Shown piece after piece: positions 1 through 64,000 of a DNA stretch of 64,000 nt. A program made the position numbers and the translations under genes. Location of the stretch: contig JAFECE010000011.1 in the NCBI GenBank assembly GCA_018242295.1, positions 124,001 to 188,000 of the forward strand, in the 5' to 3' direction. A model generated the notes under the pieces. That model saw only the letters and a program-made list of their open reading frames with translations. It was not told the DNA's origin and did not search any database. The stretch's first letter is position 1. Every line of letters begins with the position of its first letter. This stretch comes from Pseudomonadota bacterium. Its GTDB lineage: Bacteria > Pseudomonadota > Alphaproteobacteria > Rhizobiales > Hyphomicrobiaceae.

Positions 1-493
1 GAGCGTCGTCCTCGAGTTCGATCTTGTACGCTAGAACCGCGGTCCAGACCGCGCCCATGATGATGCCGACGGCCAAGGCGCCAAAGACGGCCGGCAGCAG
101 AAACGTCTCGGCAATCGTGACCGCGTAATTGGGATGACGAAGATATCGATAGGGGCCGCGGAGAGTGACCGGCGCGCCTTCGAGCGTAAAGATGCGGTGC
201 GTCCAAAATCGTCCGAGCGTACCGATGACCCAATAGCGGACGCCTTGGAGAGCAATATAGATCGCCGCCAAAACATAGGACGCTGTCGCGGTCGGGGGGA
301 TCAGAAAAAAGATGCTCGCGATCCAGGCGAGATGCGTCGTCGCGACGACCGGATAATAGGATCGGCCCGCTTCCTTGGCGCCGGCTGCGATCAACGCCCG
401 CGTGTTGCGGGCCGAGTAAAGCTCCTCGGCTCCCCTTTGGAGGAGAACGAGCAGCGCGATTATCTGCGGCAGGCCGATAAGGTCTGAGAGCAT
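1..493 (-). CDS. isoprenylcysteine carboxyl methyltransferase (ICMT)-family membrane protein, 3' truncated
   Basis: The reading frame is open from an ATG at 493 to the left edge of the window, so the C-terminus is missing. The visible 164 residues are strongly hydrophobic, with about four membrane segments. Near residue 112 they carry GPYRYLRHPNY, the signature of the ICMT/YpbQ family of membrane-bound S-adenosylmethionine-dependent methyltransferases. Bacterial members often act on small lipophilic or polyketide-like substrates; the substrate here cannot be told. It is read in the same direction as the SDR gene that starts 1 kb to its right. The family call is firm and the function is inference. 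Confidence 0.8.
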   Translation of the reverse strand, partial: MLSDLIGLPQIIALLVLLQRGAEELYSARNTRALIAAGAKEAGRSYYPVVATTHLAWIASIFFLIPPTATASYVLAAIYIALQGVRYWVIGTLGRFWTHRIFTLEGAPVTLRGPYRYLRHPNYAVTIAETFLLPAVFGALAVGIIMGAVWTAVLAYKIELEDDA

Positions 494-550
494 GGACTAG
501 CCGCTCACGAATGAATTCGGCGCCACTCTACAATTGGATTGCCGCCATTC

Positions 551-1534
551 CTAACGATTGCGATCCGATTGGTTGATCAGCCATTGCTGAACGGCATTTG
601 GGACGCCTTCTTCGCAGGATGGAAAAGCGAACGAAAATCCGGTGGATTTCAGCCGATGGTTTGAAAGCCGGTTTTCATAAGCCAGGCTGTCGGCGATGAC
701 ATGGCCGGACAGAAGCTTCAGCAGAGCGAATGGCAACTTGCGGCCGTGCCCTCGGACGCCCAATGCCTTCGCCGCGATCTCGGCCAATCGCTCGCCCGGA
801 ACGGGCAGGTCGTCGACGATGAAATAGCGGCTTCCTATCTCACCATGGCCGGTCAGATGAAGAAGGGCGCGGGCACAGTCCTCGACGTGTACCGGAGATG
901 TGTAGCGGGGAGGACCTTGGAGGCCGTAGACAGGTCTGCCGTCCCGGAGCGGTTCGAGCACGTACTGCGCGAACCAGGAGCCGGGGCCATAAACCCAGCC
1001 CGGGAACGCGGCGACGATCGGTAGTCCGCGTGCGACGTAATCCGGCAGGGATTCGATAGCTGGAGCGAGATAGGGTCCCCATCCTCGCGGATGAGGAACC
1101 GCGGTCTCGTTGCGGATTTCCGGTCCGCAGTCCCCATAATAGCTGGTGCCGGCGACGTAGACGATCTGCCGTGTCTTCGCGGGGTCGATGGCTTCGAACA
1201 GAGCGCGATCCATGTCGAGCCGGCGGAGGCAGTACTGTCTCGCGCGTTCCTTGGTGACGCGGCCGCCGAATGTCTGAGGCTGCGCGAGATGGATGACGGC
1301 GTCTGCCTTGCGCACGGCTTCCCGCCATGCGCCTTCTCTGTCGGACAGGTCGCCGGCGATGACCTTTACGCCCGGCGAGATAAGGGCATCAGCGTTGCTT
1401 TTCGATCTGCTCAGCGCATCGACTTCGTGGCCTGTGGCGATTGCCGCGCGGAGGACGTACGCGCCAATAAAGCCTGTGGCGCCTGTGAGAAAGATTCGTT
1501 GACCTGTCCCGGACGCCAAGGTCATGGCCTCCAT
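551..1534 (-). CDS. atypical NAD(P)-dependent epimerase/dehydratase (extended SDR family)
   Basis: 327 residues. A Rossmann nucleotide-binding motif TGATGFIG lies near residue 17, and VYGPG, typical of extended SDRs, near residue 185. The catalytic tyrosine region reads GWGPYLAPAIE, so the usual YxxxK pair has Ala where Lys is expected. This suggests a changed or lost oxidoreductase activity, or an atypical SDR used for binding. An ATG three codons downstream (1525) is an alternative start. The gene ends 57 bp right of the ICMT-like gene and may share its transcript. The substrate is unknown. Confidence 0.75.
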   Translation of the reverse strand: MEAMTLASGTGQRIFLTGATGFIGAYVLRAAIATGHEVDALSRSKSNADALISPGVKVIAGDLSDREGAWREAVRKADAVIHLAQPQTFGGRVTKERARQYCLRRLDMDRALFEAIDPAKTRQIVYVAGTSYYGDCGPEIRNETAVPHPRGWGPYLAPAIESLPDYVARGLPIVAAFPGWVYGPGSWFAQYVLEPLRDGRPVYGLQGPPRYTSPVHVEDCARALLHLTGHGEIGSRYFIVDDLPVPGERLAEIAAKALGVRGHGRKLPFALLKLLSGHVIADSLAYENRLSNHRLKSTGFSFAFPSCEEGVPNAVQQWLINQSDRNR

Positions 1535-1601
1535 TCAGCTTGCGAAAAACGTTCATCCTCAAAGCGAAGATGTGAGCGCGCCTCGGGCCGCCGAGGACGC
1601 C

Positions 1602-2303
1602 CTATCTGCGCACAACGAAGCTCGCGAAGATCACCGACAGGATGCCTGTCAGAAAAATGCCGTCGAACGTTCCGGCACCGCCAATCGATACGACAGGCGC
1701 TCCCATCGCTTGCAAATTGGTGAGATTGAGAAGGTCGGCGCCGATGAGCGTGCCCAGGCTGCCGCTGATATAGGCGACGGCTGCGACGTTCCGATCGGCA
1801 ATCATCATCACGACGATCGTCGTGACGATCGGGGGAACAAATGCGGGAATGGAAATTCCGAAGCCTTCCACGGGCGTCGCGATCATGTAGCAGACGGCTG
1901 CGACGAGAGCGGTGGCGATGCTCGCCCGAATCCAAAGGTTGTTCTTGATCAGCAGATATAGCGATAGGAGGCAGGGCACGAGGGCGCCTCCGACGTTCAC
2001 AGCTATGACGGTTCCTGGCCAGTCGGCGACTTCAGGCACGACATAGCGCATCCCGAAGAAATCAATCTCCTGAGGAGTCACGACCTGCTCTTCCGGCAGA
2101 TGCGCGACTGGGATGTTGATGTAGCTGCCGACGAGTGAGACGAGCAGCAGCAGCAGCGCTACGCGAGAACTGATACCGAGCCGTACATATGCGAAGTGTA
2201 ACAGTTGCAACTGTAGTAAAATGATGAGCGCGACAAATACCGCAACGAGGAAAACGAAAAACGGCGGGGTTAAAGGCAGGTAGTTCATTTGACTGGAATA
2301 CAT
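1602..2303 (-). CDS. DUF1614 family integral membrane protein
   Basis: 233 residues with about seven hydrophobic segments. The C-terminal stretch with GGAGTFDGIFLTGI (about residues 209-222) and the central PxxVEGFGI region match the DUF1614 family of bacterial and archaeal membrane proteins of unknown function. The start at 2303 is preceded by AGGGACAGGCG, a fair ribosome-binding site; a second ATG lies five codons on. It is read towards the SDR gene with a gap of 67 bp, and divergently from the DUF2905 gene. Confidence 0.8.
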   Translation of the reverse strand: MYSSQMNYLPLTPPFFVFLVAVFVALIILLQLQLLHFAYVRLGISSRVALLLLLVSLVGSYINIPVAHLPEEQVVTPQEIDFFGMRYVVPEVADWPGTVIAVNVGGALVPCLLSLYLLIKNNLWIRASIATALVAAVCYMIATPVEGFGISIPAFVPPIVTTIVVMMIADRNVAAVAYISGSLGTLIGADLLNLTNLQAMGAPVVSIGGAGTFDGIFLTGILSVIFASFVVRR

Positions 2304-2402
2304 GTCGCCTGTCCCTGGCCGCCGGCCCTGGAGAGAACTTGCGGGATGAAACTCACTCCCCCATTCTTAGTTCAATAGTCGTTTGAGAGCGATGAACGCT
2401 GG

Positions 2403-2603
2403 ATGTCTCGGCTGCTGATCATTGTCGGAGTGCTGCTTGTCGTCATCGGGCTTCTCTGGCCGGTGATCGAGAAGGTCGGGTTTGGGCGGTTGCCTGGAGA
2501 CATCGTCATCGAGCGGGGCAACTTCCACTTCTACTTGCCCTTGGGGACGTCTCTGCTCGTGAGCGTAATCCTGAGCCTTATCTTCTGGATCCTAAGTCGC
2601 TGA
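2403..2603 (+). CDS. DUF2905 family small membrane protein
   Basis: 66 residues. There are two predicted membrane helices (about 4-22 and 46-64), joined by a loop with GRLPGDIVIERGNFHFYLPLG. The GRLPGDI and F-YxPL elements are the hallmark of DUF2905. Function is unknown in the family. It stands alone, divergent from the DUF1614 gene, and is followed by a strong hairpin at 2622-2662. Confidence 0.85.
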   Translation: MSRLLIIVGVLLVVIGLLWPVIEKVGFGRLPGDIVIERGNFHFYLPLGTSLLVSVILSLIFWILSR

Positions 2604-2621
2604 GTGCCGGCTTGATGAAGG

Positions 2622-2662
2622 CGAGGGCGCGTACTCATTAATGGTAAGAGTACACGCCCTCG
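2622..2662. terminator. bidirectional rho-independent terminator
   Basis: Arms CGAGGGC-GTACTC and GAGTAC-GCCCTCG form a 13-bp stem with a small internal bulge, followed by TTCGGATTTT on the + strand. It sits between the 3' ends of the convergent DUF2905 and MBL-fold genes and can serve both. Confidence 0.75.
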
Positions 2663-2686
2663 TTCGGATTTTACTCCAATAAGCGA

Positions 2687-3604
2687 TTAGTAGTCCCAGA
2701 AGACGGGGACCCAACGGAAGGCGTCACCGTCGACCGCGACCCGACCGACGGACGGGAACGGCAGGTGCGTGGCCACCAACATCTCGCCTGTCTCAGCCAA
2801 CTCCCGCAAAAGACGGACCCGAACGCGCGCTGCCTCCTCTGGGTCGTGTTCGAAACCGTTATGCCACTCGGGCTGATCGAATCCGACCGCAAACACGGCG
2901 TCACCAGCGAACGTCAACGCTTCACCACCCGATGACAGGCGGACCACGCTGTGCCCAGGGGTATGGCCGCCGGTTCGACGGACGACGACGCCCGGTGCAA
3001 CCTCGTGCTCCTCATCGAACTGCCGCAGATGGTTATGGTATTCTTTCGCGAACCGCTTGGCGGCGGACCGAAGCGCGTCCGGAAACCCCGGCGGCATGGC
3101 GGTGTGGGAGAAGTCGGGGAACTCCCAGAATTTGACCTCGGCGGCCGCCACGTGGATCTGCAGGTCCGGACGCAGCCGGTCCTTGATCCCATCGACGAGG
3201 AGCCCGCCAATGTGGTCCATGTGCATGTGGGTCAGCACCAGATCGGTCACGGACGCAAGGTCGATGCCGGCGGCCTCAAGTCGTTTGACCAACTGTCCGG
3301 CCCGCGGCAAGTGCAAGTCCGGATCGGCTCCCAATCCAGCATCGATCAGGATGGTCTTGTCGCCGCTACGTACGACGACCACGTTCAGCGCCCAGTCGAA
3401 AGCGTCCGGCGGCAGGAACATGTCCTTCAGCCAGGCGGCCCGGACGGCCGGGTCGGCGTTGTGTCCTAACATTGTGGTTGGCAGCGGTAGCACGCCATCG
3501 CTGACCACCAATACGTCAATGTCGCCGACCCGCACCGCGTAGCGCGACGGAACCAATTCGTCGGGCTCTGATCTGCCGGGGCGTGAGGCAATGTTTATGT
3601 TCAT
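2687..3604 (-). CDS. MBL-fold metallo-hydrolase
   Basis: 305 residues from the chosen ATG at 3604, which has AGGAG six bases upstream; a longer in-frame extension to 3697 lacks such a site. The zinc-binding motif HMHMDHIGG lies near residue 123, with further metal ligands in GGHTPGHS and FAGDAVF. This is the architecture of the broad glyoxalase II/lactonase-like metallo-beta-lactamase superfamily, where members hydrolyse lactones, thioesters or phosphodiesters. No signal peptide is visible, so it is probably cytoplasmic. The substrate is not predictable. Some AHL lactonases have this length and layout, but that is only one option. Confidence 0.8.
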   Translation of the reverse strand: MNINIASRPGRSEPDELVPSRYAVRVGDIDVLVVSDGVLPLPTTMLGHNADPAVRAAWLKDMFLPPDAFDWALNVVVVRSGDKTILIDAGLGADPDLHLPRAGQLVKRLEAAGIDLASVTDLVLTHMHMDHIGGLLVDGIKDRLRPDLQIHVAAAEVKFWEFPDFSHTAMPPGFPDALRSAAKRFAKEYHNHLRQFDEEHEVAPGVVVRRTGGHTPGHSVVRLSSGGEALTFAGDAVFAVGFDQPEWHNGFEHDPEEAARVRVRLLRELAETGEMLVATHLPFPSVGRVAVDGDAFRWVPVFWDY

Positions 3605-3735
3605 GTTTGTCTCCTGCTGAGCGTTGCAATCATCTCTGCCTCCGCTTCCGAGGACAGAAACGCGGCGGCTTTCCTGAATTCTCAGGCGGCCTTTCAAAGG
3701 CTAGGGGCGCGTGGTCGCCACGCATTGATCGCTGC

Positions 3736-4158
3736 TCACGTGTCGCTCACTTGCTCCGAATGCCGACGGCTCTCGGCGATTGCCCACGCTGTGATCGAGA
3801 GACCGAGGATTGCGGGCAAGGTCACCGCCGGAAAGTCCCGCGGAATGACGGAAGCCGAGCAGATGCCGACGGCCACTTCCCAAAGGTGAAAGAGCGCGTG
3901 CCCCGCGAGCCAGAGAGACGGGGCGCCCCAGAGCGCGATGCGAAGATCAGGCCTCGCAATTCCCAGGAGAAAAGCCCCGCCGATGAGGAGGAAGATCAAA
4001 CCGATATCGCGCACGAAGTGCTGGTTGAACGGCCCGGTCGCCGTCACGCCGGGAACGGCAAAGTACCAATTTTCCGGCGCGACAAGCATGAAGATGCCGT
4101 TCGCTATCGCCGCTATTCCGAGCGCGAACGCAACACCGAGAGAAATCGATTTCAGCAT
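3736..4158 (-). CDS. small integral membrane protein, function unknown
   Basis: 140 residues with four hydrophobic segments (about 5-27, 49-66, 76-96 and 108-126) and a conserved-looking H-x-L-F-H-L-W-E stretch around residue 88. I do not recognise a named family, although similar four-helix proteins are often listed as uncharacterised membrane proteins. It lies 40 bp downstream of the SDR gene in the same orientation and may be co-transcribed with it. The composition is like its neighbours, so there is no sign of recent transfer. Confidence 0.65.
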   Translation of the reverse strand: MLKSISLGVAFALGIAAIANGIFMLVAPENWYFAVPGVTATGPFNQHFVRDIGLIFLLIGGAFLLGIARPDLRIALWGAPSLWLAGHALFHLWEVAVGICSASVIPRDFPAVTLPAILGLSITAWAIAESRRHSEQVSDT

Positions 4159-4198
4159 GTTGATTGGCCTCCTCGTGGAGAATGCGCGGCACGAGTGT

Positions 4199-4954
4199 CT
4201 AGGTCGCGGACCGCTGCGCCTGTAGCCAGTCCTCGAACCGAATACTGCCGAGGATTGGGTTGGCTCCGGGCGTCAAAGATTTATCGTTGAGTTCGGTTCC
4301 GAAGTAGCGCGCATGAACGTCGGCGATCACGTGCCGCCCGTCGCCTGTCGCGGTGAGATACCGACGGGCGATTTCGTCGAGAGGGATCTTCTCGGGGCCA
4401 GCCACCTCGACGATGCCGTTCACGGGCTTTCCGACGGTAAGCTCCGCCAGAGCGGCTGCCACATCGTCGGAGGAAATGGGTTGCAGGAAGGCCGGGGATA
4501 AATGGACGTCGCTACCCTTGGTGGCCGACTGCGTAATTGCACCGACGAACTCGAAAAACTGCGTCGACCGCAGAATCGTGAAGGGAATTTTTGAGGCTCT
4601 GATCAGCGCTTCCTGAGCGACTTTGGCGCGAAGATAGCCGCTTTCGGGAAGGCGGTCGGTGCCGACGACCGATAATGCCAAGTGATGCCCGACGCCGGCT
4701 GCGGCCTCGGCGGCAAGCAGATTACGTCCCGACGTTTCGAAGAATTCGAGAACGGCCTTGTCTTCAAACGAAGGCGAATTGGCAACGTCGACGACCACTT
4801 GCGCGCCGGACACTGCCTCGGCCAGCCCTTCGCGCGTTATGGTGTTGACGCCGGTATTGGGTGACGCGGCAACCGTCTCATGACCTTCTGCTTTGAGATG
4901 GCGAATGAGCTTCGACCCGATGAGGCCGCTTCCGCCGATAACAACGATTTTCAT
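4199..4954 (-). CDS. NmrA-like atypical SDR (NAD(P)-binding)
   Basis: 251 residues from ATG 4954. The glycine-rich motif VVIGGSGLIGSKL follows the start directly, which favours this start over one at 4981. The sequence fits the atypical SDR/NmrA class: a Rossmann fold, YLRAK in the middle (an YxxxK-like element) and FTILRSTQFFEFV, typical of NmrA-like proteins. These act as NAD(P)H-dependent reductases or redox sensors. The gene is divergent from the winged-helix regulator at 5108, an arrangement that often means the regulator controls it. Confidence 0.75.
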   Translation of the reverse strand: MKIVVIGGSGLIGSKLIRHLKAEGHETVAASPNTGVNTITREGLAEAVSGAQVVVDVANSPSFEDKAVLEFFETSGRNLLAAEAAAGVGHHLALSVVGTDRLPESGYLRAKVAQEALIRASKIPFTILRSTQFFEFVGAITQSATKGSDVHLSPAFLQPISSDDVAAALAELTVGKPVNGIVEVAGPEKIPLDEIARRYLTATGDGRHVIADVHARYFGTELNDKSLTPGANPILGSIRFEDWLQAQRSAT

Positions 4955-5107
4955 TAATTCTTTCCAACTTGAACGCAGCACATGTGACGGCGTCGTTTGG
5001 AGAGAATGCCGATTTGCGGCGGTAATGACTTTGCGGCGACCTTGAAGCGGGCTTGAGTTTTCCTTGAAAATGCGTCCAAGCGGCCGCTCGCCCTTTTTCG
5101 TGAACCT

Positions 5108-6742
5108 GTGCTATCGACACCGGCAAAAGTGAGCGTTGTCCGCGTCGGATGGAGCCGTCACGTGCGTTTTCTTTTCAGGGATTGTGTGCTCGATCCCGAA
5201 CGGCGGGAGTTGACGCGCGCCTCCGAAGCGGTCGCCGTCGGTCCGCAAGTCTTCGATCTCCTCCTGTTCCTCGTCCGCAACCGCGATCGCGTCGTGAGCA
5301 AAGATGATTTGCTCGATGCCGTCTGGGACGGGCGCATTGTTTCGGAATCGACGGTCACCAGTCATATCAATGCCGTGCGCCGAGCGATTGGCGATACCGG
5401 AGACGCGCAGCAGCTAGTCAGGACGGTCCCGCGCAAGGGATTTCGCTTTATCGGCGATGTGAAAGAAGCGAATACCGCAAACGGCGCCTCGACGCTTCCC
5501 TCGGATTTACCCATTGATCTTGCGCTTCCCGAGAGCACTCCTCCGGTCAAGCCCTCGATCGCAGTTCTGCCCTTTCAAAGCTTGTGTGGCGACCCAGAGC
5601 AGGCGTATTTCGCGGACGGCGTCGTGGAGGAAATCATCACAGCGCTATCTCGTGTGCGCTGGCTATTCGTAATCGCCAGAAACTCGAGCTTCATTTATCG
5701 CGACTGCGCGTTCGACATAAAGCAGGTCGGACGGGAACTCGGCGTTGGTTATGTACTGGAAGGCAGCATGCGCAAGGCGGCCGGCCGCGTTCGCATCACC
5801 GGCCAGCTCATTGATGCAACGACCGGTGCTCAGCTCTGGGCGGAGCGTTTTGAAGGAACGCTCGACGACATATTCGAGCTTCAGGATCGCATCGCGGCCG
5901 GGGTTGCCGGAGCTATTGCCCCACGCGTCGAACTCGCCGAGATCGAACGCGCAAAGCGCAAGCCGACCGGCAGCCTCAATGCCTATGACTTCTACCTGCG
6001 TGGCCTCGCCCATGTGCATCGGGGGACGCGCGAATCGATTGAGCTGGCACTACCGCTGTTCCAAAAAAGTATCGAGCTCGACCCCGATTATGCGGCTGCC
6101 CACGCCATGGCGGGCTGGTGCTATTTCTGGCGCAAGATCAATGGCTGGTGTGCGGATCGCGACGCGGAAATTGACGAGGGTGCGCGGCTGGCACGTCGCG
6201 CCGTCGAATTGGGACGCGATGACGCTGTAGCGCTTACACGCGGCGCGCATGCTCTGGCACATCTTGCGGGCGATCTCGACGCGGGGATTGCCCTTCTCGA
6301 TCGTGCGGTCTTTCTCAATCCCAATCTTGCGTCTGCGTGGTTTCTCGGGGGCTTCCTCAGGACGTGGCATGGTGAGAGCGAGAGCGCCATAGCGCATTTC
6401 GAACGCGCCATGCGGCTCAATCCGCTGGATCCCGAACTCTATCGCATGCAGGCCGGTATCGGAATGGCGCATCTCTTTGCGGGGCGCATCGAGGCCGCAT
6501 CTCATTGGGCGGAATTGTCTTACAGGAACCTGCCGAGCTTTCTCATGGTGGTCGGGCTCATCGCGGCAACCCGCGCGCTTTCCGGGCGTATCACCGAAGC
6601 CCAACAGGCAATGGCCCAACTTCGCGAGCTCGATCCCTCGATCCGCATTTCGAATCTGAAGGATTGGCTACCCATTCGCCGCCAGAAAGACCTCGCTATC
6701 TTCTCGGACGGATTGCGCGTCGCGGGGATGCCAGAGCAATAG
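5108..6742 (+). CDS. winged-helix (OmpR/CadC-type) transcriptional regulator with TPR-rich C-terminal domain
   Basis: 544 residues from GTG 5108. Residues 15-115 form an OmpR/PhoB-type DNA-binding domain (Trans_reg_C). It is followed near residue 149 by KPSIAVLPF, the start of the adenylate-cyclase-associated/TolB-like module (FADGVVEEIITALSR), and then by several tetratricopeptide repeats (about 290-500). No membrane helix is seen. Such proteins are single-component regulators whose TPR part senses an unknown ligand or partner. It is transcribed away from the SDR gene at 4954, with a shared 153-bp intergenic region where its operator would be expected. Confidence 0.8.
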   Translation: MLSTPAKVSVVRVGWSRHVRFLFRDCVLDPERRELTRASEAVAVGPQVFDLLLFLVRNRDRVVSKDDLLDAVWDGRIVSESTVTSHINAVRRAIGDTGDAQQLVRTVPRKGFRFIGDVKEANTANGASTLPSDLPIDLALPESTPPVKPSIAVLPFQSLCGDPEQAYFADGVVEEIITALSRVRWLFVIARNSSFIYRDCAFDIKQVGRELGVGYVLEGSMRKAAGRVRITGQLIDATTGAQLWAERFEGTLDDIFELQDRIAAGVAGAIAPRVELAEIERAKRKPTGSLNAYDFYLRGLAHVHRGTRESIELALPLFQKSIELDPDYAAAHAMAGWCYFWRKINGWCADRDAEIDEGARLARRAVELGRDDAVALTRGAHALAHLAGDLDAGIALLDRAVFLNPNLASAWFLGGFLRTWHGESESAIAHFERAMRLNPLDPELYRMQAGIGMAHLFAGRIEAASHWAELSYRNLPSFLMVVGLIAATRALSGRITEAQQAMAQLRELDPSIRISNLKDWLPIRRQKDLAIFSDGLRVAGMPEQ

Positions 6743-6836
6743 CAATGATCTGGCGAGCACGGAGCATCTAGGGCTTTGCGCCGTGGATGAGCCGAATCTT
6801 TGGATTGGTGCGTATTGATTTTAAAAGGGAAATTGA

Positions 6837-6911
<75 letters not shown>

Positions 6912-7097
6912 TGAAGGCGAATGCCTCGAAGAATCGGACATGCACGGGGCGTCGCGTCAGGACGCTCCTGCTTCGGGCGGGCGGACACTGCCACAAGGCT
7001 TGACGGGGAGCAAGACGGAAAGCCAAGCTGCCAGCCGTCGGGGACGGCACGCTAAAATTGAACCCGGCGACGCATTCTGAAGGGCGAAAGACAGGTC

Positions 7098-7280
7098 ATG
7101 ACGGGCAATTTTCAGCCAAAGCGCCCAGGAAATGCGGCTACCGGGAAAGGTGCCAGCAAGCCCACGCGTCAGGACCGGCTCGCAGAAGAGCTCAGGGCAA
7201 ACTTGAAGCGGCGCAAGGCCGCGGCCCGGCGCCAGGGCGGAGAGGGCGGCGATCCTCCTCCGGACAAGAACGAACCCTAG
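7098..7280 (+). CDS. small basic hypothetical protein upstream of murA
   Basis: 60 residues, strongly basic in the middle (TRQDRLAEELRANLKRRKAAARR) with a Pro/Asp-rich tail and no membrane segment. Short basic proteins of this look, with a DRLxxxLRxNLKRRK core, are commonly found just before murA in related alphaproteobacteria. That conservation is the main reason to treat it as real. It lies 117 bp before murA in the same direction. Function is unknown; nucleic acid binding is only a guess from its charge. Confidence 0.65.
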   Translation: MTGNFQPKRPGNAATGKGASKPTRQDRLAEELRANLKRRKAAARRQGGEGGDPPPDKNEP

Positions 7281-7397
7281 TCTCCCCTGTCGTAAAAGCC
7301 GCTTGCCGATGAGGGCGGGCAGCCTTTAATCACCCCTCTGCTCAAAGCGGGAACGAGATTCGCTTCCGTTTTCATCATCCGGAGACAATAGGCTTAC

Positions 7398-8690
7398 ATG
7401 GATCGGATCAAAATCGTCGGCGGCAAACCGCTACGCGGTACAATTCCGATTTCCGGGGCCAAGAACGCGGCATTACCGCTGCTAATCGCGAGCCTTCTGA
7501 CCGAAGACCGCCTGACGCTCAAGAACGTCCCCAATCTGGCGGACGTCAATCTCCTGGTGCGCATTCTGCGCAATCACGGGGTCGATCTCGCGGTTGACGG
7601 GAAGAGGCCCGGCCCCACCAGCCATCTCGGCGACACTATCCATCTCACGGCGCGCGATATTGTCGATACGACGGCGCCCTACGAGATGGTTTCGAGGATG
7701 CGGGCGAGCTTCTGGGTGCTCGGACCGCTCGTCGCGCGCATGCACGAAGCGAAGGTGTCGCTGCCGGGCGGTTGCGCGATCGGCACGCGGCCGGTCGATT
7801 TGCATCTGATGGGACTGAAGGCGCTCGGTGCGGAAATCGACATCGATGCCGGTTATGTCATCGCGCGGGCGCCGAAGGGACTGCACGGCGCGCGCATCGT
7901 GTTCCCGAAAGTGTCGGTCGGGGCCACGCACAACGTTTTGCTGGCCGCGGCTTTGGCCAAGGGCGAAACCGTTATCGAGAACGCGGCACGCGAGCCCGAG
8001 ATCGGCGACGTCGCACTCTGCCTCAGCAAGATGGGTGCGACGGTGGATGGCATCGGCACGTCGACCCTCCGGATCCAGGGGCGCGACCGCCTCGAAGGCG
8101 CGGTGCACACGGTGCTGCCCGATCGTATCGAAACCGGCACATATGCGATGGCGGTTGCCGCGACGGGCGGCGACGTGACGCTCGATGGCGCGCGCCTTCA
8201 CGATCTCAAGACGGCGCTCGAGGTTCTCGCGAGCACCGGAACATCTATCCAAGAGACGGAAACGGGCGTCAGGGTTCTCAGGAACGGCGGCGGCATTGCT
8301 CCGGTATCGGTCGAGACCGAGCCTTTCCCCGGTTTCCCGACAGACCTGCAGGCGCAACTCATGGCGCTTTTGACGCGCGCGTCGGGCACCAGCGTCATTC
8401 GCGAAACGATTTTTGAAAACCGTTTCATGCATGTGCAAGAGTTGGCCCGTCTTGGCGCCGACATTCAGCTCCATGGCGATACGGCGACGATCAACGGCGT
8501 GAAGACACTGAAGGGCGCGCCGGTCATGGCGACCGATCTCAGGGCGTCGGTTTCGCTCGTCATCGCCGGGCTCGCCGGAGAGGGCGAGACGACCATAAAC
8601 CGGGTTTACCATCTGGACAGAGGGTTTGAACAGCTCGAACGAAAGCTCGGTGCCTGCGGGGCGGATATAGAGCGCATAGGCAGCAGCTGA
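7398..8690 (+). CDS. murA: UDP-N-acetylglucosamine 1-carboxyvinyltransferase
   Basis: 430 residues, full family length. MurA transfers enolpyruvyl from PEP to UDP-GlcNAc, the first committed step of peptidoglycan synthesis in the cytoplasm. The start [26 protein letters not shown] is typical. The fosfomycin-target cysteine is in the loop GGCAIGTRP (Cys126), with the following [14 protein letters not shown] also diagnostic. It heads a group continuing with DUF2948, hisD and UPF0262, an order common in alphaproteobacteria. Confidence 0.97.
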
Positions 8691-8782
8691 GGCACCGGCT
8701 CGAAGTTGCAGCTTTCGGGATGTATTTGTAACACTCTGCGATAAAAGCCTCTCAGGCTGCCCAGCGGAGACATTCGACACTG

Positions 8783-9247
8783 ATGCCGGACCTCAAGCTC
8801 ATCGCCTTCGATACGGAAGATCTCGGCGTCATCTCGGCTCAACTGCAAGACGCGGTTCTGCGCGTCGGAGATCTAACATATCTCCCCAAGGAAAAACGTT
8901 TCGTCGGAATAGCCAACCGCTTCGATTGGCAGAAATTGGCGGAGTCTCCGCATGCCGCGCAAACGGGAGACTTCGAGCGGCGCCGCTGTGGGGTTCGCTT
9001 CGAGCGCGTCAACAGCGTCAAAGTTCAGGGATTTGATCTTAAAGATCAGCGGGCGTCGCTGGCGCTGCTCGCGGTAACCTATGAGCCAACTGCCGGCACA
9101 GAATCGCCCGAAGGCAATGTCACGTTGACATTTTCCGGCGGCGCGGCCATTCGGCTGGGCGTCGAGTGTATCGAGATCGAATTGAAGGACCTTGGGGCGG
9201 CGTGGACGACCAAGCATTCGCCGCAGCACCCCGAAGACGCAAGCTGA
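8783..9247 (+). CDS. DUF2948 family protein
   Basis: 154 residues, cytoplasmic by composition. The start LKLIAFDTEDLGVISAQLQD and the segment YLPKEKRFVGIANRFDW near residue 34 match DUF2948, an alphaproteobacterial family found almost always between murA and hisD. Function is unknown. It is read 92 bp after murA and 25 bp before hisD and is probably part of the same transcript. Confidence 0.85.
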   Translation: MPDLKLIAFDTEDLGVISAQLQDAVLRVGDLTYLPKEKRFVGIANRFDWQKLAESPHAAQTGDFERRRCGVRFERVNSVKVQGFDLKDQRASLALLAVTYEPTAGTESPEGNVTLTFSGGAAIRLGVECIEIELKDLGAAWTTKHSPQHPEDAS

Positions 9248-9272
9248 TTTCGCTCGACCGCTTCCTTAAGGA

Positions 9273-10580
9273 ATGATGCGGATGCCTGTGCGGCTCAATA
9301 GCAACGACAAGGACTTCGAGACCGGCTTTACAGAGCTGCTCGGACTGAAACGCGAAGTCTCGATGGACGTCGACAATGCGGTCCGCGCCATCATCGACGA
9401 TGTCCGGGCGCGCGGGGACGCGGCGCTCGTGGATCTTTCTCTCAAGTTCGACAGGGTCGATCTTCGTAAGGTGGGCCTTGCGGTGACAGCCGCAGAAGTC
9501 GAGGAAGCTTACGCGGCGTGCTCGGAAGAAACGCTCGAGGCGCTGGTCTTTGCGCGCGATCGCATTGCCGATCATCACAAGCGCCAGTTGCCGTCCGATG
9601 ATCGCTATACGGATGCTGCGGGCGTCGAACTCGGTCATCGTTGGACGGCTGTCGAATCCGTTGGCCTCTACGTTCCGGGCGGTCTCGCGTCTTATCCAAG
9701 CTCGGTGCTGATGAATGCCGTGCCGGCGCAGGTTGCGGGTGTGCCGCGCATCGTCATGGTCGTGCCGTGCCCGAGCGGCGAACTCAATCCGCTCGTTCTG
9801 GCGGCCGCAAAAATCGCGGGCGTTTCAGAGATCTATCGCATCGGCGGCGCGCAAGCCGTCGCGGCGCTCGCCTACGGCACGGAAACGATACGGCCCGTCG
9901 TCAAGATCGTTGGTCCAGGCAATGCCTACGTCGCGGCGGCGAAGCGGCAAGTGTTCGGTCAGGTCGGCATCGATTCGATTGCGGGTCCGTCCGAGGTCCT
10001 CGTCATCGCCGACAAGCACAACGATCCGGAGTGGATCGCGTCCGATCTTCTCGCTCAGGCGGAACATGACACGGCGGCGCAATCGATTTTGATGACGGAC
10101 GATGTGGCGTTCGCCGAGGCCGTCGAGAAGGCCGTCCGCCGTCAGCTCGAGACTTTGCCGCGCGGAAATATCGCGGGCGAAAGCTGGAACACCTTTGGCG
10201 CGACAATCATTTTAGGTTCGCTCGGTGAGGCCGTTGCGTTGGCCGATCGCGTTGCGGCCGAGCATTTGGAAATTGCGACGGCGGATGCGGAAGATCTCGC
10301 GATGCGCATTCGCAACGCCGGGGCGATTTTCATCGGCAGCATGACGCCCGAGGTCATTGGGGATTATGTTTCCGGTTCCAATCACGTTCTCCCGACGGCG
10401 CGCAGCGCGCGGTTCTCATCGGGTCTTGGAGTTCTCGACTTCATGAAGCGCACATCTCTTCTGAAGCTCGATCCTGCCGCGCTCGAAAAAATCGGGCCTG
10501 CGGCCATGACGCTCGCGCGCGCCGAAGGCCTGGAGGGCCACCGCCGATCCGTCGAAATCCGTCTCAAAAAGACAGGTTGA
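9273..10580 (+). CDS. hisD: histidinol dehydrogenase
   Basis: 435 residues. HisD performs the last two steps of histidine synthesis, the NAD-dependent oxidation of L-histidinol to L-histidine, and uses a zinc ion. The family signature is clear at residues 205-245: VGPGNAYVAAAKRQVFG followed by IDSIAGPSEVLVIAD. The downstream LAQAEHD and the EHLE element supply metal and catalytic residues. ATG codons at 9273, 9276 and 9282 compete as the start. The stop overlaps the region just before UPF0262. Confidence 0.96.
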   Translation: MMRMPVRLNSNDKDFETGFTELLGLKREVSMDVDNAVRAIIDDVRARGDAALVDLSLKFDRVDLRKVGLAVTAAEVEEAYAACSEETLEALVFARDRIADHHKRQLPSDDRYTDAAGVELGHRWTAVESVGLYVPGGLASYPSSVLMNAVPAQVAGVPRIVMVVPCPSGELNPLVLAAAKIAGVSEIYRIGGAQAVAALAYGTETIRPVVKIVGPGNAYVAAAKRQVFGQVGIDSIAGPSEVLVIADKHNDPEWIASDLLAQAEHDTAAQSILMTDDVAFAEAVEKAVRRQLETLPRGNIAGESWNTFGATIILGSLGEAVALADRVAAEHLEIATADAEDLAMRIRNAGAIFIGSMTPEVIGDYVSGSNHVLPTARSARFSSGLGVLDFMKRTSLLKLDPAALEKIGPAAMTLARAEGLEGHRRSVEIRLKKTG

Positions 10581-10585
10581 TCTTG

Positions 10586-11083
10586 ATGGATCAAACGGTC
10601 GCCGCTCAAGAGAAAAGCCGGGATCGCCTTCTCGACATCACGCTCGATGTGAAATCGCTCGGGCGCGCCAATTCCAATATCGAGCACGAGCGCGAAGTCG
10701 CGATTTTCGATATTCTCGACGGCAACGCGTTCCGCATCGAAGGCACCGACGACGGCCCGTACAAGCTCAATCTCTCGCTCGCAGATGACCGGCTGTTGTT
10801 TGCGATCAGTCCGTCAAACGGCGGTGACGTCGTCGAGCATGCGATTGCGCTGACGCTGCTGAAGCGCATCGTCAAAGATTACTTCATGATCTGCGAGTCC
10901 TACTACGAGGCCGTGCGTACGGCACCTCCCGCTCGCATTCAGGCGATCGACGTCAGCCGGCGCGCGCTGCACGACGAAGGCAGCGTATTGCTCAAGGAAA
11001 AACTGCTGCCGAAGATCATCGTCGACGACGATACAGCGCGGCGGCTCTTTACGCTTGTGTGTTCGCTGCACTGGAAGGGCTGA
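10586..11083 (+). CDS. UPF0262 family protein
   Basis: 165 residues from ATG 10586, which has AGG nine bases upstream. A TTG at 10577 is in frame but lacks a site. The sequence with REVAIFDILDGNAF and SYYEAVRTAPPARIQAIDVSRR matches UPF0262, an alphaproteobacterial family of unknown function that usually follows hisD. It starts 6 bp after hisD. Its 3' end overlaps the convergent cyclase gene by 35 bp. Confidence 0.9.
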   Translation: MDQTVAAQEKSRDRLLDITLDVKSLGRANSNIEHEREVAIFDILDGNAFRIEGTDDGPYKLNLSLADDRLLFAISPSNGGDVVEHAIALTLLKRIVKDYFMICESYYEAVRTAPPARIQAIDVSRRALHDEGSVLLKEKLLPKIIVDDDTARRLFTLVCSLHWKG

Positions 11084-12377
11084 CGGTTGCGCCGGCAGCC
11101 TTCGGGCCGATCAAGAACCAGGACTCCTGCGGTCCCACTCCCTTTATTTCGATGAGTCCGCGCGGTTCAATGGCGAAGGTATCGCCGAGGGCGGCATAAC
11201 ACGACGGGCAGATCGCAACGCGGCCGGGCGCGCTCGATTGCTCGAGGCGGCTCGCGAGATTGACCGGATCTCCCCAGACATCATAGCTGAATTTGTTCTT
11301 GCCGATGATGCCGGCCATCATCGGGCCGCTCGCCATGCCGACGCGGACATTCAGCGAAACGTTTTCGGCGGTGCTCACCTCTTTGACAGTGGCGACAAGT
11401 TCGAGCGCCATTGCAGCCAATGCGTGCGCGTGATCCTTACGCGGGACCGGCACGCCGGACGCCACCATATAGGCGTCGCCGATGGTCTTGATTTTCTCGA
11501 CGCCGTGGCGTTCGGCAAGCTCGTCGAAAGCGCTGACGAGCCTGTTCAAGAGCGCGACTGTTTTCTCAGGTCCAAGTCCGCGCGCCATGCTGACGAAGCC
11601 GGTGATGTCCGCGAACAGGACAGAGGCCTCTGAAAAGCCGTCCGCGATCGTCTCGCCCGGCGCTGCCTTCAGACGTTCGACGACGCTATCGGGCAGCACG
11701 TTGCGGAGGACGGCTTCCGTTTCGGCCTTCGCGTGCTCGAAAAGGCTAAAGGCGTAATACACGCAAGCTGCGATCAGTCCGAACGTGGTGACGGCGCCTT
11801 GGATGTAAAGCGAGCTTAGGATCTGTTCATCGGCCTTAAGCTGGGCGGCTTCCGTCGGGAACTGAAACCACGCGATCAAGTGCAGGATCAGCGCGGTGAA
11901 GACGATTGCGAGGACGAGCCGGAAGCGGCGCGCTTCGAAGATGACGAAGGGGGCCGCCGCCGCGATGACGTACTGTAATGGCGCGCCGCCGAGCCGGCCG
12001 AAGAAGGACGTGAAGCCGATCAGCGCGACGAATTCCGCAAAGACGAGGAGAAGGCCGCCTGCAAGCTCGTTGATCCGATGCATGAAGGGAACGAGTGAGA
12101 CGAGAAACGCGAGCCCGAGATTGATGTAAACGACGGGCATCATCTCCTTATTGCCCGATGCCCAAAGCTGTACGGCGTAGATGAACGTCGTGACCACGAC
12201 GAGGGACGAGAAGACGTTGACGATCTTCAAGCGCCGCTGAATTTCCGGCGGATAGCCCTCGATGCCGAAACTCGCCATGCGGCGGATGAAGGAACCGATC
12301 GCACGCAATGCACCAGCGACCGGCCCCGGAAGGACCGCCGGTTGCGACTGCCGTTTCTGCCGATCGATGATCGTCAT
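11049..12377 (-). CDS. class III adenylate cyclase with N-terminal membrane domain
   Basis: 442 residues from ATG 12377; a longer frame to 12461 would overlap the upstream CRP gene. The N-terminal half has about six membrane helices. The cytoplasmic cyclase domain starts near residue 250. FADITGF and KTIGDAYM supply metal ligands and a substrate lysine, and WGDPVNLASRLE supplies an aspartate expected for ATP rather than GTP, plus the transition-state Asn and Arg. It therefore probably makes cAMP. It lies 32 bp downstream of a CRP-like regulator in the same direction, an apparent signal and receptor pair. Confidence 0.88.
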   Translation of the reverse strand: MTIIDRQKRQSQPAVLPGPVAGALRAIGSFIRRMASFGIEGYPPEIQRRLKIVNVFSSLVVVTTFIYAVQLWASGNKEMMPVVYINLGLAFLVSLVPFMHRINELAGGLLLVFAEFVALIGFTSFFGRLGGAPLQYVIAAAAPFVIFEARRFRLVLAIVFTALILHLIAWFQFPTEAAQLKADEQILSSLYIQGAVTTFGLIAACVYYAFSLFEHAKAETEAVLRNVLPDSVVERLKAAPGETIADGFSEASVLFADITGFVSMARGLGPEKTVALLNRLVSAFDELAERHGVEKIKTIGDAYMVASGVPVPRKDHAHALAAMALELVATVKEVSTAENVSLNVRVGMASGPMMAGIIGKNKFSYDVWGDPVNLASRLEQSSAPGRVAICPSCYAALGDTFAIEPRGLIEIKGVGPQESWFLIGPKAAGATVSPSSAANTQA

Positions 12378-12409
12378 TTGCGTCGCCCGGCGAATGTCTG
12401 CAAAGGCGG

Positions 12410-13123
12410 CTATTCCTTTTCGTCGAGACGGCCGATGCCGCTCAACGCCGCGATATCGCACACGACCTGCTGTCCACGGCGCTCGATCGCGCCTTCCGAT
12501 TCGAGCATGCCCAGAGCCGCGTTGACCTTGGGGCGGCTCGCGCCGACGAGAAGGGCAAGCTCGCTTTGCGAAATCGGCAGGGGAAGAGAAATCTTCTCGG
12601 CTTTGCCGGTGGGATCCTTCTGGCGTACCGCGGCGAGGAAGAAGCGCGCTAATCTCGCCTCGATCGGATGCAAGGCGATGGCTTCGAGCTGTTCGTCGGC
12701 GTCGCGCAATCTGCCGGCGAGAAAGCGCACCGCTGCTTCGCCGACCGCCGGACGCGATCCGAGCAAACGGACAAAGGCTACCTTCGAGAGCATCAGCGTC
12801 TCGACCTTGTTGACGGCCGTGGCGTCGGCCGACCGGGGTCTGCCGTCAAAGACGGCCAGTTCTCCAAATATCGATGGTGCTTCGACATGGGCGAAGGAAA
12901 GTTCGCGCCCGTCGGAGGTTAGTACCGACAGCCTGACACGGCCCTTGGTTACGATATGCAGCTCGGAACCCGCCTGGCCGCGGGAGAAAATGATCTGGCC
13001 CGGCTCATAGGCGGCTTCCCGCAATTCGAGGGCGACGGCCTTGCGGCTCGGTTCATCGAGGGTGCCGAAAAGCGGCGTTCGAGCAAGGAGGTCCGCAGGA
13101 TCCGGTTTCAGAGCCATTGCCAT
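12410..13123 (-). CDS. Crp/Fnr-family transcriptional regulator
   Basis: 237 residues. The N-terminal cyclic-nucleotide-binding fold contains FGELAVFDGRPRSADATA (about 91-108), which resembles the CRP phosphate-binding cassette including the Arg-Ser pair. The C-terminal winged helix is seen at about 172-220 (ISQSELALLVGASRPKVNAAL). No FNR-type cysteine cluster is seen, so oxygen sensing by an Fe-S cluster is unlikely. It directly precedes the membrane adenylate cyclase gene, which suggests that it responds to cAMP. Met3 is an alternative start. Confidence 0.88.
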   Translation of the reverse strand: MAMALKPDPADLLARTPLFGTLDEPSRKAVALELREAAYEPGQIIFSRGQAGSELHIVTKGRVRLSVLTSDGRELSFAHVEAPSIFGELAVFDGRPRSADATAVNKVETLMLSKVAFVRLLGSRPAVGEAAVRFLAGRLRDADEQLEAIALHPIEARLARFFLAAVRQKDPTGKAEKISLPLPISQSELALLVGASRPKVNAALGMLESEGAIERRGQQVVCDIAALSGIGRLDEKE

Positions 13124-13265
13124 CGATCAATTTTGCTAAAGAATGAGCTATTCATGCCCTGTTTCGGTGCCGGCCGCAACGCGGGCGCTCTTGCTAAGGC
13201 GGTAGGCATTCAGTCATTGTCCGCCGGCGTCTGGTTAGCCCAGCGTTAATAGTCTCATAGTCTCG

Positions 13266-14018
13266 ATGATGATAATGACAATTATGAGCAGTTTTCTTCC
13301 GTCCTTCGCACGCTCCGAGGCACCCGGCCGTGAAACGCTACGGCGCACGCTGGCGCGGGAAGCGGCGCAGGCCAAGACCGAGACCGAGCGGCCGCAGCTC
13401 GTCCTGGCGAGCGCCAGCCCGCGGCGCGTCACGCTTCTCGCGCAAGTCGGCGTGACGCCCGACGCATTGCGGCCGGCTTCCATCGATGAGACGCCGAAAC
13501 GCGGAGAGATGCCGCGCGCGCTCGTTTCGAGGCTCGCGCGGGCAAAGGCGGAGGTTGCGCGGAACCAGATCGCAAACGACCGGGATCTCGCGGGGGCTTA
13601 CGTTCTCGCGGCCGATACGGTCGTTGCGATGGGACGCAAGGTATTGATGAAGCCGACGCACATCGAGGAAGCGATGGCGTCTCTACAACTTCTGTCAGGC
13701 CGCACGCATAAGGTTCAGACCTGCATCTGCCTGATCACCCCGGACGATCGGGTGCGCACGAAGATCGTCGATACGCGGGTGCGCTTCCGTTACATCAACA
13801 GGTCCGAGCTTGAATCGTATATCGCGTCGCGGGAATGGCGCGGGAAGGCCGGAGGCTATGCCGTTCAGGGCCTCGCCGGATGCTTCGTGCAACGCCTTAT
13901 CGGCTCCTACACGAATGTGGTCGGCCTGCCGCTGACCGAGGTCGTCAGCCTCCTCAATTCGGAAAAGTTTCCGATCCAGTACAATTGGCTGAAATACGCC
14001 GAGGTCGATCGCGATTGA
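13266..14018 (+). CDS. maf: Maf family nucleoside triphosphate pyrophosphatase
   Basis: 250 residues; the Maf core starts near residue 43 ([11 protein letters not shown]). It hydrolyses non-canonical or pyrimidine NTPs to monophosphates and pyrophosphate and is tied to septum formation and housecleaning. The motif AADTVV with the general-base Asp, the K-P loop and [10 protein letters not shown] support the YhdE-like dTTP/UTP class. The N-terminal extension of about 40 residues is unusual. ATGs at 13266, 13269, 13275 and 13284 all lack a good ribosome site, so the true start is open. It is followed at 7 bp by yacG. Confidence 0.88.
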
Positions 14019-14025
14019 GCGCGCC

Positions 14026-14250
14026 ATGTCTGCGTCCCGTTCCGCCAGCAAGCCTTTGTGTTGTCCAATCTGCAGAAAGGAGGCCGTCGAAGCCTATCGC
14101 CCGTTCTGCTCGAAGCGCTGCGCCGATATTGACCTCGCGAAGTGGTTCAGCGGCAGCTATGCGATTGGCGGCCGGGAGGAAGACGAGGGCGACGATCCGC
14201 AGGCGAAAGGCCCGCCCCAGCGACCAAATGGCGAAGATGAAGAAGACTGA
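14026..14250 (+). CDS. yacG: DNA gyrase inhibitor / zinc-binding protein YacG
   Basis: 74 residues. Four cysteines (13, 16, 28 and 32) in CPxC-x11-CSxxC form the YacG zinc ribbon, followed by [15 protein letters not shown], which is diagnostic of the family. YacG binds GyrB and blocks DNA binding by gyrase in E. coli. It sits 7 bp after maf and is probably co-transcribed with it, the usual order in alphaproteobacteria. The C-terminal tail is acidic and low in complexity. Confidence 0.93.
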
Positions 14251-14338
14251 AATTCTGATCTCTTGAGGTGCTTGCATACGGCGGATCACGCCCCTATAAG
14301 ACCCCCTACTTCGCACGGGCTCAGCGCCGCGGAGGCAG

Positions 14339-14414
14339 GCCCAGGTAGCTCAGTTGGTAGAGCATGCGACTGAAAATCGCAGTGTCGGCAGTTCAATTCT
14401 GCCCCTGGGCACCA
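14339..14414 (+). tRNA. tRNA-Phe (anticodon GAA)
   Basis: Acceptor arms GCCCAGG/CCTGGGC with templated ACCA. The D-arm is GCTCAGTTGGTAGAGC. The anticodon stem TGCGA/TCGCA encloses CTGAAAA, giving anticodon GAA for phenylalanine. The T-arm GGCAGTTCAATTCTGCC is intact. The 76 bases include CCA. It lies 88 bp after yacG. Confidence 0.96.
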
Positions 14415-14526
14415 TTGCCCAAAACCCGCGCTGATTTCTCATCATAAATCTTCGATTTGCCCACGCACGTTTTTGCGGCTCGAAGGTGGGGTTCACGTTC
14501 GATTTTTGCTGCTCGTCGCCTGCAGG

Positions 14527-15045
14527 TCAGTGCGAGGTTCCCGAGGCTCCCAATCGCTTCAAGCCTTCGGACGCCGCGGCGAGCGTCGGCTCGAGCGCCA
14601 ATGCGGCGTGGAAGTCGGCGATGCTCGCATCGCGTTCGCCAATCATTTCGTTGGCCAGCGCCCGGTTGAGGAGCGCGGGTGACATATCCGGCGCGAGTTC
14701 GAGGGCCTTGGAGTAGTCGGCTATCGCCTGTCGTGGTTTCCGCATGTCGAGGTAGACGTTGCCGCGATTGTAGTACGCAAAGTTGTTTTTCGAGTCGGCG
14801 CGTATGGATGCGGTGAAGTCTGCAATGGCTTTCGCATTTTCGCGGCGCTGCGCATAGGCGATGGCTCTGTTCATATAAGCTGTCGAGAGAGCATCGGTCA
14901 GTATCGTATGCTGGATGACCTGGGTGCATCCCCGAATCTGCGTGGCCAGATCGGTTCCGTCGTTACAGTCGGCTACGGCGTCGGCACGTGCGTTCACCGA
15001 TGCAAGGATGAAAATGGCCGTCGCTACTCGAATTACGCGGTTCAC
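14527..15045 (-). CDS. exported tetratricopeptide-repeat protein
   Basis: 172 residues. The N-terminus MNRVIRVATAIFILASVNARADA is a Sec signal peptide with a probable cleavage after ARA. Three TPR units follow (about 55-160), visible as repeated A-Y-xN-RG-xxY and AIADYSKALELAPD elements, and then an A/L-rich tail. TPR proteins mediate protein-protein contacts, so this one probably acts in the periplasm. It is convergent with tRNA-Phe, with nothing obvious upstream. The specific role is unknown. Confidence 0.8.
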   Translation of the reverse strand: MNRVIRVATAIFILASVNARADAVADCNDGTDLATQIRGCTQVIQHTILTDALSTAYMNRAIAYAQRRENAKAIADFTASIRADSKNNFAYYNRGNVYLDMRKPRQAIADYSKALELAPDMSPALLNRALANEMIGERDASIADFHAALALEPTLAAASEGLKRLGASGTSH

Positions 15046-15453
15046 TACGTGAGAGCCTTGTCACTTGGGTTCGGCCATCTGGAAAGCGACCGACCATTTC
15101 TTCGTCGTCTATACTACTGCGCCACAGGCCAGACGGTTTCGCACCAACTCAGAAGCCAGTCTCTCCGGAGCGGGATTAAATTTTCATGACCCGATAGTGG
15201 TGCGTCTTTTTCGGACCGCCGGCCGGACTCGCACGCTGCCATAGTGGGCGCGACGTCATCGATAGTCCAGCCGAGAGAGGAGCGCGGCGAATTTTTATTT
15301 TACTGCAAAATTGGTGAACTGCGGGCCTCCGCGCTCTTCGGTCAAAAATTGCGGCGAGCTTCTGCGGAGCCGGGGGTGAGACAGCCACAGGATGAGCGCA
15401 ATCAGTTCGCAAATCTCGGTTCTCAATTTGCGATTCTCCGAGGGGAAAGATCG
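15046..15453. other. 408-bp stretch with no recognised gene
   Basis: No convincing coding frame is seen on either strand. The only structure noted is an inverted repeat CGCAAAT-N11-ATTTGCG at 15408-15432, just before the small gene at 15454. It is a possible operator or weak hairpin. A low-GC run (AATTTTTATTTTACTG) near 15290 could hold a promoter. Confidence 0.5.
15408..15432. promoter_or_regulatory. inverted repeat upstream of small gene (possible operator)
   Basis: Perfect 7-bp arms CGCAAAT (15408-15414) and ATTTGCG (15426-15432) are separated by 11 bases and end 21 bp before the ATG at 15454. The spacing suits a dimeric regulator. No cognate protein is identified. Confidence 0.35.
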
Positions 15454-15639
15454 ATGGGTATTCTAGACTGGATGGGCAAGCGCCCACCGCAGGCGGTTGA
15501 CGAGGAAGCAAAGGCGGCGCAAGTGAACCGGCGGCCAAAGCTCGACAAGGCGGCTGCGGCGGAACGCGCACGCAAAAACAGCCCGTGGCGCTTCGATGAC
15601 GGCCCGTCGCGGCGTCCTGTCAGTGAAAATAAAAAATAG
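15454..15639 (+). CDS. small hypothetical protein
   Basis: 61 residues starting MGILDWMGKR, rich in Ala, Lys and Arg, with no membrane segment. The ATG is preceded by GGGGAAAG at a fitting distance, and the codon use is like neighbouring genes. Short proteins beginning with a GxLDWxG element exist in related genomes, but I cannot name a family. It lies 220 bp before the ParA-type gene in the same direction. Moderate confidence that it is translated; function unknown. Confidence 0.5.
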   Translation: MGILDWMGKRPPQAVDEEAKAAQVNRRPKLDKAAAAERARKNSPWRFDDGPSRRPVSENKK

Positions 15640-15859
15640 AGCTGGGAGGCGGTTCTGCAGAATTTGGACGCTAGCATTTGAGCGAGCCTCCACGTAGTGT
15701 CCGCGGGTCTGGGTGGGACCGTGTTCGCATGCTCGAATGTTATCTTTACGAGCCTGTTTTTGCATATCGTGTATGCGGTTACCCTGGCTGGCCGGCGCGG
15801 CCGCGAGGGGTTGATTTTCATAGCGAGGCAAAAACGCTGGCCGCCGCGGATGCGCGTCG

Positions 15860-16735
15860 ATGAGCGTTATGATCGCGATCGCCAACCCGAAGGGTGGCGT
15901 GGGCAAGTCACTGACCACCATGATGCTTGCGGACGGCCTGGCGCTTTCCTACGGCGCGCGGGTGTTGGTTGTTGACGCCGATCCGCAAGCCGGGGTTACG
16001 AAGGCGCTTCTCGGCATCGACGCCGAGCAGCAGTTGCGGCAGCGCCAGATCGGCTTGGCGGCCATGCTGCAAGCTTTTGCCAGCGGGCGGAGCATGCGGC
16101 TTCCGTCGCACCGGGTGGCGGCCGGCGATCTGATCGAGCTTCGCGATAGGGAAGCGGGCTTCATCGACATTTTGCCGTCGAACCACGAGCTTCTCAAAGA
16201 GATGGCGGATTTCGAGCATGAGGCCCGGCGAAAGAAACGCAAGGACCGCCTCGACGTTCTGCTTGCCAATGCGCTGCGGTCCGAGCTTGCGAAAATCGAT
16301 GCGGGCTACGACGCCGTTTTGATCGATTGTCCGGCGGGGCCGGGCGTGCTTGGACTTTCCGCCATGAGGTTGGCGGAGCACATTGTGGCGCCGACGAGCC
16401 TGGAGACGAATGCGTACTCGACGCTCACCGATTTCTTGAAATTCATCCTTGCCGACGATCTCGATTTGGCGTCGCAGGTGAAGGTTCATCCGCTGATCAC
16501 GCAGTATCAGTCGACGAACACGGTGCAGCGCGAGATGCTGCAACACATCAAGCAAGGTCTGCACCATCTCAACGCGATAGCTCGGCCCGTTCCCTATACG
16601 AGTGCCCTGCAGAATGCGGCCACGCACCCGGGGCTTGGAGTGTTTCGTTCGGCGCGCGAGAAATACGGAAGCGCCCTTCCCGAAGTTATCGCGCTGACGA
16701 AAGCCGTGGTCGAGAGAATTAGCCCAGGCGGCTGA
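15860..16735 (+). CDS. ParA/MinD-family partitioning ATPase
   Basis: 291 residues. The deviant Walker A box NPKGGVGKS lies near residue 9, Walker A' DADPQ near residue 40 and Walker B VLIDCPAG near residue 155. This is the P-loop ATPase fold used to position DNA or large complexes on the nucleoid or membrane. There is no parB-like gene or parS-like repeat beside it, so it is more likely an orphan ParA positioning some cellular structure than a chromosome or plasmid partition gene. Met4 is an alternative start. It is convergent with the RgpF gene. Confidence 0.82.
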   Translation: MSVMIAIANPKGGVGKSLTTMMLADGLALSYGARVLVVDADPQAGVTKALLGIDAEQQLRQRQIGLAAMLQAFASGRSMRLPSHRVAAGDLIELRDREAGFIDILPSNHELLKEMADFEHEARRKKRKDRLDVLLANALRSELAKIDAGYDAVLIDCPAGPGVLGLSAMRLAEHIVAPTSLETNAYSTLTDFLKFILADDLDLASQVKVHPLITQYQSTNTVQREMLQHIKQGLHHLNAIARPVPYTSALQNAATHPGLGVFRSAREKYGSALPEVIALTKAVVERISPGG

Positions 16736-16753
16736 TTATGCGGCAAGGCCCTA

Positions 16754-17833
16754 TCAGCGCAGCGCGATGACCCGGCCGCCGGGCCGTTGCAAAGCTCGGC
16801 GAAGATCGCTTGTCGAAGCGATATCGATGACATGCGGGGCGGAGGCTGGCGAGGGCTGGCCGGCCAGTTTAACCCAACGGAAGCCGGCAATTTCGCACGA
16901 GACGAAGAAAAATCTTTCGATCGCATGGGCGAGCGTGCCGTCGATTTGACCTTCTTCGGCGGGAAAATCCGCGACGGTCAAATTGAGATCAAGCAGCGGT
17001 TGCAGCGCGGCCGGGCGGCACCAGAACATCGAGCCGGACGGGAAGTCTAGAAAATTGAAGGCATAACGCTCGCCGAGCAATTTCGAGCACAAGTCGTCGG
17101 ATATTTCCAAATTCTCGCGCCAGCCGACTGAACCCAACGGGTCGTAGTGCGGTGGCGCTATAATTCCCAAATCGGCAATGTCTGCGAAAGATGCCAATAT
17201 CGATTTGACGCGATCGGGCGATCCGATAAGCGTATCAAAAAGATGGTTCCGCCAGCCGCTGAGCTTGGACGCAAATTCAGATTTCTTGCCGTGAATAAAT
17301 AAAATCACGTCGTATTGGCGAAGCATATCTTTGAAGCAGATCAGCTTCGCTGCGATATCGCGGCCCACATTCGGAAATTCCCGGACAACGGTCCGCGATG
17401 CGCCACTGGAAGATAGGCTTTCTTCAATCTGGGATTTCTTTTCCTTGGTGTCGGTCGAGACGAGGAGATCGAAGCCCGTTGGGAGGCTGGCGAGCCTTCT
17501 GCGTATCTCATCAATGAGGTCGACGTAATAGAGATGGCAGACGACAGCGACTCGTAGAGGTTGCGTGTCTGCGGCGGTCTCAATCGGTATCGCTTGTGGA
17601 TAACGGATTGCCCAATCGTCCGACTGGACGCGATTGGGGTGCACCCACTTTTCGAAGTGCAATTCGTTGTCGAGCAGGACGTTCGCTCGATCGCGAAAAA
17701 GAATTCGCTTTTCCCGGCTTCGAGGTTGGCGGCCGACGGCGCGCAAAAATATCGCGACCTTCGCGGCGCGGCGGCTCACTTTCGCTATCCGGAAAATCAG
17801 CGGGTTCGTTGTGAAGAACGGGCGGGATTTCAT
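16754..17833 (-). CDS. rhamnan synthesis protein F (RgpF)-like protein
   Basis: 359 residues. The middle (about 92-290) has the RgpF pattern: RVAVVCHLYYVDLIDEI, then FPNVGRDIAAKL, then FIHGKKS and a YDPLGSVGWREN loop. RgpF-like proteins take part in building rhamnose-rich cell-surface polysaccharides in the cytoplasm. This agrees with the dTDP-rhamnose genes 4 kb away. It points away from a decayed glycosyltransferase just upstream and is convergent with the ParA gene. It is probably a working gene with an intact frame. Confidence 0.82.
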   Translation of the reverse strand: MKSRPFFTTNPLIFRIAKVSRRAAKVAIFLRAVGRQPRSREKRILFRDRANVLLDNELHFEKWVHPNRVQSDDWAIRYPQAIPIETAADTQPLRVAVVCHLYYVDLIDEIRRRLASLPTGFDLLVSTDTKEKKSQIEESLSSSGASRTVVREFPNVGRDIAAKLICFKDMLRQYDVILFIHGKKSEFASKLSGWRNHLFDTLIGSPDRVKSILASFADIADLGIIAPPHYDPLGSVGWRENLEISDDLCSKLLGERYAFNFLDFPSGSMFWCRPAALQPLLDLNLTVADFPAEEGQIDGTLAHAIERFFFVSCEIAGFRWVKLAGQPSPASAPHVIDIASTSDLRRALQRPGGRVIALR

Positions 17834-17886
17834 CCAGAAAACTTGATCCCGGAAACAGTGACTGCGATCCTACTGTCTCTTGTACT

Positions 17887-18408
17887 TTGCATCATGCGTT
17901 GCGACAAGTTCCGGACAAGGAGCGCCAATGCTAGGTCTTGTATCGCTGGGCGCCTTTCAATATCCGGCACATCCGGAAGGTTCTCTATCACTGGCGTGCG
18001 GCTGAAGGATCTGCTGCATCGTCGAGCAATGCAAAGAATTATGCTTATGATGCGGGATTGAGGGCGCCGCAGGAGCATGTGGCGCGAACCGGCCTTGCGG
18101 CAACGGCGGAGCCCGCACCGAATACGCCTTTCTACCGGATGCGGTTCGAGGTTCCCGATCCGAAACCGCGTGTCAGTCTTATCATTCCTACGCGAGACAA
18201 GGCCGATCTCTTGCGCAACTGCGTGAGCTCCATTCGCGAAAAGACCTCATAGGGGGCTTCGAGTTCATCATCGTCGACAATGGCTCCAGCGATCCAGACG
18301 CGCTGCAGTATCTGGATGAGATCGACACGTACGCGAACTGCCGTGTGCTGCGGTTCGGTGGACCGTTCAATTATTCCGCGACGCTGGAGCATGGCGTGAT
18401 GCGGACGA
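17887..18408 (+). pseudogene. degraded family 2 glycosyltransferase fragment
   Basis: Pieces of one glycosyltransferase appear in three frames. LHHALRQVPDKER begins at 17887. IRKVLYHWRAAEGS and YRMRFEVPDPKPRVSLIIPTRDKADLL run from about 17959 to a stop near 18252. After a frameshift, FEFIIVDNGSSDPDALQYLDEI and FGGPFNYSATLEHG run to about 18408. The order matches large GT2 proteins with a KVLYHWR linker and a SLIIPTRD catalytic start. The N-terminal part, the DxD region and the C-terminus are gone. It lies between two divergently read glycan genes, a relic of a larger cluster. Confidence 0.8.
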
Positions 18409-18414
18409 CGAGGC

Positions 18415-19575
18415 TCAGACGCGGCTGCCGGCGCTCGCCGAGCTTTGGGTTTTCATCGGGTGTGAAGGAGCGATGCCGCTCGCACGGTGGTCAACCGCGA
18501 AATCGTAGAAATTATCCGCTTCGCGGGCAACTTGGGGAAGCGCAAATTTTTTGGCGCAGTGCTCGCGCCCGCCGCTCGCCAAACGAATACGCAAATCACG
18601 ATCGAGGATGAGCGTGCGCAGGTGTTCGGCAATATGGGCGAAGGTGAACTCCGGAGGGAGCATCAGCGTGTGCTCGGGAGCAATCTCGGACAGTCCTCCG
18701 GTGCCCGAGCTGATTACCGCACATCCTGAGGCGTGAGCTTCCAGCGCCGTGCGGCCGAAGGGTTCTTGCCATTTGGACGGAATGATCGCGATGGCCGCAT
18801 TCTGGTAGCGTTCCTTCACTGCGGCGAAGGGCAGGCTGAATTCCACGCTGATCCGGTCCCCAAAGGGCCGGACGACAGACAGCGCTTCCTCCAGGTAGGC
18901 TGGAAAGCGGCCGGGCTCACTCAGAATGAATCGCCCGCGCCAGCCGGGCTGCTCTTTCAGGACGCTTGCGATTGCCTCTGCGGCTTCCTTGATACCCTTT
19001 TCGGGAGCCGCCCGGCCGACACATATGATTTCGTCGAGCTTCGGCTCTGCTGGTTGCCATTGCGAAAAATCCAGCCCGTTATAGACAATGGCGGACGGCA
19101 GGTGCACCTCAGGCCAATCCTCCGCGAACATTTTCCGGCAGACGTCGCTCACGAATATCATGCCGGCTAGCGAGCGGTATTGGCTCAGCTTGAACCGCCG
19201 CCGGATCGAACTCCACAAATTGCGGCCTGGAATGGCCTTGATCATGTTGTGCTTATGGAGAACCACCGGCACGCGTGTGCGCGACGCCAGTGCCGCAGCG
19301 GTCGGCAGATGCTGTTGCACCACGATCAGATCGGGCGACGTGCGCGCGACTTGATCCACGGCGAAGGCGACCTTGCGCCGCCGGGAGTCGTCGACCGCAC
19401 GCGAATAAGTCACGATGTCGACGTCGGAAAAAAGCGTTTCATTCTCGCAGCAGACTACTGTCGTCGTGTCGCGATAGCGGCTCGCCGCGACGAGATCGCG
19501 AACGCAGAGGTCGATCGATGATGCGTTGCTTGGGCCGAAACGCATGTGCCGGGGCAGAAACATCAATATGCGCAT
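18415..19575 (-). CDS. GT4-family glycosyltransferase
   Basis: 386 residues with two Rossmann-like halves (GT-B fold). The C-terminal donor site shows PSKWQEPFGRTALEAHASGCAVIS (about 280-303), the E-x7-E motif of family 4 transferases, and ICVGRAAPEKGI near residue 195. It transfers a sugar from a nucleotide-sugar donor to a growing surface glycan in the cytoplasm; donor and acceptor are unknown. Its 3' end abuts the pseudogene at 17887-18408, and the last residues may be derived from that rearrangement. Confidence 0.85.
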   Translation of the reverse strand: MRILMFLPRHMRFGPSNASSIDLCVRDLVAASRYRDTTTVVCCENETLFSDVDIVTYSRAVDDSRRRKVAFAVDQVARTSPDLIVVQQHLPTAAALASRTRVPVVLHKHNMIKAIPGRNLWSSIRRRFKLSQYRSLAGMIFVSDVCRKMFAEDWPEVHLPSAIVYNGLDFSQWQPAEPKLDEIICVGRAAPEKGIKEAAEAIASVLKEQPGWRGRFILSEPGRFPAYLEEALSVVRPFGDRISVEFSLPFAAVKERYQNAAIAIIPSKWQEPFGRTALEAHASGCAVISSGTGGLSEIAPEHTLMLPPEFTFAHIAEHLRTLILDRDLRIRLASGGREHCAKKFALPQVAREADNFYDFAVDHRASGIAPSHPMKTQSSASAGSRV

Positions 19576-19652
19576 GATATCGATCTCAAGCCGAAGTCCT
19601 GCGTTCTATTGAGCGGAGCATTTGTTCGAAATGAGGTCAACGTTTCAGCGCA

Positions 19653-20588
19653 TCAATACACGCGCCGATCTGCGGGGATGAAGCCAGCATACGTTTCGGC
19701 TGCACTGTCGAGATAGTACTCCCACTGCGCGGGATTGGATACGAGCAGCGTCGTGTAGAGATACAGAAGCCGTGCATATAACTGCGGCGCCTTGGCGATG
19801 AGTTTTTCGTGCCGCATCCATTTCAAAGCTCGTGAAACGGTTTTTCTTGCGGCCATGTAGCGGTAATGCTCATCAAACTTGGAAGCGCCAAATTCCTTGA
19901 GAATCTGGATCGTCTGAAAGTAGGTGAGGGCTTCGTTGGCAGATAATCTCTTGGTGCTATGGACGAGTTGATGACAGACGGCGACGTCGATACGCGCGAC
20001 ACGTGCCTGTTCGAAAACGGGGAGCGCGAGGGCAAGATCCTGACACGAGATCAGGTCTTCGTTGAGACGAAATGCTGAAGGAATGCTGAGGCGCCGCATC
20101 AGGGCAGTGGTTGGAATGTGGTTGTAGTCCCTGATGGCATATCGAAACGGGTCGGACACAATCGTTACGGCAGACGGATGCTCCTGAGCGCTTTTGCTCT
20201 GCTCCGCGGTGAGGGGCGCGGGGCCGTATATCAAGGTTGTGCCGAAAATGTAATCGGCATCATTTTCCTCAGCCAGTTTCGCCATCAACTCGGTCGACCC
20301 GCTGATAGGAGGATCATCGCAGTCGATGATGCGCAGCCACTTCTTGGTTGCAAAATCGATGAGTTGATTGGTGACGTTGAAAATGCCGCGGTTTTCCTGG
20401 CGGCGGCAGCTGATGCGCCGATCGCTTTCGCAGAATTTCCGGATGATGGACCACGAGGAATCTCTCGATCCATCGTCGATAATGAAGACTTCCCCTCCAG
20501 TCGCGGCGAGTTCGGAGGTGACGCTCTCCAGCACCGCGCTGAGATATTCGGCCTTGTTATAGGAGCTGATGAGATAACTAACGGACAT
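19653..20588 (-). CDS. GT2-family glycosyltransferase
   Basis: 311 residues. The N-terminal GT-A fold begins VSYLISSYNKAEYLSAVL, followed by FIIDDGSRDSSW (nucleotide-binding aspartates) and WLRIIDCDDPP near residue 85 (the DxD-like metal site). This is an inverting family 2 transferase adding a sugar to a surface polysaccharide. The C-terminal 90 residues are helical and not assigned. It is read 77 bp upstream of the GT4 gene in the same direction and probably forms an operon with it. Confidence 0.85.
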   Translation of the reverse strand: MSVSYLISSYNKAEYLSAVLESVTSELAATGGEVFIIDDGSRDSSWSIIRKFCESDRRISCRRQENRGIFNVTNQLIDFATKKWLRIIDCDDPPISGSTELMAKLAEENDADYIFGTTLIYGPAPLTAEQSKSAQEHPSAVTIVSDPFRYAIRDYNHIPTTALMRRLSIPSAFRLNEDLISCQDLALALPVFEQARVARIDVAVCHQLVHSTKRLSANEALTYFQTIQILKEFGASKFDEHYRYMAARKTVSRALKWMRHEKLIAKAPQLYARLLYLYTTLLVSNPAQWEYYLDSAAETYAGFIPADRRVY

Positions 20589-21015
20589 TTATAAAATTGA
20601 TTTTCGCGTAGCTGCTGAGGCGGTAGTCTCTGAGCGCGTTTTGGTAGGCGGCTCGAAACACCAATTCATCACCTTCGCCGATACATCTTTTGGCTATGGC
20701 CGAAGATCAGAAATTTGCGATGTGAGCACAGGAAGTCAAGCGCGTTGTCCAATGTTCAATTTTATTCTGTGGAGATGATTTTCTGAGCGACGGAAAATCG
20801 TCGGTGATTCGTTTTTGCTCGCCCGGTGATTCTGCAGAAGACCATCTACGAGTCGCTCGCATCAGCCCGTTGCGCGATGACAACACGTGCATGAAGGTTG
20901 CAGACGATGTGGAGTGCTTCGGTTCGTCAGGGGTTGTGTCCGAAGCGCCTGCCATGCGAACGAAACACTTTCTCGGCTCATCGGGATGGGCGCACAGTCA
21001 CTTGGAATCTTCGTA
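20589..21015. other. 427-bp intergenic stretch between divergent glycan operons
   Basis: No recognisable gene. Short frames on both strands look like chance. The + frame around 20780-20985 is open and protein-like in composition but matches nothing I know; it may be a relic. The promoters for rfbC (rightward) and the GT2 gene (leftward) must lie here. No consensus element or terminator stands out. Confidence 0.45.
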
Positions 21016-21567
21016 GTGCAAATTGCTGAACTCGAAGTACCCGGCGTTTTTCTCATCACGCCAAAGCGCTTCCACGATGATCGAGGGTTCTTCACCGAGC
21101 TTTACAATGCGAAGGCGCTCGCCGACGCCGGGATCAGGGATGTGTTCGTCCAGGATAACTTTTCGCTCTCGTCGAAGGTTGGAACGATTCGAGGTTTGCA
21201 CTTTCAGGTTCCACCCTATTCGCAGGTGAAGATCGTGCGCGTCAGTCGTGGCCGCGCATTCGACGTCGCTGTCGATCTCCGGCCAACCTCGCCTACCTAC
21301 AAACGGCATGTTGCAGCGGAATTATCGGCAGAGAACGGTATCCAAATCTATATCCCCGACGGTTTTGCCCACGGGTTCTGCACGCTGGAACCCGACACCG
21401 AGCTTGTTTACAAAGTGTCGAGCCACTATGCGCCGGGTGCCGAAGCCGGCGTATTGTGGTCTGATCCCGAGCTTGGGATTGCGTGGCCGGTCAGCGCGAG
21501 GGATGCGATTTTATCGGAAAAGGATGCGAAGCTTCCCTTGCTGAAAGACATCGCAGGGATGGGCTAG
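21016..21567 (+). CDS. rfbC: dTDP-4-dehydrorhamnose 3,5-epimerase
   Basis: 183 residues from GTG 21016, the family's usual length; an ATG at 20986 would add ten residues. RmlC epimerises C3 and C5 of dTDP-4-keto-6-deoxyglucose, step three of dTDP-L-rhamnose synthesis. The cupin fold is marked by TIRGLHFQ (catalytic His), [12 protein letters not shown] and [11 protein letters not shown]. It is the first of four rhamnose genes and is read 28 bp before rfbB. Confidence 0.94.
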
Positions 21568-21595
21568 TCGTCATTTGATCGCGGGGGGCGGGAAG

Positions 21596-22687
21596 ATGAG
21601 AGTCGTCGTCACGGGAGGCGCAGGTTTCATAGGTTCGGCACTTGTGCGCCATCTCGTGCTGGGCCGCGGCTGGGACGTTCTGAATGTCGACAAGCTCACA
21701 TATGCCGCCAACGTGCAGTCGCTTGCTTCGGTATCCGACAAGAAGAACTACCGGTTTGTCCTTGCAGACATTTGCGATGCCGATGCGTTGGCTCGCGCAT
21801 TTGCGGAATTCCAGCCTGATGCGGTGATGCATCTCGCTGCCGAGAGTCACGTTGACCGGTCGATCACGTCGTCGGCCGAATTTATCAAAACGAATATTCT
21901 TGGAACTCACGTTCTCCTCGAGGCAAGCCGGCATTACTGGGAAGGCCGGCCGGCAGAACGCCGCAAGAGCTTCAGGTTTCTGCACGTTTCGACGGATGAA
22001 GTTTACGGCAGCCTCGACGAGGGGGACTTCTTCGTCGAGAGCACGGCCTACGATCCGAGATCACCGTATTCGGCGAGCAAGGCTTCCTCCGATCATCTCG
22101 TGAGCGCGTGGCGCGAAACCTACGGACTGCCGGCGCTGATAACGAATTGTTCAAACAATTACGGGCCGTACCACTTTCCAGAGAAGCTCATTCCGCTCAT
22201 TCTTCTGAACGCGCTGGAAAAGCGGCCGCTGCCCGTTTACGGCGACGGACGGAACGTCCGGGATTGGCTGTACGTCGAGGATCACGTGAGGGCTTTGACG
22301 ATGGTTCTCGAACGGGGACGTGTAGGCCAGACCTACAATATCGGCGGGCGGGCTCCGATGGAGAACATCTCCGTTGTCGAGCGCATTTGCGATGTTCTCG
22401 ATGAACTTCGGCCGAGTGACGAGTCGCGGCGAAAACTTATTTCTTTCGTTTCCGATCGCCCGGGTCACGACCGGCGGTATGCGATCGATCCCGGCAAGAT
22501 CGAGTCAGAGCTTGGCTGGCGGGCAGAGAACACCTTCGATTCCGGCATCGCGGCAACCGTCGAATGGTATTTGGCCAACGAGTGGTGGTGGCGGCCTCTG
22601 CGCGAGAAGGTTTATTCGGGCACGCGGCTCGGGTTGCTGCAAACGCAAGCACCGGAAGACGGCGCATTGGCGGAGCAGGTCGTGTGA
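21596..22687 (+). CDS. rfbB: dTDP-glucose 4,6-dehydratase
   Basis: 363 residues from ATG 21596, preceded by a GGGGGGCGGG ribosome site. RmlB is an extended SDR that turns dTDP-glucose into dTDP-4-keto-6-deoxyglucose. It shows [15 protein letters not shown] at the start, [20 protein letters not shown] and the catalytic [12 protein letters not shown], all canonical. The stop overlaps the GTG start of rfbD (GTGA), indicating translational coupling. Confidence 0.95.
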
Positions 22688-23634
22688 CCGGCGACTCCTG
22701 CAGCACGCTCATCATCGGTAAAAGCGGTCAGGTCAGCAGCTCTCTGCTCGGTTTGTTGGGAGGCGACGGCAATCGCGCCCTGGCCTCTGGGCGGCCGGAG
22801 ATCGATCTTCGGGATCCGCAATCCGTGAGGCGCGCCATTCTCGCGGCCCGTCCCAAAGTTGTCGTGAACGCCGCCGCCTATACGGCCGTGGATAAGGCCG
22901 AGGACGAACCCGATGTCGCGTACGCGGTCAACGCGACGGGTGCGGAGGCGGTCGCGAGGGCTGCCGCCGAGATCGGTGCCGCGATCATTCATTTCTCGAC
23001 GGACTACGTCTTCGACGGACGCAAGCATACGCCTTATGTAGAGACGGATGCCGTGTCGCCGATCGGCGTATACGGGCAAAGCAAGCAGGAGGGCGAGGCG
23101 CGCGTCGCCGCGGCCAACCCGAAGCACATCATTCTTCGCACCGCTTGGGTTTTCAGCCCGTTCGGAAGCAACTTCGCGAAGACAATGCTGCGCTTGAGCA
23201 ATGAGCGCCCGGAAATCAAGGTCGTTGACGATCAGCGGGGGAATCCGACGTATGCGCCGGATTTGGCGGAGCTCGTCCGCAAACTTCTGCCGCTTGCAAG
23301 CGCACCCGTGCCGGATCTCAGGATTTTCGGCACCTTCCACGCCGTGAACCATGGTGAGACGACATGGTTCGGTTTCGCCAAGGCCATTCTCGAAGGAGCG
23401 GCGCGGAGGGGTGGGCGTGAGGTCCCCGTGCTGCCGATCGGCACCCGTGATTATCCGACCAAGGCCGAGAGGCCCGCTTATTCCGTGCTCTCGACGGAGA
23501 AGCTTCGCGCAGTGACGGGCTTCGGGCTTCGGCCTTGGGCGGAGGCACTCTCGGATTGCCTCGATCAGCTCGCCGGTTCTCCCGTCCTAGAAGCGGCCGC
23601 GCGTTTGCAACAGACTGACGGAAAATTCACATGA
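22684..23634 (+). CDS. rfbD: dTDP-4-dehydrorhamnose reductase
   Basis: 316 residues from GTG 22684, which overlaps the rfbB stop; upstream in-frame starts lie inside rfbB. RmlD makes the last reduction to dTDP-L-rhamnose. The sequence shows [13 protein letters not shown] near the start (nucleotide binding), [22 protein letters not shown] and the catalytic YGQSKQEGE, all typical. It is about 20 residues longer than many RmlD proteins. The stop overlaps rfbA by 4 bp. Confidence 0.94.
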
Positions 23635-24509
23635 GCACGCTCAAGGGGATCATTCTTGCTGGTGGAAGCGGGACGCGGCTTTACCCGCTGACGCTCACCA
23701 TCTCGAAGCAACTGCTTCCCGTCTACGACAAGCCGATGATCTATTATCCGCTGTCGACGCTGATGCTCGCGGGAATTCGCGACATCCTGATTATCACGAC
23801 GCCGCACGACCAACCGCTTTTCGAAAACCTTCTAGGCACTGGCGAGCAATTCGGCCTGCGCCTGAGCTATGCGGTGCAGCCGGAACCCGAGGGTCTCGCG
23901 CAGGCATTCATTATCGGACGCGACTTCATCGGTGGCGATCGATGCGCCCTGGTGCTCGGGGATAACATCTTCTATGGCCACGGCTTCGGCGAGCTTCTGC
24001 GTAGCGCAGCTCTCCGCGAGCACGGCGCGACGGTTTTCGCCTACGAAGTCGCGGACCCCGAGCGCTATGGAGTCGTGACTTTCGATCAAAGCGGCCAGGC
24101 GAAAGCCATCGATGAGAAGCCGCAAAAGCCAAGCTCGAATTGGGCCGTCACGGGACTTTATTTCTACGACGAGCGGGTCGTGGAATTGGCGTCGCAAGTC
24201 AAGCCGTCGGCGCGAGGTGAACTTGAGATCACGACGCTGAATGAAATGTACCTCAAGCTTCAATCGCTCCACGTCGAGAAAATGGGGCGCGGCTTCGCTT
24301 GGCTCGATACCGGCACGTTCGACAGTCTCAAAGACGCCAGCGACTACATCGCGACGATCGAGCGGCGTCAGGGACTCAAAATTTCATGTCCTGAGGAAAT
24401 AGCGGTGCGGATGGGGTTCATCTCCCCCGCCGAGTTGGACCCCTGGCTCGCCCGTCTGGGGAAGAGTCCCTATGCCGAATACGTTCGGCACGTCATCGCG
24501 GGCTTCTGA
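23631..24509 (+). CDS. rfbA: glucose-1-phosphate thymidylyltransferase
   Basis: 292 residues. RmlA couples glucose-1-phosphate and dTTP to dTDP-glucose, the entry step of the rhamnose pathway. The nucleotide-binding [11 protein letters not shown] is near residue 10; [27 protein letters not shown] and [14 protein letters not shown] follow as in all RmlA proteins. It is the last gene of the rfbC-B-D-A operon. dTDP-rhamnose from it is a plausible precursor for the RgpF-linked glycan. Confidence 0.95.
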
Positions 24510-24672
24510 GGGTGGGGGCACCCGCCGGTAGCGAGATTTCTCACTTGACGCCAATTTGCCGCGTCTTGCTCTTCCGGGGCCCAGAACGTATTGAAGCAGG
24601 CTTGGACATTTGATCGCGGATGACTGCCGATGATTTGTCCATTCCTGGTCAATTTATGAAAGCCACACGCGC

Positions 24673-25491
24673 GTGACGGTGAAAGTCGCTGCCTTCTACA
24701 AATTCGTTTCGATTGACGATCCGGCGGAGCTTCAGACGAGCCTGCGCGAGCTTTGCGCGGCGCGCCGGATCCTGGGCACGATTCTGATCGCCGACGAGGG
24801 CATCAACGCCACCGTATCGGGCGGCGAGAGCGATATCGATGCGCTTATCGCGACGATCGTATCCGATGCGCGGTTTTCCGGTCTCGAAGTCAAATATTCG
24901 GAAGCGGCCGAGCATCCGTTTCAACGCCTCAAGGTGAAGATCAAGAAGGAGATCGTCACGTTCGGCGTTCCCAATGCCAAGCCTTCGGTGGCGACGGGCA
25001 CGTTTGTCGAACCCGACGCGTGGAATGCACTGATCGCCGATCCGGATGTTCTCGTCATCGATACGCGCAACGATTACGAGTTTCAGGTCGGCACGTTCGC
25101 GGGCGCGCATAATCCTGAAACCCGGGCCTTCAACGAATTTCCCGATTACGTGAAGCGGACGCTTGCAGGCGATCCGAAACGCAAGATCGCAATGTTCTGC
25201 ACGGGCGGCATCCGCTGCGAGAAAGCGAGCGCCTTTATGCTTCGCGAGGGCTTTGCGAACGTCTATCAGCTCAACGGCGGCATTCTGCGCTATCTCGAAC
25301 AGGTTGCGCCGGAAGAAAGTCTGTGGCGCGGCGAGTGCTTCGTTTTCGACGAGCGAGTTGCGCTTGAGCACGGCGTCCGTCAGGGACATCACACGCTCTG
25401 CTCGGAGTGCGGATTTCCGGTCAGGCTGGGGGAGGGGAGCGCTCCCCCCCTCTGTGACGGCTGCCGCGAACCACAGGCCTGCGCGGTCTGA
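24673..25491 (+). CDS. trhO: tRNA uridine(34) hydroxylase TrhO (YceA, rhodanese-domain)
   Basis: 272 residues from GTG 24673. An N-terminal acylphosphatase-like domain with GTILIADEGINATVSG (about 36-51) precedes a rhodanese domain with the catalytic-loop cysteine in MFCTGGIRCEKA near residue 176. A cysteine-rich tail (CSECG, CDGC) suggests metal binding. TrhO makes 5-hydroxyuridine at position 34 of tRNA, independently of prephenate. It is read rightwards before the cobalamin genes but has no clear functional link to them. Confidence 0.9.
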   Translation: MTVKVAAFYKFVSIDDPAELQTSLRELCAARRILGTILIADEGINATVSGGESDIDALIATIVSDARFSGLEVKYSEAAEHPFQRLKVKIKKEIVTFGVPNAKPSVATGTFVEPDAWNALIADPDVLVIDTRNDYEFQVGTFAGAHNPETRAFNEFPDYVKRTLAGDPKRKIAMFCTGGIRCEKASAFMLREGFANVYQLNGGILRYLEQVAPEESLWRGECFVFDERVALEHGVRQGHHTLCSECGFPVRLGEGSAPPLCDGCREPQACAV

Positions 25492-25652
25492 AGGCGTGGT
25501 AAGGCGGGCCGGATGGTTCCAAGGGCGCAACTTCTTAACTTCCTGGTACCTTGGCCGCGGCAGAACTGGCGCTTGCTCGCCGGGTACCGAATGATGATAT
25601 AGATCTTGGTGTTTCCGCTGTTTTTGGCATTCCGACCGGGCCATTTTCTCAA

Positions 25653-27149
25653 ATGACTGTTCGCAACCCCGACGATGACAATCCGAACGCGGATCAGCGC
25701 GCGACGCTGGAGCAACTCATCCGTTGGCGGCGGGATGTGCGGCGGTTCAAGAGGGATGCCGTTCCCGATGCCCTGGTGGAGCGGCTTTTGCGGCTCGCCG
25801 ATCTGGCACCGTCAGTCGGCAACAGTCAGCCGTGGCGCATTGTGAACGTGCCATCGCCGGAATTGCGGACCGGGGTCGAAGAAAGCTTCGAGGCGGCCCG
25901 GACCCGCGCCGGGAGCGGCTATAACTCAGATCAGGCGGACCTCTACTTTCGGCTGAAGCTCGCAGGATTGGACGCTGCGCCCGTGCATCTCGCGATCTTT
26001 TGCGACCACGGCGTACTGCAGGGCCACGGGCTCGGGCGGCATACGATGCCGGAGACGCTCGATTATTCCTGCGCGTGCATGGTGACGGTGCTTTGGCTTG
26101 CTGCCCGGGAAGCGGGCCTCGGCCTCGGTTGGGTATCGATCGTCGATCCTGCTGAGGTCGCGAAGATGCTTGGTGTGCCGCCCGATTGGAGGCTCGTCGG
26201 GTATCTCTTGCTTGGGTGGCCGGAAGAAGAACATCTCGATCCCGAACTCGAGAGACATGGGTGGCAGCCGCGTACGGCCTTCGAGACGCGCTATTTTACA
26301 GCGGGTGCTGCGCCGCTTCTGAACGAAGCAAAAGGCACGCGGCCGGCAGAGGCAACACGTCAGGGCTCAGTTACACTCGTTGGAGCGGGACCGGGCGATC
26401 CGGAGCTTTTGACGATCAAGGCGCTTTATGCGTTGCAAGCTGCGGACGCGGTGCTCTTCGACGATCTTGTCGCCAAACCGATCCTCGATCTCATCCGCCC
26501 CGGCGCGCGGCTGATCGATGTCGGCAAGCGCGGATATCGCAAGTCGTGCAAGCAACCCGACATCAATGCGCAAATGGTGTCGCTGGCGCGCGAGGGGCTC
26601 AACGTCGTGCGTCTCAAGTCGGGTGATCCGTTGATTTTCGGGCGGGCCGGGGAAGAGATCGAAGCGTGCGAGGCTGCCGGTATCGCGATCAGCGTCGTGC
26701 CGGGCGTGACCTCGGCGCAGGGCGCGGCAGCAAATCTCAAGGTATCGCTGACCCACCGCGATCACGCACGCCGTTTGCAGTTCATTACGGCGCATGACCG
26801 GCACGGGGCGCTGCCTAAGGACATCGATTGGAGCGCCGTTGCCGATAGCGCCGCGACAACCGTCATCTACATGCCGAAGCGGACGCTTGCGGAACTGGCC
26901 GAGATCGCGCTCCTGCATGGACTCGATCCAAAAACACCGGCGATCGCCGTTGCGAATGCGACACGGCCGGACGAGCGCATTTTCGTCTCGACAATCGGGA
27001 CTATTGCCGCTGCGCTCGATGCGGCGCATCCGGAGGGGCCGGTGCTTGTCATGCTTGGGGAGGCTTTGCGTTATGCAACGGCGCGAGACGCGGCGAAGCA
27101 GGCGGAAGATATCGCGACAGCGTACGGCGTCTTGCCGGAGCAATCCTGA
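25653..27149 (+). CDS. BluB-CobA fusion: 5,6-dimethylbenzimidazole synthase / uroporphyrinogen-III C-methyltransferase
   Basis: 498 residues. Residues 20-210 form a BluB-type flavin nitroreductase fold: RRDVRRF (Asp28 aligns with the catalytic Asp of BluB), APSVGNSQPW, and LWLAAREAGLGLGWVSI with the conserved Ser. Residues 236-498 are a complete SUMT/CobA: VTLVGAGPGDPELLT, RLKSGDPLIFGR, VPGVTSAQGAAA and the last YMPK element. One protein would make the lower ligand of B12 from reduced FMN and also methylate uroporphyrinogen III to precorrin-2. ATG 25653 is chosen because the BluB part starts soon after it. It precedes cobD by 48 bp. Confidence 0.88.
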   Translation: MTVRNPDDDNPNADQRATLEQLIRWRRDVRRFKRDAVPDALVERLLRLADLAPSVGNSQPWRIVNVPSPELRTGVEESFEAARTRAGSGYNSDQADLYFRLKLAGLDAAPVHLAIFCDHGVLQGHGLGRHTMPETLDYSCACMVTVLWLAAREAGLGLGWVSIVDPAEVAKMLGVPPDWRLVGYLLLGWPEEEHLDPELERHGWQPRTAFETRYFTAGAAPLLNEAKGTRPAEATRQGSVTLVGAGPGDPELLTIKALYALQAADAVLFDDLVAKPILDLIRPGARLIDVGKRGYRKSCKQPDINAQMVSLAREGLNVVRLKSGDPLIFGRAGEEIEACEAAGIAISVVPGVTSAQGAAANLKVSLTHRDHARRLQFITAHDRHGALPKDIDWSAVADSAATTVIYMPKRTLAELAEIALLHGLDPKTPAIAVANATRPDERIFVSTIGTIAAALDAAHPEGPVLVMLGEALRYATARDAAKQAEDIATAYGVLPEQS

Positions 27150-27197
27150 TATCGGCTGCGGTGCTCCTCTTGCTCCCCTTCATTTTGTGCAATTTTC

Positions 27198-28172
27198 GTG
27201 AGTGAGCCCGCCACACTGCTGGTTCTCGTCGCGGCGCTCGCGCTCGAAGCCGCCTTTGGATATCCGGATTGGATTTATCAGCGCATCGGCCATCCGGTGT
27301 CCTGGATAGGTTCGCTCATTGCGACACTCGATCGCCGGCTCAACCGGGAGAGCGAGAGCGAAGACAAGCGCCGCTTCGCGGGCATCCTGGCTTTGGCAAT
27401 TGTCGTGGTGACCGTTGGTGCCATTGCATGGCTGGTTGAGCGTCTGGCCGCGCATAGTCCGATTGGCGGCGTTTTCATTGCGATATTGGCTTCGACATTA
27501 ATTGCCAGCCGAAGCCTTTACGACCATGTCGCCGCTGTCGCGCGCGCGCTTGACGAAGAGGGGCTTGCAGCCGCGCGGCTCGCGGTTGGCCGCATCGTCG
27601 GGCGTAATCCGCTGACGCTCGACGAACATGGCGTCGCCCGCGCTGCGATCGAAAGCCTCGCCGAGAACGCATCAGACGGCGTCGTCGCGCCGGTGTTCTG
27701 GTTCGCGCTTTTCGGGCTGCCGGGCATTGCCGTTTATAAGGCGATCAATACGGCCGACAGCATGATCGGCCATCGGACGAAGCGGCACGAGGCGTTCGGA
27801 TGGGCGGCGGCGCGGCTCGACGATCTCGCCAATCTGCCGGCGTCGCGGCTGACGGGATTAATGTTTGCGGCAGCAGCTCTTTTTATTCGCGGTGCATCGC
27901 CGGCGGTGGCGCTCGAGGCGATGTCTCGCGATGCCTCGAAACATCGATCGCCTAATGCCGGTTGGGCAGAAAGCGCGATGGCGGGAGCGCTGGGGTTCAA
28001 GCTCAACGGGCCAAAGGTCTATGGCAACGTGCGCGTCGAGGATGCCTATATGGGCAACGGGCGCCGGGATCTGGCCGCGGAGGATATCGAGGCGTCGCTT
28101 CGGCTGACGGTGTTCGCATGGGCCATCATGCTTGCGACGCTGCTGTTCTTCGCCGTCATCTTGCGAGGCTGA
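27198..28172 (+). CDS. cobD: adenosylcobinamide-phosphate synthase
   Basis: 324 residues, a membrane protein with about five helices, starting at GTG 27198. CobD/CbiB joins aminopropanol phosphate to adenosylcobyric acid. It carries [18 protein letters not shown] near the N-terminus, [21 protein letters not shown] and [20 protein letters not shown] in the middle, all family hallmarks. The 3' end overlaps the convergent cobQ gene by 17 bp. Confidence 0.93.
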
Positions 28173-29628
28173 GAAGGTCGTCGATCGCAACGTGGCGCGC
28201 GAGGTGCTCGGCGAAGCCGTCGAGGATGTCGTCGATCTCCGCTTCGTAGCTGGTTCCGGACCCTTCGACGCCGAATGTCGAGAGGATTGCCGCGCGCGCG
28301 GCGTCGGACGAAAAAATTCCGTGGACGTAGCATCCCGCGACGCGGCCGTCCGGCGACGTTGCGCCGTCGCTCCGGCCATCGGTAAATGCCAGCATCGGGC
28401 GTGCCGTATCGGGCCCTACGGTCCGGCCGACGTGCATTTCGTAGCCTTGAAAGGGCGCTCTGTTCACGTTGAGAGTTCCGGCGACGGCGGCCAACGTCTT
28501 CGCGGTTGCAAATTCCGTCTCGACGTCGAGCAGGCCCAGGCCTTCGACGGTTCTTGGCGGACCTTCGACGCCGGCAGCATCGGTGATGCGTTTGCCCAGC
28601 ATTTGATAGCCGCCGCAAAGTCCTAGAACGTGGCCACCGCGCCGGACATGAGCCTTGATGTCGATATCCCAGCCTTCGGCGCGCAGCGTCGCGAGATCGT
28701 CGATTGTTGCCTTCGAGCCGGGCAGGAGAATGAGGTCAGCATCGGCTGGAATGTGGCGACCGGCTTCGATCATGGCGACGGCGACGCCCGGCTCGCTGCG
28801 CAGCGGGTCGAGGTCGTCGAAATTCGAAATTCGCGGCAAAACGGGAACCGCGACGCGAAGCTTCACGTTCGTGTCCGGCTTCGATGCTTTCGCGAGATCG
28901 CGGAGTGCGAGTGCATCCTCGGCCGGAAGCTTCCGCGCGTCGTTGAAGAATGGCACGAGGCCGAGGGGCGCCCATCCCGTCATTTTCGCAATTGCCGCCA
29001 TGCCGTCTGCGAAGAGTGTCGGATCGCCGCGCATCTTGTTGACGATGAAACCGCGGATCATCGCCGCATCGTCCCGTTCAAGGACGCGCTCTGTACCGAC
29101 GATGCTGGCAATGACGCCGCCACGATCGATATCGCCGATCAGAACGACCGGCACGCCGGCTGCGCGTGCGAATCCAAGGTTCGCGATATCATTCTCACGA
29201 AGATTGATTTCCGAGGCGCTGCCTGCGCCTTCAACGAGGACGAAGTCGGCTTCGGCCTTCAGGCGTCCAAAGCTCTCGAGAACGGCCGGGAGAAGCTCGC
29301 GTTTTTTGGCTTGAAACTCGCGGGCTTTGGCGGAGCCGATCATCCGGCCCTGCACGACGATCTGGGCCCCCGTCTCACTTTCTGGCTTCAGAAGAACGGG
29401 GTTCATGTGAACCGATGGTGCGACGCGGGCTGCGCGCGCCTGAAGTGCCTGCGCGCGGCCGATCTCGCCGCCGTCAGCCGTCACCGCGGCATTGTTCGAC
29501 ATATTCTGGGGCTTGAAGGGCACGACGCGGATGCCGCGGTTTGTGAGGAGGCGGCACAGGCCCGCCACCATCAGGGATTTCCCGACGTCTGAGCCGGTGC
29601 CTGAAAACATCAGGGATCGCGCTGGCAT
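28156..29628 (-). CDS. cobQ: cobyric acid synthase
   Basis: 490 residues. CobQ/CbiP amidates four side chains of adenosylcobyrinic acid a,c-diamide using glutamine and ATP. The N-terminal synthetase has [21 protein letters not shown]; the C-terminal glutamine amidotransferase has the nucleophile in [13 protein letters not shown] 29628 is chosen because it overlaps the cobO stop (TAATG). Longer in-frame extensions lie wholly within cobO. Last gene of the leftward cobU-O-Q unit. Confidence 0.94.
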
Positions 29629-30245
29629 TAGAACTCGATGCCTTCCTGCGCTTTGATGCCGGCCGCGAAGTGATGCTTCACGGCGGCCATTTCGGTCACG
29701 CCGTCGGCAAGCGCGATCAGTTCCGGTTTGGCGTTGCGGCCCGTCGCGACGATGTGGAGATCGGGTCGGCGGGTACGTAGTGTTTCTATGATATCGTCGA
29801 GTGGAAGGTAGTCGTAGCGAAGCGCGATGTTGATTTCGTCGAGGATGAGAAGGCGGATGGACGGATCGGCCATCAGCTCTTTCGCCTTCGCCCAGGCACG
29901 CTCGGCTGCTGCAATATCGCGCGCCTTGTCCTGGGTTTCCCAAGTGAAGCCTTCGCCCATCGTGTGCCAGGAGACTTGGTCGCCGAACATGCGCAGCGCA
30001 TCGCGTTCCCCGGTCATCCATGCGCCCTTGATGAATTGAACGACGCCGACGCGCCAGCCGTGGCCGAGTGCGCGCAAAACGAGTCCAAAGGCGGCCGTAG
30101 ACTTGCCCTTGCCGGGGCCGGTGTGAACGAGGAGGACACCCTTCTCGATCGCCTTGGAGGCGACCTCGGCGTCTTGCACGGCTTTGCGCTTCGCCATCTT
30201 GGCTCTGTGGCGTTCGGCCTCGCTGTCCGTCGGTTCGCTAGTCAC
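29628..30245 (-). CDS. cobO: cob(I)yrinic acid a,c-diamide adenosyltransferase
   Basis: 205 residues from GTG 30245 with AAAGG eight bases upstream. CobO/BtuR/CobA-type enzymes attach the adenosyl group of ATP to reduced corrinoid. The Walker A box [19 protein letters not shown] is near residue 44; [27 protein letters not shown] and [11 protein letters not shown] complete the family pattern. It is read 4 bp after cobU and overlaps cobQ by one base. Confidence 0.94.
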
Positions 30246-30249
30246 GATT

Positions 30250-30774
30250 TTAGCCTTTCAAAGTCAGAGGCAGGCCCGCGGCGACAAAGACGACCTTGTC
30301 TGCGACGGCTGCGACTTTCTGGTTGAGACGTCCGGCCTCGTCGCGGAACGCGCGGGCGAGCGCGTTCTCCGGCACGATGCCGAGGCCAACTTCGTTCGAA
30401 ACGATGACGCACGGCGCAATGCGCTTCGAAAGAGCGGCGATCAATTCCTCGGTCGCATCCGGAACGGAACGGTCCGCGTGCATCAAATTTGACACCCACA
30501 AAGTCAGGCAATCGACGAGAGACGGCAGCTCGGACGTCCGGTTTGCCAAGGTACCGGCGATATCGAGCGGCGTTTCGTGCTGGACCCAGCCGCTGCTCCG
30601 GCGGCTTTTGTGGAGTCTGATCCGTTCATTCATCTCGCCGTCGAAAGCTTCGGCCGTGGCAATGTAGGCCCAGGGTCCGGGCAGGCTTGTCACAAGGCGT
30701 TCGGCATACAGGCTTTTACCCGAGCGTGCGCCTCCGAGAACCAATGTCAACTGTGGCAAGGGCGGCGTGGGCAT
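30250..30774 (-). CDS. cobU: bifunctional adenosylcobinamide kinase / GTP:adenosylcobinamide-phosphate guanylyltransferase
   Basis: 174 residues, typical length. CobU/CobP phosphorylates adenosylcobinamide and then adds GMP to give adenosyl-GDP-cobinamide. Features are the P-loop LVLGGARSGKSLYAERL, then ATAEAFDGEMNERIRLHKSRR with the guanylylated His region, VDCLTLWVSNLM and VSNEVGLGIVPENALARAFRDE. It is first in the leftward operon and divergent from the riboswitch-controlled cobW gene. Confidence 0.94.
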   Translation of the reverse strand: MPTPPLPQLTLVLGGARSGKSLYAERLVTSLPGPWAYIATAEAFDGEMNERIRLHKSRRSSGWVQHETPLDIAGTLANRTSELPSLVDCLTLWVSNLMHADRSVPDATEELIAALSKRIAPCVIVSNEVGLGIVPENALARAFRDEAGRLNQKVAAVADKVVFVAAGLPLTLKG

Positions 30775-30825
30775 GGGCTACTTTCGGGCTTTTTCGGCGA
30801 TTGACGAAGCATAGGCGCTCACTTA

Positions 30826-31000
30826 TCGATGGTGAGGACGGTCCCTCGCAAGAGGGTTCAAAAGGGAATGCGGTATCAACTCCGCAGCTGCCCCCGCAAC
30901 TGTTAGCGGTGAGCGCTGGCGATATGGCCACTGGGCAATGCCCGGGAAGGTCGCCAGATGCTGAGACCCGTGAGCCAGGAGACCTGCCGTCTCAGATCGT
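30826..31000 (+). ncRNA. cobalamin (adenosylcobalamin) riboswitch upstream of cobW
   Basis: The stretch holds the conserved elements in order: GGGTTCAAAAGGGAATGCGGT, CCGCAGCTGCCCCCGCAACTGT, GCCACTGGGCAATGCCCGGGAAGG, then the B12 box AGCCAGGAGACCTGCC at 30973-30988. CTGAGAC and GTCTCAG flank the B12 box and are followed by ATCGTTTTTC, so this part could act as a terminator-like switch. It lies about 180 bp before the cobW start and should lower cobW-N-G-H-I-J expression when B12 is plentiful. Confidence 0.93.
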
Positions 31001-31177
31001 TTTTCAAACCGTCGCCGGTGGGGCGAGAAAGGTTAACATGCACTTCAGCATCCTTCGCGCACATCATTGCGCACCAATCCAACATGCGCCTTCCCTCATT
31101 TCGCAAGCTCAGCTCGTGCCCGTTCCGGCCGAGCGATCCGCGCGCTATGGCGTCCCCAGATTTTCGGAGTCCTTCCA

Positions 31178-32215
31178 ATGAGCGCGCGCAAGGTGCCTGT
31201 CACGATCGTCACGGGATTTCTCGGCGCCGGTAAGACAACGCTCGTCAGGCACGCCATCGAGAACGCCGAGGGGCGGCGCTTAGCGTTGATCGTCAATGAA
31301 TTCGGCGACGTTGGCGTCGACGGCGCCATTCTTCGTTCGTGTGGGATCGAGAATTGCCCCGAGGAAAACATCGTCGAGCTGACGAACGGGTGCCTCTGCT
31401 GCACGGTCGCGGACGATTTCGTGCCGACGCTCGAGGCGCTGCTATCGCGTAATCCGCCGCCCGAGCACATCATCGTCGAGACGTCGGGGCTCGCGCTTCC
31501 GAAGCCGCTCGTCAAAGCCTTCGAATGGCCGGATATCCGCAATCGCGTGACGGTCGATGGCGTCGTCACCGTCGTCGATGGTCCGGCGGTGAAGGACGGG
31601 CGGTTTGCCGACGATCCGGTGAAGGTTGCGGCGCAACGCGCGGCCGATCCCTCGGTTGATCACGAAAATCCGCTGGAGGAGGTCTACGAGGATCAGCTGC
31701 TCTGCGCCGATCTCGTCGTGTTGAACAAGACCGATCTCATGTCGGCCGAAGAGGCGGATCAGATCACGGACGAGATCAGAGGCGGCGTCCCGCGGGCTAT
31801 CAAGATCGTCGCGACGCGCGAGGGCCGTGTTCCTGCGAGCGTGCTGTTTGGGTTGTCGGCTGCCGCGGAGAACGATCTCGCTAACCGTCCCTCACATCAC
31901 GACAATGAGCCGGACCACGATCACGACGATTTCGAGACGTTCATCGTCGACGTTCCGCCGCTCGCGTCGCCCGCCGATCTCGCGTCGCGCGCCAAGGCCA
32001 TTGCCAATGCCCACGACGTACTACGCATCAAAGGCTTTGCGGCAATCGACGGCAAACCAATGCGGCTCCTATTGCAGGGCGTCGGCGAGCGCGTTGATAC
32101 GCGGTACGAGCGCGCCTGGCGAGACGATGAGCCGCGACTTGGAAAGCTCGTCGTCATCGGCCAGAAGGGGCTCGACCGTGAAGGCATCACCAGGACCCTG
32201 ACAGGCGCGACCTAA
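31178..32215 (+). CDS. cobW: CobW-family GTPase (cobalamin-locus metallochaperone)
   Basis: 345 residues from ATG 31178. The G3E GTPase domain starts with TIVTGFLGAGKTTLV, then EFGDVGVDGAIL, the metal-binding TNGCLCCTV, and NKTDLM as the guanine-specificity motif. A His/Asp-rich stretch (about 229-240) precedes the C-terminal CobW domain. Such proteins are thought to deliver cobalt (or zinc) to the partner enzyme, here the CobN chelatase. The stop overlaps the cobN start (TAATG). It is the first gene behind the cobalamin riboswitch. Confidence 0.93.
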   Translation: MSARKVPVTIVTGFLGAGKTTLVRHAIENAEGRRLALIVNEFGDVGVDGAILRSCGIENCPEENIVELTNGCLCCTVADDFVPTLEALLSRNPPPEHIIVETSGLALPKPLVKAFEWPDIRNRVTVDGVVTVVDGPAVKDGRFADDPVKVAAQRAADPSVDHENPLEEVYEDQLLCADLVVLNKTDLMSAEEADQITDEIRGGVPRAIKIVATREGRVPASVLFGLSAAAENDLANRPSHHDNEPDHDHDDFETFIVDVPPLASPADLASRAKAIANAHDVLRIKGFAAIDGKPMRLLLQGVGERVDTRYERAWRDDEPRLGKLVVIGQKGLDREGITRTLTGAT

Positions 32216-35200
32216 TGCATATCGTCGTTCGCGAGAGCCGGGATCTCGATGAGGCCGCCGTGCCTCAGGATCTCGGCCTTGCGCCTGCCGATATCGTCTT
32301 TCTCTCGTTTTCCGATTCAGACTTGGCGATGGCGGCGGCGGCGTTTCGTTCGGTTGCCGCCGACGAGCGCCCGAGCCTTCGCGTCGCCAATCTCAATGCG
32401 CTCAGGCATCCGATGTCGGTCGATCTCTTCGCCGATACGACGCTCGCCGGTACGAAGGCCGTGCTCATCCGGCTGCTCGGCGGCCTCGATTATTGGCGCT
32501 ATGGCGGCGAGCAATTCGGCAAGCGGTGCCGCGACCTCGGAATTGCCTTGGCCATCGTGCCGGGCGACGGTCGCCCCGACATGCGGCTTGCCGCGCTTTC
32601 CACCCTCGATGCTGAGGATCTGACGCGGCTCGGCGCACTTCTCGATCAAGGCGGAGTCGAGAATACGCGGGCGGCGCTGCAGGGGGTGCTAGCGCGCGCC
32701 ACGCATGGTCACGCACACATTCCAACGCCATCCATTATTCCGAGTTTTGGCATCTATCGCGAAAGCGCGATGGCGGCCGCCAATGTTGGAACGGCGGCTG
32801 TCGTCTTCTATCGCTCGCATTTGCTCGCCGGTGACGTTGCACCCATCGACGCGCTCATCGATGCGCTCGATCATCGCGGCCTCGCGACGACGGCTCTTTA
32901 TGTGCCGAGTCTGAAGGCGCCCGAGGCGGCGGCGTGGCTCGGGACTGAACTCTCCCAGTTGCGCCCGAGCGTCGTCGTCAACGCAACGGCATTTGCCGCG
33001 CGCGATGGTGCGGATAGATCTCCGCTTGACCGATGCGATTGTCCGGTTCTGCAAGTCGCGCTCGCAAATTCGTCGCGTGCGGCGTGGGAGAATTCGCAGC
33101 GCGGGCTCGGCGCATCCGATCTCGCGATGCATGTCGTTCTGCCGGAACTCGACGGCCGGCTTTTTTCGGGCGTGGTGTCGTTCAAGGAAGAGGACGATCT
33201 CGGCAGCGATCTCGGGATGTCGCTCTTCCGGCATGCGCCTTACGCGACGGGTGTTGAGCACGTCGCGGATCTCGCCGCGGGCTGGGCGCGACTGAGAACG
33301 TCGCCACGGAATACGCGTCGCGTCGCGTTGTTTTTATCGACCTATCCCGGGCGGCCGGATCAGATCGCGCATGCTGTCGGTCTCGACGGGCTTGCAAGCG
33401 CGTGCAAGATCGCTGAGCGGTTGCGCGACGAAGACTACGCGATTTTCGGCACGCCGGAGGACGGGAAAGATCTTGTTTCGCGTCTTGATGTCGGCGCGCA
33501 GAGAATTCTGTGGTCCATTCGAGATTATCGCGCCGCCTTCGATCAGCTCCCTGAGGCCTTTCGCGATAGTGTCACGGCGGCTTGGGGCGAACCGGAAGCC
33601 GACAGCCTTGCGGTCGACGGAGCGTTTTCGTTCCGTGCTGCGGAGTTCGGCAATTTGCTGATCGGATTGCAGCCGGAGCGCGGTCAGGTTCAGGACCGGA
33701 AAGCGCAATATCATGATCCATCGACGCCGCCGCGGCATAGCTATGTCGCGTTCTATCTCTGGCTCAGACGTGTCGCGAAGATCGATGCGCTGATCCATCT
33801 CGGTGCGCACGGTACGCTCGAATGGCTGCCGGGCAAGGCGATTGCCGGAAGCGAAGCGTGCGCGCCTCGCGCGTTGCTCGGCCCGGTGCCGATGATCTAT
33901 CCGTTCATCGTCAACGATCCGGGTGAAGCCGCGCAGGCCAAGCGCAGGCTTGCCGCCGTGACGCTCGGGCATCGTCCGCCGCCAATGGTTGAAGCGGGAC
34001 TTTCCGGCCCATTGAGCGATCTCGAACAGCTCGTCGATGAATTCTCATCTGCCGATGGTTTAGATCCGCGGCGACGTAAAGCTCTGTCGGGACAGATCGT
34101 CGATGCCGCTTTTTGCGCCGGGATCGCGGAGCGCTGTGGTCTCGAAGCCGGCATGTCGCCAAGCGACGCGCTGATGCGCATCGACGCATTCCTCTGCGAT
34201 GTGAAGGAACTGGCGATCCGTGACGGCCTGCATGTGATCGACGATACCGAACTCGATGCCATCGTCCGTGCGCTCGATGGGAAATTCATCGAGCCGGGAC
34301 CGGCTGGCGCGCCAAGCCGGGGGCGATCCGATGTGCTGCCGACGGGGCGCAATCTCTATAGCGTCGATCCTCGCAGCGTGCCGACGCCGACCGCCTGGGC
34401 GAACGGAAGGCGTGCCGCCAAGGCTATTCTCGATCGTTACGTTGGCGATCACGGTGATTGGCCGCGTGCGATCGTGCTCGACCTTTGGGGCAGTGCGACG
34501 CTGCGCACGGGTGGGGAAGAGCTTGCGACGGCGCTGGCATTGCTCGGCGTCCAGCCGGTATGGGATCATCGTTCCTACCGCGTCACTGGGATCGAGACGG
34601 AAGCGTTGGCCGAACTCGGCCGGCCGCGCGTGGACGTGACGTTGCGCATTTCCGGGCTTTTCCGCGACATGTTCGGTGCGCAGCTTGCTCTTTTCGACAG
34701 TGCCGTTTCTCTCGTTGCGGGTTTATCAGAAGACAATGCCGACAATCCGCTGCGTGCGGCGCATGACGGAAGCGGGAGGATCGATCGGATATTCGGTCCG
34801 GCAGACGGCAGTTACGGTTCGGGCGTCATGCAGCACATCGATCGCGGCGACTGGTCGAAGCGCGAAGACCTCGGCGGGGCTTACCTCGAGAGTTCGGCGC
34901 ACAGCTATCGCAATGATGCTGCCGGTCACCAGTCGGGTGAAGATTTCAAAGACCGCGTAAAGACCGCGGACGCGTTCGTTCACGTGCAGGATCATAGCGA
35001 GATCGATCTTCTGACCGGCGGTGATTTCGCGGCTCACGAAGGTGGGTTCGCTGCTGCGGCTGCTGCTGTCGGCAATAGCGGCGTCACGCTTTACCACGGC
35101 GATACGGCCGCACCGGAAACGCCGCGCGTCCGGACGCTGCAAGAAGAATGCGCACGCGTCATTCATGGTCGCGCCGCCAATACGCGCTGGATCGAAGGGC

Positions 35201-35484
35201 AGATGCGGCACGGCTATCGCGGAGCCGCGGAGATGGCGCAAAGCGTCGATGCGGCGTTCGCGTTCGCCGCGACGGCATCGGCGGTCGACAACGGCGGCTT
35301 CGAGCGGCTCTACAATGCGTATCTCGGCGATCCCGCGGTTGCCGCATTCATCGAACGGGAAAATCCGGCGGCGATGGAAGCGATGCGCCGGCGTTTCGCG
35401 GAGGCGATTTCGCGGGGACTTTGGCAGCCGCGCCGCAACGATTTAGAATCCGGAACAGGCAAGCCCCGCGAGGCCGCCGAATGA
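32215..35484 (+). CDS. cobN: cobaltochelatase subunit CobN
   Basis: 1089 residues. CobN is the large subunit of the ATP-dependent CobNST complex that inserts cobalt into hydrogenobyrinic acid a,c-diamide. The chain shows the conserved LIHLGAHGTLEWLPGKA (about 530), GRNLYSVDPRSVPTPTAW and LYHGDTAAPETPRVRTLQEE near the C-terminus. It is somewhat shorter than many aerobic-pathway CobN proteins (about 1200 residues or more) but without an obvious gap. CobS and CobT partners are not in the window. It overlaps cobG by 4 bp. Confidence 0.94.
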   Translation: MHIVVRESRDLDEAAVPQDLGLAPADIVFLSFSDSDLAMAAAAFRSVAADERPSLRVANLNALRHPMSVDLFADTTLAGTKAVLIRLLGGLDYWRYGGEQFGKRCRDLGIALAIVPGDGRPDMRLAALSTLDAEDLTRLGALLDQGGVENTRAALQGVLARATHGHAHIPTPSIIPSFGIYRESAMAAANVGTAAVVFYRSHLLAGDVAPIDALIDALDHRGLATTALYVPSLKAPEAAAWLGTELSQLRPSVVVNATAFAARDGADRSPLDRCDCPVLQVALANSSRAAWENSQRGLGASDLAMHVVLPELDGRLFSGVVSFKEEDDLGSDLGMSLFRHAPYATGVEHVADLAAGWARLRTSPRNTRRVALFLSTYPGRPDQIAHAVGLDGLASACKIAERLRDEDYAIFGTPEDGKDLVSRLDVGAQRILWSIRDYRAAFDQLPEAFRDSVTAAWGEPEADSLAVDGAFSFRAAEFGNLLIGLQPERGQVQDRKAQYHDPSTPPRHSYVAFYLWLRRVAKIDALIHLGAHGTLEWLPGKAIAGSEACAPRALLGPVPMIYPFIVNDPGEAAQAKRRLAAVTLGHRPPPMVEAGLSGPLSDLEQLVDEFSSADGLDPRRRKALSGQIVDAAFCAGIAERCGLEAGMSPSDALMRIDAFLCDVKELAIRDGLHVIDDTELDAIVRALDGKFIEPGPAGAPSRGRSDVLPTGRNLYSVDPRSVPTPTAWANGRRAAKAILDRYVGDHGDWPRAIVLDLWGSATLRTGGEELATALALLGVQPVWDHRSYRVTGIETEALAELGRPRVDVTLRISGLFRDMFGAQLALFDSAVSLVAGLSEDNADNPLRAAHDGSGRIDRIFGPADGSYGSGVMQHIDRGDWSKREDLGGAYLESSAHSYRNDAAGHQSGEDFKDRVKTADAFVHVQDHSEIDLLTGGDFAAHEGGFAAAAAAVGNSGVTLYHGDTAAPETPRVRTLQEECARVIHGRAANTRWIEGQMRHGYRGAAEMAQSVDAAFAFAATASAVDNGGFERLYNAYLGDPAVAAFIERENPAAMEAMRRRFAEAISRGLWQPRRNDLESGTGKPREAAE

Positions 35485-36749
35485 CCGCGCCCGCTCACTT
35501 GATAAAGGGATGGTGTCCGGGTGCGCTTCGGCCAATGCGCTCAGGCGATGGGCTGCTCGTGCGCATCAAACCGCGTGCGGGGGTGTTCTCGATTTCGGTG
35601 CTGGCGGCCATTGCGGATGCGGCGGCGCGCTTCGGTTCGGGCGAAATCGATCTTACCAATCGCGGAAATCTGCAATTGCGTGGCGTATCGGACGATAGCT
35701 ACGATGATGCGATCACCGCGCTTCGTGCGGCGGACTTGATCGATCGCTCGGCAGCCGTGGAGGCCGTGCGCAATGTCGTCGTCGATCCGCTGAGCGGCAT
35801 CGATCCTGAGCGCCAAAATGTGCGCTATGTCGCCACGCGGTTTGAAGATGTGCTCGCCGACGAGCCCCAGCTTTGGGCGCTTCCGGGAAAATTCGGCTTC
35901 AGCTTTTCGGGGAGTTCTCAGCCGGCGGTCTCTGGACGGCCAGCCGACATCATGATCGCGGCCACGGGCGAAGGCTTTGACATTTGCCTCGATGGCGCGG
36001 TCGATCTCAGGTGCGCGGTCACGGAAGGCGACGTGATCGATGCTGTGCGGCGGCTGGCGCTGGTGTTCTTGGAGCTTGCGGCGAAAGACCCTGCGGTCAG
36101 GAGGATGAAGGACGCCGTCGCGCGCTCTGGCGCCGTGCACATTTTCGAATTGGCCGGATTGCAGGCGTCTTCGCGAACGGTAGACGTATCGATCGGTTCT
36201 GCGTCTGCAGGGATGATCTCGCACGGGGATCGTGTGTCCGGAGTTGGCATCGGGCTACCGTTTGGACGCATTACAGCCGATCAGCTCGTGCTGCTCTGCC
36301 AATGCGCAGAGTCGGCGAAACTCAAGGACGCATTTACAAGTCCGCGACGCATCCTCGTTTTTCCAGTCGCGGAGCGGGCGAGCGCTGAACTGCTTCTCCA
36401 GGCGGCTGATAAAGCCGGCTTGATCGTCGCGCCTGAGGATGCCCGGCTGCAGATGGACGTGTGTCCGGGTTCGCCGGGATGCGGCAACGCCACCACCGAC
36501 ACGCGCGGCGATGCGCGGCGGTTGGTTGGGGCTCTGAACGGCTCGTTGAGCGGCTATTCGGTTCACATTTCCGGCTGCGAAAAAGGGTGCGCCCGGCAGT
36601 CTGCGGCCGATTTCACGCTTATGGCGCGCGCGGGGCGCTATGATCTCATTCGCAATGGCGTTCCGGGCGATCCGACCGCGTTGGCAAATCTCGGCGCGGA
36701 TGATATCGGCAACGCCGTTTCGCGCTTCATTTTGGACTCCGCATCATGA
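35481..36749 (+). CDS. cobG: precorrin-3B synthase (Fe-S monooxygenase)
   Basis: 422 residues from ATG 35481, overlapping the cobN stop (ATGA). CobG hydroxylates precorrin-3A with molecular oxygen, which marks the aerobic B12 route. It resembles nitrite/sulfite reductases: an N-terminal half with the ferredoxin-like motif DLTNRGNLQLRG, and a C-terminal 4Fe-4S site made by CPGSPGCGNATTDT and SGCEKGCARQSA. The presence of cobG shows the pathway here is the aerobic type. Confidence 0.93.
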   Translation: MTAPAHLIKGWCPGALRPMRSGDGLLVRIKPRAGVFSISVLAAIADAAARFGSGEIDLTNRGNLQLRGVSDDSYDDAITALRAADLIDRSAAVEAVRNVVVDPLSGIDPERQNVRYVATRFEDVLADEPQLWALPGKFGFSFSGSSQPAVSGRPADIMIAATGEGFDICLDGAVDLRCAVTEGDVIDAVRRLALVFLELAAKDPAVRRMKDAVARSGAVHIFELAGLQASSRTVDVSIGSASAGMISHGDRVSGVGIGLPFGRITADQLVLLCQCAESAKLKDAFTSPRRILVFPVAERASAELLLQAADKAGLIVAPEDARLQMDVCPGSPGCGNATTDTRGDARRLVGALNGSLSGYSVHISGCEKGCARQSAADFTLMARAGRYDLIRNGVPGDPTALANLGADDIGNAVSRFILDSAS

Positions 36750-37375
36750 CGGTTCAAGACTACATCCGGGACGGCGCGGCGATTTACGCGCGCTCCTTTG
36801 CAATCATCCGCGCTGAGGCGGATCTCGCGCGGTTTTCGCCGGAGGAAGAACGTGTCGCCGTGCGGATCATCCACGCGTGCGGCATGGTCGAAATCGCGCG
36901 CGATATCATCATGTCTCCGTCTTTTGCGCAGAGCGCCGCGTCTGCCTTCGCGGCGGGTGCGCCGATCCTCTGCGATTCGATGATGGTCGCGGATGGGATC
37001 ACGCGGGCGCGCCTCGCGGCAAAAAATCCGGTGATCTGCACACTTCGCGATCCGAGGGTGCCGGAAATTGCCGCCGAGATCGGCAATACGCGGACGGCAG
37101 CTGCAATGGAGCTGTGGCGTCCGCATCTTGCGGGTTCCGTTGTTGTCGTCGGCAATGCGCCGACGGCTCTTTTCCGTCTTCTCGAGTTGCTGGACGCGGG
37201 AGCGCCGAAACCCGCGGCCGTTATCGGAATGCCGGTTGGTTTCGTCGGCGCAATCGAATCGAAAGAGGCGCTAGCCGCCGACGGGCGCGTTCCATTCGCG
37301 ATCGTGCGCGGCCGCAAGGGTGGCAGCGCCATGGCCGCAGCAGCCGTCAATGCGCTTGCGAGCGAGGCCGAATGA
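36746..37375 (+). CDS. cobH: precorrin-8X methylmutase
   Basis: 209 residues. CobH moves the C11 methyl group to C12, making hydrogenobyrinic acid from precorrin-8. Motifs are RIIHACGMVEIARDI (with the catalytic His), GAPILCDSMMVADGI, VVVGNAPTALFRLLELL and GMPVGFVGAIESKEAL, all diagnostic. It overlaps cobG and cobI by 4 bp each in the tightly coupled operon. Confidence 0.95.
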   Translation: MTVQDYIRDGAAIYARSFAIIRAEADLARFSPEEERVAVRIIHACGMVEIARDIIMSPSFAQSAASAFAAGAPILCDSMMVADGITRARLAAKNPVICTLRDPRVPEIAAEIGNTRTAAAMELWRPHLAGSVVVVGNAPTALFRLLELLDAGAPKPAAVIGMPVGFVGAIESKEALAADGRVPFAIVRGRKGGSAMAAAAVNALASEAE

Positions 37376-38115
37376 ACGAGGTGAAGTCCGGGACGCTGTT
37401 CGGTGTCGGCCTTGGGCCGGGAGATCCGGAGCTCATGACGCTGAAGGCGGTGCGCGTGCTTGGCGCAGCGCCCGTCGTCGCGCATTTTCGTAAGAGCGGC
37501 AGGCCGGGTCACGCGCGCACGATTGCGAACGCGTACATTTCCGGAGCCGTCATCGAGGCGGCGTTCGATTATCCGGTGACGACCGAGATCGATTTTCGTG
37601 AAGACGGTTATGTCTCGGCAATCCGCGAGTTTTACGCGGAGTGTGCGGAGGCGATCGCGGGGCATCTCGGTGCGGGGCGCGATGTGGCGCTTCTCTGCGA
37701 AGGCGATCCGTTCTTCTACGGATCATTTCTGCACATGTACGATCGGATCAAGTCGGCCTATCCGGTCACGGTCATACCGGGCATCACGGGCATGTCCGGA
37801 TGCTGGACGGCGGCGCGGGCGCCGATCACCTACGGCGACGATATATTGGCGGTGCTGCCAGGCACGCTCGATCGCGCGGTTCTTGCGAAGCATCTCGAGG
37901 GCGCCGACGCCGCCGTCATCATGAAGGTTGGCCACAACCTGCAAAAGATCAAAGAAGCGCTGAAGGATGCTGGGCGCTTTCAAGATGCCATTTATGTGGA
38001 ACGAGGCACGATGCCCGGCGAACGGATCGTGCCGCTTGCCGACCTCGGCGATTGTGCAGTTCCTTACTTTTCGATCGTGCTGCTGCCGGGCGGCCGTGGG
38101 CGGCGCATCGCATGA
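37372..38115 (+). CDS. cobI: precorrin-2 C20-methyltransferase
   Basis: 247 residues from ATG 37372, overlapping the cobH stop. It methylates precorrin-2 at C20 with S-adenosylmethionine. The tetrapyrrole methylase fold is clear: GVGLGPGDPELMTLKAVRVL at the start, ALLCEGDPFFYGSF (about 105), and VIPGITGMSGCWTAARAPI. Precorrin-2 would come from the CobA half of the fusion at 25653. Confidence 0.94.
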   Translation: MNEVKSGTLFGVGLGPGDPELMTLKAVRVLGAAPVVAHFRKSGRPGHARTIANAYISGAVIEAAFDYPVTTEIDFREDGYVSAIREFYAECAEAIAGHLGAGRDVALLCEGDPFFYGSFLHMYDRIKSAYPVTVIPGITGMSGCWTAARAPITYGDDILAVLPGTLDRAVLAKHLEGADAAVIMKVGHNLQKIKEALKDAGRFQDAIYVERGTMPGERIVPLADLGDCAVPYFSIVLLPGGRGRRIA

Positions 38116-38867
38116 AGGGGCAGCTCGTCATCGCCGGTCTCGGACCAGGGCCGGAAGGCTGGGTTACGCCGGCTGCTACGGAGGCCGTCGCGGCTGCGGA
38201 TATCATCCTCGGCTATACGCCCTATATAAACCGGATCACGGCGCGGCCGGGGCAGGTTCTCGAAGCATCCGACAATCGCGAAGAACTGGCGAGAGCCGAG
38301 CGGGCGCTGACACTCGCAGCAGGCGGAAGCCGCGTTGTTGTCGTTTCGGGCGGCGATCCGGGTGTCTTTGCGATGGCGGCGGCGGTGTACGAGGCCGTCG
38401 AGAGCAATCCGGCGTCGGCGGAGGATGTCGACATTCGCGTCGAGCCGGGGGTGACGGCGATGCTTGCAGCGGCGGCGCGTATCGGTGCTCCATTGGGGCA
38501 TGACTTTTGTGCCATTTCGCTTTCCGATAATTTGAAGCCGTGGGCGACGATCGAGAGACGATTGCGGCTCGCGGCCGAGGCGGACTTCGTTATCGCGCTC
38601 TACAACCCCGCTTCGAAGGCGCGTCCGCAGCAGATCAGGAAGGCGTTCGAAATTCTGAGCGCGGTGCTGCCGGCTGAAACGATTGTCGTCTTCGCACGAG
38701 CTGTCGGACGGCCGGACGAGGAGATCGATGTGGCGACACTCGCACGCGCGCCGGATATGCCGTGCGATATGCGCACGCTTGTCATCATCGGTTCACAGGC
38801 CACACGTCAGGTGAGGTCCCCCGATGGGCGCGCTTGGGTTTATACGCCGCGTGCGGAGCGACGATGA
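38112..38867 (+). CDS. cobJ: precorrin-3B C17-methyltransferase
   Basis: 251 residues from ATG 38112. It contracts the ring by methylating C17 of precorrin-3B, giving precorrin-4. The hallmark GLGPGPEGWVTPAATEA begins the chain; LGYTPYINRI, VVSGGDPGVFAMAAAVYE and EPGVTAMLAAAARIGAPLGHDF follow, as does FVIALYNPASKARPQQ. The 3' end overlaps the opposing cobK by 28 bp. Precedes the inverted cobK. Confidence 0.95.
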   Translation: MKGQLVIAGLGPGPEGWVTPAATEAVAAADIILGYTPYINRITARPGQVLEASDNREELARAERALTLAAGGSRVVVVSGGDPGVFAMAAAVYEAVESNPASAEDVDIRVEPGVTAMLAAAARIGAPLGHDFCAISLSDNLKPWATIERRLRLAAEADFVIALYNPASKARPQQIRKAFEILSAVLPAETIVVFARAVGRPDEEIDVATLARAPDMPCDMRTLVIIGSQATRQVRSPDGRAWVYTPRAERR

Positions 38868-39625
38868 CGATGAGTTTCGATCCAGGCCAGCGCCTCCTCC
38901 ACCGACGTCACTGTCGGCCGCAAGCCGATCGCGGGGCGGCGAACCATGTGCACCTTGATACCAAGCTGGCGTGCGGCTTCGATCTTGGAATATGTGGCGT
39001 TGCGGCCTGCGTTCTTGGCGAGCACGTGGCGGATGCCGTGGCGGGTGAAAAGCGCGATGTCGTCTTCCGTGCGAAACGGGCCTCGCGCCGCGATGATCGT
39101 CGCGTGCGGAAGGTTTGCGGGCGGTTCGCTCGCATCGACGACGCGGATTACGTAACGATGCTGTGTTGCCCTACTCAGCGCGGGGATTGCCTGCCGACCG
39201 AGGCCAGAGAAGACGTCTTGTGGCGTCGAGGGCAGGCCAGCGATGGCGGCTTCGATGCTGTCGTACTCGGTCCAGTCATCGCCTTTGATTGGCGTCCACG
39301 GCGGGCGCTCGAACGCGAGCAGAGGGATGCGCGCCACCGCGGCCGCGGAAATTGCGTTCCGGCTTATATTGGCAGCGAACGGATGCGTCGCGTCGATGAG
39401 GAGATCGATATTCTCACGCGTCAGGTATCCGGAGAGACCGTCAACGCCGCCGAAGCCGCCGACACGAACGGGCAAGGGGCTCGGGACCGGATTGGCCGTG
39501 CGGCCGGCGAGCGACAGGGTCGCCGCGACGGTTTTGTCGTTCGCCAAGTGTTGCGCGAGAGACGCCGCCTCACTCGTTCCACCGAGGAGCAGTACACGCA
39601 ACGGACTGTCGGAATTCGCGATCAT
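38840..39625 (-). CDS. cobK: precorrin-6A reductase
   Basis: 261 residues. CobK reduces precorrin-6A to 6B with NADPH. It opens LRVLLLGGTSEAASLAQHLA (nucleotide loop) and holds DLLIDATHPFAANISRNAI and the C-terminal AKNAGRNATYSKIEAA. It is on the opposite strand inside an otherwise rightward operon. It overlaps the end of cobJ by 28 bp and starts 17 bp from cobL, so its promoter and that of cobL would have to share or cross this short gap. The operon transcript through here would be antisense to cobK. Confidence 0.93.
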   Translation of the reverse strand: MIANSDSPLRVLLLGGTSEAASLAQHLANDKTVAATLSLAGRTANPVPSPLPVRVGGFGGVDGLSGYLTRENIDLLIDATHPFAANISRNAISAAAVARIPLLAFERPPWTPIKGDDWTEYDSIEAAIAGLPSTPQDVFSGLGRQAIPALSRATQHRYVIRVVDASEPPANLPHATIIAARGPFRTEDDIALFTRHGIRHVLAKNAGRNATYSKIEAARQLGIKVHMVRRPAIGLRPTVTSVEEALAWIETHRHRRSARGV

Positions 39626-39642
39626 GCCGGGAGCCCAATGCC

Positions 39643-40866
39643 ATGAACGGGCGCTGGTTGTCCATCATTGGCATCGGTGAAGACGGCCGAAAAGGGCTGT
39701 CTCCGGCGGCCTCTGCCTTGATCGACGCGGCGGAGCTTGTGGTCGGCGGACGGCGTCACCTCGATCTTGTCGGCGATACGCCGGGAGAAAAGATGGAGTG
39801 GGAGAAGCCGCTCGAGGCGACGGCGACGACGATCCTGGCGCGGCGTGGAACGCCGGTGGCTGTGCTCGTGTCGGGCGATCCGTTCTGGTTTGGGGCGGGT
39901 GCGACGCTGGCGCGGTCGATACCCGTCGAGGACATGCAGGTCTTGCCCTCGCCTTCGAGCTTTTCACTTGCCGCTTCGCGCCTCGGCTGGCCGCTGCAGG
40001 ACGTGACGACGCTTGGGCTCAATATGAAGGGGCTGACACCCCTGATCCGTCGTCACCTGCATCATGGCAGGCGGATTTTGGCGCTGGCGCTCAACGGTGA
40101 AACGCCGCGTGAGGTCGCGAGGCTTTTGAGCGAAGCAGGGTTCGAAGAGAGCACGATCACCGTGATGGAAGCGCTTGGCGGCCCGCGCGAGCAGATCAGA
40201 AGCGTGCCCGCGAAGGACTTCGATTTTAGAGCCGTCGATCCGTTGAATATCATCGCGGTCGATGTCGTTGCGCGGTCTGGCGCGAGGCCTATTCCGTTCG
40301 TCGCCGGGTTGCCCGATCATTACTTCGAGAACGATGGACAACTGACCAAACGCGAGATCCGTGCGGTGACGTTGTCGTCGCTGCAGCCGGGCGCGGGACA
40401 GCTGCTCTGGGACGTCGGGGCGGGCAGCGGATCGATCGGCATCGAATGGCTGCTGGCGCATCCGGCGAATTCGGCGATTGGCATCGAGCGCGACGCTGAA
40501 CGCGCTGCCAGGGCCGTGCGGAACTCCGTCGCTCTTGGCGTGCCGCATCTCGACATTCGCCACGGTGCTGCGCCGGATGCGCTGAGTGGCCTCGCTCAGC
40601 CGGATGCGATTTTCATCGGTTGCGGTACGGACGGCGGCAATGTCATCGAGGCTTGCTGGAGGGCGTTGAAGCCGGGCGGACGCATCGTCGTCAACGCGGT
40701 AACGCTTGAATCCGAGCAGGCGCTGCTTGCGGCGCATCAGGGCCGCGGCGGAACGTTAACGCGCTTGAGCGTCGAACGGGCGGAGCCAGTTGGGAAACTC
40801 ACGGCGTGGCGTCCGGCAATGCCCGTTCTGCAGTGGGTTTCCGCAAAGGCCTATGGTGACGCATGA
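39643..40866 (+). CDS. cobL: precorrin-6Y C5,15-methyltransferase (decarboxylating)
   Basis: 407 residues. This is the two-domain CobL (CbiE-CbiT fusion). The N-terminal tetrapyrrole methylase shows LSIIGIGEDGRKGLSPAA and VLVSGDPFWFGAGATLARS. The C-terminal SAM-dependent domain (from about 240) shows LWDVGAGSGSIGIEWLLAHP. It methylates C5 and C15 and removes the C12 acetate carboxyl, giving precorrin-8X for CobH. It overlaps cobE by 4 bp. Confidence 0.95.
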   Translation: MNGRWLSIIGIGEDGRKGLSPAASALIDAAELVVGGRRHLDLVGDTPGEKMEWEKPLEATATTILARRGTPVAVLVSGDPFWFGAGATLARSIPVEDMQVLPSPSSFSLAASRLGWPLQDVTTLGLNMKGLTPLIRRHLHHGRRILALALNGETPREVARLLSEAGFEESTITVMEALGGPREQIRSVPAKDFDFRAVDPLNIIAVDVVARSGARPIPFVAGLPDHYFENDGQLTKREIRAVTLSSLQPGAGQLLWDVGAGSGSIGIEWLLAHPANSAIGIERDAERAARAVRNSVALGVPHLDIRHGAAPDALSGLAQPDAIFIGCGTDGGNVIEACWRALKPGGRIVVNAVTLESEQALLAAHQGRGGTLTRLSVERAEPVGKLTAWRPAMPVLQWVSAKAYGDA

Positions 40867-41249
40867 TTGCAATCGGCATGGGAGCAAACAGCTCCGCGCG
40901 ATCGGAAGATTTTTCCGAGGCTCTCGCCGCAGCGTGGCGCGAGGCGGGCAGGTGCGATGAGGTCGCGACGCTCGCCACCGCGACGTTTGCCGCTCACGTG
41001 CAAGCGGCAGCATTGAAATCTGGCGTTTCCTTTCGTCCGTGGATGTTAATTGCACTACGCGAAAGAAGCGCGGACTGCGTGACGCGTTCGGAGCGATCGC
41101 TGTCGCTTTTCGGCGTGACTTCGATTGCCGAGGCTGCGGCATTGGTGAGCGCGGGCCCGGGCTCGCATCTGATCATGCCGAGGCGCGTCATTGGCAGCAT
41201 CACGGTCGCGGCAGCGCAATCGGCGGCTCGCGGGGTACGGTCGAAATGA
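40863..41249 (+). CDS. cobE: CobE/CbiG C-terminal domain protein
   Basis: 128 residues, a small domain related to the C-terminal part of CbiG. The start [20 protein letters not shown] and the segment [25 protein letters not shown] are characteristic (the S-V-A-E-A-AAL region). CobE is required in aerobic B12 synthesis but its exact reaction is uncertain. It is coupled to cobL and cobM by 4-bp overlaps. Confidence 0.87.
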
Positions 41250-42001
41250 CGGTCCATTTTATTGGTGCAGGCCCTGGAGCCGCAGATCTCATTACGGTGC
41301 GCGGGCGCGATCTCATCGCCGGCTGCCCGGTCTGCCTTTATGCCGGGTCGCTTGTTCCGCAGGCTCTGCTGACGCATTGTCCGCCGGCGGCCGAAATTGT
41401 CGATACGGCGCCGATGACGCTCGATGAGATCGTCGAACGTATCGAGAAAGCGACGCGCGACGGAAAGGATGTGGCGCGGCTTCATTCCGGCGATCTGTCG
41501 ATCTGGAGCGCAGTCGGCGAGCAGCTTCGCCGTCTCGATAAGCTCAACATTCCTTATACGATTACGCCGGGCGTGCCGGCATTTGCCGCCGCATCAGCGG
41601 TACTGGCGCGCGAACTGACGCTGCCCGAGGTCGCGCAGTCCGTGGTGCTGACGCGGACATCGGGCCGGGCATCGGCTATGCCCGAACGCGAACAGCTCGA
41701 GACCTTTGCCGAAACGCGCGCGACGCTCGTCGTGCATCTCTCGATCCATGCGATCGCGGACGTCGTCAGGCGTCTTTTGCCTTTCTATGGACCGGAATGT
41801 CCGGCAGCTGTCGTCTATCGCGCGACGTGGCCGGAGGAGCAGATCATTCGCGGCACTTTGCAAACCATCGCTGCACAAACTGCCGAGGCGGGACCGGAAC
41901 GCACGGCGCTGATTTTGGTGGGCGAGGCGCTGGGGCGTGACGACTTCCGCGAGAGCGCGCTTTATAGCGTCGATTATCGCCGCCGTTTTCGTGGTGGCTA
42001 G
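41246..42001 (+). CDS. cobM: precorrin-4 C11-methyltransferase
   Basis: 251 residues from ATG 41246. It methylates precorrin-4 at C11. The chain starts [55 protein letters not shown] and [22 protein letters not shown] are typical of CobM/CbiF. It overlaps the cobE stop and is followed 18 bp later by cobB. Confidence 0.95.
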
Positions 42002-42019
42002 AAGAGTAGGCGGCTGACC

Positions 42020-43342
42020 ATGCCCGAAGCATTGACGTTGCCGCCAGGAGTGATGATCGCGGCGCCGCGCTCGGGTTCTGGGAAGACGACCGTGACGCTC
42101 GGCCTGCTACGCGCGCTCGTCCGGCGCGGCCTTGCGGTGCAGCCGTTCAAATGTGGGCCGGACTATATCGATCCGGCGTTTCACGCCGTGGCTGCGGGGC
42201 GACCGTCCTACAACATCGATAGCTGGGCGATGAGCTTCGATCGCGCTGCCGGTATTCTGTCGCGTTCATCGCTTGGGGCGAACGTCGTCGTTTGCGAAGC
42301 GTTGATGGGGCTCTTCGACGGCGTTTCCAAAGCTGGGGCCTGGGGCAATGGCGCCAGCGCCGACATTGCCGCGAAAACGGGCTGGCCCGTCATTCTCGTG
42401 CTCGATGTTTCCGGACAATCGCAAACGGCCGCTGCCGCTGCTCGCGGTTTTCAGGGGTTTCGCGACGGCGTGACGATAGCGGGGGTGATCCTCAATCGGG
42501 TGGGCAGTCCGCGCCATGTTCGTTTCGCGTCAGAGGCGCTGGAGGCCGCCGGGCTTCCGGTCGTCGGGGCCTTGCCGCGGGAAAAGAACGTCGTGCTGCC
42601 GGAACGGCATTTGGGGTTGGTGCAAGCCGAGGAGACGGCGGAGATCAACTCCCGGCTCGAGGCGTTGGCAGATTTTATCGAAACGCATGTGGACGTCGGA
42701 CGGCTTCTCCAGCTTGCGGTGTCGGGATCGGTGGCGGGAGGAGCACGGCCGAAGATCAAGCCACCTGCGCAACGTATCGCTCTTGCGAGGGACGCTGCTT
42801 TCTCGTTCGTCTATCCGCATCTGCTAGAAGGCTGGCGCGCGGCCGGCGCCGAAATCATTCCGTTCTCACCGCTTGCGGACGAAGCGCCCGATCCCCAATC
42901 CGATCTCGTCTGGTTGCCGGGCGGCTATCCGGAGCTTCATGCGGGGGTGTTGTCGAATGCCGGCCGCTTCAGGTCGGGCCTCACCGCGTTTGCGCAGTCG
43001 CGGCCCGTTCATGGCGAGTGCGGCGGGTACATGGCGCTGGGTGCCGGCCTCGTCGATGCCGAGGGCCGGCGTCACCAGATGCTGGGGCTTTTGGGGCTCG
43101 AAACCTCGTTCGCAAACCGGAAAATGAACCTCGGATATCGCCTAGCGGAGCTTGTCGCGGCCTGTCCGCTGGGTGGCGCCGGGGAGCTTCTGAGGGGACA
43201 CGAGTTTCATTACGCGAGCGTTCTGGCCTCGCCTGACGAGCCCCTCTTCCAATTGCGGAATTCAGACGGCGAAGCGCTGGCCGGGGGCGGCAGCCGCCGC
43301 GGTCAGGTCACAGGGTCGTTTTTTCATTTTATCGATAAATAA
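42020..43342 (+). CDS. cobB: hydrogenobyrinic (cobyrinic) acid a,c-diamide synthase
   Basis: 440 residues. CobB amidates side chains a and c using glutamine and ATP; in the aerobic route this precedes cobalt insertion by CobNST. The synthetase begins MIAAPRSGSGKTTVTLGLLRAL with FKCGPDYIDPAFH. The C-terminal amidotransferase has LPGGYPELHA and the nucleophile in GECGGYMALG. Last gene of the rightward unit. No clear terminator hairpin is seen after its stop. Confidence 0.95.
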   Translation: MPEALTLPPGVMIAAPRSGSGKTTVTLGLLRALVRRGLAVQPFKCGPDYIDPAFHAVAAGRPSYNIDSWAMSFDRAAGILSRSSLGANVVVCEALMGLFDGVSKAGAWGNGASADIAAKTGWPVILVLDVSGQSQTAAAAARGFQGFRDGVTIAGVILNRVGSPRHVRFASEALEAAGLPVVGALPREKNVVLPERHLGLVQAEETAEINSRLEALADFIETHVDVGRLLQLAVSGSVAGGARPKIKPPAQRIALARDAAFSFVYPHLLEGWRAAGAEIIPFSPLADEAPDPQSDLVWLPGGYPELHAGVLSNAGRFRSGLTAFAQSRPVHGECGGYMALGAGLVDAEGRRHQMLGLLGLETSFANRKMNLGYRLAELVAACPLGGAGELLRGHEFHYASVLASPDEPLFQLRNSDGEALAGGGSRRGQVTGSFFHFIDK

Positions 43343-43421
43343 CCGGCGCCTCGGCCCGATTTTCAGTCTACGGTTGAGCCTGGGCGACCGTTACCCGCTC
43401 TACAAGTTAACCGGAAGTTCT

Positions 43422-43446
43422 GGAACTTTTTAGAACCCTGCGCATT
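43422..43446 (+). promoter_or_regulatory. candidate EcfG-type promoter of nepR-ecfG
   Basis: GGAAC (43422-43426), 16 bases, then CATT (43443-43446), one mismatch to the alphaproteobacterial stress consensus GGAAC-N16/17-CGTT. A second GGAAC lies at 43469 without a matching -10. The site is about 80 bp before the nepR start. Autoregulation of this operon is usual in the family. Confidence 0.45.
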
Positions 43447-43525
43447 TTGGGTCTGGGAAGGTTCGTCCGGAACCCGGTGTGCACACACGAGTAATACGGA
43501 ATCCGTCAAATAGGGTCTTTGCAAG

Positions 43526-43735
43526 ATGGGCACAGGCAGTGATCCCAAGCGAGGGGATTCAGCGACTATGCAGGCACCGTTACCGGCCGAGCTTCAGGGG
43601 CAGATTGGCCAGCGTTTGAGAGAGGCCTATATCGAACTCATTAACGAGCCAGTCCCCGATCGGTTCGTTGTACTTCTGCAAAAACTTAAACAGCGCGAGG
43701 AGGAGAGCAAGGAGGACGGTCGTGACGAAAAGTGA
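43526..43735 (+). CDS. nepR: anti-sigma factor NepR
   Basis: 69 residues. NepR holds EcfG inactive and releases it when phosphorylated PhyR binds NepR. The core IGQRLREAYIELINEPVPDRFVVLLQKL (about 29-56) has the two short helices and the PVPDRF element typical of the family. A later ATG (43568) would give 55 residues. It overlaps ecfG by 14 bp, so the two are translationally linked. A full nepR-ecfG-phyR module follows in one direction. Confidence 0.9.
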   Translation: MGTGSDPKRGDSATMQAPLPAELQGQIGQRLREAYIELINEPVPDRFVVLLQKLKQREEESKEDGRDEK

Positions 43736-44276
43736 CGACGACCTGCAAGCTCTCTTGATCGCGGCCGTTCCAAATCTGCGCGCATTTGCGAATTCGCTTT
43801 GCGGCGATCCGACGCGTGCCGACGATCTGGTGCAGGATACGCTCGTCAAGGCCTGGTCCAATCTGGATGGATTCGAAAAAGGCTCAAACCTGAAGGCTTG
43901 GCTCTTCACGATCCTGCGCAACACCTATTTCTCCGAACTTCGGAAACGCCGCCGCGAGGTCGAGGATGCGGACGGGGCGATGGCGGAGCGCATGTCGGTT
44001 CTGCCCGAGCAACACGTTCATATGGATCTCGTCGATTTCAAGAAAGCTTTCGGCGTCTTGAGCGACGACCAGAAGGAAGTTCTGCTGCTCGTCGGCGCGG
44101 AAGGCTTCTCCTACGAAGAGGCCGCCGAGATCACCAACGCTGCAGTCGGTACGGTCAAAAGCCGTGTCAATCGCGCCCGTGTGGCCTTGAACAAGGCCCT
44201 CGGTCTCGAAGCCGGCGAGAGCATCAATCCCAATGGCGAATTCGCCGGAATCACGCGAGTTGCCGGGCGAGGTTAG
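43722..44276 (+). CDS. ecfG: general stress ECF sigma factor EcfG (ECF15-type)
   Basis: 184 residues from GTG 43722, preceded by AGGAGAGCAAGGAGG. Region 2 spans CGDPTRADDLVQDTLVKAWSN (about 26-46); region 4 starts near residue 120 with LLLVGAEGFSYEEAAEITNAAVGTVKSRVNRAR. It lacks extra domains, as expected for EcfG. It directs RNA polymerase to GGAAC/CGTT promoters, of which several lie within the next 5 kb. Held in check by NepR. Confidence 0.92.
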   Translation: MTKSDDDLQALLIAAVPNLRAFANSLCGDPTRADDLVQDTLVKAWSNLDGFEKGSNLKAWLFTILRNTYFSELRKRRREVEDADGAMAERMSVLPEQHVHMDLVDFKKAFGVLSDDQKEVLLLVGAEGFSYEEAAEITNAAVGTVKSRVNRARVALNKALGLEAGESINPNGEFAGITRVAGRG

Positions 44277-44401
44277 CCCTGGTTGCTCGAAGAGCCGAGA
44301 CGGATAAGTTCATGGGGTGCACGGACGTAATACCTACCCAGGATGATCTTGTGTTTCGGTACAGGATCGTCTCGCCGTAAAACGAGATTACGAGGTGTCA
44401 A

Positions 44402-45208
44402 ATGTCGATAGCCGAATCCATTGCTCCCCATTTGCCGTATCTGCGCCGCTATGCGCGATCGCTGACGGGAAGCCAACAGTCCGGCGACAACTACGTCGCG
44501 GCGGTACTGGAGGCGCTGATTGCCGATTCCGAGGCGTTCGACAAATCGATCGCTCCGCGTGTCGCGCTCTATCGCGCATTCACCAAGGTCTGGAATTCGC
44601 TGGCCGTAAATCGCGTGCCCGACGACGTGCGGCCACTCGATAAGCCGCTGCCGGAGCGACGGCTGGAATCGATCACGCCGCTTCCGAGGCAGGCGTTCCT
44701 TCTCGTTTCGGTCGAAGGCTTTTCCACGGCGGAAGCCGCTCAAGTTCTTGATGTCACTCCGGCGCACGTGACCGAGCTTCTGCAGATGGCGGGCGCCGAA
44801 ATCGCGGAGCAACTATCGGCGGATGTTCTCATCATCGAGGACGAACCGCTGATCGCGATGGATCTGGAAGCGCTTGTCGTCGATATCGGGCATCGCGTTC
44901 AAGGTGTCGCCCGTACGCATCAGGAAGCCGTTGCGGAGGTTGCCAAGAAGGCGCCGTCGCTCGTGCTCGCCGATATTCATCTCGCTGACGGAAGCTCGGG
45001 TCTCGAGGCCGTGAACGAAATCCTCGAGACGATCAGCGTTCCGGTTATTTTCATCACCGCATTCCCGGAGCGCTTGCTGACTGGCACGAAGCCGGAGCCG
45101 GTGTTTCTCATCACAAAGCCTTTCGAACCGGCCGTCGTAAAGGCGATGATCAGCCAGTCGCTCTTCTTTGGTCTAAGGTCGAAAAAGTCCGGTCAACGCG
45201 CGGCCTGA
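44402..45208 (+). CDS. phyR: stress-response regulator PhyR (sigma-like domain plus receiver)
   Basis: 268 residues. The N-terminal 130 residues mimic an ECF sigma factor (HLPYLRRYARSLTGSQQSGDNYV, then a helix-turn-helix-like stretch AEAAQVLDVTPAHVTELL). The C-terminal receiver has DVLIIEDEPLIAMDLEALV, the phospho-acceptor Asp in LADIHLADG and Lys in TKPFE. Phosphorylated PhyR sequesters NepR and frees EcfG. In many relatives phyR is divergent from nepR-ecfG; here it follows in the same direction 125 bp later. Confidence 0.94.
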   Translation: MSIAESIAPHLPYLRRYARSLTGSQQSGDNYVAAVLEALIADSEAFDKSIAPRVALYRAFTKVWNSLAVNRVPDDVRPLDKPLPERRLESITPLPRQAFLLVSVEGFSTAEAAQVLDVTPAHVTELLQMAGAEIAEQLSADVLIIEDEPLIAMDLEALVVDIGHRVQGVARTHQEAVAEVAKKAPSLVLADIHLADGSSGLEAVNEILETISVPVIFITAFPERLLTGTKPEPVFLITKPFEPAVVKAMISQSLFFGLRSKKSGQRAA

Positions 45209-45227
45209 CGCGCTTCAGCTGGTTTGT

Positions 45228-45269
45228 GAAAGAGGCGCGGCTTCCGTTGGGGGCCGCGCCTCTTTCATT
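45228..45269. terminator. rho-independent terminator after phyR
   Basis: Perfect 14-bp stem (GAAAGAGGCGCGGC / GCCGCGCCTCTTTC) with an 11-base loop, then ATTT. It lies 20 bp after phyR and is convergent with the DUF1328 gene 100 bp later, so it may end transcripts from both sides. Confidence 0.85.
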
Positions 45270-45368
45270 TGGCCGGTCTTCTCCTGGTAACGTTTCGATT
45301 GGTTCGAATTGAATGGGATCGCTCGTGAGTACGTAAACGTAAACGGGCAAGCTGTGGCTCGGCCGTTC

Positions 45369-45557
45369 TCAGGCCCGGCGTATGAAACTCGCGACGACGG
45401 AGATGATGAAGAGCACGATCGCGACCCAGAAGATGAGCCGGGCTCCTTCCATCGCTGTGCCGGCAACGCCGCCAAATCCCAAGGCAGCGGCGACAATCGC
45501 TACGATCAAGAAGACGATTGCGAAATAAAGGAGGTTTCCCAATTGGCTCCGATCCAT
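45369..45557 (-). CDS. DUF1328 family small membrane protein
   Basis: 62 residues with two membrane helices. The sequence [24 protein letters not shown] and [17 protein letters not shown] is characteristic of DUF1328 (YtjA-like). Function is unknown, but these small proteins are frequently stress induced. A perfect EcfG-type promoter lies 22 bp upstream of its start, so it is very probably in the general stress regulon. It is leftward, convergent with phyR. Confidence 0.88.
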
Positions 45558-45579
45558 TTGCCAAAAAGCGCGTTGGGAG

Positions 45580-45605
45580 AACGTGCGCCGAAACCGCGCG
45601 GTTCC
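45580..45605 (-). promoter_or_regulatory. EcfG-dependent promoter of the DUF1328 gene
   Basis: On the minus strand GGAAC (45605-45601), 17 bases, CGTT (45583-45580): an exact match to the EcfG consensus. Its -10 is 22 bp before the DUF1328 ATG, placing the gene directly under the sigma factor encoded 1.3 kb away. Confidence 0.8.
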
Positions 45606-45654
45606 GAATTACGGCGAACATGGGGCGGGATCGGCTTCGAATGCCGCGCAAAAA

Positions 45655-45762
45655 ATTAGAGTTCGCGCCGCTCGGGGGGAAGCGGTCGCGAACTCTTTTA
45701 AGTGATGCCGTACCCTGGGCCACGGGGGAGTGGGGAGGGAGTATTTGGGTACGGTCACAGTT
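45655..45762 (-). ncRNA. putative EcfG-dependent small RNA, GsrN-like
   Basis: A perfect EcfG promoter (45767-45791, minus) is followed by no protein gene but, about 60 bases on, by a strong intrinsic terminator: arms at 45659-45672 and 45681-45695, then TAATTTTTT on the minus strand. The predicted transcript of about 105 nt starts near 45760. Its 5' part folds as GTGACCGTACCC / GGGTACGGCATCAC (arms 45747-45758 and 45702-45715) around a C-rich loop with ACTCCCTCCCCACTCCCCC. C-rich loop, terminator hairpin, size, sigma control and neighbourhood match GsrN, the general-stress RNA of Caulobacter. Identity by homology is not tested. Confidence 0.7.
45659..45695 (-). terminator. intrinsic terminator of the putative stress small RNA
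   Basis: Stem of 14-15 bp with one bulge (GAGTTCGCGACCGCT / AGCGGCGCGAACTC read on the minus strand), loop of C and U-type bases, followed by TAATTTTTT. A TTTTA run lies on the other side, so it may work in both directions. No protein gene ends here, which is why a non-coding transcript is inferred. Confidence 0.75.
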
Positions 45763-45766
45763 GAAG

Positions 45767-45791
45767 AACGTAGCGGTTGCTCGTGGGTTCC
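45767..45791 (-). promoter_or_regulatory. EcfG-dependent promoter of the putative small RNA
   Basis: On the minus strand GGAAC (45791-45787), 16 bases, CGTT (45770-45767): an exact consensus match. The nearest leftward protein gene starts 210 bp away and has its own EcfG promoter beyond an intervening terminator. Confidence 0.75.
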
Positions 45792-45795
45792 AAAG

Positions 45796-46046
45796 TTTCC
45801 TCGAGTATTTTTTGCCCGCTTTTGGGGCGTGCAGATGGTTTGATTTCGATTCAAAATGCGCGGATGCGCGCAGGCGCAAGCTTGCTATGCCGTTGACTGA
45901 TAGCTTGGCCATATGCATTACGAGTTCGAAATGTCTGAGCAGCTTAGTCGTGGTATTGATAGAAAAAATAGCTTTTAGCAGGCGGTTGGCACGGCCGTTA
46001 ACTCGTGGCATTGCATCACTTTCCTTCGATCATTCCTAGCTGGGTT
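45796..46046. other. intergenic stretch before the sensor kinase gene
   Basis: No gene is recognised between the small-RNA promoter and the kinase start. The stretch is AT-richer than its surroundings (for example ATTGATAGAAAAAATAGC near 45955) and probably carries the promoter of the kinase gene. No GGAAC element is seen on the + strand. Confidence 0.5.
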
Positions 46047-47540
46047 ATGGGCCGCCAAAATATATCGCGGAGATTTGCAGCGTTCCTGACGTCGAATGCG
46101 ACGAGAACGTTGTTGGTTTGGGTTTCAATCGCCGTTCTTTCCGGGCTCGCAGCAATCGTAGCCTGGCAATGGACGGTGACGGCCGCAGATCGCGTTGCGC
46201 AGACGCTGCTCTATCAGCAAGGCTTGGCGAAGTGGCTGAGCGCCGCGCAGGATCTCGAGATCGCGCAACGCGGATATCTGCTCACACGAGATCCAGCTTA
46301 TCTCGCGTCCTACGAATCCGCGAAGAAGGCCGTGGACGGCATCCATACAGATTTCAAACGGATCGGAAAGAATAACCATCAACTGCTGGCTGCGATCGAG
46401 GAGGTTCACAAGGCGCAGCAGGAACACCTGTTGGCGATCGATAAGAGCATTGAAGCCGCGGCGAAGGATCCAAATCCACCGGGCCAGCTCGCTGAGAATA
46501 GTCTCGACATCGCGCTGTCGAACCGGTTGCGTGATGAGATCGCCGCCGCTAGTCGGCAACAACAACGTCTCTTCGAAGAGCGCGTCGCTCAATTTCACGA
46601 CCAAAGCTTCTGGCTTTTGATCGCGATGCTCGCGATCTTACTGGCCTGCGCCGCGTTGGCGATGGTTGCATTAATCCGTGAGCGACAACGCGTGGAAGCG
46701 CTTGAGATTACGGCATTGACGCTGACGTCAACAAACCGGTCTCTGGAAGCGCGAGTCAAGGCGCGGACCGAAGAGCTTGCGATCGAGCGCGATCGGGCGG
46801 AAGCGGAACGGGAGCGCGCTGAGGCGCTGCTCAGGGATGTTACGCACCGCATAGGCAATACGCTCTCGCTCGTCGTCGGCTTTATCAATCTTCACATCCG
46901 TCATACATCCGATCCGCGATCCTTGAAGACGCTTACGGGTGCGCGAGATCGCATTCATGCAATCGCGAGTGCACAGCGGCGGATCAATGTCGTCAACGAT
47001 CTCGAGCTCGTGCGCATCGACACGCTCATGCAAGCTGTTCTGGATGACGTGGCGGAAACGGCCGGGGAAAGCCGAATTCATTTGACGATCGAGGTGCCGC
47101 CGCTTCTGGCACCCGCGCAAGTCGCGACGTCGCTCTGCGTGCTGGCGCAAGAATTCGTCGTCAATTCTTTCAAGCATGCTTTCGGTGAGGACGGCGCGGG
47201 CGAAGTCAATGTCCAGTTGAAACAAACGGACGAAGCCGGCGCGGAACTGATTATCGAGGATGACGGCTACGGGATCGATGCCAGTCTGTATGCGGGGATC
47301 GCGAGTGATGCCGACAAAATGCTGCACGCAAACGCGAGCAATGGGGGCGAGGGACTGGGGACGAAAATAGCGGCTCTCCTGACGCGGCAGTTTTCAGGCG
47401 TCATCACCTATGAACCCGTGAGGCCGCGGCATGCGAGACCGGGCACGCGGGTCTCAATCAAATTGCCGGAGTTGACGCTCACGGTGCCGAGCGATGAAGT
47501 TTCAACCACCGAAAAAGAACTGAAGAGAACGTCCGCGTAA
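46047..47540 (+). CDS. CHASE3-domain sensor histidine kinase (HisKA_2 type)
   Basis: 497 residues from ATG 46047; an upstream GTG (46005) would add 14. A membrane helix (about 18-38), a periplasmic CHASE3 domain with AQRGYLLTRDPAYLASYESA, and a second helix (about 188-208) are followed by a coiled-coil stretch and a HisKA_2 core with phospho-acceptor His in LLRDVTHRIGNTLSLVVG. The ATPase domain shows EFVVNSFKHAF and DDGYGID. Kinases of this class often phosphorylate PhyR. Its 3' end overlaps the opposing receiver gene by 39 bp. Confidence 0.87.
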   Translation: MGRQNISRRFAAFLTSNATRTLLVWVSIAVLSGLAAIVAWQWTVTAADRVAQTLLYQQGLAKWLSAAQDLEIAQRGYLLTRDPAYLASYESAKKAVDGIHTDFKRIGKNNHQLLAAIEEVHKAQQEHLLAIDKSIEAAAKDPNPPGQLAENSLDIALSNRLRDEIAAASRQQQRLFEERVAQFHDQSFWLLIAMLAILLACAALAMVALIRERQRVEALEITALTLTSTNRSLEARVKARTEELAIERDRAEAERERAEALLRDVTHRIGNTLSLVVGFINLHIRHTSDPRSLKTLTGARDRIHAIASAQRRINVVNDLELVRIDTLMQAVLDDVAETAGESRIHLTIEVPPLLAPAQVATSLCVLAQEFVVNSFKHAFGEDGAGEVNVQLKQTDEAGAELIIEDDGYGIDASLYAGIASDADKMLHANASNGGEGLGTKIAALLTRQFSGVITYEPVRPRHARPGTRVSIKLPELTLTVPSDEVSTTEKELKRTSA

Positions 47541-47993
47541 TGGAAAGGCCTTGTCGAACGAGCCGACTTGCCAGCGCGCGGCATAAGCGGGCGAAAGCTC
47601 TAAGGCCCGAGGTTTAGGGCACTGCGAACTCCCCATTTGCATGCAGTCAACGACGAACATTATCGCCGATTTCACCGCGCGTTCGGAATAGGGTTTGACG
47701 ATGGTGCCGCAAGCAAACGAGAAGTCTTGCGGTATTTGCTGTGGATTGGATGTCGTGAAAATCACAGTGGCATGTGTCTCTTCACAGAGGTGCCGCGCGA
47801 CGACCGGTCCGGTTATCCCATCGCTCAGATGCACGTCGACGAGCGCTAGATCGCAACTTGTCATCTGCGCGAGCATCAGGGCCCGACGTGATGATCCGGC
47901 AATGCCGATAACGTGATGGCCCAGGTCCGTGATGATCGCTTCCAGTTCGTCAGCGACGATCGGTTCATCCTCGGTGATTAGAATCTTCACCAC
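47502..47993 (-). CDS. single-domain response regulator (receiver only)
   Basis: 163 residues. The receiver domain fills the first 120: ILITEDEPIVADELEAII, phospho-acceptor in LALVDVHLSDG (Asp53), and the conserved Lys in IVKPYSE. A tail of about 40 residues has no known motif. No output domain, so it would act through protein contacts or as a phosphate sink in the PhyR phosphorelay, as known for similar proteins. A perfect EcfG promoter lies upstream. Lies between the two kinase genes. Confidence 0.87.
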   Translation of the reverse strand: MVKILITEDEPIVADELEAIITDLGHHVIGIAGSSRRALMLAQMTSCDLALVDVHLSDGITGPVVARHLCEETHATVIFTTSNPQQIPQDFSFACGTIVKPYSERAVKSAIMFVVDCMQMGSSQCPKPRALELSPAYAARWQVGSFDKAFPLRGRSLQFFFGG

Positions 47994-48025
47994 GCCCCCC
48001 GCGCGTCATTTCCCCACTCGGCAAC

Positions 48026-48050
48026 AACGTATGGACGCGGGCGCGGTTCC
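48026..48050 (-). promoter_or_regulatory. EcfG-dependent promoter of the receiver gene
   Basis: On the minus strand GGAAC (48050-48046), 16 bases, CGTT (48029-48026), an exact consensus match, 32 bp before the ATG at 47993. It puts the single-domain receiver into the general stress regulon and suggests feedback on the phosphorelay. Confidence 0.78.
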
Positions 48051-48080
48051 GCCGGTGCTAGGAATTCCCTGGTGAAAAGC

Positions 48081-49775
48081 TCAGGTTTTGATGGCCGCTT
48101 TCTGGGCGTGACCGACGTTTGCGAGAGGGCCGGTCAAGGTCCAGGTGAACTGATCGGCGTTGCCATCAGCGAGAGCAGAAAGCTTCAGGCCTTGAGTCGA
48201 AAAGCGTTCTACGACCGACATGCCATAGCCTTTGGGGCCGTCGGCCAGGAACGGGGGACCTCCCGTTTCGCGCCACGAGATCAAAATTGTCGTGGGGTCA
48301 GGCAATGTCCATTCGAGCTTCACTTCACCGGTCGCCGCCGATAGCGCACCGTGCTCGACGGCGTTAAGTGCGAGTTCCGTCAAAACCATTCCCAGCGTTT
48401 GCGCTGCTTCTGGCGTCAGCATCACGGGTGGTCCCATGATGTCGACGCGGTTGGCGTCGGTTCGTGCAACGGCGCCGATTTCTGCCGCGGCTAACGTCGC
48501 GAGATCCACGCTTTGCCAATCGGACGCGACGATCAAATCTTGCGAGGCGGACAAGCCCGCAACGCGAAGCGTGAAATCCTTGAGGTGAGATTTGACATCG
48601 ACGGCGTCGCGGGCCGTGAGCCTTGCCATTGCGAGGATTAGGGCGAGCAGGTTTTTCGAGCGATGGGAAACCTCGCGGAGCAACGCATCGGTTCGTGTCA
48701 GACTGAGCTTTTGATCCGTCACGTCGTAGGCAACGCCAGCAAGGGCCGTGACTTTCGATCCTTCCGTTTCGGTTGGCGCGCCGCGTAACGCGATCCAACG
48801 AGTTTCTCCGATGCGACGGCGAATGCGAACTTCCACAGCGAGAGGCTTCGCGCTTCTGATCGCGGTGCCGATGGCCCTCAGCAACCGGCGGCGGTCATGG
48901 CACTCGATGTGGCGAATGAGCGTGCGGGCGGAGTGGTTGCGCACGGGCGGGAGATCGTTAAAAATTTCCGAAATTTCGGCGTCCCAGTGAACTTCTCCGG
49001 TTCCGACGTTCCATTCCCAAACGCCGACGTTGCCAGCGCTTAGAGCCCGGCGAAGCTGCTGTTCCCTAGTTCCTTCCGGCTCCCGCGATCTGAGTTCTTT
49101 GCCCTGGCTGTCGAACTGCAATGTCATGCCTGCCGGTCGGTTCGCTGCTTGGCCCCTTCGGGCCGATGATCTCATCGAGTTGCCAGCGTTCCAATCTTCC
49201 CAAATGTTTCGCTTCAACCACTTGGCGCCAGCAAACGACGCGACTGCCAATAATGAGGAAAGCGCTACAAGCGTTATCCAGTTTCGTTGATCCGCGTACT
49301 CAACCGTTTTTTCTGAACTTTGAGCAGCAACTTGCAAGCCAAGCTGCGCGGTATCGTCGACGGCTTCGACGAGCGGCGCGTCATTTAATTCATTTAAACT
49401 TGTTGTCAGTCCCGGTTTGACACGGGTATCGACTAATATCTCTCTGTCAGTGCCAACGGCCAAAATCGATGAGACGCCGTCGCCCGTCAGGCGTTCATAA
49501 GACGTGGTTTGCGGCTCCAACGGGCGGAAGGTTGCCTGGCCGTCGACAACAGACGCGGCGGGAAGCGCCCGCGTGGAGACATCCTCTTGTTGTGCTGAAG
49601 ATTCGCGAGAATGCGCCGCGCGCATCAGATACGCAGCGAAGCCCAGGGATGGGATGAGAACCCCCAGGCAAAGCAGGTAGGCCGCAACCCCGGTCGAAGG
49701 TGCGGGAATATTGATATGGCCTAGGGATTTGGCTTGCCGCGGCTGGCTTGCCTTCCCTGGTTGTTGAGTATTCAC
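48081..49775 (-). CDS. PAS-containing HWE-family sensor histidine kinase
   Basis: 564 residues. Membrane helices lie near 31-50 and 165-183 with an extracytoplasmic stretch between. A PAS domain (about 240-365: GNVGVWEWNVGTGEVHWD) precedes the kinase core with His in LLREVSHRSKNLLALILAMARLT and the HWE ATPase features ELALNAVEHGAL and the WRETGGPP element. HWE kinases commonly feed PhyR. A GGAAC-N16-CATT sequence lies upstream at 49827-49851. The 3' end is 88 bp before the receiver gene in the same direction. Confidence 0.87.
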   Translation of the reverse strand: MNTQQPGKASQPRQAKSLGHINIPAPSTGVAAYLLCLGVLIPSLGFAAYLMRAAHSRESSAQQEDVSTRALPAASVVDGQATFRPLEPQTTSYERLTGDGVSSILAVGTDREILVDTRVKPGLTTSLNELNDAPLVEAVDDTAQLGLQVAAQSSEKTVEYADQRNWITLVALSSLLAVASFAGAKWLKRNIWEDWNAGNSMRSSARRGQAANRPAGMTLQFDSQGKELRSREPEGTREQQLRRALSAGNVGVWEWNVGTGEVHWDAEISEIFNDLPPVRNHSARTLIRHIECHDRRRLLRAIGTAIRSAKPLAVEVRIRRRIGETRWIALRGAPTETEGSKVTALAGVAYDVTDQKLSLTRTDALLREVSHRSKNLLALILAMARLTARDAVDVKSHLKDFTLRVAGLSASQDLIVASDWQSVDLATLAAAEIGAVARTDANRVDIMGPPVMLTPEAAQTLGMVLTELALNAVEHGALSAATGEVKLEWTLPDPTTILISWRETGGPPFLADGPKGYGMSVVERFSTQGLKLSALADGNADQFTWTLTGPLANVGHAQKAAIKT

Positions 49776-49826
49776 AATTAAGACTTATTGTCCCGGACGG
49801 CATGCACAGAATCTCGCGTGAAATAA

Positions 49827-49851
49827 AATGCATGAGAGCCTGGAAGGTTCC
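49827..49851 (-). promoter_or_regulatory. possible EcfG-type promoter of the HWE kinase gene
   Basis: On the minus strand GGAAC (49851-49847), 16 bases, CATT (49830-49827): the same one-mismatch form seen before nepR. It ends 51 bp before the kinase start at 49775. It is weaker evidence than the exact matches nearby. Confidence 0.4.
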
Positions 49852-49975
49852 AATTTGATGCGGTTGGGATCATTTGTCGGCGCCTCTTTCTCGGGGATAC
49901 CTTGCCGCCACCGGGATTTGCCACGATGATGACACAAGCGCAGTGAAGACCTGCTTGGTCTAAAGACGGCCGGAG

Positions 49976-50350
49976 ATGATGACCGCTTCGAGACTCCGCA
50001 TCAGGCTTGTTTGGCTCACGCTGTTTGCCTTCAGCGTGCAGTTTTGCGTTGTCGCCTTCCATCATCATCCGAGCCGCGAAGTTAACGCGCGGTCCATGGT
50101 CTCCTACGCAGGCCATTGCGTTCAGACGCATTCGAAGCCTTGCGTTCCTGCCAATGATGATCACCACGACTGCGCGCTATGCTGGGCCACGGCGGTCGCC
50201 GCGACATCGCTCGTTCCGTCGCTTTTCGATTTTCCTGTACCGTCTGAAATCGCCTTCGTTCAGCTTCAGGCGCCTCTCACCCGTCAAGCCTGCGTAGTTC
50301 GCTGCTTCGAATTTCGCGCGCGCGGCCCGCCGCAGGCTGAAGCCGTCTGA
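49976..50350 (+). CDS. DUF2946-like His/Cys-rich protein
   Basis: 124 residues. An N-terminal signal or anchor (LVWLTLFAFSVQFCVVAF) is followed by a HHHP cluster and by DDHHDCALCWATA near residue 64. Together these fit the DUF2946 family, small membrane-linked proteins found next to copper or zinc genes. Function is unknown; metal binding is inferred from the residues. It lies 150 bp before the ZrgA-like gene in the same direction. ATG 49979 is an equal alternative start. Confidence 0.7.
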   Translation: MMTASRLRIRLVWLTLFAFSVQFCVVAFHHHPSREVNARSMVSYAGHCVQTHSKPCVPANDDHHDCALCWATAVAATSLVPSLFDFPVPSEIAFVQLQAPLTRQACVVRCFEFRARGPPQAEAV

Positions 50351-50501
50351 TTCACGAAGACCGTCTTTACGTCTTCGTTCAGCAAGCAATCCGCCTTTCG
50401 TGATCGGCTCTGTCGTGCGCCTTACTTGACCGCGCTTCGACGCCGCCGAGCTAACGCTGCGCTATGTCGCGTGGCAGCACATTTTCCTTTTGGAGAGAAC
50501 G

Positions 50502-51077
50502 ATGTCGAAACTACTTTCGGGTCTGGCCTCATTGGCGATTTTCGTTGCGGGTCCCGCCTTCGCCGAAGAAGCGGCACACAGGCAACTCGGTCCGCACGTG
50601 CACGGGCAAGGCACGCTCGATATTGCCATCGACGGCAAGAAGATCGAGATGGAGCTCGTGTCGCCGGGAATGGATATCGTCGGCTTCGAGCATGTCGCCT
50701 CGACCGACGACCAGAAAGCTGCCGTCGAAAAGGCCAAGGTGAAACTCGCCGATGTTCTTGCCGTCTTCAAACTGCCGGCAGCGGCGAAGTGCAAGGCCGA
50801 GGCCGCTAACGTCGAAAATCGCAAGGAAACGCACAAGCCGGGCGAAAAGGACGATGACGATGATGACAAGCCGGGCGCGCCGCAGCACTCGGAATTCCAT
50901 GCGACGTACACGATCAGTTGCGAAGCGCCGGAAAATGTCACGGGACTCGAGACCGTCTATTTCAGCAACTTTGCGGGTGCGCAGCTTCTCAATGTCAACA
51001 TCACCTCACCCAAGGGACAGACGCAGGCACAGATGACGCGCGACAAGCCGACGCTCGATCTGACAGGCGTGATGTAG
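50502..51077 (+). CDS. DUF2796 / ZrgA-like periplasmic metal-binding protein
   Basis: 191 residues from ATG 50502, with GGAGAG just upstream. A Sec signal peptide (cleaved near AFA-EE) precedes GPHVHGQGTLDIAIDG, the DUF2796 opening motif with paired histidines. A linker with six aspartates in a row near residue 122 looks metal binding. In Vibrio the family member ZrgA is part of a zinc uptake system. Here it heads a block with an ABC ATPase, a permease and DUF3299, 2 bp before the ATPase gene. The zinc role is inferred from the family. Confidence 0.8.
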   Translation: MSKLLSGLASLAIFVAGPAFAEEAAHRQLGPHVHGQGTLDIAIDGKKIEMELVSPGMDIVGFEHVASTDDQKAAVEKAKVKLADVLAVFKLPAAAKCKAEAANVENRKETHKPGEKDDDDDDKPGAPQHSEFHATYTISCEAPENVTGLETVYFSNFAGAQLLNVNITSPKGQTQAQMTRDKPTLDLTGVM

Positions 51078-51079
51078 CC

Positions 51080-51838
51080 ATGAACGAAACCATCGTGGCT
51101 TCGAGACATACGCGGATAGAGGGCGAAAGCCCTCTTGACGCGGTTTCGTTCGAGAACGTGCGCTACTCTTGGCCTGGGGTGTCGCCGTTCTCCCTCGCGA
51201 TCGAAAAATTCTCGCTCGGCCGTGAGGAGAAGCTTTTGCTTCTCGGTCCGTCGGGAAGTGGCAAGAGCACATTTCTCAGCCTGCTCGCGGGAATCGTCAC
51301 ACCGAGAGAAGGGCGAATCGATGTGACCGGGACGGAGATGGCGAAGCTCAGCGGAGCCCGGCGCGACCGGTTTCGTGTCGACCACTTCGGCATCATCTTC
51401 CAGATGTTCAACCTGCTGCCGTATGCTTCGCTCATCGACAATGTGCTGCTGCCGCTCCGGTTTTCGCGCACGCGGCGCGAGAATGCGCTGAAGGAAGGAC
51501 CGATCGAAGATGTGGCGCGAGACTTGCTCGCCTCGCTCGGTCTGGACGAAACCGTCATTGCGACGGTGAAGGCAGCGAGCCTCAGCGTCGGTCAGCAGCA
51601 GCGCGTTGCCGCGGCGCGGGCACTGATCGGCGCGCCGCAAATTCTGGTCGCGGACGAGCCGACGTCGGCGCTCGACCGGAATACGGAAGAAGTATTTCTG
51701 AAGCTCCTGTTTGCGCAGAGCGAGAAGGCCGGCACAAGCGTCATCATGGTCAGCCACGATGAAGGACTGGCACCGCATTTCGACCGCGTGGTGCGTCTTG
51801 ACGATATTGCCGTCTCGTCGCGAGGTGCCACGACATGA
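51080..51838 (+). CDS. ABC transporter ATP-binding protein (LolD/MacB type)
   Basis: 252 residues. Walker A GPSGSGKST (about 57), Q-loop FQMFNLLPYASL, signature SLSVGQQQR and Walker B ILVADEPTSALD are intact. The Q-M-F-NLLP pattern belongs to the LolD/MacB/FtsE group that works with FtsX-like permeases rather than classic importers. It overlaps the permease gene by 4 bp. With the DUF2796 partner it probably forms a metal-linked export or mechanotransmission system. Confidence 0.9.
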   Translation: MNETIVASRHTRIEGESPLDAVSFENVRYSWPGVSPFSLAIEKFSLGREEKLLLLGPSGSGKSTFLSLLAGIVTPREGRIDVTGTEMAKLSGARRDRFRVDHFGIIFQMFNLLPYASLIDNVLLPLRFSRTRRENALKEGPIEDVARDLLASLGLDETVIATVKAASLSVGQQQRVAAARALIGAPQILVADEPTSALDRNTEEVFLKLLFAQSEKAGTSVIMVSHDEGLAPHFDRVVRLDDIAVSSRGATT

Positions 51839-53094
51839 TGATCTTTCGACTCGCGTTTCAATCGTTGCTTAACCGCTGGGTGACGGCGTGCCTCACGGTG
51901 CTGGCCATTGCGGTCAGCGTCATGCTGCTGCTCGGCGTCGAGAAGGTTCGTACCGGCGCGCGACAGAGCTTTGCCGATACGATTTCGGGAACGGATTTGA
52001 TTGTCGGTGCGCGCAGCGGCAGCCTCAACCTGCTGCTCTACTCCGTTTTCCGTATCGGCAACGCGACCAACAACGTGACGTGGAAGAGCTATCAGGACAT
52101 TGCAAAGATGCCTGAAGTTTCCTGGATCGTTCCGTTGTCGCTCGGTGATAGCCACCACGGCTTTCGCGTGCTCGGCACGAATGCCGATTACTTCACGCAC
52201 TATAAATTCCGCCACGGCCAGAGCATGACGTTTGCAGCGGGTGGTCCGTTCACGGATCTCTTCGATGCGGTCATTGGGTCGGATGTTGCGGACGCGCTCG
52301 GCTATAAGGTCGGCGACAAGATCGTCGTCGCGCACGGTGTCGGATCGATCTCATTCGTCGAGCATGGCGACAAGCCGTTCCGCGTTTCCGGCATTCTCGC
52401 AAAGACGGGCACACCGATAGACCGGACGGTGCATGTCAGTCTGGAAGCGATCGAAGCCATTCATATCGATTGGCAGAACGGAGCGCCGGTTCCGGGCGAA
52501 AGCATTTCGGCGGATGCCGTGCGCAAGATGGACCTCACGCCGCGCGCGATCACCGCGGCGATGGTCGGCCTAAACTCGAAGCTGGCGACATTCAAGGTCC
52601 AACGCCGGATCAACGATTACCCGGAGGAGCCGCTTTCGGCGATCATGCCGGGCGTTGCTCTGCAGGAGCTTTGGGGACTCATCGGCACAGCCGAGACGGC
52701 TCTCTCTGTTGTTTCAGCGATGGTCGTGGCAACGGCCCTGCTCGGCATGGTGACTATGATCCTGACCACGCTCAACGAGCGACGACGCGAGATGGCGATT
52801 TTGCGCTCGGTCGGAGCAACTCCGGCAACGGTGCTTGGTTTGCTCGCAGCCGAGGGCGGACTGTTGACGCTCGCCGGAGTCGTTGCGGGCACGGTTGGGC
52901 TCTATGTAGGGCTCGCATTGCTCAGACCCTATATTGATCACACGTATGGGCTGAGCCTTGCGATCGATCCGCCGCGTGCAGATGAATGGTTGAAGCTCGG
53001 CTTGATCGTCGCTGCTGGGTTCGTTGCGGGACTTTTGCCGGCGATCCGCGCGTACCGGCTGTCGCTGGCGGACGGCATGATGGTAAGGGTTTGA
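51835..53094 (+). CDS. FtsX/MacB-type ABC transporter permease
   Basis: 419 residues. One N-terminal membrane helix (about 16-36), a large periplasmic domain (about 40-280) and three C-terminal helices, with the conserved ERRREMAILRSVGATPATVLGLL cytoplasmic loop near residue 316. This is the layout of MacB/LolC-like permeases, which move substrates out of the periplasm or inner membrane rather than import them. It is coupled to the ATPase and followed 29 bp later by DUF3299. Confidence 0.9.
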   Translation: MMIFRLAFQSLLNRWVTACLTVLAIAVSVMLLLGVEKVRTGARQSFADTISGTDLIVGARSGSLNLLLYSVFRIGNATNNVTWKSYQDIAKMPEVSWIVPLSLGDSHHGFRVLGTNADYFTHYKFRHGQSMTFAAGGPFTDLFDAVIGSDVADALGYKVGDKIVVAHGVGSISFVEHGDKPFRVSGILAKTGTPIDRTVHVSLEAIEAIHIDWQNGAPVPGESISADAVRKMDLTPRAITAAMVGLNSKLATFKVQRRINDYPEEPLSAIMPGVALQELWGLIGTAETALSVVSAMVVATALLGMVTMILTTLNERRREMAILRSVGATPATVLGLLAAEGGLLTLAGVVAGTVGLYVGLALLRPYIDHTYGLSLAIDPPRADEWLKLGLIVAAGFVAGLLPAIRAYRLSLADGMMVRV

Positions 53095-53123
53095 TCGGTT
53101 TTATTTCACGAAAGGATGCGGCT

Positions 53124-53702
53124 ATGGCATCGAAACGTTTTCTGGGTCTGTTCGTCTTGCTCGCTCTCGGCATCTCCGCGAGTGTGTCTTCCAACGTTGC
53201 TGCGGGAGCACCACAGCAACTCAAGTGGGCCGATCTCATTCCGAAGAACGTGCCCACGCAATCGACGATGCAGTCGAAGACGTTTTTCGGCGGGTCGGTG
53301 GCGCCGTCGACGTCGGATGCCGGTCCGCCTCCGCCGCCGCTGCCCGAGGGTCACTTCATGTCCGTGAAGCGGCGGCAACCCGGAAGCGATCGTCCTCCCG
53401 CAATCGTGCAGGAACTCGATGGGAAGGACGTCGCTATCGGAGGCTATGTCGTGCCGCTCGACTTCGATGCGACGACGGTGAAGGAATTTCTTCTCGTTCC
53501 GTTCGTCGGCGCGTGCATCCACGTGCCGCCGCCGCCCGCAAATCAGATCATCTACGTGAAGACGGAAAAGGGCTTCGACATCGGGGGGCCCTTCGATCCT
53601 GTCACGGTCACAGGCAAGATCAACACGAGCGAGGCTTTTACGGGCCTCGCGGATGCCGGGTACACGATCACGGCCGATAGTGTGGAGCTGCGGAAGGAAT
53701 AG
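53124..53702 (+). CDS. DUF3299 exported protein
   Basis: 192 residues from ATG 53124 with AAAGGA eight bases upstream. A signal peptide is followed by QLKWADLIPK, a proline run near residue 70 and the conserved GYVVPLDF and VPFVGACIHVPPPPANQIIYV segments. These define DUF3299. The single Cys and the paired prolines are family hallmarks; function is unknown. It is the last gene of the ABC block and the family is often seen beside such transporters. Confidence 0.82.
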   Translation: MASKRFLGLFVLLALGISASVSSNVAAGAPQQLKWADLIPKNVPTQSTMQSKTFFGGSVAPSTSDAGPPPPPLPEGHFMSVKRRQPGSDRPPAIVQELDGKDVAIGGYVVPLDFDATTVKEFLLVPFVGACIHVPPPPANQIIYVKTEKGFDIGGPFDPVTVTGKINTSEAFTGLADAGYTITADSVELRKE

Positions 53703-53860
53703 CTGCAACGAGGCGGCGCTCTCAGCACTCCCCGACTGCGTGCGTCCTCGGATTTCGCTAAGCGGCGAGCGAAAAATTTCGCGTTATTGCGCTGGCTTGG
53801 ATTTCGATTTTAGCAGATCCCCGGCCCGCAGTTTGGGGATTCCGACCGTTAAAACGTCTA

Positions 53861-53886
53861 ATAAGCTCAGCATTTCTTCTTCGTTC
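53861..53886. promoter_or_regulatory. CysB-type operator upstream of sbp (site 1)
   Basis: A 26-bp sequence beginning ATAAGCTCAGCATTTCTTCT and ending at 53886, identical over its whole length to one at 57596-57621 and similar to one at 58361-58386. The arms ATAAG and CTTCT, ten bases apart, form a near palindrome. It lies 60 bp before the sbp start, an ideal place for a LysR-type activator such as the CysB-like regulator at 61375. Confidence 0.7.
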
Positions 53887-53946
53887 GTGGAGGAAAGGCC
53901 GGCCGATAGATTCACCCTCAGGTCAATTCCAACCTGAGAGGTTCCC

Positions 53947-54981
53947 ATGTCGTTCCTTCCCCTGACGCGCAGATCGGCCATCGGAGCCGCTCTGGGCCTC
54001 GGTCTTGCCGGGCTTTCCGGATATGCCTCGGCAGCAGAGATTACGCTGCTCAATGTTTCCTACGATCCGACACGCGAACTCTATCAGGCATACAACGTGG
54101 CCTTCACCAAATACTGGAAGGCGAAGACGGGCGATGACGTAACGATCAAGCAGTCGCACGGCGGCTCCGGTAAGCAGGCGCGTTCGGTGATCGACGGCAT
54201 CGACGCCGACGTCGTGACGCTGGCACTCGCCGCCGACGTCGATGCGCTTCACAAGAACGGCGATCTCATCAAGGCGGACTGGATCAAGCGGCTTCCGGAT
54301 AACTCGGCGCCTTACACGTCGACCATCGTCTTCCTCGTTCGCAAGGGCAACCCGAAGGGCATCAAGGATTGGCCGGATCTGACGAAGGACGGCGTCGAGG
54401 TCGTGACGCCGAATCCTAAGACGTCGGGTGGCGCGCGCTGGAACTATCTCGCAGCCTGGGGTTATGCGCTGAAGCAGCCCGGCGGTAGCGACGCCACGGC
54501 GAAGGACTTCGTCGCCAAGATCTACAAAAACACTAAGGTTCTCGATTCGGGTGCCCGTGGTTCGACGACGACGTTCGTAGAGCGTGGCATCGGTGACGTG
54601 CTGATTGCGTGGGAAAATGAAGCCTATCTCTCGCTCAAAGAGCTTGGCCCCGACAAATTCGAGATCGTTACGCCGTCGCTTTCCATTCTCGCTGAGCCGA
54701 ACGTTGCCGTCGTCGACAAGGTTGTCGACAAACGTGGGACGCGTGCAGTTGCCGAAGAATATCTGAATCATCTGTACAGCGAAGAAGGCCAAGAGATCGC
54801 GGCTAAGAACTTCTATCGTCCGCGTGACGAGAAGGTCGCTCAGAAGTACGCGAGCCAGTTCGGGCAGGTGAAGACATTCACCATCGATGACGTGTTCGGC
54901 GGCTGGACCAAGGCCCAGGCGGAGCACTTCAAGGACGGCGGCGTGTTTGATCAGATCTATTCGCCTGGCAACAAGAGCTGA
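53947..54981 (+). CDS. sbp: sulfate ABC transporter substrate-binding protein
   Basis: 344 residues. An N-terminal export signal with TRRSAIG is Tat-like; cleavage is expected after SASA. The mature part starts [20 protein letters not shown], the standard start of Sbp/CysP, followed by [26 protein letters not shown] and the C-terminal [20 protein letters not shown]. It binds sulfate or thiosulfate in the periplasm for CysTWA. The uptake permease genes lie 3.6 kb downstream instead of adjacent. Confidence 0.95.
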
Positions 54982-55001
54982 TCCGCTCGCTAGAACCTGA
55001 A

Positions 55002-55071
55002 TTCGTGCGTCGCCCCTCTCTCGGCCGGGAGCTCCTCCTCCAGACCAATTCCGAGTAGGGCGGCGCACGAA
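55002..55071 (+). other. long stem-loop after sbp
   Basis: Arms TTCGTGCGTCGCCC (55002-55015) and GGGCGGCGCACGAA (55058-55071) pair over 14 bp with one G-U pair around a 42-base loop that itself contains CTCGG/CCGAG. It begins 20 bp after the sbp stop. No T-run follows, so it may protect the sbp transcript 3' end or be the first part of the structured stretch that follows. Confidence 0.5.
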
Positions 55072-55143
55072 GCAAGTTGATCGGTCACTTCGTTACGGAA
55101 TTCGAGACAATGCTGAAGTCAGAACAAGGTCGCGAAAGGTGTT

Positions 55144-55256
55144 GCGGGTCGTCCCGCTGTTGGCCGGATCGGAATCCGGAGCAGCGTCATCGGGTCGGGC
55201 ATTTATCTCCGACCCCTCAGGCCTGAGCAGACCATAGCCTGCGTCATCGCAAGGCT
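55144..55256 (+). ncRNA. run of five predicted hairpins upstream of the RBBP9-like gene (unassigned structured RNA)
   Basis: Successive perfect or near-perfect stems: GCGGG-TCGT-CCCGC (55144-55157), CCGGAT-CGGA-ATCCGG (55164-55179), GGGTCGG/CCGACCC (55192-55215), the palindrome CTCAGGCCTGAG (55216-55227) and AGCCTGCG/CGCAAGGCT with one bulge (55236-55256). The last ends 20 bp before the ATG at 55277. No known riboswitch consensus was recognised. It could be a regulatory leader or a small RNA. Confidence 0.4.
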
Positions 55257-55276
55257 CAGCATCAAGGATGAATTCA

Positions 55277-55996
55277 ATGTCGACAACTCTCATCGTTCCT
55301 GGTCTGCGTTCGAGTGGACCGACGCATTGGCAGACGTGGCTCGAGCGCCGTGTCAGCGGCAGCATCCGGGTCACACAGCGCGATTGGAACGATCCGCACT
55401 TGCCGGAATGGTCGGCCCGCATTCGTCGCGAAATTGCGCAGGCAATCGGACCGACATTCATTGCCGCGCACTCGTTCGGTGCTTTGGCGGCTGTCCAGGC
55501 CGCGAGCGATCACGCCGAGCGAATTACTGGCGCGCTCCTGGTCGCGCCGGCGGATCCCGACAACTTCGGAGTCGCTGAATTTCTGCCGGTCAAGCCCTTG
55601 GGATTCCCGGTCGTGGTTGTTGCGAGCCGCAACGATCCCTGGATGGCATTCGACAAGGCGCGCCACTGGGCGGATCTCTGGCGGGCCGATTTCGTCGATC
55701 TCGGCGAAGCAGGGCACATCAATGCCGACGCCGGTTTTGGACCGTGGCCTGAAGGTCTTGCATTGCTTGAAAGATTGCGCCGTGCTGGTGAGTTCCGTTC
55801 AGCAGCGGAGCGGCTTGCGGCCTTGGATCTTTCCCAGGCGCGGCCCTTGCAGCGGCATTGGCTGGCGCGAAGGCGACAGGCGCTTCGCAGCTCGCAGCCT
55901 CTTGATCATCGCGACATCGTTGGCGCGGCAACGCTCCTTCGAGCAGCCGGCTGGACCGTTGGTGCTCCGGTCGTACCAGCGCGTAGTACACGATAG
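55277..55996 (+). CDS. RBBP9/YdeN-like alpha/beta hydrolase
   Basis: 239 residues from ATG 55277 with AAGGA upstream; ATG 55268 is also possible. The start TTLIVPGLRSSGPTHWQTWLE, the nucleophile elbow AAHSFGA (Ser near residue 66), SRNDPWM (Asp region) and GEAGHINADAGFGPWPEG (catalytic His) are the RBBP9 serine hydrolase pattern. The C-terminal 70 residues extend beyond the usual length of about 180. The substrate is unknown. It lies between sbp and a porin in the sulfate region. Confidence 0.82.
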   Translation: MSTTLIVPGLRSSGPTHWQTWLERRVSGSIRVTQRDWNDPHLPEWSARIRREIAQAIGPTFIAAHSFGALAAVQAASDHAERITGALLVAPADPDNFGVAEFLPVKPLGFPVVVVASRNDPWMAFDKARHWADLWRADFVDLGEAGHINADAGFGPWPEGLALLERLRRAGEFRSAAERLAALDLSQARPLQRHWLARRRQALRSSQPLDHRDIVGAATLLRAAGWTVGAPVVPARSTR

Positions 55997-56038
55997 CCAC
56001 CCGCTATTGCAGAAATGTTCAGCTCTGAGAACAGGAGG

Positions 56039-56067
56039 TTGACACTTCGACCGGATCATAAAAATAT
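56039..56067 (+). promoter_or_regulatory. candidate sigma-70-type promoter of the porin gene
   Basis: TTGACA (56039-56044), 17 bases, AAATAT (56062-56067), about 65 bp before the ATG at 56132. The stretch after it is AT rich and holds ATAAG-N4-CATATTTCT (from about 56084), a partial look-alike of the CysB-type dyad. Confidence 0.5.
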
Positions 56068-56131
56068 CGTTGAAAATCAATGATATAAGAAGACATATTT
56101 CTGATAAAACAGACGGGGGTCTGAAAAACAC

Positions 56132-57454
56132 ATGAAGTTGGTACAGGGAACTTGGAGTCCGTGGGGGCTCTGCGTGGCAGCCCTTATGGCGAGTGCATGG
56201 GCGATGCCAGCGGCTGCGGCTGATCTTGGGGGTAGTTGCTGCGCCGATCTCGAAGAGCGTGTTGCCGAGCTTGAGGCTACGACGGCCCGCAAAGGCAATC
56301 GGAAAGTCAGCCTGACGATTTCGGGCTGGGTGAGTGAGAGCGTGACGTGGTGGGATGATGGTCACGAAAGCAACGCCTACGTGGGCACGAATCCGGTTGA
56401 GCAATCTCGCTTCCGTTTCGTCGGCGAAGCCAAGATCGACAAGGACTGGTCGGCCGGCTACGTGCTTGAAGTCGGCGTGTGGGGCGGCAACGGTGGGAAA
56501 TTCGATCAAAATAACCCAGACGGCGCGAGCGGTGCGAATAGCCTTGTCATTCGCAAGAGTAGCTGGTTCCTGAAGAACAAAGATTACGGCAAGGTCACTG
56601 TCGGTCAGGACAGCACGGCCACCTACCATTTGCTTGACGATGCCGACACGACGCTCACGCGAAATTTCTACGACGCCGAAGGTCCACCTGACTATGTTCA
56701 GAGCTTCCTGCTTCGCGACAAGGCTGGGAACCCGGTCGGTGCCAACTTGAAGTGGGGTGACGCGCTCCGTGGCTTCAACAATTCGACGCCGGGCGACGAT
56801 GGCCGCAGAAACATCGTCCGCTACGACTCGCCGACGTTCGCCGGCTTCAATGTCGCGACGGCCTGGGGCGAGGACGACATCTGGGATGTCGCGTTGATGT
56901 ACAAGGGTGAAGTCGGCGATTTCAGCTACAACGCACGGGCCGGATATGGTCAGTCGACAGATGGAGCCTCGACTCCTTGCCACGGATCGAGCACAGCGGC
57001 CGACGACGCACTCAATTGCGAGTGGTGGGGCATTTCGGGTTTCATCCAGCACTCTCCGACGGGTCTGTTCGTCTACGGCGGATACGGCAAGCAGCATGAC
57101 GGCTCGAACAATCCGATCGTCGACGCGAACATCCTCGAAAAAGACAGCACGACGTGGTTCGTTCAGGGCGGTGTCGAGAAGAAGTGGATACCGCTCGGCA
57201 AGACCAACATCTTCGGTGCATACCGGCATGATGATGCGGGTTCGAACGTGAGCAACACCGGTGCGATCAAAACGCAGGGTGCCGATATCAATTTCTGGGC
57301 AGTCGGTGCTGCGCAGAACATCGAGGCAGCAGAAACTACTCTTTACCTCTTCTATCAGCATGTCGATGGCGACGTGACGGTTGGCACGAATACGTCGGCC
57401 ACCGATCTGTCGGCGATGCAGCAAGTTGTCGGCGGCGTGAAGATCAACTTCTAA
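56132..57454 (+). CDS. outer-membrane porin
   Basis: 440 residues. A signal peptide (about 1-30, ending AAA) precedes a short Cys-containing and coiled-coil part (DLEERVAELEAT) and a long beta-barrel with many aromatic girdle residues, ending in KINF, the C-terminal Phe needed for outer-membrane insertion. The layout is that of alphaproteobacterial porins (Porin_2-like), with a large content of Gly and Asp. Its position between sbp and the cys permease genes suggests a role in sulfur-compound uptake, which is inference. Confidence 0.87.
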   Translation: MKLVQGTWSPWGLCVAALMASAWAMPAAAADLGGSCCADLEERVAELEATTARKGNRKVSLTISGWVSESVTWWDDGHESNAYVGTNPVEQSRFRFVGEAKIDKDWSAGYVLEVGVWGGNGGKFDQNNPDGASGANSLVIRKSSWFLKNKDYGKVTVGQDSTATYHLLDDADTTLTRNFYDAEGPPDYVQSFLLRDKAGNPVGANLKWGDALRGFNNSTPGDDGRRNIVRYDSPTFAGFNVATAWGEDDIWDVALMYKGEVGDFSYNARAGYGQSTDGASTPCHGSSTAADDALNCEWWGISGFIQHSPTGLFVYGGYGKQHDGSNNPIVDANILEKDSTTWFVQGGVEKKWIPLGKTNIFGAYRHDDAGSNVSNTGAIKTQGADINFWAVGAAQNIEAAETTLYLFYQHVDGDVTVGTNTSATDLSAMQQVVGGVKINF

Positions 57455-57511
57455 GATTCACACTCTTCGTTTCGGGAGTAACGCATATCTGACGTTCCCG
57501 TCAGAGTTCTT

Positions 57512-57554
57512 GCGAGAAGGAGAGCCGAGAGGCTGTTCTTCTCGCTTTTTTTTT
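57512..57554 (+). terminator. rho-independent terminator of the porin gene
   Basis: GCGAGAAG and CTTCTCGC (8 bp) enclose an inner AGCC-GAGA-GGCT hairpin and are followed by nine T. It is a very strong terminator, about 60 bp after the porin stop. Confidence 0.9.
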
Positions 57555-57595
57555 GCCTTGCGGCCCGAGCAATGCTCGCTCCGATAATTCCTCTC

Positions 57596-57621
57596 ATAAG
57601 CTCAGCATTTCTTCTTCGTTC
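57596..57621. promoter_or_regulatory. CysB-type operator upstream of the XRE-cupin gene (site 2)
   Basis: 26 bases identical to 53861-53886, 44 bp before the chosen start at 57665. The exact identity at two promoters 3.7 kb apart argues for selection of a binding site. The start codon of the regulator is uncertain, but it must lie after the site for it to act as a promoter element. Confidence 0.68.
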
Positions 57622-57664
57622 TGCCGGTATCGCCGCTCGGTTATCCGTATTTGCAGATGCAAAT

Positions 57665-58327
57665 ATGATGGCGGATGTCGCAGCGATGGTGATGGCCAGA
57701 AAAGAAGATTTCGAGAATTTTCAGGGTGCGGACAACGGCCCAACGAAGCTTTCGATTATCGTCGGAGAAAATCTCAGACAGCTCCGGCGGAAGAACGGTT
57801 TGTCGCTCGAGCAACTCAGCGCCTTGTCCGGCGTCAGCCGCGCGATGCTGGGGCAGATCGAGACGGGTAAAAGCGCGCCGACTATCAACCTCTTGGGCCG
57901 CATAGCGGAAGCTTTGAAGGTATCTGTCCCAAGTCTCATTTCCAGTCCGGGGGTGGGTGGCACCATTATCGTTCCGCGCGACCGAGCGACGGTCGTTTCG
58001 TCAAGCGAAGGCGGGTTCGTCAGCCGCGCGCTGTTTCCGTGGGGCGATCCGCAAAGCATCGAAATTTATGAAGTCACCGTCAGCGCGCATCATCGAGAAG
58101 CTTTTGCCGCACAGGCGGCAGGTGCGAAGAAAAATCTCGTCGTCATCTCGGGTAGTCTCGAGATCCTCGTTGGCGAGGATTCTCCGGCGCGGCTGATCGA
58201 GGGTGACGCCATCCTCTTCAACGCCGATACACCGCATCATTTTCATAATCCTGGTGATACGGACGCAAAAGCATTTCTGGTCGTCACCGGTCTCGACGGT
58301 TCGAACGCACGCGTACGGCAGGGTTAA
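57665..58327 (+). CDS. XRE-family regulator with C-terminal cupin domain
   Basis: 220 residues from ATG 57665 (in-frame ATGs at 57668, 57686 and 57692 also fit). Residues 35-90 form an XRE helix-turn-helix (VGENLRQLRRKNGLSLEQLSALSGVS). The rest is a cupin barrel with EIYEVTVSAHHREAF, GDAILFNADTPHHFHNPGD. Such proteins sense a small ligand and repress or activate nearby genes. It sits in front of the cysTWA-cysB unit and behind its own CysB-type site, so it may be a second sulfur regulator. Confidence 0.8.
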   Translation: MMADVAAMVMARKEDFENFQGADNGPTKLSIIVGENLRQLRRKNGLSLEQLSALSGVSRAMLGQIETGKSAPTINLLGRIAEALKVSVPSLISSPGVGGTIIVPRDRATVVSSSEGGFVSRALFPWGDPQSIEIYEVTVSAHHREAFAAQAAGAKKNLVVISGSLEILVGEDSPARLIEGDAILFNADTPHHFHNPGDTDAKAFLVVTGLDGSNARVRQG

Positions 58328-58360
58328 GACTGCCTCGTCCTGGGAAATCCCGATAATCGA

Positions 58361-58386
58361 ATATGCTTAGCATCTCTTATTTGTTA
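58361..58386. promoter_or_regulatory. CysB-type operator upstream of the cysT unit (site 3)
   Basis: ATATGCTTAGCATCTCTTAT and six following bases keep the core of sites 1 and 2 (A-T-A-x-G-C-T-x-A-G-CAT-x-TCTT) and improve the right arm to CTTAT, giving ATATG-N10-CTTAT. It lies 85 bp before the 31-codon ORF and 166 bp before cysT. Confidence 0.65.
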
Positions 58387-58445
58387 GCCGGGGGCAGGCT
58401 CTCAAATAGTGTGCTGGTTGTTTGCTTTAGCAGAGAGGCGAGCGG

Positions 58446-58541
58446 ATGACCGCCAACCAACTAATCCTCAGCATGGCGATCTCCTGGGCCGGCGTCTTCG
58501 CCGCTGCAGGGTTCGTGATCGTGGTCGCAGTGCTGATTTGA
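58446..58541 (+). CDS. 31-residue single-helix membrane peptide upstream of cysT
   Basis: ATG at 58446 with GAGAGG upstream, ending in TGA at 58541, 10 bp before cysT. The peptide starts MTANQLILSMAISWAG and is almost all hydrophobic, a single membrane helix. Its own ribosome site, tight spacing to cysT and position directly after the CysB-type site suggest it is a genuine small protein of the sulfate operon. No family is known to me; it may aid CysTW assembly or act as a regulatory peptide. Confidence 0.55.
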   Translation: MTANQLILSMAISWAGVFAAAGFVIVVAVLI

Positions 58542-58551
58542 CGGAGGGGGA

Positions 58552-59385
58552 ATGTCTGGGGTGAATAAGAGAGTCCTGCCGGGCTTCGGGCTGTCGCTCG
58601 GATTCACGCTGGTATACCTGTCGTTGATCGTTCTCATTCCGCTCTCAGCCGTCTTCATCAAGACAACGACGATGAGCTGGCATGAGTTCCTGGATGCGGT
58701 TGCTTCTCCGCGTGTCATCGCTTCCTACAAGCTGACGTTCGGCGCGTCGTTTCTGGCCGCTTTGATCAATGCCGTTTTCGGATTGCTGCTTGCTTGGGGG
58801 CTGACGCGCTATCCGTTTCCGGGCCGGAAGATCGTCGATGCGTTGATCGATCTTCCCTTTGCATTGCCAACGGCTGTCGCGGGCATTGCGCTGACTGCGA
58901 TCTACGCGAAGAACGGATGGGTAGGCAGCCTGCTCGAGCCGCTCGGCATCAAGATCGCATTCGGTCCTCCGGGCGTGCTTGTCGCGCTCACTTTCATCGG
59001 CTTGCCTTTTGTCGTTAGAACGGTGCAACCGGTTCTTGAAGATCTCGAGACGGAATATGAGGAAGCCGCGGCGAGCCTCGGGGCGACGCGTTGGCAAGCG
59101 TTTCAGCGCGTGGTGTTTCCGACGCTGGTCCCGGCATTGCTCACGGGCTTCGCGCTGGCGTTCGCGCGTGCCGTCGGGGAATACGGTTCGGTGATCTTCA
59201 TCGCGGGCAATATTCCGATGGTTTCGGAAATTACGCCGCTGATCATCATCACGAAGCTCGAGCAGTTCGACTACAAGGGCGCGACAGCGGTTGCCACTGT
59301 CATGCTGGTCATCTCGTTCCTGCTGCTGCTGCTGATCAATGGTCTGCAGGCCTGGACCGCACGTCGCACGGGGAGAGCAATCTGA
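58552..59385 (+). CDS. cysT: sulfate ABC transporter permease subunit CysT
   Basis: 277 residues with about six membrane helices; GGAGGGGG precedes the ATG. The conserved permease loop EEAAASLGATRWQAFQRVVFPTLVPALL (about 170-197) contacts the ATPase. LPFALPTAVAGIAL and RAVGEYGSVIFIAGN are typical of CysT. With CysW, CysA and Sbp it imports sulfate and thiosulfate. The stop overlaps cysW by one base (TGATG). Confidence 0.95.
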   Translation: MSGVNKRVLPGFGLSLGFTLVYLSLIVLIPLSAVFIKTTTMSWHEFLDAVASPRVIASYKLTFGASFLAALINAVFGLLLAWGLTRYPFPGRKIVDALIDLPFALPTAVAGIALTAIYAKNGWVGSLLEPLGIKIAFGPPGVLVALTFIGLPFVVRTVQPVLEDLETEYEEAAASLGATRWQAFQRVVFPTLVPALLTGFALAFARAVGEYGSVIFIAGNIPMVSEITPLIIITKLEQFDYKGATAVATVMLVISFLLLLLINGLQAWTARRTGRAI

Positions 59386-60275
59386 TGACCGGCCTTGCTG
59401 CAACATTCGACGAACGGCCCGATACGGCCAGCAAGTTCCAGGCCAATCCTGCGACGCGAGATTCGACGTGGGTGAGGTATCTGATCGTCGGCGTGGGCCT
59501 CACCTATTTCGCCCTGTTCCTTTTGCTGCCCTTGATCGCGGTTTTCGTCGAGGCCTTCCGCAAAGGGGCGGGCGTCTACTTTTCAGCGCTCGTTGAGCCC
59601 GATGCGCTGTCTGCCATTCGCCTGACGCTTCTGGCCGCGGCGCTGTCGGTTCCGTTCAATCTGCTTTTCGGGTTGGCGGCTGCCTGGGCAATCGCGAAGT
59701 TTCAGTTCCGCGGCAAAAATTTTTTGATCACGCTCATCGACCTGCCATTCTCGGTATCGCCGGTGGTTGCGGGCCTGATCTATGTTCTGGTGTTCGGTCT
59801 GCAGGGCTGGTTTGGCGGCTGGCTGCGCGAGCACGACATAAAAATCATCTTTGCCGTGCCGGGCATCATCTTGGCGACGACGTTCGTCACGTTCCCCTTC
59901 ATCGCTCGCGAACTCATCCCGTTGATGCAGGCGCAAGGCCGGGACGAAGAGGAGGCGGCAATCTCGCTTGGTGCTTCCGGCTTCCAGACGTTCTGGCGCG
60001 TGACCATTCCGAATATCAAATGGGCGCTGCTTTACGGGATCATCCTGTGCAACGCGCGCGCAATGGGCGAGTTCGGTGCGGTGTCGGTCGTTTCCGGCCA
60101 CATTCGCGGCGAGACCAACACGATGCCGCTGCAGGTCGAGATTCTCTACAACGAATATCAGTTCGCAGCCGCCTTTGCCATGGCGTCGTTACTGGCGTTA
60201 CTCGCGCTCGTAACGCTGGTCTTAAAAACGTACGTCGAGTGGCGCGCCCACCACCATCCGGTAGCTGAGGAATAG
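59385..60275 (+). CDS. cysW: sulfate ABC transporter permease subunit CysW
   Basis: 296 residues from ATG 59385. Six membrane helices follow an N-terminal cytoplasmic stretch. It shows [38 protein letters not shown], the [31 protein letters not shown] coupling loop and [25 protein letters not shown], all typical of CysW. It is read between cysT and cysA in a tight operon. Confidence 0.95.
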
Positions 60276-60280
60276 GTTTC

Positions 60281-61378
60281 ATGAGCATCGAGGTCATTGA
60301 TGTCAGCAAGACGTTTGGTAGCTTCACGGCGCTGAATAACGTCTCTCTCAATTTTCCGGATGGTGAGCTCGTAGCGCTTCTTGGCCCGTCGGGTTGTGGG
60401 AAGACGACCCTGTTGCGGGTCATTGCCGGCCTTGAGCATCCCGACTCGGGCCGCATCGTGCTCGACGGCATAGATGCGACCGACAAGGATGTCCGTCAGC
60501 GCCGCGTTGGCTTCGTGTTTCAGCATTACGCGCTCTTCCGGCATATGACGGTGTTCGAAAACATCGCGTTCGGCCTGCGCGTGCGCCCTCGCCGCGAGCG
60601 GCCGAGCGAAAAGGAAATTCGCGCGAAGGTGACGCGTCTTCTCGATCTGGTGCAACTCGGCTGGGTGGCGAACCGTTTTCCGTCGCAACTTTCTGGCGGG
60701 CAGCGGCAGCGCATCGCGCTCGCGAGGGCACTTGCTGTCGAGCCGCGCGTTCTGCTTCTCGACGAGCCTTTCGGCGCACTCGATGCCAAAGTCCGCAAGG
60801 AGCTTCGGCGCTGGCTGCGGACGCTGCACGACGAGCTGCATATCTCGTCGATCTTCGTGACGCACGACCAGGAGGAGGCGCTTGAAGTTTCCGACCGGAT
60901 CGTTCTCGTCAACAAGGGCAACGTCGAGCAGATCGGCTCGCCGAGAGAGATCTACGAGAAACCCGCGACAGCTTTCGCCTACGGATTCATCGGGACGGTC
61001 AACGAGTTCCGCGGCCGTGTCGACGGCGGATTCGTCCGCGTCGGCTATGAGCGCTTGCGCTTCGAGACCGGAAGCTTCAAAGACGGCCAGGAGGTCATTG
61101 CCTTCAGCCGTCCGCACGATACTGAAATCGTTGCGAATCCGCAGTCTGACGATGGCGTGTCCGCGAGCATCAATCGAATTCTTGGTAGCGGCTCGGTCGC
61201 CCGGGTAGAACTTGTCGCCAACGGCGATGCGCGCGAAGGACGAAAAGACTTCTTCGAGGTTGAGATACCGGGTACGGAAGTTCAATCGCTCGGATTGTCG
61301 ACCGGTCAGCACGTGAAACTCAGGGGACGCCGCTTGAGCGTCTTTCCAATTCAGAACACAACAAAGGCAGCTTCGTGA
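60281..61378 (+). CDS. cysA: sulfate ABC transporter ATP-binding protein CysA
   Basis: 365 residues. Walker [19 protein letters not shown] (about 36), Q-loop [12 protein letters not shown], signature [15 protein letters not shown], Walker [17 protein letters not shown] and the switch His in [10 protein letters not shown] are intact. A C-terminal TOBE-like regulatory part follows (about 240-365). It powers CysTW. The stop overlaps the GTG start of the CysB gene. Confidence 0.95.
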
Positions 61379-62304
61379 ATTTCCAACAACTTCGCATTAT
61401 CCGCGAAACGCTACGCCGCAATTTCAATCTGACCGAAGTTGCCAATGCGCTCTACACGTCACAGTCCGGTGTATCCAAGCATATCAAAGACCTCGAGGAC
61501 GAACTGGGGGTTGAACTGTTTGTCCGCCGTGGCAAGCGGCTTCTCGGTCTTACCGAACCCGGCAAAGAACTGGCGCTGATCGTCGACCGCATTCTGCTCG
61601 ACACGGCCAACATCAAACGGCTTGCCGATCAATTTGCCGGACGGGATCGCGGCGAGCTCGTCATCGCGACGACGCATACGCAGGCGCGCTACGCGTTGCC
61701 GAGGCCGATTGCGGCTTTCCGCAGGGAATTTCCGAACGTGCACCTTGTCTTGCACCAGGGAACGCCGAAAGACATTGCCGCGATGCTAAACGATGGTACG
61801 GCGGACATCGGCATTGCCACCGAAGCGCTGGAGGATACGCCAGAGCATGTGACTTTCCCGTTCTACTCCTGGCATCACGGTGTCGTCGTGCCGAAGGGAC
61901 ATCCGCTCGAAAGCGAGACGCCCGTGAGCTTGGAAAAGATCGCGGAATGGCCGATCATTACGTATCACGAGGGGTTCACGGGGCGACCCGCAATCGATGC
62001 GACTTTCGCTAGGGCTAATCTGGCGCTCGATATCGTAATGGTTGCACTCGACGCAGACGTCATTAAAACCTACGTCGAAGTCGGGCTTGGAATCGGCATT
62101 GTCGGTTCCATGGCGTATGACGCAAACCGTGACGCGGGCTTGACGCTGCTCGACACGTCTCACCTCTTTCCGAAATCGACGTCACGCATCGCGCTCCGCC
62201 GTGGCCGCTTCTTGCGCGGTTTCGCCTACCGGTTTCTCGCGCTCTGCTCGCCGGAGTTGACGGAGAAGGTGGTCAAGGAAGGCATTGCCGAGCCAACCGA
62301 TTGA
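61375..62304 (+). CDS. cysB: CysB-family LysR-type transcriptional regulator
   Basis: 309 residues from GTG 61375 (GTGA overlap with cysA). The N-terminal helix-turn-helix reads [32 protein letters not shown]; the effector domain starts near residue 90 ([17 protein letters not shown]), as in CysB and Cbl, with [11 protein letters not shown] and a C-terminal [15 protein letters not shown]. In enterobacteria CysB activates sulfate genes with N-acetylserine as inducer. Coupled to the transporter, it is the likely reader of the three dyads at 53861, 57596 and 58361. Confidence 0.9.
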
Positions 62305-62323
62305 ACCTCGACACGGGCCGATG

Positions 62324-62425
62324 GCTAGAGCGTTTCCGCTTTTCTTTGAATCGCGAAAACGCTCTAGCCTTTTGTTTTGACGCAATTCCGGACGCAAAAC
62401 CGTTGCACACTTTTGCTGGAATTGC
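62324..62425. repeat. intergenic palindromic repeat of the Hyphomicrobiales type
   Basis: Two stem-loops back to back: GCTAGAGCGTTT/AAACGCTCTAGC (arms 62324-62335 and 62357-62368) and GCAATTCC/GGAATTGC (62382-62389 and 62418-62425). Sequences with this AGAGCGTTT..AAACGCTCT layout recur many times in intergenic regions of related genomes as I recall. It ends one base before the hyi stop and could serve as the terminator for cysB and hyi. Only one copy is seen in this window. Confidence 0.7.
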
Positions 62426-62426
62426 T

Positions 62427-63221
62427 CTAAGCCGTCTGTGACTTGGATTTCTGGGCTCTGAACCAGGCGAGGCTGTCGTAGGTGGAGGCGAGCGGCTTGT
62501 ATTCGCAGCCCACCCATCCTTTGTAGCCGATGCTGTCGAGATGCCGGAATATGAAGGGATAGTTGATCTCGCCGGTGCCCGGCTGGTGGCGGCCGGGCGT
62601 GTCCGCGATTTGGATATGGGCGATAAGGTTCCGGTACTTATCGATGGTCGGCGTCAAATCGCCTTCCATGATCTGCATGTGATAGACGTCGTATTGAAGA
62701 CGCAGGTTTTCCGCTTCCACCGTTTCGATGATGTCGGCGGCCTTGGCCGTTGAATCGAGAAAGTAGCCGGGAATGTCGCGGGTGTTGATCGGTTCGATAA
62801 GCAGCGTTAGGCCTTCACCGGCGAGAACCTTGGCGGCAAAGCGTAAGTTCTCGACATAGGTTTTCCGCATCGCCCTGTGGTCGGCGCCATTGGGCGCGAT
62901 GCCGGCGAGGCAATGGAGCTGCGTGCAGCCCAGAGCTTTTGCATATTTTACGGCGCGCTCCACGCTGTCGCGGAATTCGCCGACGAGGTTCGGATAAATT
63001 GCGATGCCGCGCTCGCCCGCCTCCCAATTGCCGGGGGGCAAATTGAAGAGCACCTGGCGCAGTCCGTTTGCCTTCAGACGGGCGGCGATATCGTCGGCGT
63101 CGAACTCGTATGGAAAAAGAAATTCGGCGCCTTCGAAGCCTGCAGCGGCGGCTGCTTCGAAGCGATCGAGAAACGGCATCTCGTTGAACAGCAGCGATAA
63201 ATTGGCCGCGAATTTTGGCAT
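62427..63221 (-). CDS. hyi: hydroxypyruvate isomerase (sugar isomerase TIM barrel)
   Basis: 264 residues. A xylose-isomerase-like TIM barrel with FAANLSLLFNEMPFLDRFEAAAAAGFEGAEF at the N-terminus, HCLAGIAPNG, LLIEPIN (metal Glu), YDVYHMQIMEGD, HIQIADTPGRHQPGTGEINY and GCEYKP (second Glu) as in Hyi/OtnI. It interconverts hydroxypyruvate and tartronate semialdehyde, linking glyoxylate use or the serine cycle to glycerate. The gene is leftward, 27 bp after lipA. Confidence 0.92.
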   Translation of the reverse strand: MPKFAANLSLLFNEMPFLDRFEAAAAAGFEGAEFLFPYEFDADDIAARLKANGLRQVLFNLPPGNWEAGERGIAIYPNLVGEFRDSVERAVKYAKALGCTQLHCLAGIAPNGADHRAMRKTYVENLRFAAKVLAGEGLTLLIEPINTRDIPGYFLDSTAKAADIIETVEAENLRLQYDVYHMQIMEGDLTPTIDKYRNLIAHIQIADTPGRHQPGTGEINYPFIFRHLDSIGYKGWVGCEYKPLASTYDSLAWFRAQKSKSQTA

Positions 63222-63248
63222 GGCCGTCCTGCTTGCCGAGGTGACCGA

Positions 63249-64000
63249 TTAAGACGAAGCGCGTTCGCGGTGGGCGGCTTGAAGGCGGCGGAAATCATCG
63301 CCTGCATGATACGACGACCGTGTGAAAGGTGACGCCGCGACGAGCAGAAATCCCTTAGCGCGTGCGGCTTGTGCCAGACCTTCGAACTCGTCCGGCGAAA
63401 CGTAGCGATCGATGGCGGCGTGCTTGCGCGTCGGCTGCAGATATTGGCCGATCGTCAGGAAGTCGACGCCGGCGGAGCGGAGATCGTCCATGACTTGCAG
63501 GACTTCTTCGCGCGTTTCGCCGAGGCCCACCATAATTCCGGATTTCGTAAAGGTCTGAGCGTCAAGTTCCTTGGCGCGCTGCAGGAGCCGCAGCGAATGG
63601 AAGTAGCGCGCGCCCGGGCGAATGCGCAGATAGAGCGCCGGCACCGTTTCGAGGTTGTGGTTGAAGACGTCGGGCGTCGCTGCAATCACGGTTTCGAGAG
63701 CGCCGTCCTTGCGCAGGAAGTCCGGCGTCAGGACCTCGATCGTCGTACCGGGAGAAGCAACACGGATGGCACGGATGGTTTCGGCGAAGTGCCGGGCTCC
63801 GCCGTCGGCGAGGTCGTCGCGGTCGACCGAGGTTACGACGACGTGTTCGAGCGCCAGATGCGCAACCGCTTCAGCGACGCGCCGCGGCTCGTCAGGATCG
63901 AGGGCCGATGGCAGGCCGGTTGCGACGTTGCAGAAAGCGCAGGCGCGCGTGCATACGCCACCCATGATCATCATCGTGGCGTGCCGCTTTTGCCAGCAAT
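63249..64000 (-). CDS. lipA: lipoyl synthase, 5' truncated by the window edge
   Basis: At least 250 residues; the frame is open to position 64000, beyond the ATG at 63974, with [14 protein letters not shown] in front of the radical-SAM motif [51 protein letters not shown] and the C-terminal [12 protein letters not shown] are canonical. LipA inserts two sulfurs into octanoyl groups of 2-oxoacid dehydrogenases and GcvH. The N-terminal auxiliary-cluster cysteines lie outside the window. Its stop is 27 bp before hyi. Confidence 0.93.

Follow-up and report, generated by a model that had tools for sequence, protein, structure and literature searches.

The window, i.e. the whole stretch of 64,000 nucleotides analysed here, comes from a genome of the genus Hyphomicrobium and includes a general stress locus. 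On the plus strand lie nepR, coding for the anti-sigma factor (43526-43735; PF18557; its true start may be further downstream), ecfG, coding for the general stress sigma factor (43668-44276; Sigma70_r2 and r4; its true start is probably downstream of the ORF start), and phyR (44402-45208; PF22029, PF22233 and PF00072). They are followed by the minus-strand gene of a DUF1328 small membrane protein (45369-45557; Pfam PF07043), preceded by an EcfG-type promoter, GGAAC-N17-CGTT (45580-45605, minus strand), by the plus-strand gene of a CHASE3 histidine kinase of the HisKA_2/HWE type, identified by domain search (46005-47540), and by the minus-strand gene of a single-domain response regulator (47502-47993), with a G-rich start region and an EcfG-type promoter at 48050-48026. 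A further HWE kinase gene, on the minus strand, comes after the response regulator. Elsewhere in the same genome, outside the window, a second NepR-like match was observed (G000:C10:1706-1807). The window also contains a cobalamin riboswitch at 30822-31005 (plus strand, 127 bits), and the ORFs at 39643-43342 are presumably cobalamin biosynthesis genes.

Separate from the promoter of the DUF1328 gene, a GGAAC-N16-CGTT promoter (GGAACCCACGAGCAACCGCTACGTT, spacer N16) is found on the minus strand at 45791-45767, followed by a unit of about 105 nt. The predicted small RNA spans 45657-45762, its 5' end being placed about 5-8 nt past the -10 element. When the unit is folded alone, a 5' hairpin (45702-45758) is predicted, whose arms, at 45758-45747 and 45715-45702, form a stem of 12 bp with a 2-nt bulge around a C-rich loop of 31 nt (45716-45746). 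The loop has the core CCCCCGUGGCCC, contains four runs of at least three C, and includes an inner 4-bp hairpin, CCAC/GUGG, which presents UCCCCC. The predicted intrinsic terminator (45650-45697) is a long, bulged hairpin with C6 in its loop, followed by a T-run. The sequence-only reading of this DNA had described the same promoter, a strong terminator within about 105 bp of it, and a 5' stem around a 31-base loop with three C-runs. The promoter is confirmed by the sequence, hairpin and T-run fall inside 45697-45650, and the arms and loop size agree; only the number of C-runs had to be corrected.

The predicted folding energy of the whole unit is -47.7 kcal/mol, compared with a mean of -23.6 (sd 3.0) for shuffles of the same sequence (z -8.06), and none of 200 shuffles was as stable. 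The terminator is absent from the list produced by a simple terminator scan, probably because of the bulged base in its hairpin. Chance could account for the promoter motif by itself: the window has 6 matches to GGAAC-N15-18-CGTT, where 2.8 are expected, and 8 of 100 shuffles have as many, while GGAAC-N16-CGTT matches 18 times in 1.224 Mb of the same genome, against 5 to 38 for seven control motifs. It rises above chance because it is conserved and positioned at the stress locus. No Rfam (release 15) family reached its gathering score on the RNA, and relaxing the search to E values up to 10 gave two chance-level matches.

Conservation and covariation in Hyphomicrobium

The unit was found in 17 of the 22 genomes placed in Hyphomicrobium. 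Fourteen copies were identified by BLASTN among 99 genomes of the family, the source genome included; all belong to Hyphomicrobium, which contributed 18 genomes to that draw. A pattern made from the loop core matched in 14 of the 22 genus genomes, at one locus apiece, and the same pattern read backward gave no match. Three divergent copies were added, one by a covariance model (G010, E 7e-9) and two by reading the phyR loci (G097 and G100). Covariance model R1 finds all three in place, with E values of 2.4e-10, 1.1e-5 (L143) and 2.2e-4 (L145), and they show the same anatomy, behind a GGAAC-N16-NGTT promoter (L108, L143 and L145). With both models, R1 and R2, the RNA is the only strong match in its own genome. 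In all 17 carriers the RNA gene follows phyR and is read from the other strand, in keeping with the position beside nepR-ecfG-phyR that had been claimed for it.

In the alignment of the 14 BLASTN homologues, GGAAC, GTT and the N16 spacing are invariant. The 12 columns of the loop core are invariant as well, as is CCCCC in the terminator loop. The sequence-only reading had named loss of the promoter, the C-rich loop or the terminator in relatives as evidence against itself; all three are conserved instead. It had also suggested aligning the intergenic region of relatives in search of compensatory changes, and these are present in both the 5' hairpin and the terminator: 97.5% of 355 stem cells are paired, and 9 of 26 pairs are changed on both sides. 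Neither value was reached by any of 500 shuffles, and sliding the partner strand by 1-3 columns reduced pairing to 31-48% (at most 48.2%). The inner hairpin CCAC/GUGG is identical in all 14 copies, and is therefore uninformative on covariation. In two of the divergent copies (L143 and L145) UCCCCC can be enclosed by a CCCC/GGGG pairing; the folding program picks this hairpin only for L145.

An 81-aa ORF with a TTG start spans the RNA and is open in its own genome, and the unit might thus encode a small protein. This is extremely improbable, because loop and stems differ in length by single bases among the 14 relatives, which breaks any frame, while the stems covary; no conserved start with a ribosome site was seen in these relatives.

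Alternatively, the RNA might belong to the DUF1328 gene, as its 5' leader or as an attenuator; in 11 of the 14 loci that gene follows it on the same strand. In those same 11 loci, however, DUF1328 has its own GGAAC-N17-CGTT promoter, past the terminator, and the unit is closed by a long terminator with a T-run. Furthermore, loci L004-L006 keep the RNA intact, with neither DUF1328 nor the N17 promoter within the approximately 1.5 kb fetched. A role as a leader is accordingly very unlikely, and, given the separate promoter and the loci that keep the RNA in the absence of DUF1328, the RNA is most likely a gene of its own.

In the remaining five genus genomes (G033, G058, G099, G101 and G102) no such unit was seen in 5.6-11.5 kb around phyR, two of these stretches (L155 and L157) ending at contig ends. 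The best R1 match at their phyR loci has an E value of 0.17, and the loop-core pattern is absent genome-wide. Their PhyR is only 55-57% identical to that of the source genome. These loci (L153-L157) represent a second kind of stress locus, with several EcfG motifs and no C-rich RNA seen; in L153-L156 an EcfG-type site precedes a DUF1328-like frame on the plus strand, about 4.4-4.9 kb upstream.

Similar units beyond the genus

With R1, 297 genomes from the order and 337 from the class were searched, and the only matches outside the genus were weak. Those in nine genomes of other genera of the order (E 1.4e-4 to 0.05) were not counted; only one of them (L111) has an EcfG-like site (TGTT) just upstream. 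Four further matches in the class (E 7e-4 to 0.003) were also set aside: three (L232, L234 and L235) have no EcfG site and one (L233) ends at a contig end. In Oricola (L071) a match of 28.5 bits (E 1.3e-4) stands behind an EcfG promoter with N16 spacing; since the antisense strand of the RNA scores 22 bits there, we take it as a unit of the same kind, with homology not proven. R2 found nothing significant outside Hyphomicrobium, and is an insensitive model, reaching only E 5.4 on the divergent copy in L158.

For units of similar anatomy, a set of 80 named phyR loci was scanned (L016-L095). These rank best among at least 530 confirmed phyR matches and come mostly from Hyphomicrobiales (L017 is from Elstera); the end of phyR was set at locus position 5800 in most of them. 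An EcfG motif combined with a fold-based terminator was found at 83 sites in 49 of these loci. When at least 8 C within 12 nt were required, 24 units in 23 loci were retained, and 20 of them, in 19 loci, lie on the strand opposite phyR, 196-2810 nt downstream of its end; the others are in L024, L055, L065 and L067. Eight control motifs gave 0, 0, 1, 0, 1, 0, 1 and 6 C-rich units in the same loci. The six belong to CGGAA, a control whose 209 sites include 174 that coincide with a true GGAAC motif displaced by one base. The EcfG motif is also commoner overall (477 sites in the first scan, against 10-81 for five controls), as stress loci would lead one to expect; per site, C-rich units in that scan number 20 for 477 EcfG sites, and 1 for 254 control sites.

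Three units were added beyond the scan, in L016, which the scan had missed, L048 (weaker) and L085; the last two were the only ones seen on examining 19 phyR loci with no strict-scan match. All together, at least 22 of these best 80 loci carry an EcfG-promoted C-rich hairpin unit downstream of phyR, in Xanthobacteraceae, Salinarimonas, Microvirga, Oricola, Aquamicrobium, Pelagibacterium, Rhizobium, Hyphomicrobium and others. In Microvirga (L073, L075 and L079) the first unit is at +196 to +198, and about 2 kb beyond phyR comes another hairpin unit behind an EcfG promoter, with CCCCC in its loop. When 12 of the loci were compared with Rfam, only a tRNA reached the gathering score.

Candidate targets

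The proven target of GsrN of Caulobacter is katG, with whose G-rich leader it pairs (Tien et al. 2018, PMC5869019). A KatG family match was found in 8 of the 22 genus genomes and in only 6 of the 17 RNA carriers: the source genome, G094 and G096, among the 14 BLASTN carriers, and the three with divergent copies, G010, G097 and G100. A run of four G within 220 nt upstream of the script-called katG start occurs in one of 7 leaders (G094, at -137), and not in that of the source genome. katG was therefore rejected as the target, and, because the loop core is invariant in genomes devoid of katG, the conserved job of the RNA must be another one.

General complementarity of the loop to start regions was also rejected. 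Among 354 start regions, 8 pair with the loop over at least 8 nt, compared with a mean of 5.0 (sd 2.9) for shuffled loops; over at least 6 nt, 65 of the 354 pair, against 30 mid-gene stretches, and shuffled loops average 72. The order of bases in the loop is thus immaterial in this test.

The start region of the response regulator gave one of the two longest loop matches in the 354-gene sample (9 nt). Of 11 orthologues, 9 have the EcfG-type promoter and 10 carry CGGGG ahead of the start. Among the distinct start regions of the other genes of the locus, CGGGG is found in 0/6 for phyR, 0/11 for DUF1328, 0/6 and 1/6 for the kinases, 1/2 for nepR and 0/1 for ecfG. When the duplex energy obtained with the loop of the source genome was compared with that of the reversed loop, it was better in 5 of the 11 and worse in 6, and the conserved G-runs may be just ribosome sites. 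The response regulator of the stress locus is nevertheless the best single lead.

Exported proteins were considered as well, with signal peptides called by a heuristic that makes evident errors, one of its false positives being a sugar-nucleotide dehydratase-like protein. GGGGG ahead of the start was associated with them in the discovery sample (11/18 vs 34/373, p 2.5e-7). In an independent 760 kb the same test gave 7/28 vs 92/654 (p 0.096), while looser motifs were enriched: GGGG (22/88 vs 77/594, p 0.004), GGGG[AT] (16/47 vs 83/635, p 0.0004) and CGGGG (p 0.009), but also GGAGG (p 0.013) and GAGGA (p 0.03), whose odds are similar. The enrichment may come from more accurate start calls in exported proteins. 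Exported proteins are not claimed as targets, GGGGG having failed in the independent sample and the looser motifs being confounded. On contig C2 of the source genome, genes with GGGG in the start region are modestly enriched for exported proteins, and so are those with GGAGG.

Proposed mechanism and relation to known RNAs

The small RNA gene is real and conserved, and very probably functional in the general stress response. We read it, with a probability of about 0.8, as a small RNA that acts in trans, depends on EcfG and uses its C-runs against G-rich start regions. Under stress, PhyR releases EcfG from NepR, a step of the pathway that is already established; RNA polymerase carrying EcfG would then transcribe the RNA from its own promoter. 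The RNA would probably be held by Hfq, whose gene is present in the genome, leaving exposed the C-runs CUCCCUCC and UCCCCCGUGG in the 5' loop, and CCCCCCG in the terminator loop. These could pair with G-rich translation starts of mRNAs, altering translation or stability, in the way of GsrN and of anti-Shine-Dalgarno RNAs; repression at G-rich ribosome sites would be the likelier sign of regulation. The coupling of EcfG to a small RNA, proven in Caulobacter and Rhizobium etli, would be extended to Hyphomicrobium by the covariation and the invariant loop core. Such RNAs escape Rfam-based annotation, since this RNA has no match in Rfam 15 and none of the candidates in the other loci scanned reaches a gathering score there.

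CCUCC, the anti-Shine-Dalgarno core, is present in the 5' region of all 17 genus copies. The RNA could accordingly be a stress-driven anti-Shine-Dalgarno RNA, similar to alpha-r14/NfeR1 (or to the cuckoo RNAs), blocking ribosome sites by its CCUCC loop rather than acting as GsrN does on katG. The alpha-r14 RNAs carry CCUCCUCCC in unpaired regions, as three identical motifs, and silence by pairing at start regions, and NfeR1 is controlled by LsrB and NtrC (PMC10746234); C-rich unpaired regions carrying CCUCC are a shared feature. The RNA described here, however, contains no CCUCCUCCC and has no Rfam match, its EcfG-type promoter differs from the LsrB/NtrC control, and promoter and position near phyR are those of RNAs like GsrN and ReC64. 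The immateriality of loop order in the start-region test also speaks against it. We regard this alternative as possible, if somewhat unlikely; mechanistically, it overlaps with the trans-acting EcfG-dependent RNA preferred here.

The sequence-only reading had proposed equivalence with GsrN. GsrN is described as a sigma-T-dependent RNA of about 100 nt with a C-rich 5' loop, processed to a stable 5' isoform and stabilised by Hfq, and its homologues as usually lying near the stress locus (PMC5869019). Promoter, size, exposed C-rich 5' loop, terminator and locus all fit: a near-consensus EcfG promoter with N16 spacing precedes the 14 copies and the 3 divergent ones, the ecfG-phyR locus is adjacent, and the C-rich 5' loop, predicted by folding, is conserved among relatives. 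Equivalence is supported only in part, by locus and anatomy; no homology to GsrN itself was detected, and the katG pairing is not conserved. A pattern built from the published target letters of GsrN matched in 5 of 337 genomes; of three matches read (L122, L123 and L125), two were discarded and only L122 looks like GsrN, a unit beside a phyR, carrying CCCCCCG. Neither R1 nor R2 matches this unit, the sole GsrN-like locus compared. It is on the strand of phyR, whereas the Hyphomicrobium RNA is on the opposite one and, unlike GsrN, has a C-rich terminator loop too, with no conserved katG target.

A tentative extension, which we consider unlikely, is that a fast-diverging family of EcfG-driven RNAs occupies the phyR loci of Hyphomicrobiales, its members alike in promoter, in location and in having loops rich in C (commonly CCCCCG or CCUCC) but not in sequence, with the stress-locus response regulator and other G-rich starts, and not katG, as targets in Hyphomicrobium. 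The RNA would then add a second tier of feed-forward control to the general stress response.

In a largely open-access literature search, no such RNA was found described for Hyphomicrobium. In Rhizobiaceae, R. palustris and B. diazoefficiens, GsrN-like genes have been predicted beside the stress locus (eLife 2018, PMC5869019); these predictions are based only on an EcfG site and stress-locus position, and do not include Hyphomicrobium. The Xanthobacteraceae units of L019 and L022, and the similar ones of L021 and L026, may be of the sort predicted there. ReC64 of R. etli is a small intergenic RNA of 88 nt, downstream of phyR-tcrY, with an EcfG consensus promoter; its EcfG1 dependence was seen by gusA fusion, and 5' RACE put its start where the promoter predicts (Jans et al. 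2013, PMC3892343). Rhizobium units such as those of L081 and L086 lie at a like place; L081 folds into three hairpins, against two in the Hyphomicrobium RNA. Being small, intergenic, behind an EcfG promoter and downstream of the phyR region, the Hyphomicrobium RNA resembles ReC64, and it fits the kind represented by ReC64 and the predicted GsrN-like genes.
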